The notes under the pieces: generated by a model
Databases searched by the model: none
What the model was told of the DNA's origin: nothing
Seen by the model: only the letters and a program-made list of their open reading frames with translations
Shown: positions 1 through 64,000 of the stretch, in pieces
Layout: each line of letters begins with the position of its first letter
Numbering within the stretch: the first letter of the stretch is position 1
Source of the DNA: Gemmatimonas sp.
GTDB taxonomy: Bacteria; Gemmatimonadota; Gemmatimonadetes; Gemmatimonadales; Gemmatimonadaceae
Direction: 5' to 3'
Assembly (NCBI GenBank): GCA_025361705.1
Contig: JANYJW010000021.1
Span: forward strand, 124,001 to 188,000
Length of the DNA stretch: 64,000 nt
Made by a program: the position numbers and the translations under genes

Positions 1-342
1 CGGAATCTCAATCGACACGGCGCGCGCGCCCGGCACGAGCATGGCCGGCGACAACACGCCGTTGTCGGGGCCCACGGCAAACCGGCCATCGCTCTCGATG
101 GCCAGCGCCTTGCGCGACGTGCCGACCTCGGGATCGACGACGACCACGTGCACAGTCCCTGCAGGAAAGCGGCGCCAGTAGCGGGCAAACGCCAGGCGCG
201 CGAATTCAACGTCCTGCGCCGGGACGTCGTGCGACACATCCACGAGCTGCGCCGTTGGCGCACCCGAGAGCAGCACGCCCTTCATCTCGGCGACGTAGCC
301 GTCGGCAGTGCCGAAGTCGGTGAGGAGGGTGACGAGGGACAT
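1..342 (-). CDS. SAM hydroxide adenosyltransferase (DUF62 family), 3' end outside the window
   Basis: The visible part encodes the first 114 residues of a protein that opens MSLVTLLTDFGTADGYVAEM, the signature N-terminus of the DUF62 family, to which fluorinase and chlorinase also belong. Ordinary members split S-adenosylmethionine with water to adenosine and methionine. Further family blocks visible are VDPEVGT and VGPDNGVLSPA, which hold the active-site aspartates and the SAM-binding Asn. The ATG at 342-340 is chosen because the conserved TDFG block lies at residues 8-11. The C-terminal half lies beyond the left edge, so the residues that separate a hydrolase from a halogenase cannot be read. 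Family call is secure; exact reaction is known only from the family. Confidence 0.9.
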   Translation of the reverse strand, partial: MSLVTLLTDFGTADGYVAEMKGVLLSGAPTAQLVDVSHDVPAQDVEFARLAFARYWRRFPAGTVHVVVVDPEVGTSRKALAIESDGRFAVGPDNGVLSPAMLVPGARAVSIEIP

Positions 343-383
343 CGTTCGAGATCCGGTGGGGGGCGAGTACCGAGAACGACAAT

Positions 384-424
384 GGACGCTGTGGGCGGTA
401 CGCTTTACGCTCTACGCTGTACGC
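384..424. repeat. Heptad array A (NNTACGC) with its 13-base lead word
   Basis: Four tandem 7-mers, GGTACGC, TTTACGC, TCTACGC and TGTACGC, occupy 397-424. They directly follow the word GGACGCTGTGGGC at 384-396. The same 13-base word precedes a similar array at 41964-42003, so the two look like copies of one dispersed element. It lies in the gap between the SAM-hydroxide enzyme and mrp. The rest of that gap (343-469) shows no convincing gene. Confidence 0.75.
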
Positions 425-469
425 CGTCCGATTGTTTGCACGGACAGCGCAGGGCGTTCAGCCTGCAGC

Positions 470-1570
470 TCACGGCTTCTGTTGCAGTTTACCCGCAATC
501 TCGACGAGCTTGGTTGCCGCGCTGCACGCCGGGTCTGCCATCACGATCGGGCGTCCGCTGTCGCCACCTTCGCCCACCGGCGGGTACAGCGGCACTTGGC
601 CAAGCAGCGGAACACCCAGCTCAGTGGCCAGTCGCTGACCACCGCCGGAACCGAAGATGGCCATCGGCTTGCCCGTCTCGGGCGACTCGAACCAGCTCAT
701 GTTCTCGACGATGCCAAGCACCGGCACGCCCACGCGCTCGAACATCTTGGCGCCGCGCAGTGCATCGCCCACCGACACTTCCTGCGGCGTGGTGACGATC
801 ACCGCGCCCTCGATCTTGGCCGCCTGCACCAGCGACAACTGCGCGTCGCCCGTGCCAGGCGGCATGTCGACGAAGAGAAAATCGAGCTGACCCCAGTCGA
901 CGTCGCGCAGGAACTGCGTGATGATCTTCATCACGATGGGGCCACGCCAGATGGCGGGCTGGTCACGCTCGATGAGGAAGCCGAGCGAGATGACCTTCAC
1001 GCCGTGCGCCTCGAGCGGGACGATCTTCTCGTTCTCCACCTTGGGAGGCTCGTTGACACCCAGCATCAGCGGCAGGTTGGGCCCGTAGATGTCGGCGTCG
1101 AGCAGGCCCACGCGCTTGCCCTGCATGGCGAGCGCCACGGCGAGGTTCACGGTGACGGTGGACTTGCCAACGCCGCCCTTGCCCGACGACACCGCGATGA
1201 TGCGGCCGAGGTTGGGATAGGACTCGGGTTCCGGCGCCTTGGGCGTGCTTGGCGCGCCCGGCTGGCTCATCACCGGCAACGAGCGCGGTGGCTTGGCCGC
1301 CGGCGCGTCAGCGGTGACGGTCACCTGCAGGGCATCGCGCACATCCACGTGCACGCCGGTGACACCTTCGACTTTCTCGATTGCCTGCCGCACGGTGCGT
1401 GCAAGCGTGGCATCGTCGGCCGACGCGAGGCGCAGCTCGAGGCGCACCCTGCCGTCGAGCGTGACGGCGATGTTGGTCGCCTGTTCGCTGCTCACCAGGT
1501 CTTCGCCGGTGCGCGGGTTCGTGATCTGCTGCAGCGCGGCACTGACACGCGCGGTGAGGTTGGCGCTCAT
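470..1570 (-). CDS. mrp: Mrp/ApbC-type P-loop ATPase (iron-sulfur carrier family)
   Basis: A 366-residue protein of the Mrp/NBP35 family, soluble ATPases that carry Fe-S clusters to apo-proteins. Residues 1-90 form the MIP18/DUF59-type domain, a proline-rich linker follows, and the deviant Walker A GKGGVGKS sits near residue 130, followed by DADIYGPN and the VDMPPGTGD block. The ATG at 1570 places DUF59 at the N-terminus; longer upstream reading frames add only low-complexity sequence. Oddity: the usual CxxC cluster-binding motif that follows ENMSW is replaced by ESPETG, so classical cluster binding at that site is doubtful. It stands alone between unrelated minus-strand genes. Confidence 0.92.
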   Translation of the reverse strand: MSANLTARVSAALQQITNPRTGEDLVSSEQATNIAVTLDGRVRLELRLASADDATLARTVRQAIEKVEGVTGVHVDVRDALQVTVTADAPAAKPPRSLPVMSQPGAPSTPKAPEPESYPNLGRIIAVSSGKGGVGKSTVTVNLAVALAMQGKRVGLLDADIYGPNLPLMLGVNEPPKVENEKIVPLEAHGVKVISLGFLIERDQPAIWRGPIVMKIITQFLRDVDWGQLDFLFVDMPPGTGDAQLSLVQAAKIEGAVIVTTPQEVSVGDALRGAKMFERVGVPVLGIVENMSWFESPETGKPMAIFGSGGGQRLATELGVPLLGQVPLYPPVGEGGDSGRPIVMADPACSAATKLVEIAGKLQQKP

Positions 1571-1691
1571 GGGAGTGGTGGGACCGGGGGGAGCCGTTCT
1601 GGAACTTGGAATTAGGGCGTGGGGGAGGGCTGATGGTAGGTATTCAAGACGAGGGGCGCGGGACCGGCGGCGACCACTCGACGGCGAGCCG

Positions 1692-2717
1692 TCAGGGTCG
1701 GAGGCCCATGAACGCCCGCGCCTCGGCAAGCACGCGCGCCTTGACCTCCTCCAGCGTGCCGGCAATCAGCGCCCCGGATGCCCGGGCGTGCCCGCCACCG
1801 CCGAACCGGCGCGCGAGTGCGTTGGAATCCACCTCGCCGACGCTGCGAAACGAGACCTTGACCTTGGCATGGCCAAGATCACGAAAGAGGAGTGCCAGCC
1901 GCGTGCCCTCGATCGAGCGCGGATACTCGGCCACCCCGTCGAGGTCCTCGGCGGTCACGTTATGGCGTTCGAGCAGGCCGTTGTGCACATCGACCCAGGA
2001 CAATCCATAGGCCTCGTCTACGCCAAGCGTCTCGAGGGCATCGCGGATGAGCGCGAGGCGGCCGCGTGGCACCGAGGCGTAGATGCGCTGGTACATCTTC
2101 TCCGGATCAACGCCCACGGCGAGCAGGGCGGCGGCCACGGCGTGGCACCGCGGCGATGTGTTGGAAAAGCGAAAGCCGCCCGTGTCGGTGAGCATCGCCG
2201 TGTAGATGGCCGTGGCGATGGCCGGAGTCAGTGTGGCGCCCATCACCTGTGACACGTCGTAGATGAGCTCGCCGGTGGCGCAGGCGGTGGTGTCGGTGAC
2301 ATGGAGCGTGCCCGGCGGTTCGTCGCCCGGCAGGTGGTGGTCGATGACGAGCGGTGGCTTGGCGAGCGCGCGGACCGCATCGGCCAGCACGCCCAGTCGC
2401 TTGACGTCGCTGATGTCGAGCACGATCAGGCGGTCGGCGGCGGCGAGTGCCTTGCCACCCTTCGCGCTGCGGTCCTCGATGTCGCCTTCCACGAGCAGGT
2501 AGCGGAACATCGCGGGCCATGGCGTGGGGTTCACGATGAAGGCGGTGATACCGCGCTGCGCGAGCAGGCCGGCCAGCGCGGCCTCGGAGCCGCAGCCGTC
2601 ACCGTCGCTGTTGATGTGCGTCGACAGCGCCACGGTCTGGCCGGGCGTGAGCTCTGCGAGCAGGCGCTCGATATCAGCGCGCCGGCCCGAGGGAACAGAA
2701 AAGAGGTCGTTGATCAC
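1692..2717 (-). CDS. nrnA: DHH/DHHA1 phosphoesterase, NrnA-like
   Basis: About 341 residues with the two-domain layout of NrnA, which degrades short oligoribonucleotides and, in many bacteria, hydrolyses 3'-phosphoadenosine 5'-phosphate. The DHH domain shows HINSDGDGCGSE near residue 40, a VLDISD block and the family motif VIDHHLPG; the C-terminal DHHA1 domain shows GGGGHARASG. Metal-binding His and Asp residues are therefore all present. I place the start at a GTG (2717-2715), giving MINDLFSV; no strong ribosome site is visible, so the start is the least certain point. It lies downstream of the permease terminator and is probably transcribed on its own. Confidence 0.85.
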   Translation of the reverse strand: MINDLFSVPSGRRADIERLLAELTPGQTVALSTHINSDGDGCGSEAALAGLLAQRGITAFIVNPTPWPAMFRYLLVEGDIEDRSAKGGKALAAADRLIVLDISDVKRLGVLADAVRALAKPPLVIDHHLPGDEPPGTLHVTDTTACATGELIYDVSQVMGATLTPAIATAIYTAMLTDTGGFRFSNTSPRCHAVAAALLAVGVDPEKMYQRIYASVPRGRLALIRDALETLGVDEAYGLSWVDVHNGLLERHNVTAEDLDGVAEYPRSIEGTRLALLFRDLGHAKVKVSFRSVGEVDSNALARRFGGGGHARASGALIAGTLEEVKARVLAEARAFMGLRP

Positions 2718-2735
2718 GGAAGTACGTACGAGGGG

Positions 2736-2775
2736 AAAACGATGCGGCGGCGCCCCGCAATCGGGACGCCGCCGC
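2736..2775 (-). terminator. Intrinsic terminator of the amino-acid permease
   Basis: The minus strand reads a GC-rich stem of about 13 pairs with one mismatch (arms 2744-2756 and 2763-2775) followed by ATCGTTTTCC. It lies 18 bases past the permease stop codon and before nrnA, so it should separate the two transcripts. Confidence 0.75.
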
Positions 2776-2793
2776 AAAGATAACGGGAAATGC

Positions 2794-4275
2794 TCAGCCC
2801 TGGGTCTTTTGCAGCTTGGAGTGCGTGCGACCGTACAGGAAGTAGATGGCCAGGCCGATCGCCATCCAGACGATGAGCCGCAGCCACGTGTCACGCGGCA
2901 GGTTGTACATCAGCCATCCGCAGACCAGCACGCCGCCGATCGGCACGAACGGCACGAACGGCGTCCGGAATGGGCGATGCAACTCGGGCTGCGCATACCG
3001 CAGCACGAGGATGCCGGCGCACACGATGACGAACGCGAGCAGCGTGCCGATGGAGACGAGTTCGCCAAGCAGGCCGATGGGGAACGCGCCGGCGACGGCG
3101 GCGGCCACGATGCCGGTGACGATCGTCGCCAGGTACGGCGTCTTGAACTTGGGGTGCACCTTGCCGAACATCGGCGGCAGCAGGCCGTCGCGCGACATGG
3201 CGTAGAAGATGCGCGGCTGGCCCATGAGCATCACGAGCACCACCGAGGCGAGGCCGGCGATGGCGCCGATCGTCGTCAGGTACTTCAGCCAGGCAAGGCC
3301 CGGGCCCGCAGCGTCGAGCGCCACGTAGACGGGATCCGGCACGGCCAGGTTGCGGAACGGCGTGAGGCCGGTCATCACGAGCGCCATCAGGATGTAGAGC
3401 ACCGTGCAGATGGCCAGCGACGCGAGGATGCCAATGGGCAGGTCGCGCTTGGGATTCTTTGCTTCCTGCGCCGCCGTGGACACGGCGTCAAAGCCGATGT
3501 ACGCAAAGAAGATCACGCCCGCGCCAGCGAAGATGCCGGGCCAGCCGAACTTGGTGACGCCGGTATCGACGCCTGCGGCATCCTTGACCGCTTCAATGGC
3601 GGGAATGAACGGGTGCCAGTTGGCCTGATTCACGAACATGAACCCGAAGCCGATGACGAGCAGCACGATGACGAGCTTCACCGCCACGATGGCGTTGTTG
3701 AAGCGCGCCGACTCCTTGATGCCGATGACGAGCAGCGCCGTGAGGGCAAGCACCAGCACCACGGCCGGCAGGTTGACGATTGCGCCGGTGCGGATGAGAT
3801 CGTGCGTGCCCTCGACCCGGTACGGCGCGTTGGCCAGCGCCGCGGGAATGGGAAAGCCGAGATCGTTCATGATGCGCGAGAAATACCCGGACCAGCCCAC
3901 CGCCACGGTGGACGCCGCGAACAGGTATTCGAGGATCAGGTCCCAGCCGATGATCCACGCAAAGAACTCGCCAAGGGTCGCGTACCCATAGGTGTACGCG
4001 GAGCCGGCGATGGGAATCATCGAGGCGAACTCCGCGTAGCACAGGCCCGCGAAGGCGCAGCCGAGTCCCGCGAAAATGAACGAGATGACGATGGCCGGGC
4101 CCGCGTGCGTGGCGGCGGCCGTTCCCGTGAGCACGAAGATGCCGGCGCCGATGATGGCCCCGATGCCGAGCGCCGTGAGGTTGAGCGCGGTCAGCGAGCG
4201 CTTGAGGGAGTTTTCACCCTCGCCGCTCGCCTCCTGCATCAGGATGGACATCGGCTTCTTGACGAAAAGTCCCAT
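2794..4275 (-). CDS. APC-superfamily amino-acid permease (CAT-like)
   Basis: A 493-residue inner-membrane transporter of the amino acid-polyamine-organocation superfamily, closest in style to cationic amino-acid transporters (YfnA/CAT group). The first membrane segment carries the family block GIGAIIGAGIFVLTGTAA (residues 36-53), where the unwound helix binds the amino group and carboxylate of the substrate. About 12 hydrophobic segments follow, and FAYIGFDAVSTAAQEAKNP marks the conserved helix 6 to 7 region. The ATG at 4275 has GGAG eight bases upstream. The substrate cannot be read from sequence; a cationic or broad-range amino acid is the family expectation. It is monocistronic between two intrinsic terminators. 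Confidence 0.9.
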   Translation of the reverse strand: MGLFVKKPMSILMQEASGEGENSLKRSLTALNLTALGIGAIIGAGIFVLTGTAAATHAGPAIVISFIFAGLGCAFAGLCYAEFASMIPIAGSAYTYGYATLGEFFAWIIGWDLILEYLFAASTVAVGWSGYFSRIMNDLGFPIPAALANAPYRVEGTHDLIRTGAIVNLPAVVLVLALTALLVIGIKESARFNNAIVAVKLVIVLLVIGFGFMFVNQANWHPFIPAIEAVKDAAGVDTGVTKFGWPGIFAGAGVIFFAYIGFDAVSTAAQEAKNPKRDLPIGILASLAICTVLYILMALVMTGLTPFRNLAVPDPVYVALDAAGPGLAWLKYLTTIGAIAGLASVVLVMLMGQPRIFYAMSRDGLLPPMFGKVHPKFKTPYLATIVTGIVAAAVAGAFPIGLLGELVSIGTLLAFVIVCAGILVLRYAQPELHRPFRTPFVPFVPIGGVLVCGWLMYNLPRDTWLRLIVWMAIGLAIYFLYGRTHSKLQKTQG

Positions 4276-4295
4276 TCGGCATCTCCGTGTGTAAT

Positions 4296-4329
4296 AAAAA
4301 GGACGGCGGGGCGGGAGGACGCCCCGCCG
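4296..4329 (-). terminator. Intrinsic terminator downstream of guaB
   Basis: A perfect 10-pair stem (4304-4313 with 4320-4329, loop GGAGGA) is followed on the minus strand by TCCTTTTTATTAC. It lies about 100 bases after the guaB stop and just before the permease start. A second, perfect 8-pair hairpin sits closer to the stop at about 4366-4393. Confidence 0.85.
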
Positions 4330-4425
4330 CGATGGGTGACGCTATGCAACGCGGGAAGGTGCGGGCGGGCGCCGCCACTTGTCAATGCGGCGCCACCTCA
4401 ACGACTCGCCTACGCGGCGCCCCGG

Positions 4426-6000
<1,575 letters not shown>

Positions 6001-6441
6001 CTAGGGCTGCGACGGCCGGTCAGATGGTGCACCCGCGTCCGTCGGCGCGCCCGGTGCCGGAGCAGGCGGCGACGCACTGGCCGGGGCAGCCGCCGCGGGA
6101 GCCGTCGCGTTGGGCTTGGCGAGTGGATTGGTGGTGATCTGCGAAGCCGTCGTCATCAGGTCGCTCGCCACCGACTTCCCCGCCGCCGATACGCCATTGA
6201 GCACGCCCATCGCCTTGTTCATCAGGTCCATGGTCTGCGCAATCGCGGTGGTCGAGACGCGGCCGGCGCGCATGGTGTCCTCAACGCCCTCGGCGAAGCG
6301 CGTGAAGACATTCGCCGGCGGCGCCTGCCGCTCCGCGTACTTCGACTCGAGAAACTCCACGTAGTCGAGCACCTGATAGCCGCGATCGTCGGGGAGCGAT
6401 TCGATCTTGCGGAGGATGCGGTCTTTCAGCGAGGGGTTCAT
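6001..6441 (-). CDS. Small DUF2281-like protein with Ala/Pro-rich tail
   Basis: A 146-residue protein with no signal peptide. The first 40 residues (MNPSLKDRILRKIESLPDD, then YQVLDYVEFLESKYAE) resemble the short DUF2281 helical domain often met in antitoxin-like and cofactor-like small proteins. The middle is an amphipathic helical stretch and the last 40 residues are almost only Ala, Pro, Ser and Thr. No toxin gene neighbours it, so I do not call it an antitoxin. The ATG at 6441 is chosen because the DUF2281 match begins there. The 7-base repeat array at 6457-6540 lies just upstream, where its promoter or leader should be. Confidence 0.6.
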   Translation of the reverse strand: MNPSLKDRILRKIESLPDDRGYQVLDYVEFLESKYAERQAPPANVFTRFAEGVEDTMRAGRVSTTAIAQTMDLMNKAMGVLNGVSAAGKSVASDLMTTASQITTNPLAKPNATAPAAAAPASASPPAPAPGAPTDAGAPSDRPSQP

Positions 6442-6456
6442 GGGGTTGGTGGTAGG

Positions 6457-6540
6457 TGATGGCGGATGGCGGATGGCGGATGGCGGATGGCAGACGGCAG
6501 ACGGCAGATGGCGGATGGCGGATGGCGGATGGCGGATGCC
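6457..6540. repeat. Heptad array B (GGATGGC), twelve units
   Basis: Twelve consecutive 7-mers fill 6457-6540: TGATGGC, four GGATGGC, two AGACGGC, AGATGGC, three GGATGGC and GGATGCC. There is no unit-length slip. The array ends two bases before the stop codon of the M15-type peptidase at 6542 and starts 15 bases before the start of the DUF2281-like gene. Frames through it give repetitive peptides, but none has the look of a real gene. Confidence 0.95.
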
Positions 6541-6541
6541 A

Positions 6542-7555
6542 TCACCCCTTCCACCGCACCTTCTTCCCCCGCACATCGATGTGTACGTACGGCACCCCAT
6601 TCAGGTTACCGTACAGCCCCAACCCGCCGGCGTACTGCGGAAAGTCGCGCTCCACCTGTTCCACCTGCAGCGACACCAGCATGCCGTCGCGCCAGGTGAC
6701 GCGGCCGTCGCCGTCGGCATCGATGGCGAGGTCGGCGGCATCGCCGTACTGATGGCGGCTGTCGCGCGCGGCGCGCGGCACGCGGCGGTTATAGACGGGC
6801 GAGCGGAATCCGGAATGCACGTCGACGTTCACGGTCTGGTTGCGGCCGCCGCGGAAGGCGCCGACGTACGCGATGATGAGCTCGGCCTTGTCGAGCACGC
6901 GCGCATCGAGCGCCACGTACTTGGGCCAGCGGTCCTGCTGCTCGTCGTGCGTGATGAAGTCGGACAGTTTCATGTGCTTGCTGACGGCGAGATCCACGGT
7001 TTCGGGCGTCACCTCGATGAAGCCGCGAGGTGTCGGCGGCGCCTCGCCGTCGATACCCGACCGGTAGTTGCCGATGCGGTACCCGTTGATCGACTGGCCG
7101 AGCTTGGCAGAGAAGGGCACCATCACGGCCACGAGGATCGAGTCGACGATGCGATGCCCCGCCTCGCGGTCGACCTCGAGGCGATAGACACCGGCGAAAC
7201 CCGGCGCAATGACGACGGCGCCGGCCAGCGGTTGCGACGGGGTGACCGCAGCGCTGTCCTGCGCGCGCACCCAGGAATAGCTGAGCCCGGCAGGGTCGCC
7301 CTGCACCTCAAGCGGAAACTCGAACGACTCGTTGGGGAGCACCATCTGGATGCGCACCTGGCCGCTGCGCCCAAAGACGGCCGGCGAGGCCGAGACCGAC
7401 GGGGCCCGCCGGTCTCGTGCGAACGGCGACGCCAGCAGGAGCTCGGGCGGGTGCAGGATGAGCAGGACGGCGCCAACGAGCGCCAGCGCACCGAGCAGCA
7501 GCGCCCACATTCCCGCCCGGGAGCCGCCGTCGGCGGACTCGCCCGGGAGGGGCAC
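6542..7555 (-). CDS. Membrane-anchored M15-type peptidase with calcium-loop insert (second of tandem pair)
   Basis: 337 residues. An N-terminal hydrophobic helix (about residues 16-38) anchors the protein; a beta-rich region follows; the C-terminal domain has the zinc D-Ala-D-Ala peptidase pattern SGFRSP, SRHQYGDAAD (His-x6-Asp) and YVHIDVRG (His-x-Asp), the three zinc ligands of family M15. Directly after the second ligand is DADGDGRVTWRD, a perfect calcium-binding loop like that of dockerins. It probably trims peptidoglycan peptides outside the cytoplasm. The GTG at 7555 follows the upstream paralogue's stop by two bases; an ATG at 7510 is an alternative. Paralogue of the preceding gene. 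Confidence 0.75.
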   Translation of the reverse strand: MPLPGESADGGSRAGMWALLLGALALVGAVLLILHPPELLLASPFARDRRAPSVSASPAVFGRSGQVRIQMVLPNESFEFPLEVQGDPAGLSYSWVRAQDSAAVTPSQPLAGAVVIAPGFAGVYRLEVDREAGHRIVDSILVAVMVPFSAKLGQSINGYRIGNYRSGIDGEAPPTPRGFIEVTPETVDLAVSKHMKLSDFITHDEQQDRWPKYVALDARVLDKAELIIAYVGAFRGGRNQTVNVDVHSGFRSPVYNRRVPRAARDSRHQYGDAADLAIDADGDGRVTWRDGMLVSLQVEQVERDFPQYAGGLGLYGNLNGVPYVHIDVRGKKVRWKG

Positions 7556-7557
7556 TG

Positions 7558-8466
7558 CTAGAAGCGCCCCCAGCGCGCGCGCACGCCGCGCACGTCGACG
7601 TGCACAAACGGGCTGCGCGACCGCGTGGCGCGATACAGGCCAAGTCCGCCCACGAGTTCCGGATACTGCCGTTCCACCGACTCAATGGCATCGGCCAGGA
7701 TGCGCATGTCCTTGGAGTTGACCCGGCCGTCGTGGTTGAGGTCGTCCATCCGGCCGTCGTGGTTGTTATCGACGAGGATGTCGGCGGCATCGCCAAACTG
7801 ATGGCGGCTGTCGCGCGCGCGCCCTCCGCGCCCGACCCCCTTCTGGTTGTACTGCGGCGAGCGGAACCCACTGACGATCGTCAGCCGCTGTGCGTCGACA
7901 CCTCGGCGCTGCAGCTCCACAAGCACCAGCTCGAGCTTGTCGATGAGCGCCTCGCGCAGCACGAGATACTTGGGCCAGACGTTGGTCTGGTCGTGCGTCA
8001 GGAACTCGCCGAGCCGGAAATGCTCCGAAACGGGGGTGTCCTTGTTCTCAAGCGTGACTTCGATGAACCCGTCAGGATTCTCGTAGGCCGCCGAGCGAAG
8101 GCGCCCTTTTTCGGCCGGGAAACGGCCAATGTGGTAGTCCCCCACCCTCCCGTTCACCTTGTCGCCGAACGGCAGCAGGGTGATGAGCGACAGCTCGCGG
8201 CCGCTCGCCGTATCGGTAACGGCCACGGTGGTGGTGCTCTTTTGCTGGCGCTTGCCGAAGAGCCGGGCAATCGGCTCGACTTCCATCGAGTGCCGCGGGG
8301 CGAAGAAGCGCGCCAGCAACCGGCCGCTGCGGCCAAAAATCGTGTCGACGGCCGCAGGGTCCGGGGCGGGCTCCACCGTCGAACCCTGCCCCCACGCCTG
8401 CGCCAGCGGCGCCACAAGCAGCGCGGCGGCAAGCAAGGCGGGAGGCAGGCGGCGCAGGGAGATCAC
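7558..8466 (-). CDS. Secreted M15-type peptidase with dockerin-like inserts (first of tandem pair)
   Basis: 302 residues with a clear signal peptide (MISLRRLPPALLAAALLVAP, cleavage near residue 26). The catalytic domain shows SGFRSPQYN, SRHQFGDAAD and FVHVDVRG, matching the M15 zinc site. Between ligands two and three are two Asp-rich loops, DNNHDGRMDDLN and DLNHDGRVNSKD; the second is a textbook dockerin/EF-hand loop. Known M15 enzymes cut D-Ala-D-Ala or L-Ala-D-Glu bonds in peptidoglycan; the exact bond cannot be told here. Start is a GTG at 8466. Its paralogue follows after two bases, so both are cotranscribed with the YkuD and SH3b genes upstream, despite a 138-base gap. Confidence 0.78.
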   Translation of the reverse strand: MISLRRLPPALLAAALLVAPLAQAWGQGSTVEPAPDPAAVDTIFGRSGRLLARFFAPRHSMEVEPIARLFGKRQQKSTTTVAVTDTASGRELSLITLLPFGDKVNGRVGDYHIGRFPAEKGRLRSAAYENPDGFIEVTLENKDTPVSEHFRLGEFLTHDQTNVWPKYLVLREALIDKLELVLVELQRRGVDAQRLTIVSGFRSPQYNQKGVGRGGRARDSRHQFGDAADILVDNNHDGRMDDLNHDGRVNSKDMRILADAIESVERQYPELVGGLGLYRATRSRSPFVHVDVRGVRARWGRF

Positions 8467-8604
8467 GAAGTCCGGGCTGGCAGACGAGTGCGCCGTAGCG
8501 CGTGGGCGCCACGGCGGAGGAATCCTCGGAACCTAAGGCCTACCCGGCGGAGGGGCTAGGCGTTCCATGTCCCAACCCCTCGGCCCAGCACAGGCGTCCG
8601 GTGG

Positions 8605-9474
8605 TCAGTAGATGTAAACAGGCGTTCCCACAGGTACGATGCGAAAGAGCGTCTCGATATCCTCATTGCGCACCCGCACGCAGCCGTGGCTCGCGCCGCG
8701 CCCGATGCTGGTTGGCACGTCGGTGCCGTGAATGCCATAGCCGTCGCCGAGGTACAGTCGGTTCACGCCGAGCACGCCCATGTAGCGACGCTGGTTGGTG
8801 TTCAACGGCGGCACGATGAGGTCGTGTCCAGCGACGATCTCTTTGCCTTCCATCACCTCAAACGGCACTTCACGCCCATCGGGATAACGCGTGACCACGT
8901 CGTTCCCTGACACGGTGATCACCGCGCCGCCGGCAATGGCAATGGGCTTGCCGCGCTCGAGGTGGCGCAGCCGCTTGCCGCTTTTGCGGGCCATTTCCAC
9001 ATAATGCCAGTCGGGAGGCACCCACGCAGGATCGACGTCCTTGCGGATCACCATCAGGCGACCGCGCGGCGTTTCGAACTTCCAGCGCGACCCGCCCGCT
9101 CGTTCGAGGTACTTGCCCGTGCCCGTCGCCACCCGAGTGCGGAACAGCACCGTGGATCCGCGCTTGTACCAGAGCCGGTTCTCGGCGATGCTGATCACGA
9201 TGTACGGCTGGTCGCCGAGCGAGTCCGGCGAGGCCGCCAGGACGCGGTCGAGCGAGTCGCCGGCCGTCGCCGCCTGATCCCGAACCGTCGCCAGGATGTC
9301 GGCGTTGTCGTTGAACACTGCCTGCGTGAGGTCGCGCTCGCGCCGCGCCGCTTGCGCCGCGCGGTACTCGACGGCGGCCAGCGCGAGCGCGGCAATCGTC
9401 GCCACCACCCCGAGCACTGCCACGGTGCCGCCGCTGGCGGAGAATCCGCGGGACGGAGCGGGCGGGATCGTCAT
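8605..9474 (-). CDS. L,D-transpeptidase (YkuD domain)
   Basis: 289 residues with one N-terminal membrane helix (about 16-37), so a periplasm-facing anchored enzyme. The YkuD catalytic domain covers roughly residues 90-289; the motif HGTD, then SIGRGASHGCVRVRN, carries the catalytic His and the nucleophilic Cys near residue 264. These enzymes make 3-3 cross-links in peptidoglycan or attach proteins to it. The ATG at 9474 overlaps the stop of the upstream YkuD-like gene (ATGA), so the two are translationally coupled. The upstream neighbour aligns with it end to end but lacks the catalytic motif. Downstream lie two M15-type peptidases, which supports a role in wall remodelling. Confidence 0.92.
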   Translation of the reverse strand: MTIPPAPSRGFSASGGTVAVLGVVATIAALALAAVEYRAAQAARRERDLTQAVFNDNADILATVRDQAATAGDSLDRVLAASPDSLGDQPYIVISIAENRLWYKRGSTVLFRTRVATGTGKYLERAGGSRWKFETPRGRLMVIRKDVDPAWVPPDWHYVEMARKSGKRLRHLERGKPIAIAGGAVITVSGNDVVTRYPDGREVPFEVMEGKEIVAGHDLIVPPLNTNQRRYMGVLGVNRLYLGDGYGIHGTDVPTSIGRGASHGCVRVRNEDIETLFRIVPVGTPVYIY

Positions 9475-10061
9475 CAGTAGAAATACACTGGCAGGCCCGC
9501 CTTGAGATTCGGCAGGATGGAGATCAGGTCGGCCGCACCGATGCGCACGCTACCGGCGCGCACAGGGACGCCGGCGTCGCCGCGGTACAGCTGCGCGCCG
9601 CCCGACAGCACCACCACGGAATCGCCGCGCACTTCCTCCACGCGCCGCACCCCGCGCGGCGAGGCGATGGGAATGGAATCGTTGGCAGCGCGCTGCCATC
9701 CGTCGGCACCCACCTGCACCGTCGCGGTGCGCAGGATGGCGCCCTTCTGCTCAAGGTGCAGCACGCCGCTGTCCACCGAGATCGAGAGATGTAGATCGCC
9801 GGTGGTGCGCGCCTGCCGCAGGGCAAGCGCCATCATCACCTGCAGGCGTTTGGCGTCGGACGAGAGTGCGAGGTCGGCCTTCACCTTCTCGATGCCGCTC
9901 ATCCCGGCGCGCAAGGCCGCGACCTCTCGACGATACTCGGCCGCCCGCCACGCCAATGCCGCCGCGCCACAGAGCGCGACGACGAAGGTCCAGGTGAGCA
10001 GCCGCATGAGGCGCGGGTGCTCGCGCCACGCCGAGCGCCAGCCAACCTCCGCCGGAATCAC
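9474..10061 (-). CDS. Catalytically dead YkuD-like paralogue
   Basis: About 195 residues, one N-terminal membrane helix. Two blocks align with the L,D-transpeptidase encoded next to it: LSISVDSGVLHLEQKG against ISIAENRLWYKRG, and the final VRIGAADL followed by LPNLKAGLPVYFY against VRVRNEDI followed by VPVGTPVYIY. Where the active enzyme has its HGTD and SHGC residues this protein reads RGDAGVPVRAGS, with no His-Gly-Cys. It therefore keeps the fold ends but not the catalytic site. The GTG at 10061 overlaps the SH3b gene's stop (GTGA) and gives an N-terminus like its partner's; ATG 10007 is the alternative. A regulator or partner of the active enzyme is my inference. Confidence 0.7.
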   Translation of the reverse strand: MIPAEVGWRSAWREHPRLMRLLTWTFVVALCGAAALAWRAAEYRREVAALRAGMSGIEKVKADLALSSDAKRLQVMMALALRQARTTGDLHLSISVDSGVLHLEQKGAILRTATVQVGADGWQRAANDSIPIASPRGVRRVEEVRGDSVVVLSGGAQLYRGDAGVPVRAGSVRIGAADLISILPNLKAGLPVYFY

Positions 10062-11158
10062 TGCTTGGAAAAAGAGAGGATGTCGAGAATCGGAATACCG
10101 ACCGGCTGACTGCGTCCGGTGCGCACGCGCGCCGTGACGAGCAATCGCGTCAGCGCCTGCGTGGAGCGCGCCTCCGAAAGCAGCGACGGCGGGATGGCGA
10201 GGTAGAGCAGCTGATCCTCCGCGCCCGGTCCCTTGGCCAGGAAGTACGGCTCGTCGCGCGCGAGGTCGCGCCGCAGCGGATCGGCGTACTGCAGCGCCAG
10301 CACCTGCACTTCCCACCGCAGCGTCTTGCCGCGTGTTCCCTCGGGATCGGCGCGCAGGTCGGCCGCCGACAACGACGAACCGAAGGACGAGTCGGCGGGC
10401 ACGATGTCGCGCTCCTGCACCCACACCTCGGTGCGCACCCGCACCCAGCCACGAGCGCGCGCGAGCGGCGCGACGATGATGCCCGCGCCGATCTGCCCCA
10501 CCACCAGGCCATTCGGTGCGTTGCGCACCACGGTCGTGCGCGCCACGCGCATGGCGCCATCGGGCACGGTTTCGGTCGCGGGTGCCGGCTCCGGAGCTGG
10601 CACTTGCACCTTGGGCGCTGGCGGCGAGGCCGCCGCCTTTACCGCCGGTTTGGCGACCGCCAGCTTGGCCGTCGTCTTTTCCGCGGCCGGTTTAGGCGCG
10701 GGGGCCGCAGGCTTTGTCGACTCGGCCTTTGCAGGCGCCTTCTCGACGGGTTTCGCGTCACGCGGCAGCACCTTGGCGTCCACCCATCCGCCGCGGCGAA
10801 TGTTGACCCACGAGACATTCTTGCCCACGGTGAAGACGCCAGTACCCGCCCGCACCTCGCCGAGGATCAGGCCCTTCATCGACGGCGCGGACCGCAGGCG
10901 CATCGCGATGTCGCCCGTGAGGTGCGCGGGGAACGAGTCCTTGGCGGCCCCGAGCTTGGACCCGTCCATCCACCCGGTGAAGGTGATGTAGACGTCGGCG
11001 CCGCGCGCCGCGCCCACGGTGACGGCCGTCCCCTGCTTGAGGACGGCGACGACGCTGCCGTTGGCGGCCGTTCGCACGGTCGCATCGGAGACAAGCGCAG
11101 ACTGCGCCGCGAGCGGCGCGGCGGCGAGGAAGATCAGGAGGGAACGAATGGGTCGCAT
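10058..11158 (-). CDS. Secreted bacterial SH3 (SH3b) repeat protein
   Basis: 366 residues with a signal peptide (MRPIRSLLIFLAAAPLAAQS). Two SH3b-like segments occupy about residues 22-130 (VSDATVRTAANGSVVAVLKQ; MRLRSAPSMKGLILGEV), a third about 195-245 (VARTTVVRNAPNGLVVGQI), separated by a 65-residue Ala/Pro/Lys linker typical of wall-spanning tethers. A 110-residue C-terminal domain (starting LRADPEGTRGKTLRWEVQV) is not recognised. SH3b domains bind peptidoglycan peptides, so this is probably the targeting component of the wall module that follows. First gene of the unit; its start is divergent from gpmI with an 85-base gap. Confidence 0.72.
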   Translation of the reverse strand: MRPIRSLLIFLAAAPLAAQSALVSDATVRTAANGSVVAVLKQGTAVTVGAARGADVYITFTGWMDGSKLGAAKDSFPAHLTGDIAMRLRSAPSMKGLILGEVRAGTGVFTVGKNVSWVNIRRGGWVDAKVLPRDAKPVEKAPAKAESTKPAAPAPKPAAEKTTAKLAVAKPAVKAAASPPAPKVQVPAPEPAPATETVPDGAMRVARTTVVRNAPNGLVVGQIGAGIIVAPLARARGWVRVRTEVWVQERDIVPADSSFGSSLSAADLRADPEGTRGKTLRWEVQVLALQYADPLRRDLARDEPYFLAKGPGAEDQLLYLAIPPSLLSEARSTQALTRLLVTARVRTGRSQPVGIPILDILSFSKQ

Positions 11159-11172
11159 CGCTGGTAGGGGGG

Positions 11173-11202
11173 CGTAACCGGGGCTAACTTTACCAGGTTA
11201 CG
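11173..11202. promoter_or_regulatory. Inverted repeat in the divergent SH3b/gpmI spacer
   Basis: The 7-base word CGTAACC (11173-11179) is repeated inverted as GGTTACG (11196-11202) around a relatively AT-rich centre. It lies midway between two divergently transcribed genes, so it could be an operator serving either promoter. No clean -35/-10 pair is visible to me. Confidence 0.35.
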
Positions 11203-11243
11203 CATACTGCCGAACTTATCACCCGTTTCCGTACTCAGCCAAG

Positions 11244-12791
11244 ATGACGCCCCGCACCGACCACCCGGTCGTCCTCATCGTGCTCGACGGTTGGGGCTAC
11301 CGCGAAAGCTCCGAAGGCAACGCCGTGCGCTTGGCCAGCACCCCCAACTGGGACCGGCTCTGGGCCGGCGCGCCGCGCACGTTGCTCGAGGCGTCCGGCC
11401 GGGCGGTCGGGCTCCCGTCGGGGCAGATGGGGAACAGCGAGGTGGGCCATCTGAACCTCGGCGCCGGGCGCGTGGTGATGCAGGACCTCGTGCGCATCAC
11501 GGCGGCCATCGACGATGGCGCGTATTTCACAAATCAGGCCTTCCTCGCCGCCTGCGCGCAGGTGAAGGCGAGCGGTGGCACGCTGCACCTGATGGGGCTC
11601 GTCGGCGATGGTGGCGTGCACGCGCATCAGGAGCATGCGATTGCGCTGGTGGGACTGGCCGCGCGGCAGGGCATTTCGCGCGTGGCGCTGCACTGCTTCC
11701 TCGATGGCCGCGACACGCTGCCGACGAGCGCGCTGGAGTTCACGCGCGACCTCGCCGCGCGCACGGCGGGCCGCGCGCGCATTGCGAGCATTGGCGGCCG
11801 CTACTACGGCATGGACCGCGACCAGCGGTGGCACCGCATCGAGCCGTGGTACCGCGCCGCGGTGCAGGGCGTGGGGCCGTCGGCCGCCGATCCGCTCGCC
11901 TTCATCAAGGCCAACTACGACCGCAAGGTGACGGACGAGTTCATGGAGCCGGCCGTGGTCGTCGATGCACAGGGCGCCGCGGTGGCCCCCATGCGTGACG
12001 GCGATGCGTTGATCACATGGAACTTCCGCTCCGACCGTATGCGGCAGATCATCCGCGCGATCGCCATCGACGGATTCGATGGCTTCGAGACGGGCGTGCG
12101 CCCCAAGCTCCACGTGGCCTGCATGACGCAGTACGACCAGTCATTCGGGCTGCCGACCGCGTTTGAGCCGTTCTCGATGGCCAAGATCATGGCTGAGGTG
12201 CTGCAGGAGCACGGACTCACCACGCTGCGCACGGCGGAAACGGAGAAGTACCCGCACGTGACGTACTTTTTCAACGGCGGCAACGAAACGCCGTATACGG
12301 GCGAGGAGCGCATCCTCGTCCCAAGCCAGAAAGTGGCCACGTACGACCTGATGCCCGAGATGAGCGCGGCCGGCATCACCGACGTGCTGTGCGGCGCCAT
12401 CGAGGAACAGCGGCACCCGTTTACGCTGTGCAACTACGCCAATGGCGACATGGTGGGACACAGCGGCAACCTGGCGGCGACCATCCGCGCCTGCGAAGTG
12501 GTGGACGCACAGCTCGCGCGCATCATCAAGAGCGCCGAAAAGGTGGGCGCGCGCCTGCTGGTCACCGCCGATCATGGCAATTGCGAAATGATGTTCGACC
12601 CCGCCACCGGCGGGCCGCACACGGCGCACACCACCAATCCGGTGCCGTTGCTGCTGGTGCAAGATGGCACGCCGGTGCAGCTCCGCTCCGGTGGCGCACT
12701 CTGCGATGTGGGACCGACGGTGCTGGGGATGCTGGGCGTTCCCCAGCCGGCGGAAATGACTGGCAAGGACCTTCGAATCCAGGGAGCCTGA
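11244..12791 (+). CDS. gpmI: 2,3-bisphosphoglycerate-independent phosphoglycerate mutase
   Basis: 515 residues, the normal length for the cofactor-independent enzyme that interconverts 3- and 2-phosphoglycerate in glycolysis. It belongs to the alkaline phosphatase superfamily: the first metal-binding Asp is in VLIVLDGWGYRES, the phosphoserine nucleophile is Ser65 in MGNSEVGHLNLGAGR, and the second metal site includes TADHGNCEMM and the His of PHTAHTTNPVP. It leads a long plus-strand run in which the following gene starts one base after its stop. That run goes on to molybdenum-cofactor genes, an unusual pairing that is likely just tight packing. Confidence 0.97.
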   Translation: MTPRTDHPVVLIVLDGWGYRESSEGNAVRLASTPNWDRLWAGAPRTLLEASGRAVGLPSGQMGNSEVGHLNLGAGRVVMQDLVRITAAIDDGAYFTNQAFLAACAQVKASGGTLHLMGLVGDGGVHAHQEHAIALVGLAARQGISRVALHCFLDGRDTLPTSALEFTRDLAARTAGRARIASIGGRYYGMDRDQRWHRIEPWYRAAVQGVGPSAADPLAFIKANYDRKVTDEFMEPAVVVDAQGAAVAPMRDGDALITWNFRSDRMRQIIRAIAIDGFDGFETGVRPKLHVACMTQYDQSFGLPTAFEPFSMAKIMAEVLQEHGLTTLRTAETEKYPHVTYFFNGGNETPYTGEERILVPSQKVATYDLMPEMSAAGITDVLCGAIEEQRHPFTLCNYANGDMVGHSGNLAATIRACEVVDAQLARIIKSAEKVGARLLVTADHGNCEMMFDPATGGPHTAHTTNPVPLLLVQDGTPVQLRSGGALCDVGPTVLGMLGVPQPAEMTGKDLRIQGA

Positions 12792-12792
12792 C

Positions 12793-13485
12793 GTGACGCG
12801 ACTGTGCGCCGCGATGTTCGCCGTGATGCTGGTGGCCGCCCCCGTGGCCGCACAGGTGGGATACATCCCGGCACAAAGCCCGTACCTTGACCTGCCGTGG
12901 AAGCAGTCCTTCAGCACCTTCATCGGCGGGTTCGACACGGGACGTGATCCCGCAGGCGTGGGGCCGCGGCCGGGATGGCTGGCCGGCGTCCGCTACGATG
13001 TGCGCCTTGGCGGCCCAGTGTCGCTGGTTGCGCGCATCTCCACGGCGCCCACTTCGCGCCGCGTCCTCGATCCCACCAAGGCGATTGCCGCGCGGCATGT
13101 GTCCGACCAAAGCGGCGAGCTGCTCGCGGCCGACCTCGGACTCGCCATCAACCTCACGGGTCAAAAGAGCTACCACCGCATCGTCCCGGTGCTGTCGGGC
13201 GGCGTGGGACTGGTCAGCGACTTCCACGGCACCCCCGACGTGGGCGCCTACCGTTTCGGCACCAAGATGCTGCTGACGTGGGGACTGGGCGTGCGGTACC
13301 ACACGCAAGGACGCTGGGAACCGCGCATCGACTTCACGAACTACGTGTGGCAGCTGCAGTACCCGGCGAGCTACGAGGCGGTCGCCGCGGACGGCAGCAA
13401 GGCCATTCTGTCGACCGGCAAGAAGTCGCCCTGGATGGGCAACCACCTGTGGTCGGTGGGCATGACCTACCAGCTCTCCCGCTGA
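12793..13485 (+). CDS. Secreted outer-membrane-type protein, function unknown
   Basis: 230 residues opening with a signal peptide (MTRLCAAMFAVMLVAAPVAA, cleavage after AQ). The mature part is rich in alternating hydrophobic and polar residues, Gly and aromatic residues, and finishes with an aromatic-containing beta strand (SVGMTYQLSR), consistent with a small outer-membrane beta barrel; that is inference from composition. The GTG start follows the gpmI stop by a single base, so it is translated from the same message. I do not recognise a family, and the neighbours (gpmI and a pterin enzyme) give no clear hint. Confidence 0.6.
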   Translation: MTRLCAAMFAVMLVAAPVAAQVGYIPAQSPYLDLPWKQSFSTFIGGFDTGRDPAGVGPRPGWLAGVRYDVRLGGPVSLVARISTAPTSRRVLDPTKAIAARHVSDQSGELLAADLGLAINLTGQKSYHRIVPVLSGGVGLVSDFHGTPDVGAYRFGTKMLLTWGLGVRYHTQGRWEPRIDFTNYVWQLQYPASYEAVAADGSKAILSTGKKSPWMGNHLWSVGMTYQLSR

Positions 13486-13498
13486 GCTGAGCGGAGCC

Positions 13499-13921
13499 GT
13501 GCCGCGCCTCTCGCTCACGCGCCGCGTCACCTTCGCGGCCGCGCACCGCTATCGGCGCCCCGAGTGGAGCGAGGAGCGCAACTTCGCAGTCTTCGGCAAG
13601 TGCTCGCGCGCACCGTGGCACGGGCACACGTACACGTGTGACGTGTCGGTTGCGGGGTCGCTGGATCCCGTGACGGGATTCGTCGTCGACCTGCGCCTCC
13701 TCGACGACATCCTCGAGCGCGAGGTGATGGAGCGCTTCGACCACCGCAACATCAACACCGATGTCCCGGAGTTCGCCGAGGGGCTGCTGGTGCCGAGCTG
13801 CGAAAACGTGGCGGCCTACATCGCCGCGCGGGTGCAGGCGGCACTCGGCACCGGCGCCATGGTCACACGCGTCTGGCTGTCGGAGAGCCCGACGCTGTGG
13901 GCGGAGTGGGTCGCCGACTGA
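13499..13921 (+). CDS. 6-pyruvoyl-tetrahydropterin synthase / QueD family enzyme
   Basis: 140 residues, the normal size for this family of zinc enzymes acting on dihydroneopterin triphosphate. Visible family blocks: AAHRYR (first zinc His), FGKCSRAPWHGHTY (active-site Cys five residues before the HGH zinc ligands), FDHRNIN and SCENVAAYI, and the late Glu in WLSESPTLW. The Cys-x5-HGH spacing resembles the eukaryotic-type PTPS more than QueD (Cys-x3-HGH). It could serve tetrahydropterin synthesis or queuosine; no other gene of either route is in the window. GTG start at 13499. The next genes are for molybdenum cofactor, itself a pterin, but no direct link is implied by the family. Confidence 0.82.
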   Translation: MPRLSLTRRVTFAAAHRYRRPEWSEERNFAVFGKCSRAPWHGHTYTCDVSVAGSLDPVTGFVVDLRLLDDILEREVMERFDHRNINTDVPEFAEGLLVPSCENVAAYIAARVQAALGTGAMVTRVWLSESPTLWAEWVAD

Positions 13922-13937
13922 CGCGGGAGTGCAGGCC

Positions 13938-14675
13938 ATGACACGACACGACGCGGTGGACGAGACGCCGGTCTGGCTGGAAGTGAACGGCGAGAGCGCC
14001 GTCACGTGGATGTGCACACCAGACCAGCTCCCGGAGCTCGTCGTGGGATGGCTCTTCGGCGAGGGCTATATCGACGCGCGCGCCGACCTCGTCTCGCTGC
14101 GCCCCTGCGCCAAGGAACTCGGTTTCTGGGCCGAGGTGCCGCGCGACCGCTACGAGACCGTCGAGGGAACCGAACGGCGCCGGGTGCTCGCCAGTGGGTG
14201 CGGCGCCGTGACCACCATCCTCGGCTCGCTCTCGTCGGTGCCACGCCGCGCCACGGTGCCACGCATTCCCGACCTCGCGCAGACGCGTCGGCTGTTCAAG
14301 GAGCTGTTTGCGCAGGGCACCTTGTACAAGGAGACCGGCGGCATCCACGCGGCGGCGCTCACCGATGGTGCGTCGCTGCTGGTGCACGCCGAGGACATCG
14401 GCCGGCACAACGCCGTGGACAAAGTGCTGGGTGCGATGCTCATGGCCGGTCGGCGTCCCGACGACCTGATGCTGCTCGTCACCGGACGCATTTCGGGAGA
14501 GTTGGCGTTCAAGGCGGCGCGCGCGCGGCTGTCGGTGGTAGCCACGCCGAGCGTGCCGAGTTCGTTGGCCGTGGAGATTGCGCGGGCGGCGGGGATGGCG
14601 CTGGTGGGGCGGGCCGTGTCGGGAGAGCCGCAGGTGTGGTTGGGAGACGAAGGACGGAAGACGGGAGACGAGTGA
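13938..14675 (+). CDS. fdhD: FdhD sulfurtransferase for formate dehydrogenase
   Basis: 245 residues. FdhD passes sulfur from a cysteine desulfurase to the molybdenum cofactor of formate dehydrogenase. The sulfur-carrying Cys is in LASGCGAVT (about residue 86), and HAEDIGRHNAVDKVLG and VTGRISGELAFKAARA are family blocks. The ATG at 13938 lies 17 bases after the pterin-synthase stop. The last ten codons (GDEGRKTGDE) are written by a 7-base repeat array, so the C-terminus looks extended by that element. GTGA overlap with mobA follows. No formate dehydrogenase gene is in the window, so the target enzyme must be elsewhere. Confidence 0.93.
   Translation: MTRHDAVDETPVWLEVNGESAVTWMCTPDQLPELVVGWLFGEGYIDARADLVSLRPCAKELGFWAEVPRDRYETVEGTERRRVLASGCGAVTTILGSLSSVPRRATVPRIPDLAQTRRLFKELFAQGTLYKETGGIHAAALTDGASLLVHAEDIGRHNAVDKVLGAMLMAGRRPDDLMLLVTGRISGELAFKAARARLSVVATPSVPSSLAVEIARAAGMALVGRAVSGEPQVWLGDEGRKTGDE
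14642..14669. repeat. Heptad array L inside the 3' end of fdhD
   Basis: Four 7-mers, GGGAGAC, GAAGGAC, GGAAGAC and GGGAGAC, run from 14642 to 14669, three bases before the fdhD stop codon. They are translated as the charged tail of FdhD, so this array is within coding sequence. Confidence 0.75.
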
Positions 14676-15271
14676 TTCCGTGCGTCGGGGTGATCCTCGC
14701 CGGCGGCGGCGCCCGGCGCTTTGGCGGCCAGGCGAAAGGGCTGCAGGTCGTTGAGGGGGCGCGCATCATCGATCGCGTGGCCGTCTCGTTGCGTGAAGCG
14801 GCTGACGAATTGCTGCTCATCGCGAACGACCCGGACGCGCACCGCTGGCTTCCCGGAGTACGCGTGGCGCCCGATGTGCGGCCGGGCGACGGGGCGCTCG
14901 GCGGACTGCACGCGGCGCTCTCGCATGCCGGGGGCTCCGCAGTGGTCGTCGTTGCATGGGACATGCCGTTTGTGCCGGGCGGATTGCTTCGTGCGCTGCG
15001 CACGCTGGGTGAGGCGGGCGTCGACGCCGCCCTGCCCGAGAGCGTGCTGTCGGGACGTGGTGTCGAGCCGCTGTGCGCGTGGTACGGTCCTGGCTGTCTG
15101 GCCGCCATCACGCGCCGCCTCGAGGCTGGCGACCGGCGCGCCGTGTCGTTCCTCGACGACGTCCGCGTATCGACGCTACCTGCCGCGGAGGTGTCGCACT
15201 GGGGAGACCCGGCGCGCATCTTCTTCAACGTCAACTCGCCTGACGACCTACCCCCCGCGCCTCCGCAATGA
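14672..15271 (+). CDS. mobA: Molybdenum cofactor guanylyltransferase
   Basis: 199 residues. MobA transfers GMP from GTP to molybdopterin to give the guanine dinucleotide cofactor used by formate dehydrogenase-type enzymes. The nucleotide-binding loop reads LAGGGARRFGGQAKGL (consensus LAGGxxxRMGGxDKGL) and the metal-binding Asp is in VVAWDMPFVP. The GTG start at 14672 overlaps the fdhD stop (GTGA), and its own stop overlaps the mobB start (ATGA), so fdhD, mobA and mobB are translationally coupled. The set implies bis-MGD enzymes of the DMSO-reductase family in the cell. Confidence 0.93.
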   Translation: MIPCVGVILAGGGARRFGGQAKGLQVVEGARIIDRVAVSLREAADELLLIANDPDAHRWLPGVRVAPDVRPGDGALGGLHAALSHAGGSAVVVVAWDMPFVPGGLLRALRTLGEAGVDAALPESVLSGRGVEPLCAWYGPGCLAAITRRLEAGDRRAVSFLDDVRVSTLPAAEVSHWGDPARIFFNVNSPDDLPPAPPQ

Positions 15272-15798
15272 CACCGCCACTCCTTTCCATCGTCGGCAAG
15301 AAGAACTCCGGCAAGACGACGCTCGTCGTGCGGCTTGCGGCGGCGCTCACGCGCCGCGGCGTGCGCGTGATGACCATCAAGCACGGGTCGCACACGTTCA
15401 ACATGGACCCGGTGAACACCGACACATATCGCCACTACCACGAAGGCGAGGCCGAGCGCGTGGCGATGATTTCGCCCGACAAGTTCGCGCTCGTGGTGCG
15501 ATGGGAGCAGCCGCTCACGCCCGAGATCGTCGCCGAGCGCTACATGCAGGACGCCGATCTGGTGCTCTGCGAGGGATTCAAGCTGAGCGCGCTGCCCAAG
15601 GTGGAGATCTTCCGGCGCGGGGCACATGCCGCCATGCTGTTCGATGCGACGCTGCCCAACGCCGGCACGTGGCAGGCGATGGTCACGGACACACCGACGA
15701 GCGATCTTCCCTTCCCCGTCTTTTCGCTCGACCACGACGGCTGGTTGGACCAGCTGGTCGCGTGGGTCGAGCAGCACCACCTCCCTCACCGGACCTGA
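15268..15798 (+). CDS. mobB: Molybdopterin-guanine dinucleotide biosynthesis adapter MobB
   Basis: 176 residues with the P-loop GKKNSGKTTL at about residues 9-18 and the family block MTIKHGSHTFNMD. MobB binds GTP and assists MobA and cofactor insertion, but it is not essential in E. coli. The ATG overlaps the mobA stop. dacB follows after three bases, so the transcript clearly continues into a cell-wall gene. Confidence 0.93.
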   Translation: MTPPLLSIVGKKNSGKTTLVVRLAAALTRRGVRVMTIKHGSHTFNMDPVNTDTYRHYHEGEAERVAMISPDKFALVVRWEQPLTPEIVAERYMQDADLVLCEGFKLSALPKVEIFRRGAHAAMLFDATLPNAGTWQAMVTDTPTSDLPFPVFSLDHDGWLDQLVAWVEQHHLPHRT

Positions 15799-15801
15799 CT
15801 G

Positions 15802-17295
15802 ATGCGTCGCCTCGTCCTGCTCGGCAGCGTGTGGGCCGCTGCGTGCGCTTCGCTGGGCACCCCCGCGCTCCCAAAACCGTCTGCCGAGCGCGCGGAGTTC
15901 GTGCGCGCGATCGACTCCATGGCCACGCAGGACGCGTTCCGCAACGCGCAGTGGGGCATCCTGGTCGTCGACCCTGTGCGCGGAGACACGCTCTACGCGC
16001 GCAATGCCGGCAAGCTGTTCATGCCCGCCTCCAACATGAAGTTGCTCACGGGTGCCACGGCGCTCGCGCAATTGGGTGCCGACTACCGCTTTCGCACGGA
16101 GTTTGCGGCCAATGGCGCGCTGGTGAATGGCGTGCTGCGCGGCGACCTCGTGGTCATTGGCCGCGGCGATCCGACGGTGAGCGACGCCGCGTTTGGCGAC
16201 GCCATGACGCCGCTGCGCGCCGCGGCCGATTCGCTGTGGTCGCGTGGTGTGCGCGAAATCGCCGGCGCCCTGGTGACGGGCGGCGATGCCTTCCCAGATT
16301 CCACGCTGGGCTTCGGCTGGGCCTACGACGACCTCGACTACGGCTACTCGGCGGGAGTCGATGAATTGATGTTCAACGAAGGCTTCGCGCGCGTCACCGT
16401 GCGTGCGTCGAAGACCGTGGGCGGACAGGCGACCGTGCGCACGGCGCCGGCGCGCACGGTGCCGGGCGTGGGGCGCGTCACGGTGGTGACGGGCGGAATG
16501 ATGGAACCCGAGGCGCAGCAGCGGAACCACATTGTGTGGGAGACCGACGTGCGCGGTCCGCGGCCACTGCTCAACCTCTCGGGCTTCGTGAAGGCGCGTG
16601 ACAGCGCCACCGTCGAAGTGGCCATCCGCAACCCGTCGCAGGCCTGGCTTGAGGCGTTTGCCGAGGCGCTCAGTGCACGCGGCATCGTCGTGCGCGGCAC
16701 CGTCATCAGCGCACCGGCCGTCGACACGGCGGGGCTTTCGCGGCTGTTCACGCTCTGGTCGCCACCGCTGCGCACCATCCTGCCGCTGCTCGAGAAGCCG
16801 TCGCAGAACCAGATCGCCGAGATCATGTTCCGCACGCTGGGCCTCGAGAAGACGGGCGTCGGCACGCCCGACAGCGGGCGCAAGGTCGTGGAACGCCAGT
16901 TGGCCGCGTGGGGCGCCGACACGGCCGGCCACGCGGTGCGCGACGGCAGCGGCCTGTCGCGCCACGACTACGTCACGCCGCAGACGGTCGTCCGCGTGCT
17001 CGACGCCATGCGCACGCACAAGGACTTCAAGACATTCTACGACGCGCTGCCGATTGCCGGCGTCGATGGCACCATCGGGTCGCGGATGAAGAACACGGCC
17101 GCGCAGGGCAACGTGCACGCCAAGACGGGGACGGTCGACAAGGCGCGTTCGCTCTCGGGGTATGTCACCACCGCCGACGGACGCCTGCTGCTGTTCAGCG
17201 TGCTGTGCAACAACTTCACCGTGCCCAATCGCGCAGTGGAGCAGGTGCAGGACGCCATCGTCGTGCGCCTCGCCGCGTCGCGCGGCCTGCGGTAG
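15802..17295 (+). CDS. dacB: D-alanyl-D-alanine carboxypeptidase/endopeptidase (PBP4, family S13)
   Basis: 497 residues with an N-terminal export signal. The three penicillin-binding motifs are in place: SxxK as Ser77-Asn-Met-Lys80, SxN as Ser334-Gln-Asn336 and KTG at Lys441-Thr-Gly443. The long insert between the first two motifs is typical of family S13 (DacB). The enzyme removes terminal D-Ala from stem peptides and cuts 4-3 cross-links in the periplasm. It is wedged between mobB and moeA with gaps of three and seven bases, and so is transcribed with molybdenum-cofactor genes although no functional link is known. Confidence 0.93.
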   Translation: MRRLVLLGSVWAAACASLGTPALPKPSAERAEFVRAIDSMATQDAFRNAQWGILVVDPVRGDTLYARNAGKLFMPASNMKLLTGATALAQLGADYRFRTEFAANGALVNGVLRGDLVVIGRGDPTVSDAAFGDAMTPLRAAADSLWSRGVREIAGALVTGGDAFPDSTLGFGWAYDDLDYGYSAGVDELMFNEGFARVTVRASKTVGGQATVRTAPARTVPGVGRVTVVTGGMMEPEAQQRNHIVWETDVRGPRPLLNLSGFVKARDSATVEVAIRNPSQAWLEAFAEALSARGIVVRGTVISAPAVDTAGLSRLFTLWSPPLRTILPLLEKPSQNQIAEIMFRTLGLEKTGVGTPDSGRKVVERQLAAWGADTAGHAVRDGSGLSRHDYVTPQTVVRVLDAMRTHKDFKTFYDALPIAGVDGTIGSRMKNTAAQGNVHAKTGTVDKARSLSGYVTTADGRLLLFSVLCNNFTVPNRAVEQVQDAIVVRLAASRGLR

Positions 17296-17302
17296 GGCGC
17301 CC

Positions 17303-18559
17303 ATGCTGCGCGTGGCGGAGGCGGTCGATCGCATCACGGGCGACGTGTCGGCGCTCGACACCGAGCACGTGCCGCTGCTCGACGCCATGGGGCGCGTGCT
17401 CGCCGAGGACGCGCGTGCACCGTACACGTTGCCGGCGTGCAACAACTCCGCCATGGATGGCTATGCCGTGCGGGCCACGGAGCTCGCGGGTGCGTCAGCC
17501 GGCGCACCGCGCGCATTCCACGTGGTCGAGACCGTGTCCGCTGGGCAGTTCCCCACGCGCGCCATCACCACGGGCGAGGCCACGCGCATCATGACCGGCG
17601 CGCCCCTGCCGATGGGTGCCGACTGCGTGGTGCGCGTGGAAGACACCGACGGCGGCGTCGACGCGGTGCGCGCGTTCAACGACCGCGATGCCGGCAAGAA
17701 CGTGCGCGCGCGCGGCGAGGACTTTCGCGAGGGAGACGTCGTGCTGGCCGCCGGCCAGCCGTTGGGCGCCGCGCAGGTCGGCATACTCGCGTCGCTGGGC
17801 CAGGCCACGGTGCGCGTGCACCGCGCGCCGCGCGTCGCAATTCTCGGCTCGGGCGACGAACTGGTGGATCTCGACGAGTTCGACCGCGTTGTCGCCGGCG
17901 AACGGATCGTCGCGTCCAACAGTTACACGCTGCACGCGCTCGTGCGCGCCGCCGGCGGCGTGCCGGTGCCGATGGGCAATGCCCGCGACACGCCGCACGC
18001 GATGCGCGACATCTTCACGCGGGCCATCGAGGCGAAGCCCGACCTCATCGTGAGCTCAGCCGGCATCTCGGTGGGTGAGTTCGACTACACGCGCGATGCC
18101 CTCGGCGCGCTGGGCGCTGAGCTCAAGTTCTGGAAGGTGCGCATGCGCCCCGGCGCGCCAGTCGGATTCGGCGTGGTGGCCGGCATTCCGTGGATCGGGC
18201 TGCCCGGCAACCCCGTGTCGGCGATGGTGACGTTTGAGCTTTTCGTGCGGCCGGCAATCCTGCGCATGCTTGGTCACGCGCGGCTGCATCGCCGCCCGGT
18301 GGCGGTGACGCTCGAAGAGCCGGTGCAGATTGGCGCGGGCCTCACGCATTTCCTGCGCGCCGTCGTCACAGCGCGGCCTGACGGCGAGCTGACGGCGCGC
18401 CTCACGGGGCCGCAGGGATCGGGTATCCTCACGTCGATGGCGCGTGCCAACGCGCTGCTCGTGGTGCCGGAGGACCAGCCTCGCCACGAGGCCGGCAGCC
18501 GACTGTCGGCGCTGCTGCTCACGCCCAGTGCCGATCTCGCCGAGACCTTTGCGCTGTGA
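17303..18559 (+). CDS. moeA: Molybdopterin molybdenumtransferase
   Basis: 418 residues. MoeA inserts molybdate into adenylylated molybdopterin. Family blocks in order: NNSAMDGYAV near residue 48 (substrate loop), RIMTGAPLPMGADCVV, ILGSGDEL, SSAGISVGEFDY (consensus SGGVSVGxxD) and GLPGNPVSAMVTFE. The ATG at 17303 lies seven bases after the dacB stop. No moaA, moaC, moeB or mogA gene is in the window, so the early pathway steps must be elsewhere. Confidence 0.95.
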   Translation: MLRVAEAVDRITGDVSALDTEHVPLLDAMGRVLAEDARAPYTLPACNNSAMDGYAVRATELAGASAGAPRAFHVVETVSAGQFPTRAITTGEATRIMTGAPLPMGADCVVRVEDTDGGVDAVRAFNDRDAGKNVRARGEDFREGDVVLAAGQPLGAAQVGILASLGQATVRVHRAPRVAILGSGDELVDLDEFDRVVAGERIVASNSYTLHALVRAAGGVPVPMGNARDTPHAMRDIFTRAIEAKPDLIVSSAGISVGEFDYTRDALGALGAELKFWKVRMRPGAPVGFGVVAGIPWIGLPGNPVSAMVTFELFVRPAILRMLGHARLHRRPVAVTLEEPVQIGAGLTHFLRAVVTARPDGELTARLTGPQGSGILTSMARANALLVVPEDQPRHEAGSRLSALLLTPSADLAETFAL

Positions 18560-18566
18560 AGGCGCG

Positions 18567-19241
18567 GTGAGCGTCCCGCTGGCGCCTGAACTCGCCGCGC
18601 TCGATCGGCGCTTTGTGCTGCAGGCCCGCGCGGTGGAGGCCGGCCGCCGCACGTGGCGCCTCGATCTCCCGCGCAGCGCCGAGGACCTGATCAGCGAGGC
18701 CGACTTCGAGCGCGACGAGCGCCTGCCCTACTGGGCCGACCTGTGGCCCTCGGCCATCGTGCTGGCGCGGGAAGTTGCGACGCTCGAGGGCGCCGGTCGT
18801 CGTGCCATCGAGTTCGGCGCCGGACTCGGCCTTCCGTCGCTCGTCGCCGCGGGGGTGGGATTCGACGTCACGGTCACCGACTACTACGACGACGCCCTGC
18901 TGTTCGCGCGCCGCAATGCCGTGTGCAACCTCGGGCGCGACGTCACCGCCGCCCATGTCGACTGGCGCGCATCCACGGGCGACCTCGGGACCTTTGACCT
19001 GGTGCTGGCGGCGGACGTACTGTATGAGCGACCGTACGCGCCGCTGGTGGCGCGGGCGGTCGTCGGGGCGCTCGCACCCGGAGCGATGGCACTCATCGCC
19101 GACCCGGGGCGTGTGGCCCTGAACGCCTGCCTCGCCGAGTGCGCAGTGCTCGGCGCGACGGTGCGCGAACGGTGTGCGGTGCGGCACGAAGACGGTGCGG
19201 CGAGACACACCATCACCATTCACGAGGTGCGGCTCGGGTGA
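18567..19241 (+). CDS. Class I SAM-dependent methyltransferase (lysine/nicotinamide methyltransferase-like)
   Basis: 224 residues. The SAM-binding motif I is AIEFGAGLGLPSL, the acidic loop VTVTDYYDDAL, and motif IV is DLVLAADVLYERPY. The layout with WADLWPSAIVLA before motif I resembles the METTL/family-16 lysine methyltransferases and nicotinamide N-methyltransferase-like group. The substrate is not predictable. GTG start at 18567, eight bases after the moeA stop; its stop overlaps the next gene's GTG (GTGA), so it is translationally coupled to a membrane zinc-ribbon protein. Confidence 0.78.
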   Translation: MSVPLAPELAALDRRFVLQARAVEAGRRTWRLDLPRSAEDLISEADFERDERLPYWADLWPSAIVLAREVATLEGAGRRAIEFGAGLGLPSLVAAGVGFDVTVTDYYDDALLFARRNAVCNLGRDVTAAHVDWRASTGDLGTFDLVLAADVLYERPYAPLVARAVVGALAPGAMALIADPGRVALNACLAECAVLGATVRERCAVRHEDGAARHTITIHEVRLG

Positions 19242-19780
19242 ACCAGCCGTTGCTGCAGATGGACCTGCGACTTGTCGCGCTCGCGGTGCTCGTCCTGGGC
19301 ATCGCCGTGAGCGCCATCTGGTGGGTGGGGCGTCGCCTGCGCGGCGAACTTGGGCCGGCGCGCTCCATCGACGCCCCCAATCCGCTGGCGCCCCCGGCCG
19401 GCGTGCCCTCGCAGGTGGTGAAGGCGCTGCAGGCGCGCGGACTCGCCAGTCCGGCCCAGCTCGCCAAGATGACCGAAATGGAGCGCCATCTCCTGTTCAG
19501 CACGATGTCGAGCACCATCAACAAGGCAGCCGACGACGATCCGGAACCGCGGGTGGTCGGCGCGCGGGCGTTCATCCGCCCCGAAGAGCTTCCCACGCTC
19601 TACTGTCCGACCTGCAGCTACCGCATCGAGCGTTACTCCAGCACACCGCCCATCACCGGCAAGTGCGAGACGTGCGGCGCGCGCGTCATCGTGCGCCGTG
19701 ACGGCGCGCGCATCATGCTCACGGTGCTGCCAGCAGACGACGCAGAGCCGAAGCGCCGCGACCTCCGGCTCGACTCGTAG
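19238..19780 (+). CDS. Membrane-anchored zinc-ribbon protein, function unknown
   Basis: 180 residues. One membrane helix near the N-terminus (LVALAVLVLGIAVSAIWWVG) is followed by a soluble helical region and, at about residues 122-150, a zinc ribbon made of YCPTCSYRI and KCETCGARV (two CxxC knuckles 20-25 residues apart). The N-terminus should be outside or at the membrane and the ribbon in the cytoplasm. Last gene of the plus-strand run; a stop codon is shared with a hairpin at 19778. No family recognised. Confidence 0.65.
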   Translation: MNQPLLQMDLRLVALAVLVLGIAVSAIWWVGRRLRGELGPARSIDAPNPLAPPAGVPSQVVKALQARGLASPAQLAKMTEMERHLLFSTMSSTINKAADDDPEPRVVGARAFIRPEELPTLYCPTCSYRIERYSSTPPITGKCETCGARVIVRRDGARIMLTVLPADDAEPKRRDLRLDS

Positions 19781-19794
19781 CGGCCTCGCCGCTA
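19778..19794. terminator. Convergent hairpin built from both stop codons
   Basis: TAGCGGC-CTC-GCCGCTA is a perfect 7-pair hairpin. Its left arm starts with the TAG of the zinc-ribbon gene and its right arm, read on the other strand, starts with the TAG of the Fe-S oxidoreductase. The two convergent genes thus end in the same small stem. There is no T tract, so termination efficiency is uncertain. Confidence 0.45.
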
Positions 19795-21816
19795 CGCCAG
19801 CCGCTCGGCCACCACTTCGGCGATGTCGTACACCGGAATCGCCGCGTCGCGCGACGAGATGGAGTCGTTGAGCATCGTCATGCAGAATGGGCACGCGACG
19901 GCCACCGCCTGCGCGCCCGTCGCCAGCGCTTCGTCGGCGCGCTCGGCGTTGATGCGCCTGCCCTCGTTCTCCTCCATCCACATGCGCCCGCCGCCCGCGC
20001 CGCAGCACAGGCCGCGGTCGCCCGAGCGCGGCATTTCCACGAGGTTCACCACCGGGAGCGCCCGCTTGAGCGTCTCGCGCGGCGCGTCGTAGATCTGGTT
20101 ATAGCGCCCCAGGTAGCACGAGTCGTGATAGGTGAAGGTGCTCACCGCCTCGTGCAGGTCCTGGCGCAACGGCACGCGCCCCTGCGCCATCAGGTGCTCG
20201 ATGAACGTGGAGTGGTGGATGACGTCGTAGTTGCCGCCGAACTGTGGATACTCGCTCCCCAGCTGGTGCATGCAGTGCGGGCACGCCGTGACGATGGTCC
20301 GCACCTTGTACTTCGCCAGCGTCTCCACGTTCTCGCGGGCGAGCATCTGGTACAGGTACTCGTTGCCCATGCGCCGCGCGGGATCGCCGTTGCACTTCTC
20401 CTCGCGGCCGAGGATGGCAAAGTTGACGCCGGCGGCCTGCATGATCTTCGCGAAGGCGACGGTCGTCTTCTTTGCGCGCTCGTCAAACGACCCCATGCAG
20501 CCCACGAAATACAGGAGGTCGGCCGTCTCGCCACGCTCGGCCAGTTCCGCCATCGTCGGAATGTGCATCCCGTCGGACCACTTGCCGCGCTCGCCCGGGT
20601 CGAAGGCCCACGGCGACCCGCGCTGCTCCATGCTTTCGAAGGCCGGCACTACCTCTTCTGGGAAGCGCGACTCGCTCAGCACGAGGTTACGGCGCATCTC
20701 GAGAATCACCGACACGTGGTCGATGGACACCGGGCATTCCTGCACGCAGGCGCGGCACGTCGTGCACGCCCACAGCTCCTGCTCCGTGATGAAACCGTCC
20801 AGCAGCAGCCGGTCATCTGCCACCGGCCCACTGCCATCTGCCATCAGCACCGCCGGCGCGCGGGTCTCGAGTCGCTCGCGCACGTTCACGATGATCTTCC
20901 GCGGCGACAGCAGCTTGCCCGTGATGTTCGCCGGGCACACCGCCGTGCAGCGCCCGCACTCGGTGCACGCGAACCCGTCCATCAGGCTCTTCCACGACAG
21001 CTGCTCGATGTCCTTGGCGCCAAACTGCTCGACATCGGCCTCGAGGTCCATGGACTGCATGACCCCCACCTGGCCGGGCCCGCTCGTGTTGGACAGGTAG
21101 ACGTTGGGCAGCGAGGCTACGACGTGCAGATGCTTGGAGTACGGCAGGTAGTTCAAGAAGCCGAGCACGAGCAGGCCATGCGCCCACCAGCTCACGGCAT
21201 GGATGACCTCTGCGGCGCCCACCGGCACCCATGTCAGCATGGTCGCCAGCGCAAAGGAGATCGGCCGGTAGAACGGCGTCGCCGACTCGGCATGCGCCAC
21301 CATGTGGAACGACTCGGCGAGGAACATCGTGACCATCAGCGCGCCGATCCAGCTGAGGATGAACAGCGGGTCGTTGGCGTGCGTCTCGGCACCCTGCAGG
21401 CGCTTCACGCGGTGCGTCAGGCGGCGCCAGAGGGCAAAGGCGACCGCCCCGATGACGAGCGCGCCCCACAGGTCCTGATTGCCCATGTAGAAGCGGAACG
21501 CCCACTGCGGCATGAAGCGCGCAAAGCTGAAGCCCGGCACGATGCCGGCAGCGAGAAACTCCACCGTGCCGGCGCTCAGGACGCAGAAGCCCCAGAAGAT
21601 GGCGGCGTGCATCGGCCCCGCGACGGCATCACGGAAGATCTTCCGCTGGAAGACGCCGATCGTGACGAGGTTCCAGATCCGATGCGGCACGTCGTTCCAG
21701 CGCGAATCGTCGAGACGGCCGACGCGCAGGTAGCCGACGAGCCGCTGGACGTTGTACGAGAAGAAAGCGGCGGCGGCAACGACGATCAGGGCAAAGATGC
21801 CGTTCGATGCGGTCAC
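19792..21816 (-). CDS. Membrane Fe-S oxidoreductase (HdrD/CCG-type), predicted ETF:quinone oxidoreductase
   Basis: About 674 residues. The N-terminal 250 residues have five to six membrane helices with His residues suitable for heme b (NarI/HdrE-like). Two 4Fe-4S motifs follow (CTECGRCTAVCP and CTTCRACVQECP), then two CCG-type domains, with TACPHCMH, HDSCYLGRY, GLCCGAGGGRMW and ACPFCMTML. This is the arrangement of the membrane-bound ETF:menaquinone oxidoreductases described from syntrophic fatty-acid oxidisers. etfB-etfA lie upstream on the same strand, which supports that role. GTG 21816 is chosen because the first helix follows directly. A four-unit heptad array is embedded at 20815-20842, encoding MADGSGPVADD. 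Confidence 0.8.
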   Translation of the reverse strand: MTASNGIFALIVVAAAAFFSYNVQRLVGYLRVGRLDDSRWNDVPHRIWNLVTIGVFQRKIFRDAVAGPMHAAIFWGFCVLSAGTVEFLAAGIVPGFSFARFMPQWAFRFYMGNQDLWGALVIGAVAFALWRRLTHRVKRLQGAETHANDPLFILSWIGALMVTMFLAESFHMVAHAESATPFYRPISFALATMLTWVPVGAAEVIHAVSWWAHGLLVLGFLNYLPYSKHLHVVASLPNVYLSNTSGPGQVGVMQSMDLEADVEQFGAKDIEQLSWKSLMDGFACTECGRCTAVCPANITGKLLSPRKIIVNVRERLETRAPAVLMADGSGPVADDRLLLDGFITEQELWACTTCRACVQECPVSIDHVSVILEMRRNLVLSESRFPEEVVPAFESMEQRGSPWAFDPGERGKWSDGMHIPTMAELAERGETADLLYFVGCMGSFDERAKKTTVAFAKIMQAAGVNFAILGREEKCNGDPARRMGNEYLYQMLARENVETLAKYKVRTIVTACPHCMHQLGSEYPQFGGNYDVIHHSTFIEHLMAQGRVPLRQDLHEAVSTFTYHDSCYLGRYNQIYDAPRETLKRALPVVNLVEMPRSGDRGLCCGAGGGRMWMEENEGRRINAERADEALATGAQAVAVACPFCMTMLNDSISSRDAAIPVYDIAEVVAERLA
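20815..20842. repeat. Heptad array inside the Fe-S oxidoreductase gene
   Basis: Four 7-mers in register, ATCTGCC, ACCGGCC, CACTGCC and ATCTGCC, lie in the loop between the two 4Fe-4S motifs. On the coding strand they are GGCAGAT-type units of the same family as the intergenic arrays. They add an Ala/Asp/Gly-rich stretch without breaking the frame. Confidence 0.5.
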
Positions 21817-21948
21817 GGAATGCTCACTGGGTGATGGCGACGGACGGGGGGCGCACGGCGCGCATTGACCGGCAATGCGCTGCAGCAAACGCTACGTCCG
21901 GTGCGTCCCGCCGACAAGCGAACGGGAAGCCACGCGCCGGGTTGCGCG

Positions 21949-22494
21949 CTATTTGCCCGGCACGCCCAGCGCCGCCCGCACGCGGTCGAGCAGATAGGCC
22001 TCAAAGCGGCCCGTCGAACCGCAGGGAATCTTCTCGCTGCTGGTGCCGCCGAGGTCTTGACCCATGGGGACGAAGGTCGTCTGCACCGTCGTGCCGCCCT
22101 TGCCGTCGGCGATCACGTCGGTGAGCGACGAGATGGTGATCCGATACGATGCCGATCGTGGTCCCGTCATTCCCGAACCGCAATCGACGAACAGCACCAT
22201 CGACTGACCGGCAAGTTGGCGCGTCTTGTAGAAATTCGGATTCCCTATCTTGTGCGCCGCCGGATTGTCGACGGTCAGGGGAATCTCGAAATCGCCGTAC
22301 ACCTTCTTCACGGCCAACCAGACGGAAGCCGGTGGGGCGGCGATCTCGGCGGCAATCGCTCGCGCCCGCTCGCCAAGCAGCACCCCGGTCTCAGGGCTCG
22401 AGAATATGGCCGCTTGGCGCGGGGCGGACCCTTCGGGCGTGCTCCCGGCGCTCGCGCACGCGGAGAGCGCAAGGAGCAACAGGGCGCCACGCAT
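21949..22494 (-). CDS. Putative lipoprotein, function unknown
   Basis: 181 residues with a type II signal peptide: MRGALLLLALSACASAG, lipobox LSAC with Cys at residue 13. The mature protein has no family I recognise; it contains two Cys (VDCGSG and IPCGST) that could form a disulfide outside the cytoplasm. The ATG at 22494 follows the upstream gene's stop by two bases. It belongs to the etfB-etfA transcript; a 132-base gap without recognisable signals separates it from the Fe-S oxidoreductase. Confidence 0.6.
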   Translation of the reverse strand: MRGALLLLALSACASAGSTPEGSAPRQAAIFSSPETGVLLGERARAIAAEIAAPPASVWLAVKKVYGDFEIPLTVDNPAAHKIGNPNFYKTRQLAGQSMVLFVDCGSGMTGPRSASYRITISSLTDVIADGKGGTTVQTTFVPMGQDLGGTSSEKIPCGSTGRFEAYLLDRVRAALGVPGK

Positions 22495-22496
22495 TG

Positions 22497-23294
22497 CTAC
22501 CACTTCGCCTGCGAGCCCCAGACACTGTGCGGAATCGCAAAGACCACCATCGTGACGACGGTGGCGACCACCACGGCGACCTTCGCCTGACGCCCGCCCC
22601 TCAGCTGGAACGCGGCCAGAATCCAGGCCACCCCCGCAATGAGCGTCTTGTTGTCCGTGAGGTCATAGCCAAACGGAATGCCGGTCCAGTACGCGTCGAA
22701 CGCATACTTCTGCACGATCGGCCCAAGCACGAACCCACCGAAGACGAGCAGCGCCGTTGTCGCGTAGCCCCATCGGCGCGTATCGCCACCGCCAACGGCG
22801 GCAAACAAGGCGCGCATTGCAAACAGCATCCCGAAGAACATGGCGAAGACGTGCGGGATCAGGACCCACGCCGGAACGTCGCCCTTGAATCGCGTCACCG
22901 CGGGCCTGTCGGGAAACACCACCTGCTCGGCGCCGCGCGTGAGCTTCACGCGATACTCGAGCTTGCCGGCCATCGGCATCAACGCCTCGGGCGCCGGTGG
23001 CAGCACGGCCGAGAGCTCGTTGCCCGCACGCACCATCAGCTCGGTGCGCCATGGGTCGCTGGTCGGGAAGCGCCGCCATTCCACCGCGCCCGTCACCGAA
23101 GAGTCGGCAACCGTGACGGTGACCGGCTGCCGCGCGGTGATGGAATGCGTGCGCAGCAGGCGGAGTGCAATGTCCTGACCACCGAGACTCACCGTGCCCC
23201 GCGCCGGATAGGTCGGTCCGGTTCGCCGCTGGTAGATGGCCGAAATGAGCGTGATGATGACCGCCAGCACCCAGTGCATCCATGGCGTTCGCAT
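22497..23294 (-). CDS. Integral membrane protein, function unknown
   Basis: 265 residues. One N-terminal membrane helix (WMHWVLAVIITLISAIY), a soluble beta-rich segment of about 120 residues (IALRLLRTHSITARQPVTV onward), then four hydrophobic helices in the C-terminal half (HVFAMFFGMLFAMRAL, TTALLVFGGFVLGPIV, LIAGVAWILAAF, VVVATVVTMVVFAIP). Start ATG 23294, eight bases past the etfA stop. Position between etfA and the Fe-S oxidoreductase suggests an accessory role in electron transfer to the membrane, but this is inference from neighbourhood only. Confidence 0.6.
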   Translation of the reverse strand: MRTPWMHWVLAVIITLISAIYQRRTGPTYPARGTVSLGGQDIALRLLRTHSITARQPVTVTVADSSVTGAVEWRRFPTSDPWRTELMVRAGNELSAVLPPAPEALMPMAGKLEYRVKLTRGAEQVVFPDRPAVTRFKGDVPAWVLIPHVFAMFFGMLFAMRALFAAVGGGDTRRWGYATTALLVFGGFVLGPIVQKYAFDAYWTGIPFGYDLTDNKTLIAGVAWILAAFQLRGGRQAKVAVVVATVVTMVVFAIPHSVWGSQAKW

Positions 23295-23302
23295 GATGTG
23301 CC

Positions 23303-24286
23303 TCACGCTCCCGCCTTCGCCTTCTTCACTTCCTCTGCCAGTACAGGCAGAACGTCCATCACGTCGCCCACGATGCCGTAGTCGGCCACCTTGAAGATGG
23401 GCGCTTCCTTGTCCTTGTTGATCGCGACGATCGTCTTGGACGTGCGCATGCCGGCCAGGTGCTGGATGGCGCCCGAGATGCCGCATGCCACGTACAGATC
23501 GGGGCTCACCAAGCGGCCCGTCTGGCCAATCTGATCCGAGTGCGGCCGCCAGCCATCGTCGGTGACGGCGCGCGTGGCGCCCACCGCCGCATTGCCGAAC
23601 GCCGCGGCGAGATCTTCGACGAGCGTGAAGTTGGCCGCTTCCTTGAGGCCGCGCCCGCCGGCGATGATCACCGGCGCCTCGCCCAGGTCGAGCTTGCCGC
23701 CGGCCGCCTTCTCGGTCAGCGTCACCTTCACGCGCACGGCAGACGGATCGCCCACCACGGCGAGCGCTTCGACGGCACCGGCCTTGGCGTGCTCCACCGG
23801 GAGCACCGCGCCGGCGCGCAGCGAGATCAGGGCCGGCGTGGCGTTGAGCACAAAGCGCTGGACGATCTTGTTGGTATATCCCGGATGGGCCACAGCCACG
23901 CGGTCGGCCGTCACGGTGAACTCGGAGACATCGGACGCGTACGCCAGCTTCATCCGCGCGGCGACGCGCGCCACGAGGTCGTGCCCCTGCGCGCTGGCTG
24001 CAAAGAACGCGGCGCGATAGCCGCTGCCCAACCGGGCCGCCAGTGTCGCCGTGAGCGCTTCGGGATTGTAGTTGGCAAAGGCGTCGTGTTCGATCACGAG
24101 CACCACGTCGGCGCCGTGCGCGGCCAGCCTCGCCGCGTGCTGGGCGACGCCCGGACCACCGGCAAGCACGGCGTGCACCTGGCCGCCCGTGGCATCGGCC
24201 ACCGTGCGGGCGGCCGTGACGGTCTCGAGTCCGCACCGGCGCAGGTCGCCCAGTCGCGTTTCAGAGAATGCAAGAATGTTGGTCAT
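23303..24286 (-). CDS. etfA: Electron transfer flavoprotein alpha subunit
   Basis: 327 residues. The C-terminal FAD domain carries the family blocks [34 protein letters not shown] and the FAD-binding [14 protein letters not shown], ending with [22 protein letters not shown] collects electrons from acyl-CoA dehydrogenases. The start overlaps the etfB stop (ATGA). The glutaryl-CoA dehydrogenase-like gene at 28651 and the membrane Fe-S oxidoreductase at 19792 are the natural donor and acceptor in this window. Confidence 0.97.
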
Positions 24287-25038
24287 CAGAGTACCTTCGC
24301 CTCTTCCTTGAGGAGGCGGACGAGTTCAGGCACGGCGTCCTTTCCCTCACCGACGATGCGCCCCGCGGCCCGTTCGGCCGGAAGCTCCATCTTCTCGAGC
24401 TGGTAGGTGATCGCGCCAAGCTGCGCCGGCCGCACATCCATCGGCTTCTTCTTGGCAGCCATGATCCCCTTGAGCGAGGGATACCGCGCCCGGGCGATGC
24501 CCTCATCGATGGTGACGACGGCCGGCAGCGGACACTCGATGAGTTCGTACGCCCCCTCGAGTTCGCGCCGCGCCCTTACCACGCCGCCCTCGACGTTGAG
24601 CTGCGAGATGGCCGTGATCACCGGCAATCCGAGCAACTCGGCGATGAACGCGCCCGTAGAGCGGTTCTGCGTGTCCACGGCCATGCGCCCACAGAGAATG
24701 AGATCGTAGCCGCGGTCCTTGAGCTCCGCGGCGAGCGCGGTGGCGATGGCGAGCCCGTCGCTCACCGGCGCGTCGTGCTTGAGTTGCACCGCGCGGTGTG
24801 CGCCCATCGACAGCGCCTTGCGCAGCGTCTCCTGCACCACGTCGGGGCCGAGCGAAATGACCGTCACCTCGCCGGCGCCCAGCTTTTCGGTGATCTGAAT
24901 GGCCACCTCGGCAGCGTAGCCGTCGAAGTCGGACATGTCGAATTTGAGCCCCGCCTCGTCAATGCCCGTGCCCGATGCGGCAATCTTGAAGCGCCCTTCC
25001 ATGTCAGGAACGCGCTTGATGCACACGGCCAATTTCAC
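24286..25038 (-). CDS. etfB: Electron transfer flavoprotein beta subunit
   Basis: 250 residues, normal length. N-terminal MKLAVCIKRVPDMEGRFKI and the block QTAQ-equivalent region QNRSTGAFIAELLG with AISQLNVEGG identify EtfB, which binds AMP and docks the partner dehydrogenase. First gene of the minus-strand ETF operon; its start is divergent from the SDR gene and the 225-base spacer contains two heptad arrays in opposite orientation. Confidence 0.96.
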   Translation of the reverse strand: MKLAVCIKRVPDMEGRFKIAASGTGIDEAGLKFDMSDFDGYAAEVAIQITEKLGAGEVTVISLGPDVVQETLRKALSMGAHRAVQLKHDAPVSDGLAIATALAAELKDRGYDLILCGRMAVDTQNRSTGAFIAELLGLPVITAISQLNVEGGVVRARRELEGAYELIECPLPAVVTIDEGIARARYPSLKGIMAAKKKPMDVRPAQLGAITYQLEKMELPAERAAGRIVGEGKDAVPELVRLLKEEAKVL

Positions 25039-25094
25039 CGTGAAATCCCCCAGTGAGAGTGCGCCCGAAAGCTACACCGTTGGCGTGGGGGGCG

Positions 25095-25122
25095 GCAGAC
25101 GGCGGACGGTAGACGGTGGAAG
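25095..25122. repeat. Heptad array C (GTAGACG orientation)
   Basis: GCAGACG, GCGGACG, GTAGACG and GTGGAAG run in register. It lies about 55 bases upstream of etfB. A second array 100 bases away (25221-25262) is in the opposite orientation, so the two form an imperfect inverted pair. Confidence 0.85.
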
Positions 25123-25220
25123 ACTGCCGGCGTTGGTTTCGCACGGTGAGGTGGGGAGTGGCCCTGATTGGAGCGTACCCGCATCTTCTCCCCTGCCGAG
25201 GCAGCGCCCACGGCATACGA

Positions 25221-25262
25221 TCTCCCGTCTACTGTCTCCCGTCTCCCGTCCACCGTCTCGCA
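25221..25262. repeat. Heptad array D (CCGTCTC orientation), abutting the SDR start
   Basis: Six units: TCTCCCG, TCTACTG, TCTCCCG, TCTCCCG, TCCACCG and TCTCGCA. The array ends one base before the ATG of the SDR gene, so it occupies the whole ribosome-binding region; no Shine-Dalgarno is visible there. Confidence 0.88.
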
Positions 25263-25263
25263 A

Positions 25264-26067
25264 ATGCCCCTCGCCCTGATCACCGGCGCTTCCGCCGGCA
25301 TCGGTCGCTCCTTCGCCGAGGCGCTCGCCCGGCGCGACTACGATCTCATTCTCGTGGCGCGCACCACGGAGCGCATCGAACGGCTCGCGCGCGAGCTGGC
25401 CGACCGCCACGCGGTGCGCGCCGAGGCCTGGACGTCAGATCTCTCGTCAGACGCCGGGCGCGAGGAGGTGGCCGGCCGCATCGCGGCGCTCCCCCGGCTC
25501 GACCTGCTGGTCAACAACGCCGGCTTCGCCACCAACGGGAAGCTGGCAAAGATCCCGCTTGACCCGCAGATGGAGATGCTGCGCCTGCACATGCTTGCGC
25601 CCATGCGCCTGTCGACGGCCGCATTGCCCCGCATGATCGAGCACGGGGCAGGCGGCATCATCAACGTCAGTTCCATCGCCGGCTTCCTCTACGGCCCCGG
25701 CAACGTGAACTACTCGGCGACCAAGGCGTACCTCACGAGCTTCTCACTTGGGCTCGACACCGAGGTGCGCGGCGCAGGCATCCGCGTGCAGGCACTGTGC
25801 CCCGGCTTTACGCACACCGAGATCCACGACGACATGCCACACGTCAAGCAGCAAATTCCGTCGTGGCTCTGGATGCAGGCCGATGACGTCGCCGAGATTT
25901 CGCTGCGGCAGCTCGCGGCGGGCGGTGCCGTCATCTGTGTGCCGGGCACGCGCAACCGGATCTTGCGGCGGCTCCTGTCGCTGATGCCGCATGCGCTGCG
26001 GCGGCGGATGGCGGTGCGGCGGAAGAAGCGGGAGAGGATAGCGCAGACAAGAAACGGTAGACGGTAG
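25264..26067 (+). CDS. Short-chain dehydrogenase/reductase (SDR)
   Basis: 267 residues of the classical SDR family: cofactor loop TGASAGIGRSF (residues 7-17), NNAG, catalytic Ser in INVSSIAG and the YSATK motif (Tyr-x3-Lys). The absence of an acidic residue at the end of strand two and the presence of VARTTER favour NADPH. Substrate unknown; the sequence resembles the large DltE/YqjQ-like group. Both ends are embedded in heptad arrays: array D touches the start, and the last codons and TAG stop are supplied by array E, giving the basic tail RNGRR. Its neighbours are unrelated and on the opposite strand. Confidence 0.88.
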   Translation: MPLALITGASAGIGRSFAEALARRDYDLILVARTTERIERLARELADRHAVRAEAWTSDLSSDAGREEVAGRIAALPRLDLLVNNAGFATNGKLAKIPLDPQMEMLRLHMLAPMRLSTAALPRMIEHGAGGIINVSSIAGFLYGPGNVNYSATKAYLTSFSLGLDTEVRGAGIRVQALCPGFTHTEIHDDMPHVKQQIPSWLWMQADDVAEISLRQLAAGGAVICVPGTRNRILRRLLSLMPHALRRRMAVRRKKRERIAQTRNGRR

Positions 26068-26167
26068 ATGACAAAGCGTTCCTCAGCCGTCGTCCACCGC
26101 CTACCGTCAATCGCCTACCGTCAATCGCCTACCGTCTACCGTCTACCGTCTACCGTCTACCGTCTTC
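26057..26167. repeat. Heptad array E, two opposed blocks between convergent genes
   Basis: GTAGACG and GTAGATG (26057-26070) contain the SDR stop codon. After 20 bases an eleven-unit block in the opposite orientation follows (26091-26167): CGTCCAC, CGCCTAC, CGTCAAT, CGCCTAC, CGTCAAT, CGCCTAC, four CGTCTAC and CGTCTTC. It ends one base before the TAG of the M28 peptidase. The two blocks could pair as a hairpin, so this may double as a bidirectional terminator. There is no spare sequence between array and genes. Confidence 0.95.
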
Positions 26168-26168
26168 C

Positions 26169-27842
26169 CTACGGCTTCGGGGCCAGGCTTTTCTCGCGAA
26201 TCGCCTTGAACTCGCTGCCCGGTTTCCACTCGGGGAACTTGCCGGCATTCGCCACGCGGAAGCCGATGGCGAAGTCGAACTGCAGGTCCTGCGCGGCGCC
26301 CGACAGGTCCCACGTCGGCTTGATGTCGTCGCTCGGCTTGTGGTAGTCGTTTGCCACGTAGTCGGCGCGCGTCCGCATGCCGAACGTGGAGTCCTTGCCG
26401 ACAAACGTGATGCCCGCCCCCGGATAGAACGCCGGCACGCCAACCTTCGCGAAGTTGAAATGGTCGGAGCGGTAGTAGTACCCCTTCTCGGGTTCCGCAT
26501 CGGGCCGCAGAATGCGATTGCCCTGCTCGGCCGCGGCCGCCTTCGCGTAGTCATCCAGGTCCGAGGCGCCGTAACCCATCACGACCACGTCGGACGTGCG
26601 ACCCCAGGTGTTGAGGCCGTCCAGATTGATGATGGCAAGCGTCTTGTTCAGCGGGTACAGCGGGTTGGTGGCGTAGTACTGCGACCCGAGAAGGCCCTGC
26701 TCCTCTGACGTGACGGCCACGAAGAGGATGGAGCGCAGCGGCTTCACCTTGGCGGCCATGAAGGCCTTGGCCAGATCCAACAGGCCGGCGACACCCGTCG
26801 CGTTGTCCGATGCGCCGTTGTAGATCGAGTCGCCGTTCACCTTGGCGCCGACGCCGAAGTGATCCCAGTGCGCATTGTAGATCACGAACTCCTTCCGCAG
26901 CGTCCGGTCACTGCCCTCGATCAGCCCGACGAAATTCCGCGAATCCACGGTGCGCAGCGTGTTCCTGAGCTCGATGCTCGCCGTGACACCGAGCGGCACG
27001 GGCGCGAACTCCTTGGTCGCCGCCTTTGCCTTGAGTGCGTCGAAATCCTGGCCACCCATCGCAAAGAGCGCCTTCGCGCGATCGAGCGTGATCCAGCCTT
27101 CCACCTCGCTGCGCCCCATGTTCTTGTCGGCCGTCACGAGGTCGAACTGTTCAGCGGTCTTGCCCTGCACGACCGTGAACGGATAGCCGGCGGGGGCGGT
27201 CTCGTGCACGATCAGCACGCCTGCCGCCTTGTGCTTCATGCCCTGCTCGAACTTGTACGTCCACCGCCCGTAGTACGTCATCCGCGGCCCGCCAAACACC
27301 GCCGTGTCGGCCACGGGGGGATCGTTCACGAGGACCACCATGGTCTTCCCCGTAAGGTCGACGCCCTTGAAGTCGTCCCAGCCGTACTCAGGCGCCTCGA
27401 CGCCGTAGCCGACGAAGACGAGTTCCGACTTGGCAAGGGCCGCGGTCGGCGCCACGTGCTTGGTCCACGCCACGAAGTCGTCGCGCCACTTGAGCGTCGC
27501 CGACTTTCCGCCCGCGGCGAACGTCAGCGTCGGGCTGTTGGTCACGGTGATCCCGACGAGCGGAACCTTCTGCGTGTAGCTGCCGTCCGGGTTGCCGGGC
27601 TTCAGCCGCATCGCCATGAACTGCGCTTCGACGTACGCGGCCGTCTTGTCCTCGCCGGCCGTGCCGGGCCCGCGCCCGAGCAGCGAGTCGGCGCCGAGCA
27701 CACGGATATGCCGCATAAGGGTCGCCGTGTCGATCACGGCCAGCGACTCGGCAGGCACCGGCGCCTTCGTCGGGTCGCCGGCGCACGCGACGCCCAGAAC
27801 CGCGGCGAGCAGGAGGGCGTGATGCTGTTTGAACGTTTTCAT
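26169..27842 (-). CDS. M28-family zinc metallopeptidase, lipoprotein
   Basis: 557 residues with a lipoprotein signal (MKTFKQHHALLLAAVLGVAC, Cys at 20). A PA-type insert (LVFVGYGVEAPEYGWDDFKG) precedes the catalytic domain. The zinc ligands and catalytic residues of family M28 are visible: AHWDHFGVG, SDNATGVAGLLDLAKAF, TSEEQGLLGSQYYA, NLDGLNTWG and YRSDHFNFAKVG. Such enzymes are co-catalytic two-zinc aminopeptidases. ATG 27842 has AGAGG about ten bases upstream; the longer frame from further upstream adds residues before the signal and is rejected. Likely a peptide-scavenging enzyme on the cell surface. Confidence 0.92.
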   Translation of the reverse strand: MKTFKQHHALLLAAVLGVACAGDPTKAPVPAESLAVIDTATLMRHIRVLGADSLLGRGPGTAGEDKTAAYVEAQFMAMRLKPGNPDGSYTQKVPLVGITVTNSPTLTFAAGGKSATLKWRDDFVAWTKHVAPTAALAKSELVFVGYGVEAPEYGWDDFKGVDLTGKTMVVLVNDPPVADTAVFGGPRMTYYGRWTYKFEQGMKHKAAGVLIVHETAPAGYPFTVVQGKTAEQFDLVTADKNMGRSEVEGWITLDRAKALFAMGGQDFDALKAKAATKEFAPVPLGVTASIELRNTLRTVDSRNFVGLIEGSDRTLRKEFVIYNAHWDHFGVGAKVNGDSIYNGASDNATGVAGLLDLAKAFMAAKVKPLRSILFVAVTSEEQGLLGSQYYATNPLYPLNKTLAIINLDGLNTWGRTSDVVVMGYGASDLDDYAKAAAAEQGNRILRPDAEPEKGYYYRSDHFNFAKVGVPAFYPGAGITFVGKDSTFGMRTRADYVANDYHKPSDDIKPTWDLSGAAQDLQFDFAIGFRVANAGKFPEWKPGSEFKAIREKSLAPKP

Positions 27843-27930
27843 ATGGGACGTACCTCTTGGGAAGTCGATGGATTGCATCAGAAAGCCCGCCAATGCTGCG
27901 TCGTTCCGCCTCGTGATGACCGGTGGAAAT

Positions 27931-28610
27931 CTAAGGTGCTTGCGCCGTCGCCACGAGATTGTCGGAGAACCGGCAGCCGCGCAACAGGCCGAGTGACGCC
28001 TGTTGCCACGTCAGCGCCAATTTGGGTATGCGGCCGTGCCCGGAATACCGGATCTGAATGTTGACGAACCCGGCCTCCGCCAGCACGCGCCGGACGTCGG
28101 CCGCCGTGAGCGCCGTGATGTGCGCCGGGTACCACGGCTCGGTGAACGGCAGAAAATGGCCGCGCGCGACGAGTGCAGCCAGCGAACGAATGCACTCGAC
28201 GTTCGGAGTCGACAGCACCACCTGACCGCCCGGCTTGAGGAGCCGCCGCCATTCGCGCGCGACGGCGCGCGGATTCTCGAGGTGCTCGATGATCTCGACG
28301 GCCACCAGCAGGTCGAACTGGTGGTCAGGCACGGGGAGCGGCGCATTGAGATCCGCCTGCAGCCAGTGCACCCCGCGCTCCGCGCCGGCGCCACCGCCGC
28401 CTGGCGTCACCAGGTCAGCGGCCGTGACCGAGGTGACGGTCGGCCGGCCAGCCACGAGGCCACCGCGCCCGTGCCCGCGCCGAAATCAAGCACCGCACCT
28501 CGGGCCACCGGCAGCGCCTGCCGGAACACGGCATCGTAGATCGGCCCATGGCTGATTCCGCCCGACCGCACGGCGTTCTCGATCCGACGTTCCGCAAGGC
28601 CGCCGCTCAT
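27931..28610 (-). pseudogene. Class I methyltransferase split by a frameshift
   Basis: Two overlapping frames together make one methyltransferase. Frame one (ATG 28610, to a TGA at 28407) begins MSGGLAERRIENAVRSGG and carries SAM motif I, VLDFGAGTGAVASWL. The second frame, from about 28455 to 27931, continues with VTSVTAADLVTP, the FDLLVAVEIIEHLENP block, LLKPGGQVVLSTPN and a normal C-terminus. Neither half works alone, because motif I and the acidic/catalytic blocks lie in different frames. A single lost base near 28441-28460 explains it. It could be a real mutation, a read error or, less likely, programmed frameshifting; there is no slippery homopolymer. Confidence 0.7.
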
Positions 28611-28650
28611 CGGCGCCCGCCACCGTCGGCCAGGACCTCACTCGCCACGA

Positions 28651-29871
28651 TCACCCCTTGAACGCATTCAACCCGGTCTCCGCCATCCCGATGACGAGCG
28701 AGTGCACATCGTGTGTCCCCTCGTACGTATAGACGCTCTCGAGATTGGCCATGTGGCGCATGGAATGGTATTCGGCGAGGATGCCGTTGGCGCCCAGCAG
28801 ACGGCGCGCCTCGCGGGCGATGTCGGTCGCCACGCTGACATTGTTACGCTTGGCCAGGCTGACCTGTTGCGGGGTGAAGGTCCCTTGGTCCTTCATGCGG
28901 CCCAGGTGCAGCGCGAGCAGCTGCCCCTTCACGATTTCGGTGAGCATGTCGGCCAGGCGCACCTGCTGGATCTGAAAGCCGCCGATGGGCCGGTCGAACA
29001 TCACGCGGGTCTTGGCGTAGCTCAGCGCCTCGTCGTAGCAGGCGATGGCCGCGCCCATCGCGCCCCACGCAATGCCATACCGCGCCTGCGTGAGGCACAT
29101 CAGCGGGCTCTTGAGCCCCTTGGAGTGCGGCAGAATCGCATCCGCTGGCAGGTGCACGTCGCTCAGCACCAACTCGCTCGTGATCGACGCGCGCAACGAC
29201 AGCTTGCCCTTGGTTTCCTTGATCGCGTAGCCCGGCGTACCGGTGGGCACGAGGAAGCCGCGCACGCTGTGCCCGTCGTCGTCGCCGTCATCGGTCTTGG
29301 CCCACACCACGCCCACGTGCGACAGCGATCCGTTGGTGATCCACATCTTGGCGCCGTTGAGCACCCACGAGCCGTCCGCCTGCTGGCGCGCGCGCGTGAT
29401 CATCCCGGCAGGATTGGAGCCGTAGTCCGGTTCCGTGAGGCCAAAGCAGCCGATGGCCTCGCCCGTGGCCATTTTCGGCAGCCAGTGACGCCTCTGCGCC
29501 TCGCTGCCGAACGTGAAGATCGGGTACATCACCAGCGCGCCCTGCACCGATGAGAACGACCGAATGCCCGAATCGCCGCGCTCGAGTTCCTGGTTGATGA
29601 TGCCGTAGGCGACGTTGCTCAGCCCCGCGCAGCCGTATTCCTCAGGCAGGTTGGCGCCGAAGTAGCCGTTGGCTCCCATCGCGGAGATGAGTTCCGTGGG
29701 AAAGCGGCCATCGACGTAACACTGGCCGATGACCGGCAGCACCTTCTCGTCGACGAAAGCGCGCACCGAGTCGCGAATCGCCCGCTCTTCCTCGGTGAGG
29801 GCGGCGTCGATGTTGTACAGATCGCCCACGCGGGGTTTCAGCGTGGGCGAACCGAGCAGCGAATCAGTCAT
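28651..29871 (-). CDS. gcdH: Acyl-CoA dehydrogenase, glutaryl-CoA dehydrogenase-like
   Basis: 406 residues, complete. FAD and substrate blocks: CFGLTEPDYGSNP, KMWITNGSLSHVGVVWAK, the helical domain GFQIQQVRLADMLTEI and the C-terminal TYEGTHDVHSLVIG with the catalytic Glu. The Arg in GIRSFSSVQGALVMYPI corresponds to the residue that binds the free carboxylate of glutaryl-CoA in glutaryl-CoA dehydrogenases, and the TYEGTHD region is also characteristic of that branch. The enzyme oxidatively decarboxylates glutaryl-CoA to crotonyl-CoA in lysine and tryptophan breakdown, passing electrons to ETF. Its ETF (23303-25038) lies close by on the same strand but not in the same operon. Confidence 0.85.
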   Translation of the reverse strand: MTDSLLGSPTLKPRVGDLYNIDAALTEEERAIRDSVRAFVDEKVLPVIGQCYVDGRFPTELISAMGANGYFGANLPEEYGCAGLSNVAYGIINQELERGDSGIRSFSSVQGALVMYPIFTFGSEAQRRHWLPKMATGEAIGCFGLTEPDYGSNPAGMITRARQQADGSWVLNGAKMWITNGSLSHVGVVWAKTDDGDDDGHSVRGFLVPTGTPGYAIKETKGKLSLRASITSELVLSDVHLPADAILPHSKGLKSPLMCLTQARYGIAWGAMGAAIACYDEALSYAKTRVMFDRPIGGFQIQQVRLADMLTEIVKGQLLALHLGRMKDQGTFTPQQVSLAKRNNVSVATDIAREARRLLGANGILAEYHSMRHMANLESVYTYEGTHDVHSLVIGMAETGLNAFKG

Positions 29872-30017
29872 GGTTCACGGACCGGAATTGCAGGTTGAGT
29901 CAGTGGCGAAATGTAACCAATTTTCCGTGGCCCAACCGTGCCGCGACACGGGGGCCGGCGTGACAGGCGCGCCCATGCGATGCTACCTTCTGGCATCGTC
30001 GCAACCTGGTGCATGAC

Positions 30018-30383
30018 ATGGATCACGAGATCTTCGTTTCAGCGGACGGCTCGTACATCGCACTCCGGATCATCGGCAAGACGGGCCGGCACCGGATGGC
30101 GCAAGTCGAGGAAGCCCACGCGCTCGGCGCCCAGCGGGACATCCACCGGTTCCTCGTGGACCTGCGCGATGCCGTCAATGTCGAGTCGCCCGTGCAGGAC
30201 TACCGGATGGCGTACACCGATTTCCCCGCGGCGCCACAGGTCGACCTGCACGCCCGCGTCGCGGCCCTCACCGTCCCGGGTGATCACTCCCATGACTTCC
30301 TCGTGACGGTCTTCCGGAATTCGGGCGCCTGGATTGAGCAGTTTGACGACCTCGAAATGGCCGAGGCGTACCTGCGGGGCTGA
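30018..30383 (+). CDS. Small protein, function unknown (STAS/SpoIIAA-like size and pattern)
   Basis: 121 residues, no signal peptide or membrane segment. Alternating hydrophobic strands and helices (YIALRIIGKTG, RFLVDLRDAVN, ARVAALTVPGDHSHDFLVTV, IEQFDDLEMAEAYLRG) resemble the SpoIIAA/STAS-like fold of small proteins, but I cannot name a family. ATG 30018 is preferred; a GTG nine bases upstream is possible. Divergent from the acyl-CoA dehydrogenase, with a 146-base spacer in which I see no clear promoter. Ends before a 13-pair hairpin. Confidence 0.6.
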   Translation: MDHEIFVSADGSYIALRIIGKTGRHRMAQVEEAHALGAQRDIHRFLVDLRDAVNVESPVQDYRMAYTDFPAAPQVDLHARVAALTVPGDHSHDFLVTVFRNSGAWIEQFDDLEMAEAYLRG

Positions 30384-30435
30384 TCCCGGCTCGGGGGCGG
30401 CGCGTCGCACGGCGCAGCGTCGACGCCAAGGCAGA

Positions 30436-30468
30436 ACGGTGAACTGACGCTCCCCGTCAGTTCACCGT
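30436..30468. terminator. Perfect 13-pair hairpin between convergent genes
   Basis: ACGGTGAACTGAC (30436-30448) pairs fully with GTCAGTTCACCGT (30456-30468) around a 7-base loop. It sits between the small plus-strand gene and nrfD on the other strand, suitable as a bidirectional terminator, though without a T tract. Its 3' arm runs straight into heptad array F. Confidence 0.65.
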
Positions 30469-30495
30469 CTTCCGTCGACGGTCTCCCGTCCCGGG
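30461..30495. repeat. Heptad array F, abutting the NrfD stop
   Basis: TTCACCG, TCTTCCG, TCGACGG, TCTCCCG and TCCCGGG run in register and end one base before the stop codon of the NrfD-type gene at 30497. The first unit is part of the right arm of the hairpin at 30436. Confidence 0.8.
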
Positions 30496-30496
30496 T

Positions 30497-31726
30497 CTAT
30501 CCGTGCGCCGCCGCCTGCGGCCGGTCAAACAGGATCGACACCGACACCTTGACCATCAGCGTGAACAGCAGGAAGCCAACGCCGAAGACGCCGGCGGCCA
30601 CGCGCAGTTCGTTGAGGCTCGGCACGTACTCGTACACCTGCCCCAGCTGGTCGGGTGTGAAGCCCGGGATGATCAGCGCGATGCCCTTCTCGATGTACAC
30701 CGAGAGGTAGATCATCACGCAGCCGATGTTCATCGTCACCACGTTCCGGCGCGTCTTCGGAATGAGGAACAGGAAGAACGAGACGATGGCGAAGATCAGC
30801 GACGCCCAGGCGTACGGCGCAATGGGCGATGCCTTGCCGTGCAGGCCGGCAAACAGGTACTCGTAGTGCACCAGGTGGTGCGTGTTGGAGTAGTACTCCT
30901 TGAACAACTCGGCGCCAAACAGGAACAGGTTGAAGCCCATCGCGTACGACATCAGCTCCGCGACCTTGTGGATCGCCTCGTCCTTGATCTCGAACGCCGA
31001 CACCTTGCGCAGAATCTGGAACAGGATCAGCAGCAGCGCTGGCCCGGAGCAGAACGCCGACGCAATGAACCGCGGCGCGAGAATGGCGCTGTTCCAGTAC
31101 GGGCGGCTTGCCATGCCGTTGTACAGGAAGGCGGTCACCGTGTGGATGCTGACGGCCATCGGGATCGACAGGATCACCAGCGGCACCACGATGCGCTTGT
31201 CGTAGTGGATGCCGTGGTAGGCGCAGTACACCAGGTAGCTCGCCACCGTCAAGTTGATGACGAGGTACAGGTTGAGCACAATCGAGTCCCACGCCATGAT
31301 CGCGCTGGGCAGGTTCATGTGCCCGATGCCGGGGATCAGGTGCCAGAACCGGTCCGGCCGCCCCATGTCAACCAGCACAAAGAGCAGGCACATCACGATG
31401 GCGGCGACGGCGAGCAGCTCGCCGAAGAGCACCACTTCCTTGATCGGCTTCCAGTCGTAGATGTACGCCGGGATCACCAGCAGCACCGCGGCCGCCGCCA
31501 CGCCCACGAGGAACGTGAAGTTGCCGATGTAGAAGCCCCACGACACCGAGTCGCGCATGTTGGTGCTGATGAGGCCGTGCTGGAACTGGTTGGCAAACGC
31601 GAAGCCCGCCTGCACGATGCACAGGAGCAGCAGGCCCAGCCACGCGTAGTACACCTTGTTCCCGCCAAGGAACGCCATGCGCGCGGTGCCCGTCACGAAG
31701 TCCGAAGTCTTCCGGATGAAGCTCAT
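30497..31726 (-). CDS. nrfD: NrfD/PsrC-type membrane quinone-binding subunit
   Basis: 409 residues with about ten membrane helices, no cofactor motif, starting MSFIRKTSDFVTGTARMAF. It belongs to the NrfD/PsrC/DsrP family, which binds quinol at the periplasmic or cytoplasmic side and exchanges electrons with a ferredoxin-like subunit. The next genes upstream encode that ferredoxin and a tetraheme cytochrome c, so the three-gene set matches NrfBCD- or DsrJOP-like modules and should link the quinone pool to periplasmic cytochromes. No catalytic subunit (nitrite, sulfite or polysulfide reductase) is encoded beside it. A heptad array touches its stop codon. Confidence 0.88.
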   Translation of the reverse strand: MSFIRKTSDFVTGTARMAFLGGNKVYYAWLGLLLLCIVQAGFAFANQFQHGLISTNMRDSVSWGFYIGNFTFLVGVAAAAVLLVIPAYIYDWKPIKEVVLFGELLAVAAIVMCLLFVLVDMGRPDRFWHLIPGIGHMNLPSAIMAWDSIVLNLYLVINLTVASYLVYCAYHGIHYDKRIVVPLVILSIPMAVSIHTVTAFLYNGMASRPYWNSAILAPRFIASAFCSGPALLLILFQILRKVSAFEIKDEAIHKVAELMSYAMGFNLFLFGAELFKEYYSNTHHLVHYEYLFAGLHGKASPIAPYAWASLIFAIVSFFLFLIPKTRRNVVTMNIGCVMIYLSVYIEKGIALIIPGFTPDQLGQVYEYVPSLNELRVAAGVFGVGFLLFTLMVKVSVSILFDRPQAAAHG

Positions 31727-31736
31727 GGGGTAGGCC

Positions 31737-32675
31737 TCAGAGTCCGTAGTAGTAGAAGAACTTCGGCTGCGTGTTCAGTTCTTCCTTCAGGATGTACACG
31801 CGCTTGTTCTCGATGATGTAGCGGATCTCGCTGTCCGGATCGAGCAGGTTGCCGAACTTGCGCGCGCCCACCGGGCAGACTTCCACGCACTTCGGGTACA
31901 GCCCCTTGCGCGTCCGCTGGATGCACCACGAGCACTTCTCCACCACGCCGCGCTGGCGCGGCCGGTTGCCGAGGTACTCCGTCACCGGGTTGAGTTCGTC
32001 CGCCGGAATGTTGGGCGTGCCCCAGTTGAAGCGCCGCGCCCCATACGGGCAGGCCGCGATGCAGTTGCGGCAGCCGATGCACCAGTTGTAGTCGATGACG
32101 ACGATGCCGTCCTTCTCCTTCCACGTCGCCTGCACCGGGCAGACCTTCACGCACGGCGGGTTCTCGCAGTGCTGGCACGCCACGGGCATGTAGAACTTGC
32201 CCGGCGCGGGCACCGTCTCGTGATCGTAGTAGGCGTTGGCGTCCTGCAGATTGACGCCCCCTTCCTTGTCCATCTCGAGCACGGTGATCCAGTGCGTCTG
32301 CGGATCGCGCGACTGATTGTTCTCTTCCACGCAGCCGTAGACGCAGCGCCGACAGCCGATGCACCGCGACAGGTCGAGCGCATAGCCGAACAACACGCCC
32401 TCGAGGGGCGGCGTGGCACTCACCGATACGTGCTTGCCGTACTGCTCCGAGTACTTCTTTTCCATGCGCGCGAGCACGGCCTTGAGCTCGTCGCCCGAAA
32501 GATCCTTGAAGTGCTTCTGCAGATACTCGTCGAGCGCCGTCTTGTCGCTGGCACAGCCGGTCGTGAGCGCGGCGCCGGCCAGGGCGAACAAACCGAGGAT
32601 GAGGGCTTCGCGCCGAGTGTGGCCCTTGGCTGGCGGCTCCGGAATGGCCAAGGGTGCGGCCGCGTGGTCGATCAT
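31737..32675 (-). CDS. Four-cluster ferredoxin subunit (NrfC/DsrO type)
   Basis: 312 residues. An N-terminal hydrophobic segment with RREALILGLFALAGAALTTGC looks like an export or lipoprotein signal. Four 4Fe-4S motifs follow: CIGCRRCVYGC, CQHCENPPCVKVCP, CIGCRNCIAACP and the later CSWCIQRTRKGLYPKCVEVCP. This is the standard electron-transfer subunit that pairs with NrfD. ATG 32675 has AGGAGA eight bases upstream and overlaps the cytochrome gene's stop (ATGA). The signal and its position outside the cytoplasm agree with a periplasmic-facing module, as in DsrO. Confidence 0.9.
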   Translation of the reverse strand: MIDHAAAPLAIPEPPAKGHTRREALILGLFALAGAALTTGCASDKTALDEYLQKHFKDLSGDELKAVLARMEKKYSEQYGKHVSVSATPPLEGVLFGYALDLSRCIGCRRCVYGCVEENNQSRDPQTHWITVLEMDKEGGVNLQDANAYYDHETVPAPGKFYMPVACQHCENPPCVKVCPVQATWKEKDGIVVIDYNWCIGCRNCIAACPYGARRFNWGTPNIPADELNPVTEYLGNRPRQRGVVEKCSWCIQRTRKGLYPKCVEVCPVGARKFGNLLDPDSEIRYIIENKRVYILKEELNTQPKFFYYYGL

Positions 32676-33271
32676 CGGATCTTCTCCTGCCTTAGCGGGG
32701 GGCGCTTCGGCTGCAGGGGCTTGAAATGCGGCGAGTGCGGGCTGTGGCAACTCGCGCACAGCAGGTACTGCTTGGCACCCGACCACGACCCTGTGCGCTT
32801 GCCGTGCTCGCCGGCCTTCCAGTTGCGCAGCGTCGGACCGTGGCACTGCCCGCACAGGCGGTACGACTCGGTGAAGTCGATCAGCCGACCATCGGCGAGG
32901 TGCAGCTTGTCGCGATGCTGCGCATCGTGGCAGTCGAGACACCAGCGGTTCTTCTCGTCGTGCTTCAGGACGATGTCTTCGTGAAACTCGACGGCGTGCG
33001 GGACGCGATTCACCTTGTCGCCGGGCTTGTGGCACTCGGAGCACGGAAAGACGCCGTCGGAAAAAGGCGGCGGCGCGACGGGGAAGAGCGCCGTGGCGGG
33101 CGTGGCGGGCGTGGCGGGCGTGGCGGGCGTGGCGGGCGTTCCGGCAGCCTTGGCCGCGCCTTCAGCGCCCTTGCCATACCTGGCACCCGGATCCTGCACG
33201 GGGCGGCACGCTACCGTCAGCAGCAACGCCGCGCTTGCCGCAACGGCCAGTCGGACTGCTCGTATCCGCAT
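32672..33271 (-). CDS. Tetraheme c-type cytochrome, lipoprotein
   Basis: 199 residues. A signal with lipobox TVAC (Cys near residue 22) is followed by a low-complexity TPATPAT stretch and then four CxxCH heme motifs: CSECH, CLDCH, CGQCH and CASCH. Extra His residues upstream can give bis-His ligation. It is the first gene of the unit cytochrome-ferredoxin-NrfD and is the likely periplasmic electron exit or entry. The TPAT linker is encoded by a 9-base tandem repeat, so its length may vary between strains. Confidence 0.9.
   Translation of the reverse strand: MRIRAVRLAVAASAALLLTVACRPVQDPGARYGKGAEGAAKAAGTPATPATPATPATPATALFPVAPPPFSDGVFPCSECHKPGDKVNRVPHAVEFHEDIVLKHDEKNRWCLDCHDAQHRDKLHLADGRLIDFTESYRLCGQCHGPTLRNWKAGEHGKRTGSWSGAKQYLLCASCHSPHSPHFKPLQPKRPPLRQEKIR
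33092..33136. repeat. 9-base tandem repeat in the cytochrome linker
   Basis: CGTGGCGGG is repeated five times without change. It codes for the Thr-Pro-Ala-Thr spacer between lipid anchor and heme domain. Being a multiple of three it can change length without frameshift. It is distinct from the 7-base arrays. Confidence 0.9.
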
Positions 33272-33343
33272 TGAGATTCCCCACAGTGGATCGGTGTCGC
33301 GCTGTCGCGTCGGGGTGACATGCGCGCAGCGGACAGCTTGTGG

Positions 33344-33358
33344 ACACTATTCTAGTGT
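33344..33358. promoter_or_regulatory. Palindrome with -10-like core upstream of the cytochrome operon
   Basis: ACACTA-TTC-TAGTGT is a perfect 6-3-6 palindrome. On the minus strand its centre reads TAGAAT, a good -10 hexamer for the cytochrome operon, about 80 bases before the start codon, but there is no matching -35. The remainder of the gap 33272-33529 shows no gene. Confidence 0.3.
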
Positions 33359-33529
33359 TCGCGCACGGCGACGCACGTAGGCGAAAATCCCGCACTTGCG
33401 TGGGTGTTTGCCTTATTGGGACAGGCGGGTTCTACGACGGGTCCGAGCACCGCGCCAACAGCCCCGCTACGGTGCCGCCAGATCAAGCGACGAAGCGTGG
33501 ATCGCAATCCGGTCGACGAACTCCCGCGC

Positions 33530-33910
33530 CTACACCTCGATGACAATCGTCCCTGCCACTTTGTCGCCGAGCCGCTGGTTGCGCTCGCCGAAGATGAAGA
33601 CCCAATCGATCGGCCCGAGGAAGAAGAGAAAGAGGTTGCGCACGAACGACTGACCACACGTGCACGGCTTGCCCGTGAGACGATCGACCACCCGCGTGCC
33701 GAGCCACTGCTTGGCGAAACTCTGGCCGTTGGGCATGCAATCGGCGAGGAAGTAGTAGCAGAGCGCCCACAAAATGGCGATCAGATAGACCAGCGCGCCG
33801 AACTTGTCGCTGACGGCAAACGCGGCCACGCCCAACAGGACAGGCGCCACGCCGGCCAGCGTATCAAGGAACTGGCCCAAAAGGCGATTCGTGCGCGACG
33901 CCAAGGTCAT
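33530..33910 (-). CDS. RDD-family membrane protein
   Basis: 126 residues with two to three membrane helices and the RDD family pattern: an Arg in ASRTNRLLGQFLD near the start and two Asp residues, one in FLDTLAG and one near PIDWVFI, plus the block GQSFAKQWLGTRVVD. RDD proteins are poorly characterised; some affect ion exchange. ATG 33910 puts the conserved Arg at residue 6. Alone, with no functional hint from its neighbours. Confidence 0.72.
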   Translation of the reverse strand: MTLASRTNRLLGQFLDTLAGVAPVLLGVAAFAVSDKFGALVYLIAILWALCYYFLADCMPNGQSFAKQWLGTRVVDRLTGKPCTCGQSFVRNLFLFFLGPIDWVFIFGERNQRLGDKVAGTIVIEV

Positions 33911-33959
33911 GGGCCTCTCGGAGATTGTGTCCAACGTGCCGTCGACACCATGCAGCCCC

Positions 33960-34685
33960 TCAATCCACCACCCGCTTCGCCCGCCCCACAATCCCCACGC
34001 TCTTCGCCTTCTCGCGAAACCGCCGGTCGTGGCCCAGCGGATGCCCCTCCTCGTCCTGCCACTGGTGCACCATCTCGTGCAGCAGCGTCGCGAGCGACTC
34101 GGCCATGCCGTGTCGCTTCATGTGGCGGCGCGAAATGGCAATCTCGGCGGTGCGCCCCTGCTGCGCCGGCGCATAGTGACCCAGCCGCGCCCGCATGCGC
34201 CGCGACACGCGCACACGCACTCGGCGCAATGCGCCGGCGAAGCGCTCGGCATTGTACCTGGCGTGCCACTCGGTGAGCGTGGCGGCGAGCTTCTCGTCAT
34301 CGGGATGCGTGCGCTCGGGCGTGCGCGGCGGTCGCCGTTCCGCATCCCCGATGGGAAACGCCACGAGCACGCGGCGCGCGGCCACCCGTTCGGTACGGCG
34401 CGGCGCCATCAGGAACCGCACGATGGCGCGATGGACGGAGTCGGGCGCATCCAGAAACGCACGATGCACGCGCAACGCGCCGTCCACGGCGCTCACCACC
34501 ACCGACCGATTGCGCGTGAGCGCGAGCGAGCGCACGCCGCGCAGTCCCATCGCGGTCAGCCGCGTGAGCAATTCGGCGCCGGTGCGCGGTGCACGCGCCA
34601 GGTCGAGCGCGAGTTGCTGCGCGTCGCGCGCCGGCGGCGTGCGCCGAGCGCCACGCAGTCGGTCGATCAGCGCGCGAAAGACCAC
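33960..34685 (-). CDS. SprT-like zinc metallopeptidase-fold protein
   Basis: 241 residues. The C-terminal 110 residues have the SprT pattern: HEMVHQWQDEEGHPLGHDRRF, i.e. HExxH with a third His ten residues on, plus a preceding WHARYNAERF block. The N-terminal half is Arg-rich and not recognised. SprT-like proteins are zincins related to the DNA-protein crosslink protease Spartan, but in bacteria their role is unknown. The GTG start at 34685 overlaps the metallophosphoesterase stop by 19 bases, indicating cotranscription. Confidence 0.75.
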   Translation of the reverse strand: MVFRALIDRLRGARRTPPARDAQQLALDLARAPRTGAELLTRLTAMGLRGVRSLALTRNRSVVVSAVDGALRVHRAFLDAPDSVHRAIVRFLMAPRRTERVAARRVLVAFPIGDAERRPPRTPERTHPDDEKLAATLTEWHARYNAERFAGALRRVRVRVSRRMRARLGHYAPAQQGRTAEIAISRRHMKRHGMAESLATLLHEMVHQWQDEEGHPLGHDRRFREKAKSVGIVGRAKRVVD

Positions 34686-35488
34686 GATTGTGACGGAATG
34701 AAGTCAGTTGCCGTCGCGCTCCACTCCTGGCGCGTCACCGTCACCTGCGCGGCATCCCACGCCACCTCATGGAAGCAGGCGGGACGCCCGCCGCGCGCGC
34801 GCGTCGAGATGGTGTTCACCTGCGACACCACATACCGGCGCCCGTGGCGCTCCACCTGCGCCACCTGCGCCTCGTGATCGTGGCCGCACAGCACCACCTC
34901 GCACCCGGTGCGCGCCACCTCGTCGAGCCCGCGCTCCCGCGCCGTGAGTCCCCACCGGTGCGACAACGTGCCACGCAGCACGTTGTGGTGCAGCATCAGC
35001 ACGCGCAGGTCGCCGGCGTCCGCTGCCTCGAACTCGCGTGTGGCGCGCGCCCACTGCGCCGGCCGCGCCACTCCCACCACCGACAGATCGCGCAGGCGCG
35101 ACGTCAGCGTGTGCCACTGGATGCCCTGCGACGTATTGATCGACGCCACCGTCGCGCCCGAGGCGCGCAGCGTCGGCTCGAGGTCGGCGCTGATCCACCG
35201 GCGGTAGCCGCGATACATCATCGCCCGCACGCCGAGTCCGCCCACGCACCACCACCACGCCACATCGTGGTTGCCGGGAATCGCGACCGTGGGTGCCGAT
35301 GCACGCGCCCTCTCAATGAAGGTGCGCGCCCTTGCGAACTGGGCGCGAAATCCACGCTGCGTCAGGTCACCCGACACCGCCACCACATCCCACCGGCGCT
35401 CGGCGAACCGCCGCTCCACCGCGGCGACATGCGCCGGCACTTCGGGCGGACCGAAGTGGATGTCGGAAAGATGGACGAGCGTTGGCAT
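34667..35488 (-). CDS. Calcineurin-like metallophosphoesterase
   Basis: 273 residues. Metal-binding motifs in the canonical order: LSDIHFG, SGDLTQRG, PGNHD, MLHHN and CGHDHEAQ. This is the class III phosphodiesterase/CpdA-like subgroup. The substrate is open: cyclic nucleotides, UDP-sugars or phospholipids are family possibilities. No signal peptide, so cytoplasmic. ATG 35488. Followed by the SprT-like gene with overlap and preceded by a secreted protein gene with a 17-base gap. Confidence 0.9.
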   Translation of the reverse strand: MPTLVHLSDIHFGPPEVPAHVAAVERRFAERRWDVVAVSGDLTQRGFRAQFARARTFIERARASAPTVAIPGNHDVAWWWCVGGLGVRAMMYRGYRRWISADLEPTLRASGATVASINTSQGIQWHTLTSRLRDLSVVGVARPAQWARATREFEAADAGDLRVLMLHHNVLRGTLSHRWGLTARERGLDEVARTGCEVVLCGHDHEAQVAQVERHGRRYVVSQVNTISTRARGGRPACFHEVAWDAAQVTVTRQEWSATATDFIPSQSWSFAR

Positions 35489-35505
35489 GCGAACCTGGGC
35501 GACGG

Positions 35506-36102
35506 CTACTGCGGCGCCACGACGAGTTCGGCGACCCGCGTGACGAGCTTCTGCAGCAAACCGGGCGAATACACGGCAGCGCTCTCACCACTGAGGTCGG
35601 CCTGCCAGAGCGCCGCATTGAGGCGCGCGTCGATGAGCAGCAGTCGCACGCCGAGGTTGCCGCCCGACTTGCCGGCGTCGACGTGCAGTTCCACGGGCAC
35701 CAGGACATAGCGCGCGTCGTGCAGGGCCACCACGCGCCGCAGGTTGCTGGCCAGGGGATCGGGAATCACCCCTTCCTTGGGCACGCCGTAGCGCACGGGA
35801 AATGCGCCGAGATTGCGCGGGTCGCCGGTGTACATCGCGTTGCGCTTGGCCGACCGGATCACCTGCGCCGGCGTGGCCCACATGCCGCCCAGCCCGTGCT
35901 CGTTCATTGCCTCCGACAGCAGGCTGTCGAATGCGGCACGCATCGCCGCCGCGGCCGGCGCCGCAAACACGCTCGAATCAGCACGGAAGAACTGGACGGG
36001 AACCACCGCCACCTTGGTGCTGGCGTACGGCGCGAGCGGCGCCGATTGCTGGGCAGACAGGTCGGCGGCAACGATCGCAACGAGGAACAGCAGGCGGCGC
36101 AT
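35506..36102 (-). CDS. Secreted protein of unknown function
   Basis: 198 residues with a signal peptide (MRRLLFLVAIVAADLSAQQ). The mature protein opens with a VAVVPVQFFRAD block and has alternating strands such as RYVLVPVELHVDA and GVRLLLIDARLNAALWQADL, which recalls small periplasmic proteins with a TolB-N- or GNA1162-like alpha/beta domain; I do not claim the family. First gene of a three-gene minus-strand unit. Divergent from cstA, with a 93-base spacer. Confidence 0.6.
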   Translation of the reverse strand: MRRLLFLVAIVAADLSAQQSAPLAPYASTKVAVVPVQFFRADSSVFAAPAAAAMRAAFDSLLSEAMNEHGLGGMWATPAQVIRSAKRNAMYTGDPRNLGAFPVRYGVPKEGVIPDPLASNLRRVVALHDARYVLVPVELHVDAGKSGGNLGVRLLLIDARLNAALWQADLSGESAAVYSPGLLQKLVTRVAELVVAPQ

Positions 36103-36195
36103 GCACAGCCCCGTGGTGGTGGTCCCGGAAAGGTAGACATTGCACCACCCCCTGCGCGACGCCCAGATTGTGCCGACCCCACAACCGGGCCGACC

Positions 36196-38247
36196 ATGCC
36201 ACGCTGGCTGAACGTTCTGCTCTGGACCGCCATCGCCCTCACCGGGGCGTTCGCGATGGGCTACCTGGCCCTGTCGCGCGGCGAGGGCGTCAACGCGGCG
36301 TGGCTGCTCACAGCCGCCGTCTGCACCTATCTGGTCGGCTACCGGTTCTACAGCCGCATCATCGCCGCCAACATCTTTGCGCTCGACGCGCGCCGCGCGA
36401 CGCCTGCGGTGCGGCTGAGCGACGGCCAGGATTTTGTCCCCACCAACCGGTGGATCGTCTTCGGCCATCACTTTGCCGCCATCGCCGGCCCGGGCCCGCT
36501 GGTCGGCCCCACGCTCGCCGCCCAGTTCGGCTACCTGCCGGGCGCGCTCTGGATCATCGTCGGCGTCGTCCTTGGCGGCGCGGTGCAGGACTTTGTCATT
36601 CTGGCGGCCTCGGTGCGACGCGACGGCAAGTCGCTGGGACGCATGGCGCGCGACGAGATTGGCCCGGTGGCCGGCGCCACGGCGCTCGTGGCCGTGCTCG
36701 GCATCATGATCATCCTCATCTCGGTGCTCGCGCTCGTCGTCGTCAAGGCGCTGCAGCAGAGTCCGTGGGGGACGGTGACCATCGGCCTCACCATTCCCAT
36801 CGCGATGCTGATGGGCGTCTACCTGCACTACGTGCGCCCGGGCCGCGTGCTCGAGACGACGGCCATCGGCATCGTGCTGCTCATCGTCGCGCTGTACGCG
36901 GGACGCTGGGTGGCGCAGGACCCGACGCTCGCGCCGATGTTCACGCTCACAGGCCCGCAACTCGCCAAGTGGATCATCGGCTATGGCGTCGCCGCATCGG
37001 TCCTTCCCGTCTGGCTGCTGCTCGCGCCGCGCGACTACCTGTCAGCCTTCGTGAAGATCGGCGTGGTGGTGGCGCTCGCCGCGGGCATCCTCATCGTGCT
37101 GCCGCCGCTGCAGATGCCGGCGATGACGCGCTTTATCGACGGCACGGGCCCGGTGTTCGCGGGCAAGCTCTTTCCGTTCGTCTTCATTACGATCGCCTGC
37201 GGCGCCATCTCGGGCTTCCATTCGCTCATCGCGTCGGGCACCACGCCCAAGCTCCTCGAGAGCGAGGCCGACGCGCGCTTCATCGGCTACGGCGCCATGC
37301 TCACCGAATCGCTGGTGGCCATCATGGCGCTCATCGCGGCGTGCGTGCTCACGCCGGGCGTCTATTTTGCCATCAACGCGCCGCCGGGCATCATCGGCAC
37401 CACGGCCGAGAGCGCCGCGCAGGTCATCCGCACCTGGGGATTTGTCCTCGACCCGGCGCAGCTGCACGCGCTCGCCGCCAATGTGCAGGAGCAGTCGCTG
37501 CTCTCGCGCACGGGCGGCGCGCCGTCGCTCGCCGTCGGCATGGCGACGATCTTCGCCACGGTGCTTGGCGGCACGGGGGCGATGGCGCTCTGGTACCACT
37601 TCGCGCTGATGTTCGAGGCGCTCTTCATTCTGACCACGGTGGACGCCGGCACGCGCGTGGGACGCTTCATGCTGCAGGACATCCTGCGGCACATCTGGGC
37701 GCCGCTGGGACGCACAGCCTGGTATCCGGCCGTCGTCTTCTCGAGTGCGCTCTTTGTGGCGATGTGGGGCTACTTCCTGTATCAGGGCGTCACCGATCCG
37801 TTGGGCGGCATCAACTCGCTGTGGCCGCTCTTCGGCATCGCCAATCAGCTGCTCGCCGCAGTCGCGCTCTGCGTGGGAACCACGGTGATCATCAAGATGG
37901 GGAAGGCGCGCTACGCCTGGATCACCGTGGTCCCGCTGGTCTGGCTGGCGATCGTCACGATGACCGCAGGCGCCACCAAGGTCTGGTCAACCGACCCGCG
38001 CCTTGGCTTCCTCGCCCACGCCAGTGCCGTCGAAGCGCAGATGGCCACCGGCGTGCTCCCCGCCGGCGCCAAGAGCACGGCCGACGTGGTGCGCATGGCA
38101 CTCAACGACCGGCTCGACGCGGGCGTCGCACTGTTCTTCATGGCAGCCGTGGTGGTGATCCTCGTGGCGTCGATGGTGGAATGGATGAAGGTGCGGCAGG
38201 GGCGCGGGACGGCATCAAGTGAGGTTGCGGCTGTGGTGAGAGCATGA
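36196..38247 (+). CDS. cstA: Carbon starvation protein A (CstA), peptide/pyruvate transporter
   Basis: 683 residues with about 16 to 18 membrane segments. N-terminal block VPTNRWIVFGHHFAAIAGPGPLVGP and further family segments SGFHSLIASGTTPKLLESE and AVFVALWYHFALMFEALFIL-like stretch identify CstA. In E. coli CstA and its paralogue BtsT import peptides or pyruvate. The small partner YbdD normally sits next to cstA; here the YbdD-like gene is about 6.5 kb away at 44699. ATG 36196; no gene of the same strand follows directly. Ends 31 bases before a strong hairpin. Confidence 0.93.
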   Translation: MPRWLNVLLWTAIALTGAFAMGYLALSRGEGVNAAWLLTAAVCTYLVGYRFYSRIIAANIFALDARRATPAVRLSDGQDFVPTNRWIVFGHHFAAIAGPGPLVGPTLAAQFGYLPGALWIIVGVVLGGAVQDFVILAASVRRDGKSLGRMARDEIGPVAGATALVAVLGIMIILISVLALVVVKALQQSPWGTVTIGLTIPIAMLMGVYLHYVRPGRVLETTAIGIVLLIVALYAGRWVAQDPTLAPMFTLTGPQLAKWIIGYGVAASVLPVWLLLAPRDYLSAFVKIGVVVALAAGILIVLPPLQMPAMTRFIDGTGPVFAGKLFPFVFITIACGAISGFHSLIASGTTPKLLESEADARFIGYGAMLTESLVAIMALIAACVLTPGVYFAINAPPGIIGTTAESAAQVIRTWGFVLDPAQLHALAANVQEQSLLSRTGGAPSLAVGMATIFATVLGGTGAMALWYHFALMFEALFILTTVDAGTRVGRFMLQDILRHIWAPLGRTAWYPAVVFSSALFVAMWGYFLYQGVTDPLGGINSLWPLFGIANQLLAAVALCVGTTVIIKMGKARYAWITVVPLVWLAIVTMTAGATKVWSTDPRLGFLAHASAVEAQMATGVLPAGAKSTADVVRMALNDRLDAGVALFFMAAVVVILVASMVEWMKVRQGRGTASSEVAAVVRA

Positions 38248-38278
38248 GGTTGAAACGGCCACTGTGACATGCAGACCA

Positions 38279-38316
38279 TACGCCGCAGGCTGTCCGTACG
38301 TACAGCCTGCGGCGTA
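38279..38316. terminator. Perfect 15-pair hairpin between cstA and hom
   Basis: TACGCCGCAGGCTGT (38279-38293) pairs fully with ACAGCCTGCGGCGTA (38302-38316), loop CCGTACGT. It lies between the convergent ends of cstA and the metY-metX-hom operon, so a bidirectional terminator or a REP-like element. There is no T tract on either side. Confidence 0.65.
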
Positions 38317-38345
38317 GCGCGTACAGCCGCTGCTTCAGTTGCACT

Positions 38346-39367
38346 TCATCGAACCGCCCCAAGCAGGTCACCCAATACTGCGCTCGCTGTCGCGCTCCCC
38401 CCCGCTCCGCGCCCTTGCAGCCGCAGCAGCCCCAACGACTCGCTGTCGATGTGCACCGCGTTCTCCTCGTCGCGCACTGCGGCCAGCGCGTGATCGCGCG
38501 GGATGATGACGGGCCGCACCCACGCGCGCACGGTGCCGTCATCGCCGCGCACCGCGCCTGCGAGGTACTTCAATACACCGTCGCGCGCCTTGGCCAGCGC
38601 CGCCAACGGGTCGGGGTCGGCGGGCAGCGGCTCCACGCGCACGTCCAGCGTGGACGGGTCGACGCCCCACGCGAGCCACGCGAGAATGCGGATCTTGTCG
38701 GCCGCGTCGAGCCCATTCAGGTCGCGTGATGGATCGGCCTCGGCGAATCCGCGCGCCTGCGCGTCACGCAGCGCATCGGCAAACCGCGTGCCCTCGGCAA
38801 CCGCCGTGAGCAGAAAGTTGGTCGTCCCGTTGAGGATGCCGGTGATGGTGCGCACGCCGTGCCCGCCGAGTTCTCCGCGCAGCGTGCGCACCACGGGCAC
38901 ACCGCCGCCCACGGCCGCCTCGAATTGCAGCGACGCGCCCTGATCGTCGGCGAGCCGCTGGAGTGCCGGTCCGTGCGCCGCGATCAGCGCCTTATTGGCG
39001 GTCACCACGTGCCGACCGGCGGCCAGCGCCTCGCGCACCACACGCTCCGCTGGGTCGAATCCGCCGATGGCCTCCACCACCACGTCCGCGTCGGTGCGCA
39101 GAAAGTCATCCATCGACGTCGTCAGCAGGTGACGCGGCAGCACAACCCCACGCTCTTTCGCCGGATCGCGCACGAGGATGCGCACCAGCTCGAACGTCAC
39201 GCCGTGGCGCGCTTCGAACAACGCGCGCTGGCGGCGGATGAGCGTCACGAGCGATGCGCCCACGGTGCCGCAACCCGCGAGGGCGACACGCACCACCCGC
39301 GGCGCACGGGCGCGGGCGCGCGGTGCGCCGTGGTCCCGTGCCCCCGAACGGTCAATGGCACTGGCAG

Positions 39368-39371
<4 letters not shown>
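38346..39371 (-). CDS. hom: Homoserine dehydrogenase
   Basis: 341 residues. NAD(P) loop VALAGCGTVGASL near residue 30, catalytic block TANKALIAAHG, and GILNGTTNFLLT with the later DLNGLDAADKIRILAWLA, which hold the substrate and catalytic Asp/Lys. No aspartokinase domain and no ACT domain. It makes homoserine from aspartate semialdehyde. It is the last gene of metY-metX-hom with ATGA overlap, so homoserine supply is placed under the same SAM riboswitch as its use. Confidence 0.95.
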
Positions 39372-42120
<2,749 letters not shown>

Positions 42121-42142
42121 GGACGCTTCAGTTGTGGACGGA

Positions 42143-42171
42143 AGGCTAGCGACGTCGGTTGGCGGCGTCAA
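42143..42171 (-). promoter_or_regulatory. Promoter of metY-metX-hom
   Basis: TTGACG (42171-42166) and TAGCCT (42148-42143) are separated by exactly 17 bases on the minus strand. The expected transcript start near 42136 falls 16 bases before the SAM-II aptamer, which supports this promoter. Confidence 0.65.
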
Positions 42172-42174
42172 GGG

Positions 42175-42210
42175 CACCGCCCGTGGCACCGCCCGTGGCA
42201 CCGCCCGTGT
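42175..42210. repeat. 12-base tandem repeat upstream of the met promoter
   Basis: CACCGCCCGTGG is present three times (the last copy ends in T). It is immediately upstream of the -35 of the met promoter and 75 bases before the S9 peptidase ATG. It could be a binding site for a regulator of either gene. Confidence 0.75.
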
Positions 42211-42284
42211 CGCCCCCAGCGGCCGGGCCTTCCGCTCCGTAGAATTGCCGCAGCACTACTCCATTCGACCTGAGCGTACAACGC

Positions 42285-44702
42285 ATGCGCCGTCTCATCA
42301 CCGCCCTCGCTTTCGTCGCTGTGCCGCTCGCGGCGCAGCAACCGCGCTTCGACTTCACCATTGCCAACATCATGCGCGGCCCCGAGCTGTACGGCCGCGA
42401 ACCCGGCAACGTGCGCTGGACCCCCGACGGCCTGTGGATCTACTTCCAGTGGCTGCCCGCCGGCAGCGATTGGCGCGCAACGCTCAAGCCGTATCGCGTC
42501 CGCGCCCTGGCCGGCGCAAAGCCCGAGCAACTCACCGAGGCGCAGATGGACTCCGTGGCGCCGCTGATTGCCGATGGGCCGCTGTCGCCCGACCGCGCGC
42601 GACGCGTGGTGAGCGTGCGTGGCGACCTCTTTATCGTCGACCTCAGGAAGTCGGTGACGCGCCGCCTTACCGAGACCGTCGTGATGGAGAGCAACCCGCG
42701 ATTCTCGCCCGATGGCCAGCGCGTGGTGTTTGTGCGCGACGGAAATGCGTGGAGCATCGACCTGGGCAGCGGCTTCACCCGGCAGCTCACGGACGTGCGT
42801 ACGGCAGATGCGGCGCCGGGCGCTCCAGCGGGCACGATGTCCGGTGGTGCGCGCGGTGGACAGGCAGCCGGACGCGCCGGCGGCGTGGCGCGAACGGCGG
42901 GCGACACCCAGCGCGGCGCGCTCGAGCGCGATCAGCGCCAGCTCTTTGAAGTCATCCGCGACCAGGCCAACGCTGATTCCGTGCGACGCGCCGAGTCGGC
43001 GGCGCGCGACTCGCTCGGCATCAGGCCGGCAACACTCGCGGCCGGCGAACGACTCGCGCAGCTCTCCGTGAGTCCGGCGGGCACGGCCCTGCTCTTCACC
43101 ACCACCACGGCCGCCGCCGACGCGCGCAGCGGCATCGTGCCCAACTATGTCACGGCCTCGGGTTTCACCGAGGATATTCCCAACCGCACCAAGGTGGGCG
43201 ACGCGCAGCCGCGCACGCGACTCGGCTACCAGCAGCTGCCGCGCGGCGAGGTGAAGTGGTTGCGCTCCATCGACAGCGACTCGCTCATCGCCAACTCGCA
43301 GCTCGTCGGGTGGAACGACGCTGGCACCGTGGCGCTCGTGATCGGATCAAGCAGCAACTTCAAGACGCGCCAACTCTCCGCAGTCGATGGCGCGACTGGC
43401 GCGCTGAAGGCCATTGACGTGATGCGCGACACGGCGTGGGTGGGCGGGCCGTGCTCGTTCGGCTGCGCCGGCTTCTACGACGAGGATCGTCGCGTCTACT
43501 TCGTCGATGAGTCGACGGGGTGGGCGCAGCTCTGGTCTGCCGCCGTGGATGGCAGCGACCGCCGCGCACTGACCAGCGGCCAGTTCGAGATCTCCGATGT
43601 GGCGCTGTCAGCCGACCGCAAGAGCTTCCTCTTCCATTCGAGCGAAGTCTCGGCGTTCGACCGCGACCTGTATCGCATGCCCATCGCCGGCGGTGCCCGC
43701 CAGCGTCTGACGCTCGGTGCCGGCGGCCACAGCGCCGTGCCCTCACCCGACGAGAAGCAGCTGGCCGACGTCTACTCCGTCACCACGCGGCCGCCCGAGC
43801 TCTTCCTCGCTGGCGCCTGCATGCCGGGAGCCCTCTGCCGGATGGCGCCGCCCAGTCAAATTACGGTGTCGCAGACCGCCGACTGGCTCGCGTTCAAGTG
43901 GATCGACCCCGCTATCGTGATGATCCCCGCGTCGGACGGCGTGCAGGTGCCGGCCCACATCTACCGGCCGCAGGACATCGGCGCGCAGCCCAACGGCGCG
44001 GCCGTGATCTTCGTGCACGGCGCGGGCTACCTGCACAACGTCGGTCATTTCTGGAGCCAGTACCCGCGCGAGTTCATGTTCAACAACTACCTCGCGTCCA
44101 AAGGCTACGTGGTGCTCGATCTGGATTATCGTGCGAGCGCCGGGTACGGCCGCGACTGGCGCACGGCCATCTACCGCTTCATGGGCGGCCGCGACCTGCA
44201 GGATCAGGTCGACGCCTCGCGGTACCTCGAGAAGACCGTCGGCATCAACCCCGAGCGCGTGGGCATGTACGGCGGTTCGTACGGCGGCTTCATGACGCTG
44301 ATGGCGCTGTTCACCGAGCCGAAGCACTTCGGGGCCGGCGCTGCGCTGCGGTCGGTGACTGACTGGGCGCACTATAACCACGGCTACACGGGCTCCATCC
44401 TCAACCTCCCGCAGACCGACACGCTCGCCTACCGCCGGTCGTCGCCCATCTTCCACGCGCAAGGGCTCGAGGATCCGCTGCTCATGCTGCATGGCATGGT
44501 GGACACCAACGTCAACTTCCAGGACATCGTGCGGCTCACCGAGCGCCTCATCGAGATCGGCAAGACGGGGTGGGACCTCGCCGTGTACCCGGTGGAAGAC
44601 CACGGCTTCGTGCGCCCATCGAGTTGGACGGATGAGTATGGACGCATCTTCTCGCTCTTTGAGCGCACCATCGGCCCCAACGGCAGCAAGGCCAAGCCAT
44701 GA
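42285..44702 (+). CDS. S9-family serine peptidase (dipeptidyl-peptidase IV/acylaminoacyl-peptidase-like)
   Basis: 805 residues with a signal peptide (MRRLITALAFVAVPLAAQQ). Residues up to about 560 form a beta-propeller (WTPDGLWIYFQWLP; PRFSPDGQRVVFVRDGNA). The C-terminal alpha/beta hydrolase has the nucleophile motif GGSYGGFMTL near residue 660, DTNVNFQD with the Asp and EDHGF with the His. It cleaves dipeptides or oligopeptides in the periplasm. Between the propeller blades an insert rich in Ala, Gly and Thr (about 180-220) is unusual. The stop overlaps the YbdD-like gene (ATGA). Confidence 0.93.
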   Translation: MRRLITALAFVAVPLAAQQPRFDFTIANIMRGPELYGREPGNVRWTPDGLWIYFQWLPAGSDWRATLKPYRVRALAGAKPEQLTEAQMDSVAPLIADGPLSPDRARRVVSVRGDLFIVDLRKSVTRRLTETVVMESNPRFSPDGQRVVFVRDGNAWSIDLGSGFTRQLTDVRTADAAPGAPAGTMSGGARGGQAAGRAGGVARTAGDTQRGALERDQRQLFEVIRDQANADSVRRAESAARDSLGIRPATLAAGERLAQLSVSPAGTALLFTTTTAAADARSGIVPNYVTASGFTEDIPNRTKVGDAQPRTRLGYQQLPRGEVKWLRSIDSDSLIANSQLVGWNDAGTVALVIGSSSNFKTRQLSAVDGATGALKAIDVMRDTAWVGGPCSFGCAGFYDEDRRVYFVDESTGWAQLWSAAVDGSDRRALTSGQFEISDVALSADRKSFLFHSSEVSAFDRDLYRMPIAGGARQRLTLGAGGHSAVPSPDEKQLADVYSVTTRPPELFLAGACMPGALCRMAPPSQITVSQTADWLAFKWIDPAIVMIPASDGVQVPAHIYRPQDIGAQPNGAAVIFVHGAGYLHNVGHFWSQYPREFMFNNYLASKGYVVLDLDYRASAGYGRDWRTAIYRFMGGRDLQDQVDASRYLEKTVGINPERVGMYGGSYGGFMTLMALFTEPKHFGAGAALRSVTDWAHYNHGYTGSILNLPQTDTLAYRRSSPIFHAQGLEDPLLMLHGMVDTNVNFQDIVRLTERLIEIGKTGWDLAVYPVEDHGFVRPSSWTDEYGRIFSLFERTIGPNGSKAKP

Positions 44703-44992
44703 CTGAACGCGCCATCGTGCCGCGTGCTGCCGGCGATGCGCCCGGCGGCACGCCACAGGTGGCCGAGCGCGTCGCCGAGCGCGTCGCCGAGCGCGTCGCC
44801 GAGCGCGTCGCCGAGCGCGTCGCCGAGCGCGTCGCGCGGGTGATCCGGCGCATCATCGGCGTGCCCGACTACGACGCCTATGTGGCGCACATGCGCGCAC
44901 ATCATCCGGGGCAGCACCCGATGTGCGAGCGCGACTTTCAGCAGGAGCGCCTCACGGCGCGGTACTCGCGCCCCGGCAACCGCTGCTGCTGA
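44699..44992 (+). CDS. YbdD/YjiX-family small protein with AERV repeat
   Basis: 97 residues. The C-terminal 48 residues match the YbdD family: IGVPDYDAYVAHMRAHHP, PMCERDFQQERLTARY and the final RCC. YbdD proteins partner CstA-type peptide/pyruvate transporters. Residues 20-46 are instead a heptad-like AERV tetrapeptide repeated six times, coded by a 12-base DNA repeat, which could form a coiled coil. The cstA gene is 6.5 kb away; here it is coupled by ATGA to a secreted peptidase gene, so peptide digestion and uptake may be linked. Confidence 0.85.
   Translation: MTERAIVPRAAGDAPGGTPQVAERVAERVAERVAERVAERVAERVARVIRRIIGVPDYDAYVAHMRAHHPGQHPMCERDFQQERLTARYSRPGNRCC
44762..44833. repeat. 12-base tandem repeat, six copies, in the YbdD-like gene
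   Basis: GCCGAGCGCGTC is repeated six times exactly, encoding Ala-Glu-Arg-Val units. Copy-number change would keep the frame. Exact identity of the copies suggests recent expansion. Confidence 0.95.
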
Positions 44993-44995
44993 GCG

Positions 44996-46258
44996 TCAGG
45001 CGGCGGGCTGCGGCCGCACGAGGAACAGTCCGACGGCGGCGAGGCACGCGCTCGCCGCGCCGACGGTGAACGCGAACGCGCTCCCCTTCCAGTCCCACAT
45101 CAGGCCAAACGCCACCGACGCCGGCAGCACGGCGGCGCCAATGACACCGTTGTACCAGCCGAACGCCACACCACGGCGCGTCGCCGGCACGAGGTCGGCC
45201 ACCAGCGCACGCTCGACGCCCTCAGTCAATCCGAAGAACAACCCATACGCGATGAAGAGCGCCCACGCGTGCCACGTCGCGCTCGCCATCGCGAAGCCGA
45301 GATAGACGATCGCGTACCACAGCCACCCCGCCGCGATCATCGTGCGGCGTCCCACGCGATCAGACCAGACGCCCGCCGGAATGCTGGTTGCCGACTTCAC
45401 CACGTGCAGCGCCGCCCAGAGAATCGGCAGCAGCGCCGCCGTCACGCCGAGTTGCGACGCGCGAAGCAGCAGGAAGGCGTCAGTGGAATTGCCGAGCGTG
45501 AAGAGCACAAGGACACCGAGGTAGCGCCAGAACGGCCGACCCAACGGCGCGTGGTCGGTGATCCGTGCGCCACTGGCAGGTGCCTGATCCCTGCCAGGTG
45601 GCGCGGCGGTGACTCCGAGTGCGGTCCGCCTCCCGTCCCCAGTCTCCCGTCGCCCGTCCTCCTTCACCCCAAACACAGCAACCAGCACCGCAATCACACC
45701 AGGAATGGCGGCAAGCAGAAACACGGTCCGCACGCTCACCCCCACCCACTGCAGCAGCACAAACGCGATGAGCGGGCCAATGAACGCCCCCGCGTGATCG
45801 GCTGCGCGCTGTGCCCCGAACGCGCGGCCGCGCTCGCTGCCCGGGACGGCGTCGGCGATCATTGCATCGCGCGGCGCACCGCGGATGCCCTTGCCCACGC
45901 GGTCGCCCACGCGAATGGCAAGCACGTGCCAGCCGGCCGTGGCAAACGCCACCAGCGGCCGCAGCGCCGACGCCAGCCCGTATCCCCACACCACCAGCGG
46001 CTTCCGCCGCGGCACTCGGTCCGACCACCACCCGCTCGCCAACTTGAGCAAGGACGCGGTGGCGTCGGCCGTGCCCTCGATGACGCCCACCCACGCCGCG
46101 CTCACTCCAAGCGTCGCGGTGAGAAACGCAGGCAGGAGCGGATAGATCATCTCGCTCGACGCATCGGTGAACAAACTCACCGCCGCAAGCGCCTTGACCG
46201 TGCGCGGGAGACGCGGGCGCGTGGCCTTGCCCGCTACCGGGCGCACGTCGGCGCTCAC
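44996..46258 (-). CDS. MFS transporter with repeat-derived central loop
   Basis: 420 residues, 12 membrane segments. The conserved cytoplasmic loop motif of the major facilitator superfamily is visible as GWWSDRVPRRKPLVV after helix 2 and GVWSDRVGRRTM after helix 8. The loop between the two halves (about residues 200-245) reads GRRETGDGRRTALG followed by a Gly/Pro-rich stretch; it is encoded by a heptad array plus a strong hairpin and looks inserted. GTG 46258 overlaps the sugar kinase stop (GTGA). In this operon a sugar or sugar-derived substrate is plausible, but the family does not prove it. Confidence 0.85.
   Translation of the reverse strand: MSADVRPVAGKATRPRLPRTVKALAAVSLFTDASSEMIYPLLPAFLTATLGVSAAWVGVIEGTADATASLLKLASGWWSDRVPRRKPLVVWGYGLASALRPLVAFATAGWHVLAIRVGDRVGKGIRGAPRDAMIADAVPGSERGRAFGAQRAADHAGAFIGPLIAFVLLQWVGVSVRTVFLLAAIPGVIAVLVAVFGVKEDGRRETGDGRRTALGVTAAPPGRDQAPASGARITDHAPLGRPFWRYLGVLVLFTLGNSTDAFLLLRASQLGVTAALLPILWAALHVVKSATSIPAGVWSDRVGRRTMIAAGWLWYAIVYLGFAMASATWHAWALFIAYGLFFGLTEGVERALVADLVPATRRGVAFGWYNGVIGAAVLPASVAFGLMWDWKGSAFAFTVGAASACLAAVGLFLVRPQPAA
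45567..45665. repeat. Hairpin plus heptad array inside the MFS gene
   Basis: GCGCCAC-T-GGCAGG (45567-45580) pairs with CCTGCC-AG-GTGGCGC (45590-45604) around a 9-base loop. After 26 bases five heptads follow: TCCCGTC, CCCAGTC, TCCCGTC, GCCCGTC and CTCCTTC (45631-45665). Together they fill the central cytoplasmic loop of the transporter, a place that tolerates insertions. Confidence 0.7.
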
Positions 46259-47487
46259 GTGTCGCCCCTCGACGCGCCGGCTGACGGCACCATCACGCGC
46301 GCCACCTCGCCCCGCGAGGTTCCGCTTCCCGGCACCTCGGCGTACGCAGCCATCCACGCGCTGGCAAAACGTTCCGCGTCGCCGTCAGTCACGAGCGCCC
46401 AGACGGCACCGCCGAATCCGGCGCCAAACGCGGTGGCCGCCATGGCGCCGTGTGCGCGCGCATGCGCCGCAAGCCACGCGGTCTGTGGCACCTGGTTCTG
46501 CAGGCTGTCCTCGGCCATCGCCTGCGAGTGCGACATGAGTCGCGCGGCATCGCCAGCGTCAGCCCGCGCGATGGCGTCGACCATCGCGGGCACCACGACC
46601 GTGGTCTCCTCACGGTACTGCCGCAGGCGCCCGCGCAGATACTCGGCGCTCACCGCCTCCGTGGCCGCGCGCTCAACGAGCGAGAGCGCCCGCTCGCACG
46701 CGTCGTGCGCAGACGCCAGCACCTCGCCAAGCGTCGCATCGGTGCGCCCGGTTTCCACGTTCCACACCGCCACAAGCGCCCGCATGGAGTCGGCCACGCG
46801 ATTGTACGCATGCATGGCGTTGCCCGTCTTGGTCGCCTTCACACCACTGTTCGCCACGACTATCCGCCAGTCGGCCGGCCACGGCACGCGGCGCAGCACG
46901 CGACCCGGCAGGTACGCATACTCGCCGACCTCGCCGGCGCGCGATGCGCAGATGGCAATGTGGTCCTGTGCGCCGCCGCGCGTGCCCACGCCACTGTCCC
47001 CGGCGAATCCCTCCCAGGCGGCGCCGCTCTCCACCGCCGCGCAGTATTGCGGAAAGGCGAGCTCGTCGCCCGCCACCGCGCGCCATTCCGAGGTCTCCCA
47101 CAGCGCGTTGGCATCGAACAGCGCCATGGTGACTGCCACGATGAGCGCGCTGGAACTGCTCAGGCCGCTCGACGTCGGAATCGAACTGCCGAGCTTCACC
47201 GCCACGCCCGTGCGCGCCGACGGAAAGTCGCGCGCTACCCGCCGCGCCACGGCCGCGAGGTACACCGACCAACGGGCCGACGCGGCAGGGGTCGCCGTGG
47301 GCGACAGCGTCACCTCCGCGGTCGACCGGCTGCGATTGTCGTGCACGCGCACCACGGGCGACGACAGCGCGTCCACCGCGGCGTGCATGTGCAAGGGCGT
47401 TGCGCACGTCAGCGACGGGCCGCCCGCGTAGTCGGTGTGCTTCCCCACCAGTTCCACCCGGCCGGGGACGCGATACTTCCAGGTCAC
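46255..47487 (-). CDS. GHMP-family sugar 1-kinase, galactokinase-like
   Basis: 410 residues. The three GHMP motifs are present: sugar-binding GRVELVGKHTDYAGG near residue 10, ATP loop SSIPTSSGLSSSSAL near 110 and the C-terminal GAGFGGAVWALV. Galactokinases have GEHTDY at the first site; here the Glu that contacts the sugar is Lys, so specificity probably differs from plain galactose. Overlaps at both ends (GTGA with the nucleotidyltransferase before and the MFS gene after). In an operon with a nucleotidyltransferase, the product is likely a sugar 1-phosphate to be activated with a nucleotide. Confidence 0.8.
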   Translation of the reverse strand: MTWKYRVPGRVELVGKHTDYAGGPSLTCATPLHMHAAVDALSSPVVRVHDNRSRSTAEVTLSPTATPAASARWSVYLAAVARRVARDFPSARTGVAVKLGSSIPTSSGLSSSSALIVAVTMALFDANALWETSEWRAVAGDELAFPQYCAAVESGAAWEGFAGDSGVGTRGGAQDHIAICASRAGEVGEYAYLPGRVLRRVPWPADWRIVVANSGVKATKTGNAMHAYNRVADSMRALVAVWNVETGRTDATLGEVLASAHDACERALSLVERAATEAVSAEYLRGRLRQYREETTVVVPAMVDAIARADAGDAARLMSHSQAMAEDSLQNQVPQTAWLAAHARAHGAMAATAFGAGFGGAVWALVTDGDAERFASAWMAAYAEVPGSGTSRGEVARVMVPSAGASRGDT

Positions 47488-48305
47488 GGCTCCACCACGA
47501 CGTCGCGCAGGTGGTCGGCGATTGTCGTGATGTCGGCCCGCCGTGACAGGTCGAGCACGCCCGCGTGCGCGTGGACCACGCGGAAGACCTCGCCCAGCTC
47601 GTGCGCCGCAATCATCACGGCATCCTGCAGCTCGAGTTCGCCCCGCACCGACGGCCGCACGCGGCGGCACGCCTCGAATATCCTGGGCGTGAAGCTCCAC
47701 AGGTTCATCGACACCCAGCGCTCGGCGCGCTGCGCCAGCGGATGGTCTGCGGCCGGCTTCTCCACAATTGCCTGCAGCACGCCCGCGGCGTCGATGTCGA
47801 GCAAGGCGTACGCCATCACCCGTTCGCGGTCGATGTTGCCGTCGCGCACGAGCGCCTCGCCCTCGTACGCCACCAGCCCCGCGCCGCCAAGCGCGCACAG
47901 GGCGTCGTAGGACGACACGGGGTAGTAGTTGTCGGAGTTAAGGACGAGCAACGGCGCGTCGCGCACGTGTCCATCCGCCGCCGCCACGGCGTCCGCGGTG
48001 CCGCGCGGCTCGGCCTGTACGGCCCAGCGCAGGCGCACGCGCCGCGGCGGCCTCTCGCGCTCGTAGTACGCGCGCATCATCGCGTGATCGGGCGCGACGA
48101 CGAGCGTCACATCGGTGATGCCGGCGTCGGCGAGCGCTGACAGCACGAAGTCGAGGAATGGCCGACCGAGCGTCGGCATCATCCCCTTCTGCCCGGCGTC
48201 GGCGGCGCGCGCTTGCGCATCGTCCAGTGCCACCGCGGCCTCGGCTCGCCGCATCCGGGAGCCGAGGCCGCGCGCAAGAACGACCGCCTGGGTGGTACGC
48301 GTCAT
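47484..48305 (-). CDS. Sugar-1-phosphate nucleotidyltransferase
   Basis: 273 residues, NTP_transferase fold. The nucleotide loop reads LARGLGSRMRR (variant of LAAGxGTRxx), followed after an unusual 28-residue insert (AEAAVALDDAQARAADAGQ) by KGMMPTLGRPFLDFVL with the phosphate-binding Lys. Metal Asp in VLNSDNYYP and the later VEKP. Which NTP or sugar is used cannot be read. Coupled by GTGA overlap to the sugar kinase downstream, so the two are likely consecutive steps. Confidence 0.82.
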   Translation of the reverse strand: MTRTTQAVVLARGLGSRMRRAEAAVALDDAQARAADAGQKGMMPTLGRPFLDFVLSALADAGITDVTLVVAPDHAMMRAYYERERPPRRVRLRWAVQAEPRGTADAVAAADGHVRDAPLLVLNSDNYYPVSSYDALCALGGAGLVAYEGEALVRDGNIDRERVMAYALLDIDAAGVLQAIVEKPAADHPLAQRAERWVSMNLWSFTPRIFEACRRVRPSVRGELELQDAVMIAAHELGEVFRVVHAHAGVLDLSRRADITTIADHLRDVVVEP

Positions 48306-48318
48306 GGGGAACCGTTCA

Positions 48319-50094
48319 TCAGTTGGCGTCTGCGCCTTCCGTCCAGAATCCCTGCAGCACCTTGTACACGCCGATTCCGCTGATCACCACGATGGTCAGG
48401 CACGCGTAGAACTGCCCCATGTGGCCGTAGAGGAACGCGCCCACGCCGAACAGCGCCGAATAGACGAAGCTGCAGCCGAGCACCCAGCCGAGCATCGCCT
48501 GCGCGATCCCGTCGGCCGGCGCCACGGCGCCCGCTTGGCCCACCACCGCCTTCCACCCCGGGCCCGACGGGCGCACAAGCTGGTAGAACTTCACCAGCGT
48601 CTCCTTGTCGGCCGGCGCCGTCAGCAGCGTCACCGACACCCACACGACCGTCGTGAATGCCACGGTCAGCAGCAGCGAGGTCGTCGACGAGATTTCCATT
48701 CCATTCTTGCGCGCCACGAAGAAGCCGAGCGCAAGCACGAACGACCCCACCATCGCCGAGATCTCGCTCCACGCGTTGATGCGCCACCAGAACCAGCGGA
48801 GCAGATACAGCAGTCCGGTGCCCGCGCCGACCGAGAGAATCAACTCGAACGCATCCTTGGCCGTGCCCAGCAGGTAGGAGAAGAGCACCGCACAGAACAT
48901 GAGCCCCGCCGTCGTCAGGCGGCCGACGAGCACGTAGTGCTTCTCCGTGCCGTCCTTCTTCATGAAGCGCCGGTAGAAGTCGTGCACCAGGTACGACGTC
49001 CCCCAGTTCAAGTGCGTCTCGATCGTCGAGCGATACGCGGCGAGCGTCCCGGCGACCACCAGCCCGAGGAAACCGGCCGGAAGGAACTTCATCATCGCCG
49101 GGTATGCCATGTCATGCCCGATGAGCGACGGATCCACATACGGGAACGTCTTGCCGATGTCGGCAAGCTGCGGATAGATGATCGTCGACGCGAGCGCGGT
49201 GAGGATCCACGGCCACGGACGCAGCGCGTAGTGCATCACGTTGAACAGCAGCGTGCCGATCACCGCGTCCTTTTCTGTCTTCGACGCGAGCATGCGCTGG
49301 GCGATGTAGCTGCCGCCCCCCGGTTCCGCACCCGGGTACCAGACCGACCACCACTGGACGGTCAGCGGGATGACAAAGACCACCAGGGCCGAGCTCCAGT
49401 TGCCGAAGTCCGGCAACATGTGCAGCGATGACGCCGGCACCTTTTCGAGCAGCCCGTGCAGCCCGCCGATTTCCGGCTGCTTCAGGGCGAAGTACGTCAC
49501 GGCAAAGGCGCCCGTCATCGTGATGCCGAACTGCAGCGTGTCGGTCACGAGCACGCCCCACAGCCCCGACACCGACGCGAAGAAGATGGTCATCACCGAG
49601 CAGACCAGCAGCGTCTGCCACGTCGGCCATCCGAGCACGATGTTGCCGATCTTGGCCGCCGCAAGGTTCACCGTGGCCATGATGAAGCAGTTGAAGAACA
49701 GCCCGAGGTACACCGCGCGGAAACCGCGCAGCATGCGCGCCGCCTTCCCCGAGTAGCGGATCTCGTAGAACTCCAGGTCCGTGAGCACCCGCGACCGGCG
49801 CCACATGCGCGCATAGAAGAACACCGTCATCATGCCCGTCAGCAGGAACGACCACCACGCCCAGTTCTCCGCCACGCCCTTCTCGCGCACCATGTTGGTC
49901 ACGAGGTTCGGCGTGTCGGTGGAAAAGGTGGTGGCCACCATCGAGATGCCCACCAGCCACCACGGCGCCGCCCGACCCGACGTGAAGAACTCCGTCGTGT
50001 TCTGGCTCGCCCGCCGAGCGAAGAAAATCGCCGGCAGGAACGAGATGATGATGCTGGCCGCGATGATGATCCAGTCGATTCGTGCGAAAGTCAT
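48319..50094 (-). CDS. Sodium:solute symporter (SSS family), sugar type
   Basis: 591 residues with about 14 membrane helices. The start FFTSGRAAPWWLVGISMVAT with helix 1-2 and the sodium-site region GLVVAGTLAAYRSTIETHLNWG are SSS-family hallmarks; the architecture is close to SGLT-type transporters and to those linked with sialic acid or hexosamine clusters. The ATG at 50094 is 43 bases after the Gfo/Idh-family stop codon, with heptad array H in that gap. Probable importer for the sugar processed by the neighbouring genes. Confidence 0.88.
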   Translation of the reverse strand: MTFARIDWIIIAASIIISFLPAIFFARRASQNTTEFFTSGRAAPWWLVGISMVATTFSTDTPNLVTNMVREKGVAENWAWWSFLLTGMMTVFFYARMWRRSRVLTDLEFYEIRYSGKAARMLRGFRAVYLGLFFNCFIMATVNLAAAKIGNIVLGWPTWQTLLVCSVMTIFFASVSGLWGVLVTDTLQFGITMTGAFAVTYFALKQPEIGGLHGLLEKVPASSLHMLPDFGNWSSALVVFVIPLTVQWWSVWYPGAEPGGGSYIAQRMLASKTEKDAVIGTLLFNVMHYALRPWPWILTALASTIIYPQLADIGKTFPYVDPSLIGHDMAYPAMMKFLPAGFLGLVVAGTLAAYRSTIETHLNWGTSYLVHDFYRRFMKKDGTEKHYVLVGRLTTAGLMFCAVLFSYLLGTAKDAFELILSVGAGTGLLYLLRWFWWRINAWSEISAMVGSFVLALGFFVARKNGMEISSTTSLLLTVAFTTVVWVSVTLLTAPADKETLVKFYQLVRPSGPGWKAVVGQAGAVAPADGIAQAMLGWVLGCSFVYSALFGVGAFLYGHMGQFYACLTIVVISGIGVYKVLQGFWTEGADAN

Positions 50095-50096
50095 CC

Positions 50097-50124
50097 GGGA
50101 GACGGTAGAGGGTAGACGGTAGAA
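50097..50124. repeat. Heptad array H (GGTAGAC)
   Basis: GGGAGAC, GGTAGAG, GGTAGAC and GGTAGAA lie in register in the 43-base spacer between the Gfo/Idh gene and the symporter start, i.e. inside an operon, within the symporter's ribosome-site region. Confidence 0.85.
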
Positions 50125-50137
50125 CGTGGGCTCCGAA

Positions 50138-51523
50138 CTACGCCTTCCAGTTGCCGCGCGTGAAATCAGGGAACTTCACCGGCGCCGATCCCTTGGCCAC
50201 CGAGATCTCGCTCAGCGGCAGCGGAGCGCTCCACGCCGCCGAGTCGTACACATCGATGTCGGGCGCGAGGCCCTCGCGCAGGCACTGTACCAGACGCCAC
50301 GCCATCACGAAGTCCATGCCGCCATGCCCGCCATTGCGCGCCTGCTCACCGAGCTTCGTCCACAACGGGTCCTCGAACTTCGGCTTCCAGGCGTCAATGG
50401 CACCCCAGCGCTCGCCGCCCGCCTGGCCCTCGACATAGATGCGCGCCGGATAGTCCTCGAAGAGCCCCTTCGTCCCCTGAATGGCATTGAGGCGCGAGTA
50501 CGGACGCGGGTTCGACACATCGTGCTGCAGCAGGATCGTGCGCCCCTTCGCCGTCTTGATGAGCGACGAATTGAGGTCGCCCGTCACGTACCGTTCGCTC
50601 CACTTGGCGCTCATCTTGTCCTTCACCGTCTCTTCGCGATGGATGCTGAGCCCGCGTTCCTCGGTGCTCATCGACACCATGTACTCGAACGTGTCGCCCT
50701 TGTGGATGTCGAGATACCACGACACCGGCCCCAGGCCATGCGTCGGGTACAGGTTGGCATTGTTCGTCGTGTGCCACCGGCGGCGCCACAGCCCTTCGTC
50801 GCGGTCCTCAAAAAGGATGCCGCGCAGGTCGTGCAAATAGGCGGCCGCGCCGTGCAGCGGCTCGCCGAAGACGCCGGCGTGTACCATGCGGTTCACCAGC
50901 ATCTCGTTGTAGCCGTAGTTGCAGTTCTCGAGCTGCAGGCAGTGCCGGCGGGTCTTCTCGCTGGCGTCCACCAGCTCCCACAGCTGCTTGAGCGTGGAGC
51001 CGAAGGGACATTCGCTCGACACGTGCTTGCCGGCCTTCATCGCGGCGAGCATCACCGGCACGTGCCATTCCCACGGCGTCGCCGTGTGGATGAAGTCGAT
51101 GTCGTCGCGCTGCACCAGCTGCTCGAACGCGTGGTCACCGTCGGTGAACAGCGCCGGCGCCGGCTGCCCCGCATCGGTCACCATCTTTGCAGCCTGCTTC
51201 GCCTTGTCGGGCACGTTGTCGCAGAGCGCCGTGATCTTCACACCCGGGCAACCCAGAAACTCGTGCAGCACCGACCGCCCACGCAGGCCCGTGCCGACAA
51301 TGGCAATGCGCACGACGTCGCGCTTCTCGAACGGCACCCCCTTCATTGACTTGGCCCCCGCTGGCGACACCGGGGCAAGATCGGGATGTGCGCCCGCCGT
51401 CGCCGACTCGGCCACTGCGGGAGAAAAGACGCCCGATGCGCCCAGGGCGGCGCCGGCCAAGGCGGCGGATTTCAGCAGGTCGCGGCGGCTCAGGCCGGCA
51501 CGATCATCGGGCGGCATCGACAC
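50138..51523 (-). CDS. Secreted Gfo/Idh/MocA-family protein, GH109-like glycosidase
   Basis: 461 residues with a Tat signal: GLSRRDLLKSAALAGAALG. The Rossmann loop IVGTGLRGRSVLHEF is near residue 95, and blocks HTATPWEWH, ENCNYGYNEMLVNRM and YPTHGLGPVSWYLDI fit family GH109, whose NAD-dependent members release alpha-N-acetylgalactosamine by a redox mechanism. Tat export fits, because the NAD cofactor must be bound before export. ATG 51523. First gene of the operon for uptake (SSS), activation (nucleotidyltransferase) and phosphorylation (GHMP kinase). GalNAc as the sugar is my inference. Confidence 0.85.
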   Translation of the reverse strand: MSMPPDDRAGLSRRDLLKSAALAGAALGASGVFSPAVAESATAGAHPDLAPVSPAGAKSMKGVPFEKRDVVRIAIVGTGLRGRSVLHEFLGCPGVKITALCDNVPDKAKQAAKMVTDAGQPAPALFTDGDHAFEQLVQRDDIDFIHTATPWEWHVPVMLAAMKAGKHVSSECPFGSTLKQLWELVDASEKTRRHCLQLENCNYGYNEMLVNRMVHAGVFGEPLHGAAAYLHDLRGILFEDRDEGLWRRRWHTTNNANLYPTHGLGPVSWYLDIHKGDTFEYMVSMSTEERGLSIHREETVKDKMSAKWSERYVTGDLNSSLIKTAKGRTILLQHDVSNPRPYSRLNAIQGTKGLFEDYPARIYVEGQAGGERWGAIDAWKPKFEDPLWTKLGEQARNGGHGGMDFVMAWRLVQCLREGLAPDIDVYDSAAWSAPLPLSEISVAKGSAPVKFPDFTRGNWKA

Positions 51524-51583
51524 GGTAGATCTCCGGTAATTGAGACCGGGAAAAACTACGCGGACGCACGCCCAATCGCGAGG

Positions 51584-51613
51584 CGCCCCGACGGCCGGCG
51601 GGCCGTCGGGGCG
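51584..51613 (-). terminator. Hairpin downstream of the Tyr/Gly-rich envelope gene
   Basis: A perfect 13-pair stem (51584-51596 with 51601-51613, loop GGCG), 21 bases after the 51635 gene's stop and before the start of the Gfo/Idh gene. The nearest T run on the minus strand is about 30 bases further, so it is terminator-like rather than classical. Confidence 0.55.
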
Positions 51614-51634
51614 TGCAACTATCGGCGCGTACGC

Positions 51635-52948
51635 TCAGCCCGGTGGAACGCGCGGCTTCGCGGTGCGGCCGGCATCGCCGCTGCCACTCCCCGTCGAGCT
51701 TGAGGCTGGCGCGGTCGACTGCCCGCCGGACGAGCCGCTGGCGTCGCCCGACGAGGCGCGTGGAGTGCTCGCTGGCGCCGCCGACTGTCCGCCGGTGCGA
51801 CGCGTATATCCGGCGCCCTTGACGGCCTGACCCTCGACTTGCGATGTCGTGCCCGGCGTGCTCGGCACAATCACCAGCGGGAGAGGACCGTAGTAGTACC
51901 CGCTGTATTGGCCGTTGTAGAGGCCGTAGTCGTACCGGCCATATCCGTAGCCGTAGCCCTGACCGTAGCCGTAGTACCCTGACATGCACGGATCGCCGGA
52001 GTAGGCGCTGTACGTCGTCGGCAGGTACCCGGCGCGGCAGTTCCACTCGTCACCACGCAGTCGCGAACCTCCAAAATACCCGCCGCCACCTGACGCGCCC
52101 TCCCAGGCGTTGCGACCCGTCTGATCCGGCGCCCTGCGCTGCACGGCAAACCGCGTCGGGTACGACAGCGCGACCATCAGGTCGATCATGCTGGGTGGCA
52201 TGCCGGCATCGGCAAGGCGCACCAGCTCCCTCGCGTTCAGTACAAAGCCCTGCCCGAGTTCATTCAGCCACGCCTCGGCTACCTGCCCATCCACCGCCTT
52301 GGCGACCTCGAGCACCGCATCGGTCCGTACCGCTTCGCCGGCCCCCTGCCGCGCGTACCGCGCGGCAAAGGCCTGCGTCGGCGCGAGGGCAAGGGTCACA
52401 GAATCCATGACGGCGCCAGCGACCTTCGTGATCGTGTACCCCGACGGGCGATAGTGGATTGCGCGCGCCGTCGCGTTGCCACCCACCGTCGTGCCGCGCA
52501 CCTCAATCCAGTCGCCCTCCGACGAGATGGCAAATACGCTGCTCCCCTTCACCACGGTCTGGCCGCACGTGAACTCCGAGCGCAAGAACAGACGGCGATT
52601 GTCCGCCGACCACGTGCCCGATTCCCATCCCGGACAGCGCTCCACCGTCTTCGCCACGCGCTGGCCCGTGGCGGCAATGGCTTCGCGATGCACCACGGTG
52701 CCGTTCGCAACCACGGTGACTTCCACCCCTTGGCCGCTGTTGGCAGGCACGATGCACACCAAGCCGTCGGTCGTGGCGCCAGTCCAGCTGCGTACAGTCT
52801 GTCCGTTGCTCGCGCTCCAGCAGCCCAGCCACGGTTGCCAGTGCGCATCAGGCACCTGCGCCGTCAGCAGACCGGCGCTCGCGAGGCTCGCCAGCATCAA
52901 TCCGCACCAAGCGGCGATGCGGCGAGGAACCTGTGGGTCCGTGCGCAT
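51635..52948 (-). CDS. Secreted Tyr/Gly-rich protein, function unknown
   Basis: 437 residues with a signal peptide (about 1-32). Residues 33-130 form a domain with four Cys (CWSA, CIVP, CPGW, CGQT) likely disulfide-bonded; then a helical segment; a Gly/Tyr repeat region (YYGYGQGYGYGYGRYDYG, about residues 320-355); and a Ser/Gly/Thr-rich tail. ATG 52948 has a strong ribosome site (TAGGAGG) seven bases upstream, which fixes the start. Composition suggests a surface-exposed protein; I do not recognise the family. The preceding outer-membrane gene is 10 bases away, so they are one unit. Confidence 0.65.
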   Translation of the reverse strand: MRTDPQVPRRIAAWCGLMLASLASAGLLTAQVPDAHWQPWLGCWSASNGQTVRSWTGATTDGLVCIVPANSGQGVEVTVVANGTVVHREAIAATGQRVAKTVERCPGWESGTWSADNRRLFLRSEFTCGQTVVKGSSVFAISSEGDWIEVRGTTVGGNATARAIHYRPSGYTITKVAGAVMDSVTLALAPTQAFAARYARQGAGEAVRTDAVLEVAKAVDGQVAEAWLNELGQGFVLNARELVRLADAGMPPSMIDLMVALSYPTRFAVQRRAPDQTGRNAWEGASGGGGYFGGSRLRGDEWNCRAGYLPTTYSAYSGDPCMSGYYGYGQGYGYGYGRYDYGLYNGQYSGYYYGPLPLVIVPSTPGTTSQVEGQAVKGAGYTRRTGGQSAAPASTPRASSGDASGSSGGQSTAPASSSTGSGSGDAGRTAKPRVPPG

Positions 52949-52958
52949 GGTTCGCCTC

Positions 52959-53711
52959 CTAAAAGCGAATGGCAAGGCCCGCCGTCACGGCAAGGCCCGA
53001 CAAGTCGATGCGGTTGAATCCGGAGAAGTCACTGCTCATTCGTGCGCTACCAAGGTCGTACCGTGCCTCGGTGACGAGTCCCATGCGCGCCGTCATCGCA
53101 TAGTCCATGCCCACCGCGCCATAGGTCGTCGTGACCCATCCACTCGACTCCATGGTCGTGCCAAAGACGTCGAGTGTCTTGTAATCCACGAAGTCGCCGC
53201 TCTGGCGGAACCGGTACCACGTGTAGCCTACGCCTGTCGCCACATATGGCACGAGACGCGTTGGCACCCACGCCAACTGCCCAATCGAGCGCCCTGGCGG
53301 CACCAAAGCGTAGCGAACGCCCACTGTCAGTGCCGTCCGACGCAGGTCGGTGGATTGCTCGATGGGACGGTTGCTGTTGTCCACCCAGTCCCGGTACTCG
53401 CTCGGCACGCTCCGGCCCGACGAGCCGGCACCCAACACCACCGCCGTGCGGCCCGTGACACGGATGGCGATGTCGCCAGAATACGAACTGCTCGCAAAGC
53501 TGGCTTGTCCCACGGTGAGATGCTGGCGCACGAACGCGTAGACATCGCTGCCCGTCGAGGGCATCGCCCGGCCCCCGCGCAGCGTGATGCTCAGACGCGG
53601 GGCGCCAAACAGGAACCCGTCGCCAGAGCCCGGCTGCGCCCCGACACCCAGGGGAACCAGTATCGCGCAGGCCCACAGGGCGGCGCGCAACGCACGGCAA
53701 CGATCACGCAT
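52959..53711 (-). CDS. Outer-membrane beta-barrel protein
   Basis: 250 residues. A signal peptide (MRDRCRALRAALWACAILVP) is followed by amphipathic strands with Gly and aromatic residues; it starts the mature part with a LSITLRGGRAMP strand and ends in AVTAGLAIRF, a C-terminal Phe typical for barrels assembled by BAM. Strands such as VPYVATGVGYTWYRF and AMTARMGLVTEARYDLG resemble OmpA-like/OmpW-like small barrels. ATG 53711 with GAGGAG eight bases upstream. Co-transcribed with the Tyr/Gly-rich protein downstream. Function unknown. Confidence 0.75.
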   Translation of the reverse strand: MRDRCRALRAALWACAILVPLGVGAQPGSGDGFLFGAPRLSITLRGGRAMPSTGSDVYAFVRQHLTVGQASFASSSYSGDIAIRVTGRTAVVLGAGSSGRSVPSEYRDWVDNSNRPIEQSTDLRRTALTVGVRYALVPPGRSIGQLAWVPTRLVPYVATGVGYTWYRFRQSGDFVDYKTLDVFGTTMESSGWVTTTYGAVGMDYAMTARMGLVTEARYDLGSARMSSDFSGFNRIDLSGLAVTAGLAIRF

Positions 53712-53771
53712 GGTGCGGCTCCTCAACGGAGCGAGAAAACGTCTGAACCGGCCGCATCCGACCTCGATTGC

Positions 53772-53799
53772 AGTATACACGATCCTGCCCGAGGTCATA
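53772..53799 (-). promoter_or_regulatory. Possible promoter of the outer-membrane gene pair
   Basis: On the minus strand TATGAC (53799-53794) and TATACT (53777-53772) are 16 bases apart, 60 bases before the start codon. The -10 is near-perfect, the -35 weak. Confidence 0.45.
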
Positions 53800-53896
53800 C
53801 CCCCCGGCGAGCCTGGTGTTCGCCGCAAGGGAATGTCGGAGGAACCGGGTCACCAAGTCCATACACCGGTACTCCGCGACCCATCGCCAATCGCAC

Positions 53897-53932
53897 TCCG
53901 GATTCGCGATCCTCGATCGGAATCCGGATTCC
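53897..53932. repeat. TCCGGATT repeats and a 14-base palindrome
   Basis: TCCGGATT occurs at about 53898 and again within the perfect palindrome GGAATCCGGATTCC (53919-53932), with GATC-rich sequence between. It lies 18 bases after the stop of the nucleotidyltransferase gene. It could be a terminator-like or protein-binding site. The remainder of 53712-53950 holds no gene I can support. Confidence 0.5.
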
Positions 53933-53950
53933 AAGTCCTGCATCGCCGAG

Positions 53951-54940
53951 CTATGCCCTGCTCCTGACCTCGGAATCATCCCCGACCGTGACGACTCCCT
54001 TCACCCCCTCCAGCACCACCCGGTCGCCCACCAGGGAATGCGTCAGCGTGCATCGCGCCAGCATGCTCTTGGTGCCGATGAGCGTGTGGCTCACCGTGCA
54101 ACTCAGCAGTTTCGACTCGGCAAGCACGCAGACGTTCGGCCCGATGGTCGACCCCGTCAACACCACGTCGTCCTCGATGTACACCGGGTCGATGATCGTG
54201 CAGTCCTCGAGATCCCTCGGCTTCCGCGCAAGTCCCTTCTCCAGCATCACGCGGTTGGTGTCGAGCAGCGTGTCGATCTTGCCCGCATCGTACCACCCGG
54301 CCACGTCGAGCACCTTCAGCTTGGCGCCGTGGTCGATCATGTACTGGAATGCGTCCGTCAGGTAGTACTCGCCCTGATTCTTGGGCGCGGCCAGCACGGC
54401 AGCTATTCCCTCGTACAGCAGCTTCCAGTCGCGGATGTAGTACAGGCCGATGTTGGCCCGCTTGGAGATCGGCGTCTTGGGCTTCTCGATGATCTTGGTC
54501 ATGTGGCCGTTGGCGTCGGTCACCACCACGCCGAAGCGCTGGTAATCCTCGACTTCCTTGGTCCAGATGATCCCGTCATCGAGGCTCGCCTTGATCACCC
54601 CGAGGTCGGCGTCGAATATCGTGTCGACGAAGATGATCAGCACCGGCTCGTCCACGCGCGGCTTGGCCAGCGCCACCGCCCCCGCCGTGCCGTCCTGCAC
54701 CTGCTGCTCGATGAAGGTCGCCGGCAGGTCGCTGTAGGCGGCGCGTGCGTGCGCCTCCACCGCGTCCTTCAGGTGCCCCGTGATGTAGATGACCTCGCTC
54801 ACGTCGCCCAGCCGGCGCACGTCGTCGAGCACATAGTCCATCACCGGCTTGCCGCACACCTTCAGCATCGGCTTGGGCACGGTGTGCGTGTGCGGACGCA
54901 GGCGCGTCCCCTTGCCGGCCAGCGGAATGATCACTTTCAC
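53951..54940 (-). CDS. Sugar-phosphate nucleotidyltransferase with C-terminal beta-helix
   Basis: 329 residues. N-terminal NTP_transferase domain: LAGKGTRLRPHTHTVPKPML (G-x-G-T-R then Lys), VDTIFDADLGV for the metal Asp and EKPKTPISK; C-terminal left-handed beta-helix hexapeptides (IIDPVYIEDDVVLTGSTIGP). This fits glucose-1-phosphate thymidylyl-/uridylyl- or mannose-1-phosphate guanylyltransferases. GTG 54940 overlaps the stop of the cupin gene before it (GTGA). A nucleotidyltransferase and a cupin side by side resemble a split GMP-PMI bifunctional enzyme, suggesting a nucleotide-sugar (perhaps GDP-mannose) step. Confidence 0.87.
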   Translation of the reverse strand: MKVIIPLAGKGTRLRPHTHTVPKPMLKVCGKPVMDYVLDDVRRLGDVSEVIYITGHLKDAVEAHARAAYSDLPATFIEQQVQDGTAGAVALAKPRVDEPVLIIFVDTIFDADLGVIKASLDDGIIWTKEVEDYQRFGVVVTDANGHMTKIIEKPKTPISKRANIGLYYIRDWKLLYEGIAAVLAAPKNQGEYYLTDAFQYMIDHGAKLKVLDVAGWYDAGKIDTLLDTNRVMLEKGLARKPRDLEDCTIIDPVYIEDDVVLTGSTIGPNVCVLAESKLLSCTVSHTLIGTKSMLARCTLTHSLVGDRVVLEGVKGVVTVGDDSEVRSRA

Positions 54941-55314
54941 GGTGCGCTCGTCCCCTCTCGACCGTAGCGGTCGTTCAATCGTACGACGTCGTCGAGGTGC
55001 GGCGTACTCGCCTCCAGCACCTCGCAGTCCGTCACGGCTTCCATCTGGTGGATCACGCCCGGCGTGTTGCGGTAGCTCTCGCCCACGGCGAACGGCACCT
55101 CCACCAGCCCGCGGCCATCCTTGCCGTCGATGCGGTAGATCATCTGCCCGCGCAGCAGGTGAATCGTCTCGTCCTTCTCGCGGTGGTACTGCACGCTCAG
55201 CGCGTGCCCCGCCTTGATGTGCAGCACCTTGCCCACGTAGAGCGCGTTGGCGGCCCAGATCACCTCGTGCCCCCACGGCTTCTGCACGATCGTCACCTTC
55301 TGCGTTCCGTCCAC
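54937..55314 (-). CDS. Cupin, mannose-6-phosphate isomerase-like domain
   Basis: 125 residues. A single cupin barrel with metal motif HREKDETIHLLRGQM and the second motif GVIHQMEA, starting with VQKPWGHEVIWA, the pattern of the type II phosphomannose isomerase cupin that normally forms the C-terminal domain of mannose-1-phosphate guanylyltransferase. It is here a separate gene, overlapping the nucleotidyltransferase. GTG 55314, one base after the polyferredoxin stop codon. Confidence 0.85.
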   Translation of the reverse strand: MDGTQKVTIVQKPWGHEVIWAANALYVGKVLHIKAGHALSVQYHREKDETIHLLRGQMIYRIDGKDGRGLVEVPFAVGESYRNTPGVIHQMEAVTDCEVLEASTPHLDDVVRLNDRYGREGTSAP

Positions 55315-55315
55315 G

Positions 55316-55885
55316 TCAGTTCCTCACGGGTCGCGCGGTCATCGCGCTCGGCGTCGTCACGCACGCCGTCACGCACTTGCCGCATCCGGTGCAGGCCGCC
55401 CCGATGAACGGCCGTCCCTTCGCATCGATGGTAATTGCCGCGTCGCCCACCGGGCAGACACGCGCGCAGACGCCGCACTCGATCCCCTGGAATCCCAGGC
55501 AGCGGCGGTCGTCCACGCCAATCACCGCCATGCGCACATCGGCCCAGCCCTGCGTCGGCGCCAGCAGCGCACCGGTCGGGCACGCCTTCACGCACGGCAT
55601 GTCCGCACACATGATGCACGCGCGGTCGTCCACCTCCAGCACCGGCGTTCCCGCCGCGATGCCGTGGTGCGACGGCAGCAGGCGAATGGCCAGCGCCGGA
55701 CAGACCACGCCGCACTCGCGGCACCGCGTGCACGCCGCAAGGAACGCCGGCTCCGCAATCGCGCCCGGCGGACGGATGAACGTCACCGGCGCCATCTTGT
55801 CCGAGACGGCATCAACCACCTGCCCGAGCAAACGCGACAGGCCCTGCGAAAAGAAGCCGCGCCGGTCGAGAGGGGTGTCTGCCAT
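55316..55885 (-). CDS. Ferredoxin-type protein with four 4Fe-4S motifs (NapF/NapG/MauN-like)
   Basis: 189 residues. Four cysteine motifs in order: CTRCRECGVVCP, CIMCADMPCVKACP, CLGFQGIECGVCARVCP (with a wider spacing) and CTGCGKCVTAC. The N-terminal DRRGFFSQGLSRLLG contains an RRGFF-like twin-Arg pattern but no hydrophobic core, so the protein is probably cytoplasmic. The order resembles NapF/MauN-type electron carriers. The start is 63 bases after the atpH stop and the same strand; whether it is cotranscribed with the ATP synthase genes is open. Confidence 0.85.
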   Translation of the reverse strand: MADTPLDRRGFFSQGLSRLLGQVVDAVSDKMAPVTFIRPPGAIAEPAFLAACTRCRECGVVCPALAIRLLPSHHGIAAGTPVLEVDDRACIMCADMPCVKACPTGALLAPTQGWADVRMAVIGVDDRRCLGFQGIECGVCARVCPVGDAAITIDAKGRPFIGAACTGCGKCVTACVTTPSAMTARPVRN

Positions 55886-55948
55886 GGATGGGAAGTTTGC
55901 CCTTGCGAGGGGCGAATTGACAGGGACGTCGGCCGTGCCGCCACGCCC

Positions 55949-56485
55949 TCAGCGCGTCATCGACGCCCGCAATGTCCCCAACCGCCGCTGCACCGATCCG
56001 TCCATCACCGTGTCGCCCACCCGCACAATGACGCCGCCGAGGATCGCCGCGTTCACTGCCACGTGCGGCACCACGGTCTTGCCCAGCGCCTGGCCAAGCG
56101 CCGCCGCCAGCGCGTCACGGTCGGCGTCGTTCATCGCGCGCGACACCGTGACGCGCGCGTGCACGCGCCCTTCCTGCTCGTCGCGCAGATTGTTGTACTC
56201 CGCCGCCACCTCACCCAGCAGCATCTGCCGGCGGTTGGTCACCATCTTCTGCACGAAGCGCACAAAGAGCGCCGGCGCCTGCCCCGCGAGGGCCTTCCCC
56301 AGCACCTCGTTCTTCTGCGTCTCACTCACCTGCGGCGCGGCCAGAAAACGCCGGAACGTCCCGTCGCGTTCCAGCACGTCGGCCAGGCCGTTGATGTAGG
56401 CCCCATAGCGGTCGCGGCCGTTGTCCGTCGTCGCCAGCGTCAGCAGCGCGTCCGCGTAGTTCCGGGAGATGGCGTTGCTGTGCAT
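55949..56485 (-). CDS. atpH: ATP synthase F1 delta subunit
   Basis: 178 residues. MHSNAISRNYADALLTLA is the typical N-terminus and AILGGVIVRVGDTVMDGSVQRRLGTL the C-terminal signature, so this is the delta subunit that ties F1 to the b stalk. ATG 56485 overlaps the atpF stop (TGATG). In most operons atpA, atpG, atpD and atpC follow; here the next gene is a ferredoxin and those subunits are absent. Confidence 0.94.
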   Translation of the reverse strand: MHSNAISRNYADALLTLATTDNGRDRYGAYINGLADVLERDGTFRRFLAAPQVSETQKNEVLGKALAGQAPALFVRFVQKMVTNRRQMLLGEVAAEYNNLRDEQEGRVHARVTVSRAMNDADRDALAAALGQALGKTVVPHVAVNAAILGGVIVRVGDTVMDGSVQRRLGTLRASMTR

Positions 56486-57060
56486 CACTTGGTTCCGATC
56501 GAGGCCAGGTAATTCGCGACGAGCGTCCGGTTCTGCGCGTCATCGAGATTCTTCTCGATCACCTTGGACGCACCGGCGATCGCCAGGTCCACCGCCTCAC
56601 GACGCAGCTCGGCGATGGCGTTGACCTTCGCAGTCTCGATGTCGCGCTTGGCGCGCTCGAGCATCTCTCCCTGCTGCCCACGCGTCTGCTCCAGCAGGTC
56701 GCCGCGCATCTTCTCGGCCGTCGTGCGGCCGTCGGCGATGATCTTCTGCGCGTCGGCGCGCGCCGCGGCCAACTGCTGCTGCTGCTCCGCCAGCAGCGTG
56801 GCCGCGGCGTCACGGTCGGCCTTCGCCGCATCCATCGCGTCCCGCAGGTCCCTCTCGCGCCCTTCCACGGCGCTGAGAATCGGCTTGAACGCAAACTTGG
56901 AGAGCACGAAGAACAGCACCGCGAACACCAGCACCGTCCAGAACATCAGGCCGCCCACCGGCGACAGCAGGCCGCCCTTGGGCGCCTCGGCCTCGTTGGC
57001 AAGCGCCGGCGTGGCGGTGGTCGCAACGAGCAGCAGCGCGCGGGTCAGGAAGGAACGCAT
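56485..57060 (-). CDS. atpF: ATP synthase F0 b subunit
   Basis: 191 residues. A membrane helix (LMFWTVLVFAVLFFVLSKF, residues 38-56) followed by a long charged helix rich in Ala, Glu, Arg and Gln forms the peripheral stalk. Oddity: an extra N-terminal hydrophobic stretch (MRSFLTRALLLVATTATPALANE) looks like a cleavable signal peptide, giving a longer b than usual. 72 bases separate it from atpE. Confidence 0.93.
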   Translation of the reverse strand: MRSFLTRALLLVATTATPALANEAEAPKGGLLSPVGGLMFWTVLVFAVLFFVLSKFAFKPILSAVEGRERDLRDAMDAAKADRDAAATLLAEQQQQLAAARADAQKIIADGRTTAEKMRGDLLEQTRGQQGEMLERAKRDIETAKVNAIAELRREAVDLAIAGASKVIEKNLDDAQNRTLVANYLASIGTK

Positions 57061-57132
57061 CGGAATCAGGAATCGGGGAAAGGAAGGGGCGGCACGCCCG
57101 CGACCACCAGGGTCCGCGGGCGGCCGAACTGC

Positions 57133-57402
57133 CTAGAACTTGCTCTGGATCAGGAACGTCACGACGACGGCGAACAGCGCGGCGCCTTCGATGAACGCCG
57201 CAAAGATCAGCGCGGCCGTCTGGATCTTGGCCGCGACTTCCGGCTGACGCGCCATGCCCTCAACCGCCTGGCCGCCCACGCGGCCAATGCCCAGGCCGGC
57301 GCCGATGATCGCCAGTCCGGCGCCGATGCCGGCACCCATCATCGCCCACCCGCCCATGTACTCCTTCGTGTACGCCGCCGCCTGCATCAGGGGGAACATC
57401 AT
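57133..57402 (-). CDS. atpE: ATP synthase F0 c subunit
   Basis: 89 residues, two helices. Gly-rich first helix (MMGAGIGAGLAIIGAGLGIG, residues 21-40), polar loop ARQPE, and the ion-binding Glu72 in FIEGAALFA. The residues around it (no Gln in helix one, Gly after the Glu) do not match the sodium-type signature, so proton coupling is predicted. Separated from atpB by 222 bases that contain a nine-unit heptad array. Confidence 0.95.
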   Translation of the reverse strand: MMFPLMQAAAYTKEYMGGWAMMGAGIGAGLAIIGAGLGIGRVGGQAVEGMARQPEVAAKIQTAALIFAAFIEGAALFAVVVTFLIQSKF

Positions 57403-57560
57403 CGTCGCAACTCCGCATCGTGAAGTGGTACCGCCTCAGCACCCGCAACGGGATTCCCCGTCACCATCCGCCAATGGACCCGGTGGTCCAGCGGACCTCG
57501 CCAGGCATTGTGCCCGGCTACCGACACCGCGCCTGGGTGAAGGGCGCGGCCTGCATCAAC

Positions 57561-57623
57561 TGACAACTGATCACGGTGAACGGACCACTGTAAACAGTTT
57601 TCCGTTGTCCGTTTTCGTCTCCC
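57561..57623. repeat. Heptad array J, nine divergent units, ending at the atpB stop
   Basis: TGACAAC, TGATCAC, GGTGAAC, GGACCAC, TGTAAAC, AGTTTTC, CGTTGTC, CGTTTTC and GTCTCCC lie in perfect 7-base register. The atpB stop (57625-57627) follows after one base. Units here are much more AT-rich than elsewhere. Read on the minus strand the middle forms AACGGA-CTGT type stems, so it may also terminate or attenuate between atpB and atpE. Confidence 0.7.
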
Positions 57624-57624
57624 G

Positions 57625-58578
57625 TTAGTGGTGCGACTCCCGCACCAGCCCGATGAACACCGAGCTGAGCAGCGTGAAGATGAATGCCTGCAGGAACGCC
57701 ACCATCAACTCGAGCAGCATGATCGCCACCGCCATCGCCACCGGCGCCGGCGCAATCAAGTACGACTGGAACGTGAAGATCAGGCCGACGAGCGCCAGCA
57801 CCACGATGTGTCCCGCCGTCATGTTGGCGAAGAGACGGATGGCCAGCGCGAACGGCTTGGTGAACTTGGAGATCAGCTCCACGGGGCTGAGGATGATCGA
57901 CATCGGCACGCGCATCAGGATCGGCATGTCGTGCGGCCAGAAGATGATCGTGTTGATGTACCCCTTGCCCAGCGCGCGCATGCCGGCCACCTCGATGACC
58001 ACGAACGTCATGATCGCCAGCGTCGCCGTCACCGAGATGTTGCCGGTGGCCGTCGCCATGTACGGCACCAGGCCGAGCAGGTTGGCAATCAGGATGAAGA
58101 AGAAGATCGTCAGCAGGTACGGCACGAAGCCTTCGCCGTGGTGCCCGACGTTCGGCAGGATGACTTCATTGCGCATGTACAGGATCACGGCCTCCATGGC
58201 GCCGGCCATGCCCTTGGGCGGCAGACCCTGCGCCGCGCGCCTGGTATGCGCGCGCGCTGCGCCAACCAGCATCACGATCAGAATCGCCGTCACGATCCAC
58301 AGCATCACCACCAGCTTGGTGGGCGATGTGTCGATCGCGAATGATCCCAGGTGAAAGACCGGCCAGCCCGTGGGAAGCGTCACTTCCCGGGCGAAGCCAT
58401 GCGCCGCGTTGAACGAAGGCAGCTCCATGTGACGCCCGTCGGTGATGTGCGGCGTGATGATGTCGACCTTCGCTGCACCCTCCGCGGCCGGCGTGGTCGC
58501 AGCCGCTGGCTCCTGTGCCGCTCCCGGAGCAGCAATGACCACGGCGGCTAGCGCGAATGCGAAAAATCCAGACTTCAT
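57625..58578 (-). CDS. atpB: ATP synthase F0 a subunit
   Basis: 317 residues, longer than the usual 240-290. About six membrane helices; the essential Arg is in ALAIRLFANMTAGH (about residue 248), facing the c ring. The N-terminus MKSGFFAFALAAVVIAAPGA is signal-peptide-like, followed by a 75-residue extracytoplasmic region before the first core helix. Together with the similar start of the b subunit this suggests processed F0 subunits. Start overlaps the preceding gene's stop (ATGA). Confidence 0.94.
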   Translation of the reverse strand: MKSGFFAFALAAVVIAAPGAAQEPAAATTPAAEGAAKVDIITPHITDGRHMELPSFNAAHGFAREVTLPTGWPVFHLGSFAIDTSPTKLVVMLWIVTAILIVMLVGAARAHTRRAAQGLPPKGMAGAMEAVILYMRNEVILPNVGHHGEGFVPYLLTIFFFILIANLLGLVPYMATATGNISVTATLAIMTFVVIEVAGMRALGKGYINTIIFWPHDMPILMRVPMSIILSPVELISKFTKPFALAIRLFANMTAGHIVVLALVGLIFTFQSYLIAPAPVAMAVAIMLLELMVAFLQAFIFTLLSSVFIGLVRESHH

Positions 58579-58922
58579 GGCTTGAGGAAGACGGGTTCGA
58601 TGAGCGTGGAAACAAAAAAGAAAGCGGCCAGACTCAGCAGCGCCGGTGCCGGGGGAAACCCCAGGAGCCGCGTGCCGATCAGCGCGTGAAGGACCAACGT
58701 CAAGAACCGCAACAGCATCCCCGCGCCCCAGCCGGCGATGACATGCGCCGGCACGAGCACGCGAACGAAGAGGAAGCCGATCACCTGGATGCCCAGCGCG
58801 ATGCCCGCCGAGAACCAGACTGCCTGCTGGGACATCGGGTCGGGCCAGAGCCTCGCGAGCAGCCAGGCCAGCCCCACAATCAGCACCAGCGACAGCCCCG
58901 CAAATGCCAGGGTGCGCGTCAC
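58575..58922 (-). CDS. Small membrane protein, ATP synthase subunit I-like
   Basis: 115 residues with four hydrophobic helices (TLAFAGLSLVLIVGLAWLLA; AVWFSAGIALGIQVIGFLF; MLLRFLTLVLHALIG; PALLSLAAFFFVSTL). Position between atpZ and atpB with 4-base overlaps on both sides is that of atpI, which assists c-ring assembly. The sequence itself is too divergent for me to be sure. GTG 58922. Confidence 0.65.
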   Translation of the reverse strand: MTRTLAFAGLSLVLIVGLAWLLARLWPDPMSQQAVWFSAGIALGIQVIGFLFVRVLVPAHVIAGWGAGMLLRFLTLVLHALIGTRLLGFPPAPALLSLAAFFFVSTLIEPVFLKP

Positions 58923-59215
58923 TTCCGCTCCTTGTCCATCCGATCCTGCTCCTCCTGTCGTCGTTCCGCCACCTTCAGCGAGCGATACATGCTGTAGAAC
59001 GCCGCCGATGCGCCGGTGAAGACCCCGAGAATCAGGAACCACGGCGACGTGCCCAACTTGCCGTCCACCCACTTCCCGACATACAGGAACAGGAGAAGCG
59101 ACAGCACGAACTGCAGTCCGAGCCCCATGAACTGGACCCCCGGACCCGACCCGAACGCCCCCTTGGTGAGCAAGGCCTCGGCTCGCCTGCGCGCGTCCTC
59201 CGAGTCAGTCGCCAC
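58919..59215 (-). CDS. AtpZ/AtpI-family ATP synthase accessory protein
   Basis: 98 residues. Two membrane helices (FMGLGLQFVLSLLLFLYVG and PWFLILGVFTGASAAFYSMY) separated by KWVDGKLGTS, the AtpZ pattern, followed by a charged tail (AERRQEEQDRMDKERK). AtpZ with AtpI forms a Mg/Ca channel or assembly factor in some bacteria. First gene of the ATP synthase unit, starting with GTG 59215. Confidence 0.8.
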   Translation of the reverse strand: MATDSEDARRRAEALLTKGAFGSGPGVQFMGLGLQFVLSLLLFLYVGKWVDGKLGTSPWFLILGVFTGASAAFYSMYRSLKVAERRQEEQDRMDKERK

Positions 59216-59582
59216 AGCCCGGAAAAATACCCGACTGTGAAATCAATGGCAAGCGAGAACGGCACGTTTTTCCCTCTCAAACCAACCGGTTTCTCGTGTC
59301 GGTGCCCGGCCGGCATACGCCAGGCGCACGCTGCGGCACCCGCGCCTTGATCCGGCCTCGGCGAGCCACCTGGCGTGGACAACTCACCCCCCTGCGCCTT
59401 GCTTGCACTCGCAATCGACCGCCCAATCTCACGACAGCCAAAACGGCGGTCGGTCATTGTGACCTATACACCAAGTCCCGATGCTGCCAGCACTTGGACC
59501 GTGACCATCGGTTTGACGGATCGTCAACCTGACGGTATGTTCCACGGCGTTACAGCGTGATCCCGACGCGCAGGGATCACAA
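59216..59582. other. Intergenic region between atp and the BsuPI gene
   Basis: 367 bases with no convincing gene. Relative to the surroundings it is AT-rich in its last 130 bases. It contains a plus-strand promoter with palindrome (see 59513) and long-range complementary words TACGCCAGG (about 59318) and CCTGGCGT (about 59370). I see no clear promoter for the atp operon in the other direction. Confidence 0.6.
59513..59541 (+). promoter_or_regulatory. Promoter with operator-like palindrome
   Basis: TTGACG (59513-59518) and TATGTT (59536-59541) are 17 bases apart. The -35 is the left half of a perfect palindrome, TTGACG-GAT-CGTCAA (59513-59527), so a repressor bound there would cover the -35. 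Distance to the BsuPI-gene ATG is 41 bases. Confidence 0.7.
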
Positions 59583-60056
59583 ATGTTCGCCCTAATGGCG
59601 AAGAGAATGAACGGTCGAGTCTCTTTCGTGATGTTGGCCATCGCCGTGCTCGCGTTTGCGTGCACGCGTTCGCGCACACCCGATTCACTGGTCGGCAGTA
59701 AGCTGCAGCATAAGAAGGGTGCGGCCGTTGCGTCATCGCTCGATGTACGCGTCGATGACGGAGTGCACTTTTCGCTGCGCGTGCACAATGACGGGGATCG
59801 CAAGGTCGAGGTCACCTTCCCCAGCGGAATGACGCACGACATCGCCGTGCTCGACGCCAGCGGCCGCCAGGTGTGGCGCTGGAGCGATGGCCGCCTCTTC
59901 ACCGCCGCGTTCCAGAACAAGGTCCTGCGCAGCGACGACACGCTCTCGTTCAACGAGTCATGGCACACCCCGGCGCGCGGACACTACACCGCGGTCGCTC
60001 GGCTCGTGTCCAAGAACTATCCAATGGAACAGCGCGTCGCCTTCGCGATTCCCTGA
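59583..60056 (+). CDS. BsuPI-domain lipoprotein
   Basis: 157 residues. Signal with lipobox LAFACTR (Cys near 27). The mature part is a BsuPI (intracellular proteinase inhibitor-like) beta-sandwich: DGVHFSLRVHNDG, KVEVTFPSGMTHDIAVLD, ASGRQVWRWSDGRLFTAAF, TLSFNESWHTPARGHYTAVA. The domain's role outside Bacillus is unknown. ATG 59583 has AGGGA about seven bases upstream. It has its own promoter and terminator and so is monocistronic. Confidence 0.85.
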   Translation: MFALMAKRMNGRVSFVMLAIAVLAFACTRSRTPDSLVGSKLQHKKGAAVASSLDVRVDDGVHFSLRVHNDGDRKVEVTFPSGMTHDIAVLDASGRQVWRWSDGRLFTAAFQNKVLRSDDTLSFNESWHTPARGHYTAVARLVSKNYPMEQRVAFAIP

Positions 60057-60084
60057 ACGATCCGCCATCCGTTGCGTAGAACAC

Positions 60085-60115
60085 CGGGCGCCCTTCCACA
60101 CGGAAGCGGCGCCCG
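60085..60115 (+). terminator. Terminator-like hairpin after the BsuPI gene
   Basis: CGGGCGCC (60085-60092) pairs with GGCGCCCG (60108-60115), with further inner TTCC/GGAA pairing, followed by TAGCTTTCC. Only a weak T tract. Confidence 0.6.
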
Positions 60116-60140
60116 TAGCTTTCCGGCGACACACACGCTG

Positions 60141-60175
60141 TTGTCCCCCGTCTCTTGTCCTTCGGCTCCCGTCTC
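60141..60175. repeat. Heptad array K, abutting the MoxR start
   Basis: TTGTCCC, CCGTCTC, TTGTCCT, TCGGCTC and CCGTCTC in register; one base later comes the GTG of the MoxR gene. As at the SDR gene, it occupies the ribosome-binding position. Confidence 0.82.
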
Positions 60176-60176
60176 C

Positions 60177-61154
<978 letters not shown>

Positions 61155-61177
61155 GCCGGGTCTGGGCTGTGCGTGGG

Positions 61178-61217
61178 GCGAGGGCGCCCGCCGCGCAGTG
61201 TCGGCGGGCGCCCTCGC
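61178..61217 (+). terminator. Strong hairpin terminator of the MoxR gene
   Basis: A perfect 16-pair stem (61178-61193 with 61202-61217, 8-base loop), 23 bases past the stop codon. No long T tract. It separates MoxR from the regulator that follows. Confidence 0.75.
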
Positions 61218-61296
61218 GGGCACGTGGCCCCCTGTTGCGCCCGCGGCATCGGTGGCAGAATGACGCGTCTGTGACGCCACCTCATCTCTTCCTTGC

Positions 61297-64000
61297 ATGG
61301 GTCGCACCGGGGTGATTCCGCTGGTTGTTCGTGGGCTGGGGCGTGCCGAAATCACGCTTGGCTCGCTCACGCTGGTGCCGGACGCCGGCATGCTCTTTCC
61401 GCTGGCGCTCGTGCTCGCCCAGCGTGCCGGCGAGCGGATTTCGCGTACCGAATTGCTCGAGCTCTTCTGGCCCCATGTGTCGGAGGCGGCTGGGCGACAT
61501 TCGTTGCGACAGGCCCTGTACCGGCTGCACAAGGCCGGACTCCGGTCCGACGATCGGGCCGATGACCTGCGCGTCGAACCGGAGGCAGTCGACAGCGACC
61601 TCACTGCCGTGTTGCGTCACGATTGGCCGTACCGGGCGGATCCCGTCGAGATTGAGCGGGCGGCGAGCATTCTGCCCGGCGCATCGATGGGCGACGGCAC
61701 GGCGCTGGGCGAATGGCTCGAGGTGCAGCGCTCGCGTGCCGGGGCGCAGTTCCGGCGCGCCGCGCTGCATCGCATCTCGATGGCTCGACGCGAGGGGCGC
61801 TGGCGCGAGGTTGAGCATTGGGGGCTGATGTGCCTGCAGGGTGATCCGCTCAATGAGGAGGCGACGCTGGCGCGCGCCGAGGCGGCGGCGATGGTCGGCG
61901 CCAAGCACCAGGCGCTCGAGATTCTCGACACCTTTCTGCGCGAGCTCGGCGATCGCACCAAGGTCATCGGTTTGCCCGCGCGGCTGCTGAAGCGGCGCAT
62001 CTCGGAGCTGACCGACACCACCGGACGGCGGGTGACGGCCACGTCGGCGCCGTTCGTGGGGAGGCACGACCTGCTTGCGCGCGCGCAGGACGCGCTGGCG
62101 GAGGCGCGCGGGGGGACGGCCTCGGTGTTGTGGTACGTTGGCCCGCCGGGCATTGGCAAGTCGCGCCTGCTGCGCGAGGTGCAGCGGGCATCGCGCATGG
62201 CCGGATGGTGCGCCATCCTGGGTGACGCGCGGCCGTCATATGAGGACCGCCCGTTCGCGCTGCTCACCGAGATGCTGCCCCAGCTGCTCGACGCGCCCGG
62301 CGCATTGGGCGCCGACCCGTACGCGCTGACGTTGATGCGGCAGATGGGGCGCGCCGACACCGGCGAGGAGCCGTTGGCGCCCGAGGAGGCGCGCGGGCGG
62401 CAGTACGCCGTGTATCGGTCGTGGGTGGAGTTGATGGAGGCCGTGCTGGCCGAGACGCCGCTGGCGCTTCTCGTCGACGACGCGCAGTGGAGCGACCCGC
62501 TGACGCTGTTGATGTTCGCGCGCTTTCTCGAGGGCCATCCGTCGGCGCGTGTCGCGATCATCCTGTCGACGCGCCGAATGCCGATGCGTGAGGACACGGC
62601 GGGGCAGCGGCTGCTCGGTGCCGCGCAGGAGCGCGTGGGGCCACTGACGGACGAGGAGGTGCGCGACTTTACGCAGGCGGCCGGGCTGGGCACGGACGCC
62701 GAGTTTGAGGAAGTGACGCGTCGGCTGGGCCACGCCAGTGGCGGCAATCCGCTCTTCCTCGGCCATCTCGTGCATCAGCACCAGACGAACCGCGCGCCCG
62801 CGTCAATGCCCACGGACCTCGCGACGCTCATCGACGAACAGGTGCGCAGTCTGTCGCGCGAGGCCACGCGACTGCTCCAGTCGTGCGCGCTGCTCGGGCA
62901 GCACGCCACGCTGCCGCGTGTGGAACGGGTCCTCGGCATTGACGCGTCGGGGCTCGTGACGCCCTTTGGCGAGCTCGACGACATGCTCGCGCTGCCGTCC
63001 GAGCCCGGCGCACCGCTGGCGCCGCATGACCTCTGGACCGAGCGCGTGCGGCACGGAATGACGGCCGGGGTGTTTCGCAGCCTCGCCGTCAGCGCCGCGC
63101 GGGTCCTCGAGGCCGATGCCGTCGCCGACGGCGGGATCGAGCTCTACTGGGACGCCGCGCGCCTGTACCAGGAGAGCGGCGAGAAGCAGCTCGCCTACGC
63201 GACGATGATGCGATGCGCGGAGTATTTGACGAGGTCTGGCGCGACACTCGAGTCGTGTCGCGCATTTGCCGCCGCCGCGGCCATGGCAGGTACCGCAATT
63301 GCGCTCAATCGCGCGCTCTCAGGTCAGTTGCGTGATCTCGCGGCGATGGGCGAATTCGCAGCCGCCCTACCAGTACTTGACGAGTTGAGGCGCCTAGGAT
63401 CGGACAATCCACAGCATCCACTCACTACAGAACAAGAAATCCTCGCTCTCGAGATAGCGCACTTTAGCGGATCCGCCGATGACCGTCAGGAAGAGCTCAT
63501 GCGGATTGTCAACGATCCAGAAACCAGTCCAGACCATCGCCTCCACGCGATCAAGATAGGTCTCATCACTGCCGACAACTTCCACGACCTAAGTTCGCGC
63601 AAGAGATTCTCCTCCTCACTCGCCGCATCGCGTGATGCCCCAGAAGATGTTCTCTTCCTGCTTCGGGCTCAGGTCATCGACCTGACGCTTCAAGCAGACT
63701 TCACCACGGCGTGCGCGACCGCGGAACGACTTCTCCTCGAGGCGCGAAAGAGGCCTCATCGTGCCGCGCTTCTCGCAGATCTACGCTTCTGCTCAATTCC
63801 GTTTCGACGAGGCGGCGAGCCAACGAGATGCCTCGCACTCCTTGAAGAGGCACAGGTTCTTGCGCGCAAATTCGGCTTCGGCTATGGGCAGTTCAGGGCA
63901 GCCGATATGCGAGCAGGCCTACTTCTGGACTACGATGACTTGACTGCTGCCGAGCAGGCACTGATCGAAGCAAATGTGCTATTCTCGGAATCACTTGGTG
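61297..64000 (+). CDS. BTAD/AfsR-like regulator with ATPase domain, 3' end outside the window
   Basis: At least 901 residues, open to the right edge. Residues 1-240 have the winged-helix plus bacterial transcriptional activator domain layout (ISRTELLELFWPHVSE; HSLRQALYRLHKAGL; WGLMCLQGDPLNEEATLARA). A STAND/AAA-like ATPase follows: Walker A GPPGIGKSRLLREV near 285, Walker B LALLVDDAQWSDPLTLLMF near 390. From about residue 600 helical, TPR-like repeats continue to the edge. Such proteins are transcription activators. ATG 61297. G+C falls sharply after about 63300 (31 of 60 bases at 63421-63480 by my count, versus 49 of 60 at 62341-62400) while the frame stays open, so the C-terminal part may have a different origin. 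Confidence 0.85.
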   Translation, partial: MGRTGVIPLVVRGLGRAEITLGSLTLVPDAGMLFPLALVLAQRAGERISRTELLELFWPHVSEAAGRHSLRQALYRLHKAGLRSDDRADDLRVEPEAVDSDLTAVLRHDWPYRADPVEIERAASILPGASMGDGTALGEWLEVQRSRAGAQFRRAALHRISMARREGRWREVEHWGLMCLQGDPLNEEATLARAEAAAMVGAKHQALEILDTFLRELGDRTKVIGLPARLLKRRISELTDTTGRRVTATSAPFVGRHDLLARAQDALAEARGGTASVLWYVGPPGIGKSRLLREVQRASRMAGWCAILGDARPSYEDRPFALLTEMLPQLLDAPGALGADPYALTLMRQMGRADTGEEPLAPEEARGRQYAVYRSWVELMEAVLAETPLALLVDDAQWSDPLTLLMFARFLEGHPSARVAIILSTRRMPMREDTAGQRLLGAAQERVGPLTDEEVRDFTQAAGLGTDAEFEEVTRRLGHASGGNPLFLGHLVHQHQTNRAPASMPTDLATLIDEQVRSLSREATRLLQSCALLGQHATLPRVERVLGIDASGLVTPFGELDDMLALPSEPGAPLAPHDLWTERVRHGMTAGVFRSLAVSAARVLEADAVADGGIELYWDAARLYQESGEKQLAYATMMRCAEYLTRSGATLESCRAFAAAAAMAGTAIALNRALSGQLRDLAAMGEFAAALPVLDELRRLGSDNPQHPLTTEQEILALEIAHFSGSADDRQEELMRIVNDPETSPDHRLHAIKIGLITADNFHDLSSRKRFSSSLAASRDAPEDVLFLLRAQVIDLTLQADFTTACATAERLLLEARKRPHRAALLADLRFCSIPFRRGGEPTRCLALLEEAQVLARKFGFGYGQFRAADMRAGLLLDYDDLTAAEQALIEANVLFSESLG

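Follow-up and report, generated by a model that had tools for sequence, protein, structure and literature searches.

The window, by which we mean the whole stretch of 64,000 nucleotides analysed here, came from a Gemmatimonas sp. genome of 2.97 Mb in 71 contigs. It contained an SDR gene between etfB and an M28 peptidase gene, and tandem arrays of 7-nt units (heptads) were found on both sides of the SDR gene. The features of this region were as follows.

24286–25038, minus strand: etfB, electron transfer flavoprotein beta subunit (PF01012, E 1.6e-37), divergent from the SDR gene
25069–25074, minus strand: TAGCTT, probable -10 box of etfB, read by eye and kept in the genus relatives in a ten-spacer alignment
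25088–25122, plus strand: array C, purine-form heptads GGNNGACGG, the outward reading from etfB
25158–25187, plus strand: GTGGCC-N18-CATCTT, a promoter-like core for the SDR gene, lying between array C and array D
25219–25260, plus strand: array D, pyrimidine-form heptads CCGTCNN, filling the SDR leader
25264–26067, plus strand: SDR gene, 267 aa (PF00106, E 5.5e-44)
26050–26070, plus strand: purine arm of array E, containing the SDR stop TAG (26065–26067)
26091–26167, plus strand: pyrimidine arm of array E, pairing with the purine arm in a predicted RNA hairpin
26169–27893, minus strand: M28 peptidase gene (PF04389, E 4.3e-42), convergent to the SDR gene

As the first-pass annotation had described, arrays C and D were opposed, array E consisted of two opposed blocks and the SDR stop codon fell within array E. 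Array D had been placed one base before the ATG; its last heptad ended at 25260 and the ATG occupied 25264–25266, giving a gap of 3 nt. The M28 stop (complement CTA, 26169–26171) abutted the pyrimidine arm of array E. The SDR protein contained 267 aa, against 255–259 aa in nine orthologs, and its C-terminal residues NGRR formed a heptad-encoded tail extension. The missing ribosome site was correctly noted, as no Shine-Dalgarno sequence was present, but this is ordinary here: an SD-like word stood before 22% of the 340 starts sampled, compared with 10% for a control offset.

The two-unit heptad had 30 matches in the window (at most 3 mismatches), whereas 100 dinucleotide shuffles gave a mean of 4.12 and a maximum of 10. 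Elsewhere in the window, a GATGGCG-type array (6455–6541) adjoined a start and the next stop, a GACGGTA-type array (50096–50125) filled a 43-bp operon spacer, and an array of a distinct TACGCTN type was present at 398–427. Perfect 9-bp and 12-bp tandem repeats at 33092–33139, 44762–44835 and 42173–42209 were probably within coding sequence.

The SDR locus in related genomes

Orthologs of the SDR gene (73–82% identity) were found in nine of the ten other genus members, where they adjoined etfB in all nine and M28 in eight; in L041 the SDR gene had a neighbour other than M28. The sole genus genome devoid of the SDR gene (G009, 78% complete) was devoid of etfB too. In five more distant genomes etfB and the SDR gene were adjacent and divergent, with spacers of 94–163 bp containing no heptad array by eye. 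SDR orthologs in the same place and free of arrays were present in some relatives as well as in the five outgroup genomes. The first-pass annotation had offered, as one of two readings, that the gene and its arrays moved together. This reading fails, since the etfB-SDR order was kept in all nine genus orthologs, where the heptads were of another type or absent, and again in the array-free outgroups; the gene did not travel with its arrays, which came later. To judge from this order, the arrays would have arisen when etfB, SDR and M28 already stood in their present arrangement. The arrays around the SDR gene were all of a related GACGG type in their own genome, as would suit a cassette in which gene and arrays arrived together. 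However, the gene order is older than the arrays, and similar arrays occupy spacers elsewhere in this genome; we regard the cassette as refuted by the gene order in relatives, its residual probability being negligible.

In the window and in L037, L039, L040, L042 and L043, the SDR-M28 spacer was predicted to fold into strong hairpins whose stems were unrelated (z from -3.75 to -8.16), so that six of the seven folded elements had z of -3.75 or lower. For element E of the window z was -3.75, with 1 of 200 shuffles equally good. The spacer of L036 folded no better than its shuffles (z -0.56). In L035 and L038 the SDR-M28 spacers were short and free of arrays, and the hairpin would therefore be dispensable there. 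Element E did not have the form of an intrinsic terminator, as no T-run was found downstream and a scan gave no terminator-like site. Between 24900 and 26400, Rfam gave no match at gathering score and only sub-threshold miRNA matches.

In the etfB-SDR spacer, the core GTGGCY-N18-CATCTT/CATTCT was found by script at the same 24-nt offset in seven of ten genus genomes, and by eye in the other three, where the first hexamer was GTGGAC, GTAGCC or GTGGAT (1–2 changes). A sigma-70 consensus scan gave no promoter at this core. The core was present 49–140 nt upstream of the SDR start codon, and heptad or ATC-rich arrays filled the leader between them. The ATC-rich arrays, with a period of about 13 nt (7+6), replaced the GAYGG heptads within about 75 nt upstream of the SDR start in four genomes (L036, L038, L040, and L042). 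Four of the five outgroup genomes contained a -10-like hexamer 11–13 nt before the ATG (by eye), as in leaderless genes, and a TANNNT peak at -12 before starts was found in most sampled genomes. On the basis of these hexamers and this peak, the array probably converted the SDR start from a leaderless one to one preceded by a long leader rich in pyrimidines.

Distribution, polarity and pairing of the heptad arrays

The own-genome sample (G000) comprised the window and 40 further stretches, 858,936 bp in all. The genus was further sampled with G001 (400 kb), G010 (114 kb), G006 (100 kb) and G005 (180 kb). Outside the genus, G032 and G025 (200 kb each) represented two further genera of the same family, and G056 (400 kb) represented another family of the order. 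Genes were called with a simple hexamer caller, so starts are approximate, and arrays were detected by a motif-free lag test on spacers of at least 25 bp. Period-7 arrays were found in 68 of 395 spacers of G000, where the control periods 5, 6, 8, 10, 11 and 13 gave 4, 17, 2, 4, 4 and 12 spacers, respectively. In G056, period 7 was found in 36 of 198 spacers and periods 5, 6 and 8–13 in at most 6; a few G056 rows in this count were runs of N, which were removed for the later count of pair order. G001 was poor in arrays (10 of 210 spacers in 400 kb, little above other periods). The density in G000 was 117 per 100 kb of spacer versus 5 per 100 kb of gene, and the commonest units were GATGGCA, GATGGCG and GACGGTA.

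The pattern GAYGGNN x3, derived from the window, gave 87–675 matches in each of the 11 genus genomes. It matched 26 of 49 non-genus genomes, only four of them with at least 50 matches; the reversed pattern is itself of heptad type and is unusable as a control for these counts. The arrays at the SDR locus are part of a system of intergenic heptad arrays that extends through the genus, and they do not belong to the SDR gene, which is an ordinary gene; its framing by arrays is a habit of the genus in many spacers. The median distance of the arrays was 2 nt for stop codons and 17 nt for start codons, and 3′ ends had no fewer arrays than 5′ ends. The other reading of the first-pass annotation, that arrays had invaded the tightest spaces, holds in part, in that arrays are characteristic of spacers throughout the genus and lie very close to stop codons.

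The arrays were polar. Among 133 genus arrays, 10 were too central to be assigned to a gene end and were left out; in 111 of the remaining 123, the strand reading away from the nearest gene end was purine-rich (68 of 75 arrays at stops and 43 of 48 arrays at starts). In G056 the same held for 44 of 50 arrays, with 2 unassigned. Where a genus spacer contained a pair of arms, the purine arm preceded the pyrimidine arm in 30 of 31 cases, the single exception being L065 4576–4710. Counted without gene calls, the orders purine-pyrimidine and pyrimidine-purine were found 40 and 2 times in the genus and 14 and 0 times in G056, respectively, whereas the control periods 6 and 9 showed no order in the genus (10:11 and 10:15). 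A generic base skew at gene ends was rejected as the source of the polarity, since array-free stops were 0.46–0.55 purine outward in six of seven samples. The exceptions were in G010, with one array-free stop bin at 0.61 (only 28 stop ends) and one start bin at 0.64; array-free starts otherwise showed a weak purine-outward skew of about 0.51–0.57. Lone arrays also followed the rule (63 of 70 spacers). A descent of lone arrays from pairs was rejected, as the signal of a residual partner arm did not exceed that of the direct-copy control (11 of 63 for both).

Period-11 arrays in purine-then-pyrimidine order were present in spacers of G001 (L084–L103) and G006 (L150–L154), two per genome, and this order may not be confined to period 7.

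The opposite arms of one spacer were alike (permutation p 0.003 for 22 pairs of G000 and 1e-4 for 14 pairs of G056), and more alike than when compared with arrays from other stretches (MWU p 2e-7 for G000 and likewise for G056). The heptad types of G056 were GATGGAT, GACTAGA, GAAGGGG, GAAGCGA and GATGACA, mostly common to both arms among the pairs listed. Arrays flanking one gene were weakly alike (p 0.02 and 0.08), and pairing of leader and trailer within one mRNA was rejected on this difference from the same-spacer arms. When 58 orthologous spacers were compared between G000 and G005 or G010, arrays were present in both genomes for 11, in G000 alone for 6, in the other genome alone for 7 and in neither for 34, so that array presence was correlated (Fisher p 0.0011). 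Eight comparisons with G001 and G006 stood outside this test (neither 4, other only 1, G000 only 3). In all 11 orthologous spacers with arrays in both genomes the commonest unit differed.

The position of arrays in leaders and beside promoters, together with a copy number that varies among species, raises the idea that copy number acts as a phase-variation switch for neighbouring genes. We consider it improbable, as the neighbours are housekeeping-like (ETF, SDR, M28) and the arrays are no rarer at 3′ ends; in addition, the heptamers of Xanthomonas were not linked to phase-variable gene classes in the available part of that report (Rehm et al., 2015, PMC4692102).

The fold set contained 34 paired elements, taken from G000, G010, G006, G005 and G056, in which 20 nt or more separated the arms. 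The whole element folded better than its shuffles (z < -2) in 30 of the 34, and the core alone did so in 17. The arrays could be selected transcript structures, in which purines after stops and pyrimidines before starts form hairpins or terminators and open leaders, so that the arms need only match. The retention of SDR-M28 hairpins despite unrelated sequence is consistent with this, as are the full-element z below -2 in all eight convergent pairs of this set and the closeness of stop-proximal arrays to the stop. Against this, pairs were also present in divergent spacers with a promoter-like core between the arms. An ordinary hairpin was often there already: six of the eight convergent cores and 13 of 30 array-free convergent spacers had a fold z < -2, and ordinary terminator-like hairpins thus often lie within the arms. 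The lack of a T-run after element E and the two orthologs without the element also weigh against it, and we hold selection of transcript structures to be a less likely alternative.

REP/BIME palindromes are intergenic, lie near gene ends, have a fixed sequence and are associated with a RAYT transposase. The paired arrays resemble them as intergenic palindromes at gene ends; unlike them, they had no fixed sequence and no transposase here. In a mobile, REP-like origin a RAYT-type transposase would move a transposable palindrome whose two ends are the paired arrays. Their palindromic, intergenic and dispersed nature would suit this, and some heptads contained GTAG or GGAG, the tetranucleotides of REP elements. 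However, PF01797 (RAYT, Y1_Tnp) was absent from nine of the 11 genus genomes, G000 included, and a RAYT gene was present in the other two. The 16 inter-arm cores of G000 gave no non-self match and had no common sequence, and the heptad type differed from locus to locus. With neither a RAYT gene nor a palindrome sequence common to the copies in G000, a REP/RAYT element is largely refuted and a mobile origin is very improbable. In G056 (L189, L191, and L192) a repeated palindromic element, CCCTGAGCGAAGCGAGG..., was found between heptad arms, with several like copies in 400 kb.

Origin of the arrays and known heptamer systems

The best-supported origin of the arrays is slippage combined with copying of hairpin arms, and we judge it somewhat likelier true than false that these are intergenic heptamer repeats grown in pre-existing spacers by these two processes. 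The arrays would be long simple sequence repeats whose unit measures 7 nt; they would have grown in the spacers once the etfB-SDR-M28 order existed, lengthening by 7-nt replication slippage. The spacer would fold into a hairpin and one arm would be copied onto the other by template switching, which would keep the arms matched while the heptad type turns over. Selection would tolerate arrays that reach as far as the edges of genes. Where genes end, the arm pair would form a hairpin beside the stop codons, with a possible role as an auxiliary terminator or 3′-end protector. At the SDR 5′ end, the array would have come to lie between the promoter-like core and the start, giving a pyrimidine-rich leader without Shine-Dalgarno sequence.

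The excess of period 7, the purine-pyrimidine order, the matched arms, the hairpins with unrelated stems predicted for six of seven SDR-M28 elements, the kept place with changed type and the dissimilar cores of G000 count in favour of slippage with arm copying. Against it, these processes do not predict the purine-outward polarity, lone arrays were polar without a detectable partner arm, the L036 spacer folded no better than its shuffles, L035 and L038 have array-free SDR-M28 spacers and G001 had few arrays. Addition of units at double-strand-break ends would give polarity but would, by reasoning only, leave the old spacer outside the arms; it was rejected because the conserved promoter-like core lies between the arms in the etfB-SDR spacer.

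Heptamer repeats of Xanthomonas (GGGAATC) were reported as 70 and 75 convergent pairs in two genomes; we infer that convergent there corresponds to the purine-then-pyrimidine order used here. Their G-rich strand is non-coding near starts and coding near stops, overlap with stop codons was described, and sequence and length vary while the gene neighbours are constant; in the part of the report available, a role was not found (Rehm et al., 2015, PMC4692102). The arrays studied here resemble these Xanthomonas and Nostoc repeats, GGGAATC and GGGGA(C/T)T, in the 7-nt unit, the several tandem units and the dispersed intergenic location, and the convergent pairing with its strand rule was also found here. 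Unlike them, as far as described in PMC4692102, the present arrays included many heptad types per genome, mostly GAYGGNN, in another phylum, and their arms were matched spacer by spacer. The Nostoc-type heptad showed no enrichment over its reversed control in two cyanobacterial genomes and one Luteibacter. The commonest units of G000 contained no run of three G; since the heptads mostly lack GGG runs, no G-quadruplex argument applies, and G-runs define the published G4 sequences rather than the wider heptamer-array class that holds the present arrays.

TAACTGA heptamers of Beggiatoaceae, cyanobacteria and Bacteroidetes are located upstream of starts (MacGregor, 2015, PMC4679880). Like the present arrays, they are 7-nt direct repeats close upstream of start codons, mostly without Shine-Dalgarno sequence. 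Unlike them, they were described in the part of that paper available as one fixed heptamer, in direct repeats with a single indirect one, and as little used at 3′ ends in Beggiatoaceae. The idea of slippage for 7-nt units was cited by MacGregor (PMC4679880), and among the long simple sequence repeats of prokaryotes described by Mrazek, many genomes have 7-nt units as their most frequent class (cited in both PMC4679880 and PMC4692102). Slippage was proposed for that class, as it is here, whereas no rule of polarity or paired arms is given in those two accounts of it. A literature search on Gemmatimonadota with heptamer or tandem repeats, in a coverage that excluded most subscription journals, gave no relevant paper.

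The present arrays are a variant of the published heptamer arrays, and the combination of free sequence with fixed polarity is the part to follow. Heptamer arrays had been reported as curiosities from scattered bacteria and, in the accounts available, each set consisted of a single fixed family of sequences. In the present genomes the sequence was free, with several types per genome that were replaced between species, and the period, place, polarity and arm matching were kept. A general gene-edge process acting in several phyla, indifferent to sequence and laying down 7-nt units with the purine strand outward, is a tentative and rather unlikely possibility. If it were true, genomes would be shaped by a mechanism of a new kind, namely a dedicated activity that works in steps of 7 nt and keeps one polarity at the borders of genes. 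With the constrained features separated from the unconstrained ones, the frequent 7-nt unit of bacterial repeats becomes a directly testable question.

Follow-up and report, generated by a model that had tools for sequence, protein, structure and literature searches.

A gene cluster in Gemmatimonas predicted to salvage an N-acetylhexosamine through a variant GHMP sugar kinase

Anomeric amino-sugar kinases that feed a nucleotide sugar are known from the AmgK/MurU route of Pseudomonas and from the NahK route of Bifidobacterium (for the latter, PMC6264712). The human GalNAc 1-kinase GALK2 (PDB 2a2c and 2a2d) is a stand-alone eukaryotic enzyme. NahK and AmgK are APH-fold kinases that work with other transferases. 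A further system is the Bacteroides thetaiotaomicron PUL BT4240-50, in which a GH109 alpha-GalNAcase, an MFS transporter and a GalNAc kinase lie in one locus. It serves mucin breakdown and its kinase is an APH-fold relative of NahK, while neither an SSS symporter nor a coupled nucleotidyltransferase (NT) is named for it in the sections of the source used here (PMC11992087).

The window, a 64,000-nt stretch of DNA from Gemmatimonas sp., a bacterium of soil type (contig JANYJW010000021.1), carries five co-oriented genes on the minus strand at 44996-51523, encoding a GH109-like protein, an SSS symporter, an NT, a GHMP kinase, and an MFS transporter (Table 1). The cluster resembles BT4240-50 in bringing release, import, and phosphorylation together. 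It was originally predicted as an operon with no described counterpart of exactly this set, which holds in part: the concept is not wholly new, BT4240-50 being similar, but the kinase of that locus is unrelated to the GHMP kinase of the window (PMC11992087). The cluster also differs from the NahK and AmgK/MurU routes in that its kinase is of the GHMP type and is accompanied by an NT gene of its own that overlaps the kinase gene. The placement of the five families on one strand, and the joining of NT, kinase, and MFS by GTGA overlaps, were borne out by the ORF coordinates, by family calls above Pfam cut-offs, and by the sequence of the junctions. The overlaps are confined to NT/kinase and kinase/MFS, with gaps of 43 nt between GH109 and SSS and of 13 nt between SSS and NT. 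The five genes are presumably transcribed as one operon, and the MFS gene at this locus is probably co-transcribed with the kinase.

Table 1. Features of the cluster, with coordinates in the window.
Feature	Coordinates	Strand	Evidence
GH109-family NAD-dependent glycosidase, 461 aa	50138..51523	-	PF21252, PF01408, TIGR01409, PDB 6t2b match, residue mapping
Twin-arginine (SRRDLL) export signal, GH109 residues 11-38	51410..51493	-	TIGR01409, sequence
His400 codon, GGHGG loop of GH109	50324..50326	-	Residue mapping to AmGH109A His404
SSS sodium/solute symporter, 591 aa	48319..50094	-	PF00474; vSGLT 2xq2 as best PDB match
Sugar-1-phosphate nucleotidyltransferase (NT), 273 aa	47484..48305	-	PF00483, AF2 and Foldseek, invariant motif positions
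GTGA overlap, NT stop/kinase start	47484..47487	-	Sequence
GHMP sugar kinase ("K-type"), 410 aa, GTG start	46255..47487	-	PF10509, PF00288, PF08544, alignments, AF2, Foldseek
Kinase Lys16 codon (PGRVELVG-K-HTDY)	47440..47442	-	Alignment
GTGA overlap, kinase stop/MFS start	46255..46258	-	Sequence
MFS transporter, 420 aa, GTG start	44996..46258	-	PF07690

The GH109 protein matches PF21252 (Glyco_hydro_109_C; 167.9 bits, cut-off 27, E = 2e-49) and the Rossmann-type PF01408 (E = 7.5e-12, above cut-off), and shares 40.6% identity over 409 positions with AmGH109A of Akkermansia muciniphila (PDB 6t2b; 331 bits). It had been called a GH109-like, Tat-exported glycosidase, and the salvage prediction was to fall if its glycosidase residues were missing. 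Residue mapping places Tyr226, His259, and His404 of AmGH109A at Y229, H262, and H400, all present in the window protein, and the Tat signal model TIGR01409 scores 21.0 bits on its N terminus against a cut-off of 16.7, so that both parts of the call stand. Catalytic roles of these AmGH109A residues have been described, with His404 of the GGHGG loop as the proposed base/acid at C3 (PMC10755693). The three proposed catalytic residues and the GGHGG loop, shared by both proteins, support the prediction of a genuine GH109 family member. The two proteins differ in loop 228-242 (HCLVTQLG vs. HDLRGILF), and the substrate of the window enzyme is a predicted one.

The symporter matches PF00474 (SSF; 92.6 bits, cut-off 22.8, E = 3.1e-26), and its match to vSGLT scores 97 bits. 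Positions Q69, E88, and N260 of vSGLT, which we take to be galactose contacts, are T, A, and G in the window protein. The MFS transporter (PF07690 MFS_1, E = 9.4e-38, above cut-off) follows the kinase in 26/29 close relatives, but most loci at a greater distance lack it, for which reason it was rejected as a core part of the cluster; it is a near-clade member only, outside the conserved core, and its role is probably accessory.

Fold and motifs support the assignment of the NT as a sugar-1-phosphate nucleotidyltransferase: it matches PF00483 (NTP_transferase, E = 1.2e-17, above cut-off), its AF2 model (pLDDT 95) retrieves the GalU/RmlA/ST0452/GlmU fold in Foldseek, and positions G13, G15, R17, K40, Q97, D125, E182, K183, and N201 are invariant. 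Its product is probably an NDP-sugar, for which UDP-HexNAc is our putative candidate; the protein scores below the cut-off of every UDP-HexNAc model (Arch_glmU, 84.9 vs. 292; glmU, 30.9 vs. 366.85; MurU, 20.5 vs. 250), and the Foldseek matches to its model gave no distinction between UDP-glucose, dTDP-glucose, and HexNAc enzymes.

The kinase matches PF10509, PF00288, and PF08544 above Pfam cut-offs and has the N and C domains, a PTSSGLSSSSA ATP loop, and the invariant Asp175 of GHMP kinases. It shares with galactokinase (TIGR00131; 6tep, 1pie, 2dei) the fold as well as the Arg, His, Asp, catalytic Asp, and Tyr (R10, H17, D19, D175, and Y228), but scores 108.2 bits on gal_kin TIGR00131, under the equivalog cut-off of 226.65, and has Lys16 where galactokinase has Glu43 (signature GRxNLIGEHTDY). 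The Lys is present in the window kinase and in 41/41 other K-type members in the phylum, a set (n = 42 including the window; whole-protein search) that is the sole unbiased count of its invariance, that in loci L086-L164 being partly built in by GKH in one of the two scan patterns. Distant homologues (L075-L085, n = 11) carry Glu at the equivalent position, with Asp in L085. The AF2 model of the kinase (pLDDT 93) retrieves galactokinase and GalNAc kinase in Foldseek, with the highest query TM-score for GalNAc-bound GALK2 (2a2d, 0.79), while the K-type family profile scores 126 bits for galactokinase 6tep and 120 bits for GALK2 2a2c. GALK2 shares the GHMP fold with the window kinase at ~20% identity and keeps the Glu. 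Fold and catalytic residues thus support a C1-type GHMP sugar kinase acting on a putative substrate. It belongs to a galactokinase-family branch that is both distinct and widespread, and for which we found no substrate described in the literature. The prediction of a variant sugar kinase is confirmed in that Lys replaces Glu43, unlike in galactokinases and GalNAc kinases, which could mean a different sugar; we know of no precedent for this Lys in connection with GalNAc.

Among the first 29 loci, the NT gene lies directly upstream of the kinase in all 29 and the SSS gene upstream in 28. NT and kinase are adjacent in 90/97 loci from several phyla, and overlap by 4 nt (NTGA) in 61/97. These counts place the arrangement far beyond chance, and the NT-kinase pair is ancient. 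GH109 is usually single-copy per Gemmatimonadota genome, and in 35/41 genomes (those with a GH109 position listed) no more than 10 kb separates it from the kinase. Across 298 genomes, the presence of GH109 and kinase is associated (81/15/100/102, Fisher p ~3e-9, ignoring shared ancestry and with K-type and E-type divided by score rather than by residue 16 genome by genome), 15/96 K-type genomes having no GH109. Most loci outside Gemmatimonadota are without both GH109 and SSS. Of the five families whose recurrence together elsewhere was to be checked, GH109, SSS, NT, and kinase form a set conserved phylum-wide, but the MFS recurs in the near clade only.

In sister lineages, GH109 (~36-46% identical) and SSS (51-56%) stand beside a different kinase and a different NT, which suggests replacement in one pathway. 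The substitute E-type kinase in L075 scores 196 bits against human GalNAc kinase 2a2c, its closest relative of solved structure, and 142 bits against galactokinase. Elsewhere, GH20 adjoins the K-type kinase in L057 (8e-121) and NagB-PIG-L in L155 and L156, GlmM-like mutases lie near it in Cutibacterium, Propioniciclava, L112, L133, and L146, and four loci have GH29-like ORFs, L099 has GH35, and galE-like ORFs (read by eye) lie near L094 and L117, all being small raw counts, partly from one lineage, among 79 kept loci.

On balance, we lean towards a cluster that salvages an N-acetylhexosamine, most likely GalNAc, to a nucleotide sugar. An amino sugar is indicated by GH109, by the GALK2-like kinase replacement in sister lineages, and by the GH20, NagB-PIG-L, and GlmM-like neighbours. 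The Tat pathway would export GH109 folded with NAD+, and the periplasmic enzyme, by analogy, would free a terminal amino sugar from glycans by a mechanism in which C3 is transiently oxidised, elimination takes place, and water is added back. The SSS symporter may then bring in the free sugar with Na+, the K-type kinase would phosphorylate it at C1, and the translationally coupled NT would convert the sugar-1-phosphate to an NDP-sugar, from which an epimerase encoded elsewhere would supply the UDP-GlcNAc pool; both the sugar and the direction of flux are putative. The predicted amino-sugar salvage line is upheld in part, in its gene content, conservation, catalytic residues, and fit to an amino sugar, with GalNAc and the nucleotide as its presumptive parts. 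Against it stand the GH29-like and GH35 neighbours, the K-type genomes that have no GH109, the loci outside Gemmatimonadota without GH109 and SSS, and the failure to find a canonical GalE above cut-off in the host genome. Against GalNAc in particular stand the Lys at a sugar contact that GALK2 keeps as Glu and the K-type profile, which is no nearer to GALK2 than to galactokinase.

Since Lys is invariant at the Glu43 position, an acidic or C6-modified sugar (a uronate, an N-acetylhexosaminuronate, or a sulfated or phosphorylated hexosamine) has to be weighed, in which Lys would pair with the negative group and GH109, SSS, and NT would match that substrate. Lys replaces Glu43 in 42/42 K-types examined from the phylum, whose sugar-site and catalytic residues otherwise remain those of galactokinase, and the vSGLT galactose contacts are lost in the SSS. 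Glu43 is presumably a sugar contact near galactose O6, a statement we did not find in the open literature, and plant galacturonokinase is also without an equivalent Glu. That a charged C6 group can be accommodated is shown by GH188, which has a related NAD-dependent glycosidase fold (PMC10755693). Yet E-type GALK2-like kinases fill the same GH109 and SSS context, no uronate-pathway genes were recognised adjoining the cluster, and Lys could also hydrogen-bond a neutral hydroxyl. We regard such a sugar as rather unlikely, and glucuronate and galacturonate were demoted from the lead because the sister lineages have a GALK2-like, Glu-bearing kinase in the corresponding position next to GH109 and SSS.

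The galactokinase-like fold also invites a reading in which the kinase is a second galactokinase and the NT a Gal-1-P uridylyltransferase in place of GalT (PF01087), which was not found in the host genome; GH35 near L099 and the galE-like ORFs would agree with it. However, another contig of this genome encodes a separate true galactokinase (TIGR00131, 267 bits against the cut-off of 226.65 that the window kinase fails to reach), which together with the lost vSGLT contacts makes galactose improbable, and the substrates of GH109 are N-acetylgalactosaminides. Similarly poor prospects attach to GlcNAc/MurNAc recycling, in which cell-wall amino sugars would be turned into UDP-sugars by a functional analogue of AmgK/MurU. 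The kinase and NT architecture, the NagB-PIG-L and GH20 neighbours at some loci, and a weak NT match to MurU are compatible with this, but that match is far under its cut-off, GH109 is no known peptidoglycan hydrolase, and the NagB-PIG-L gene of the host genome lies on another contig with its own adjacent SSS.

More broadly, it is conceivable, if rather speculative, that the specificity of K-type kinases is a new one among sugar-1-kinases, directed perhaps at an amino sugar that is acidic or modified at C6. Together with the coupled NT they would then constitute a salvage module for nucleotide sugars that has not been described before, spread over Gemmatimonadota, Planctomycetota, Acidobacteriota, Actinomycetota (including Cutibacterium), and Bacteroidota-like lineages, where current models see only below-cut-off galactokinase relatives. 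Identifying the K-type substrate would give a function to genes in the hundreds for which current models return just a galactokinase-like label, and the kinase/NT pair, with its invariant change at the galactokinase sugar contact, offers a concrete target. If the substrate is GalNAc, this would be a bacterial GHMP-fold route, whereas the characterised bacterial kinases mentioned above that act at C1 of GalNAc have the APH fold, and it would account for possible amino-sugar recovery by Gemmatimonadota; if it is another sugar, the pair would define a new nucleotide-sugar salvage route.

The five minus-strand genes of the original prediction, encoding a GH109-like protein, an SSS symporter, a nucleotidyltransferase, a GHMP kinase and an MFS transporter, were all found in the window, which belongs to a draft genome of the Gemmatimonadaceae (Gemmatimonadota; 2.97 Mb, 71 contigs, 93% complete). 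Every proposed family assignment exceeded its Pfam cut-off, and the GH109 protein is predicted to be Tat-exported, as had been suggested, by a signal model that scored above cut-off. The GTGA overlaps said to join the last three genes are seen at the nucleotidyltransferase/kinase and kinase/MFS junctions; 13 nt separate the SSS and nucleotidyltransferase genes, and 43 nt the GH109 and SSS genes. The cluster, which would release a sugar, import it, phosphorylate it at C1 and then nucleotidylate it, is real and conserved. The closest described system is the Bacteroides locus PUL BT4240-50, which reaches a similar end via an APH-fold kinase (PMC11992087).

The kinase is widespread across the Gemmatimonadota in a whole-protein search. 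Among 29 close loci, the nucleotidyltransferase gene lies directly upstream of it in all 29, the SSS gene upstream in 28 (in the exception, L017, the stretch ends first) and the MFS gene downstream in 26; the MFS gene is a near-clade addition. Across a wider set of 41 loci with this kinase, some of which end at contig ends, 25 contain GH109, 31 contain SSS and 35 contain at least one of the two. PF21252, the GH109 C-terminal domain, occurs in 181 of 298 phylum genomes, almost always as a single copy outside one family (f11). For 41 genomes the place of GH109 is listed: in 35 it is no more than 10 kb away from the kinase, and in six it is on another contig. The presence of the two genes is associated (81/15/100/102 across the 298 genomes; Fisher p about 3e-9, a value that ignores shared ancestry).

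Features of the window and of compared loci (L179 and L180 are stretches of the window's own genome)
Feature	Location	Strand	Remarks
Tandem repeat	window 44770-44840		unit resembling GACGCGCTCGGC; located between the genes for MFS and an S9 peptidase; by eye
Five-gene cluster	window 44996-51523	-
Two ORFs	window 51635-53828	-	flanked by GH109 and the cupin/nucleotidyltransferase pair; one is rich in Gly and Tyr; neither matches a Pfam family; of the loci compared, L034 alone also has them upstream of GH109
Cupin gene and RmlA-long/GlmU-like nucleotidyltransferase	window 53951-55314	-	upstream of the GH109 cluster, as in at least nine relatives
GH20 beta-N-acetylhexosaminidase	L057:4678-6345		beside kinase, downstream
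GH29 alpha-L-fucosidase	L068:6777-8159		near kinase
Fused NagB-PIG-L, glucosamine-6-phosphate deaminase-like, and adjacent SSS	L179:6739-10464		other contig
Bona fide galactokinase	L180:389-3300		267 bits; preceded by a 592-aa ORF that reaches no family cut-off

The feared loss of glycosidase residues did not materialise on alignment with AmGH109A, the characterised Akkermansia muciniphila enzyme (40.6% identity, 409 aligned positions). Its proposed catalytic residues Tyr226, His259 and His404, as given in PMC10755693, correspond to Y229, H262 and H400, the last inside a GGHGG motif. Together with a profile match to the GH109 C-terminal domain, this supports GH109 membership of the putative glycosidase at the sequence level. 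The nucleotidyltransferase model (pLDDT 95) has the GalU/RmlA/ST0452/GlmU fold by Foldseek, and its nucleotide- and sugar phosphate-binding motifs are invariant.

We somewhat favour an N-acetylhexosamine as the sugar, with GalNAc the likeliest. The AlphaFold2 kinase model (pLDDT 93, pTM 0.93) retrieved galactokinases and GalNAc kinase by Foldseek; among the matches listed, GalNAc-bound human GALK2 had the top query TM-score (0.79). By a curated galactokinase model the kinase does not qualify as one (108, cut-off 226.65), but another gene of the same genome does. Its family keeps the galactokinase-site Arg, His, Asp, catalytic Asp and Tyr. At the position of galactokinase Glu43, which presumably touches the sugar near O6, all 42 members examined in the phylum carry Lys. 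This signature (Lys16 in the window) speaks for the chief rival, an acidic or modified sugar, which we consider rather unlikely. The family may have been described outside the open-access literature, to which our searches were limited.

Loci L075-L085 carry another kinase, whose signature has the standard Glu (Asp in L085); in several of them it sits beside GH109 and the same SSS family (51-56% identity). A different nucleotidyltransferase family, with the motif RYGxLKQLxPxGPxGE, lies nearby in L075, L079 and L084. The L075 kinase best matches human GalNAc kinase in the PDB (196 bits vs 142 for galactokinase), a similarity that is no proof of GalNAc activity. Judged from sequence, exchange of kinase and nucleotidyltransferase around a constant GH109-SSS pair argues for a single shared sugar, and the resemblance to GALK2 for GalNAc as that sugar.

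GH20, NagB-PIG-L (L155, L156) and GlmM-like mutases (several loci) beside or near the kinase fit an amino sugar; GH29-like ORFs (four loci) and GH35 (one) do not discriminate. In the draft genome we detected no GalT (PF01087), and no NagA or canonical GlmU above cut-off; the best GlmU-model match was the cupin-associated nucleotidyltransferase (83 bits vs 366.85). A GalE-like protein scores below cut-off, and the L179 NagB-PIG-L gene adjoins an SSS of a different type. Salvage into the UDP-HexNAc pool is therefore more natural than Leloir metabolism, the absences being provisional at 93% completeness.

A GTDB scan gave at least 456 kinase relatives, and the 79 loci kept of these fall in the Gemmatimonadota, Planctomycetota, Acidobacteriota, Actinomycetota (Cutibacterium, Brachybacterium, Propioniciclava, Dermabacteraceae), Neomarinimicrobiota and Bacteroidetes/Rhodothermales. 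Of the 97 loci tested for it, 90 have the nucleotidyltransferase and kinase genes side by side and 61 show a 4-nt overlap between them, and most kept loci outside the Gemmatimonadota are missing GH109 and SSS. The nucleotidyltransferase-kinase pair is thus a widespread core, of which GH109-SSS is a partner in some lineages.
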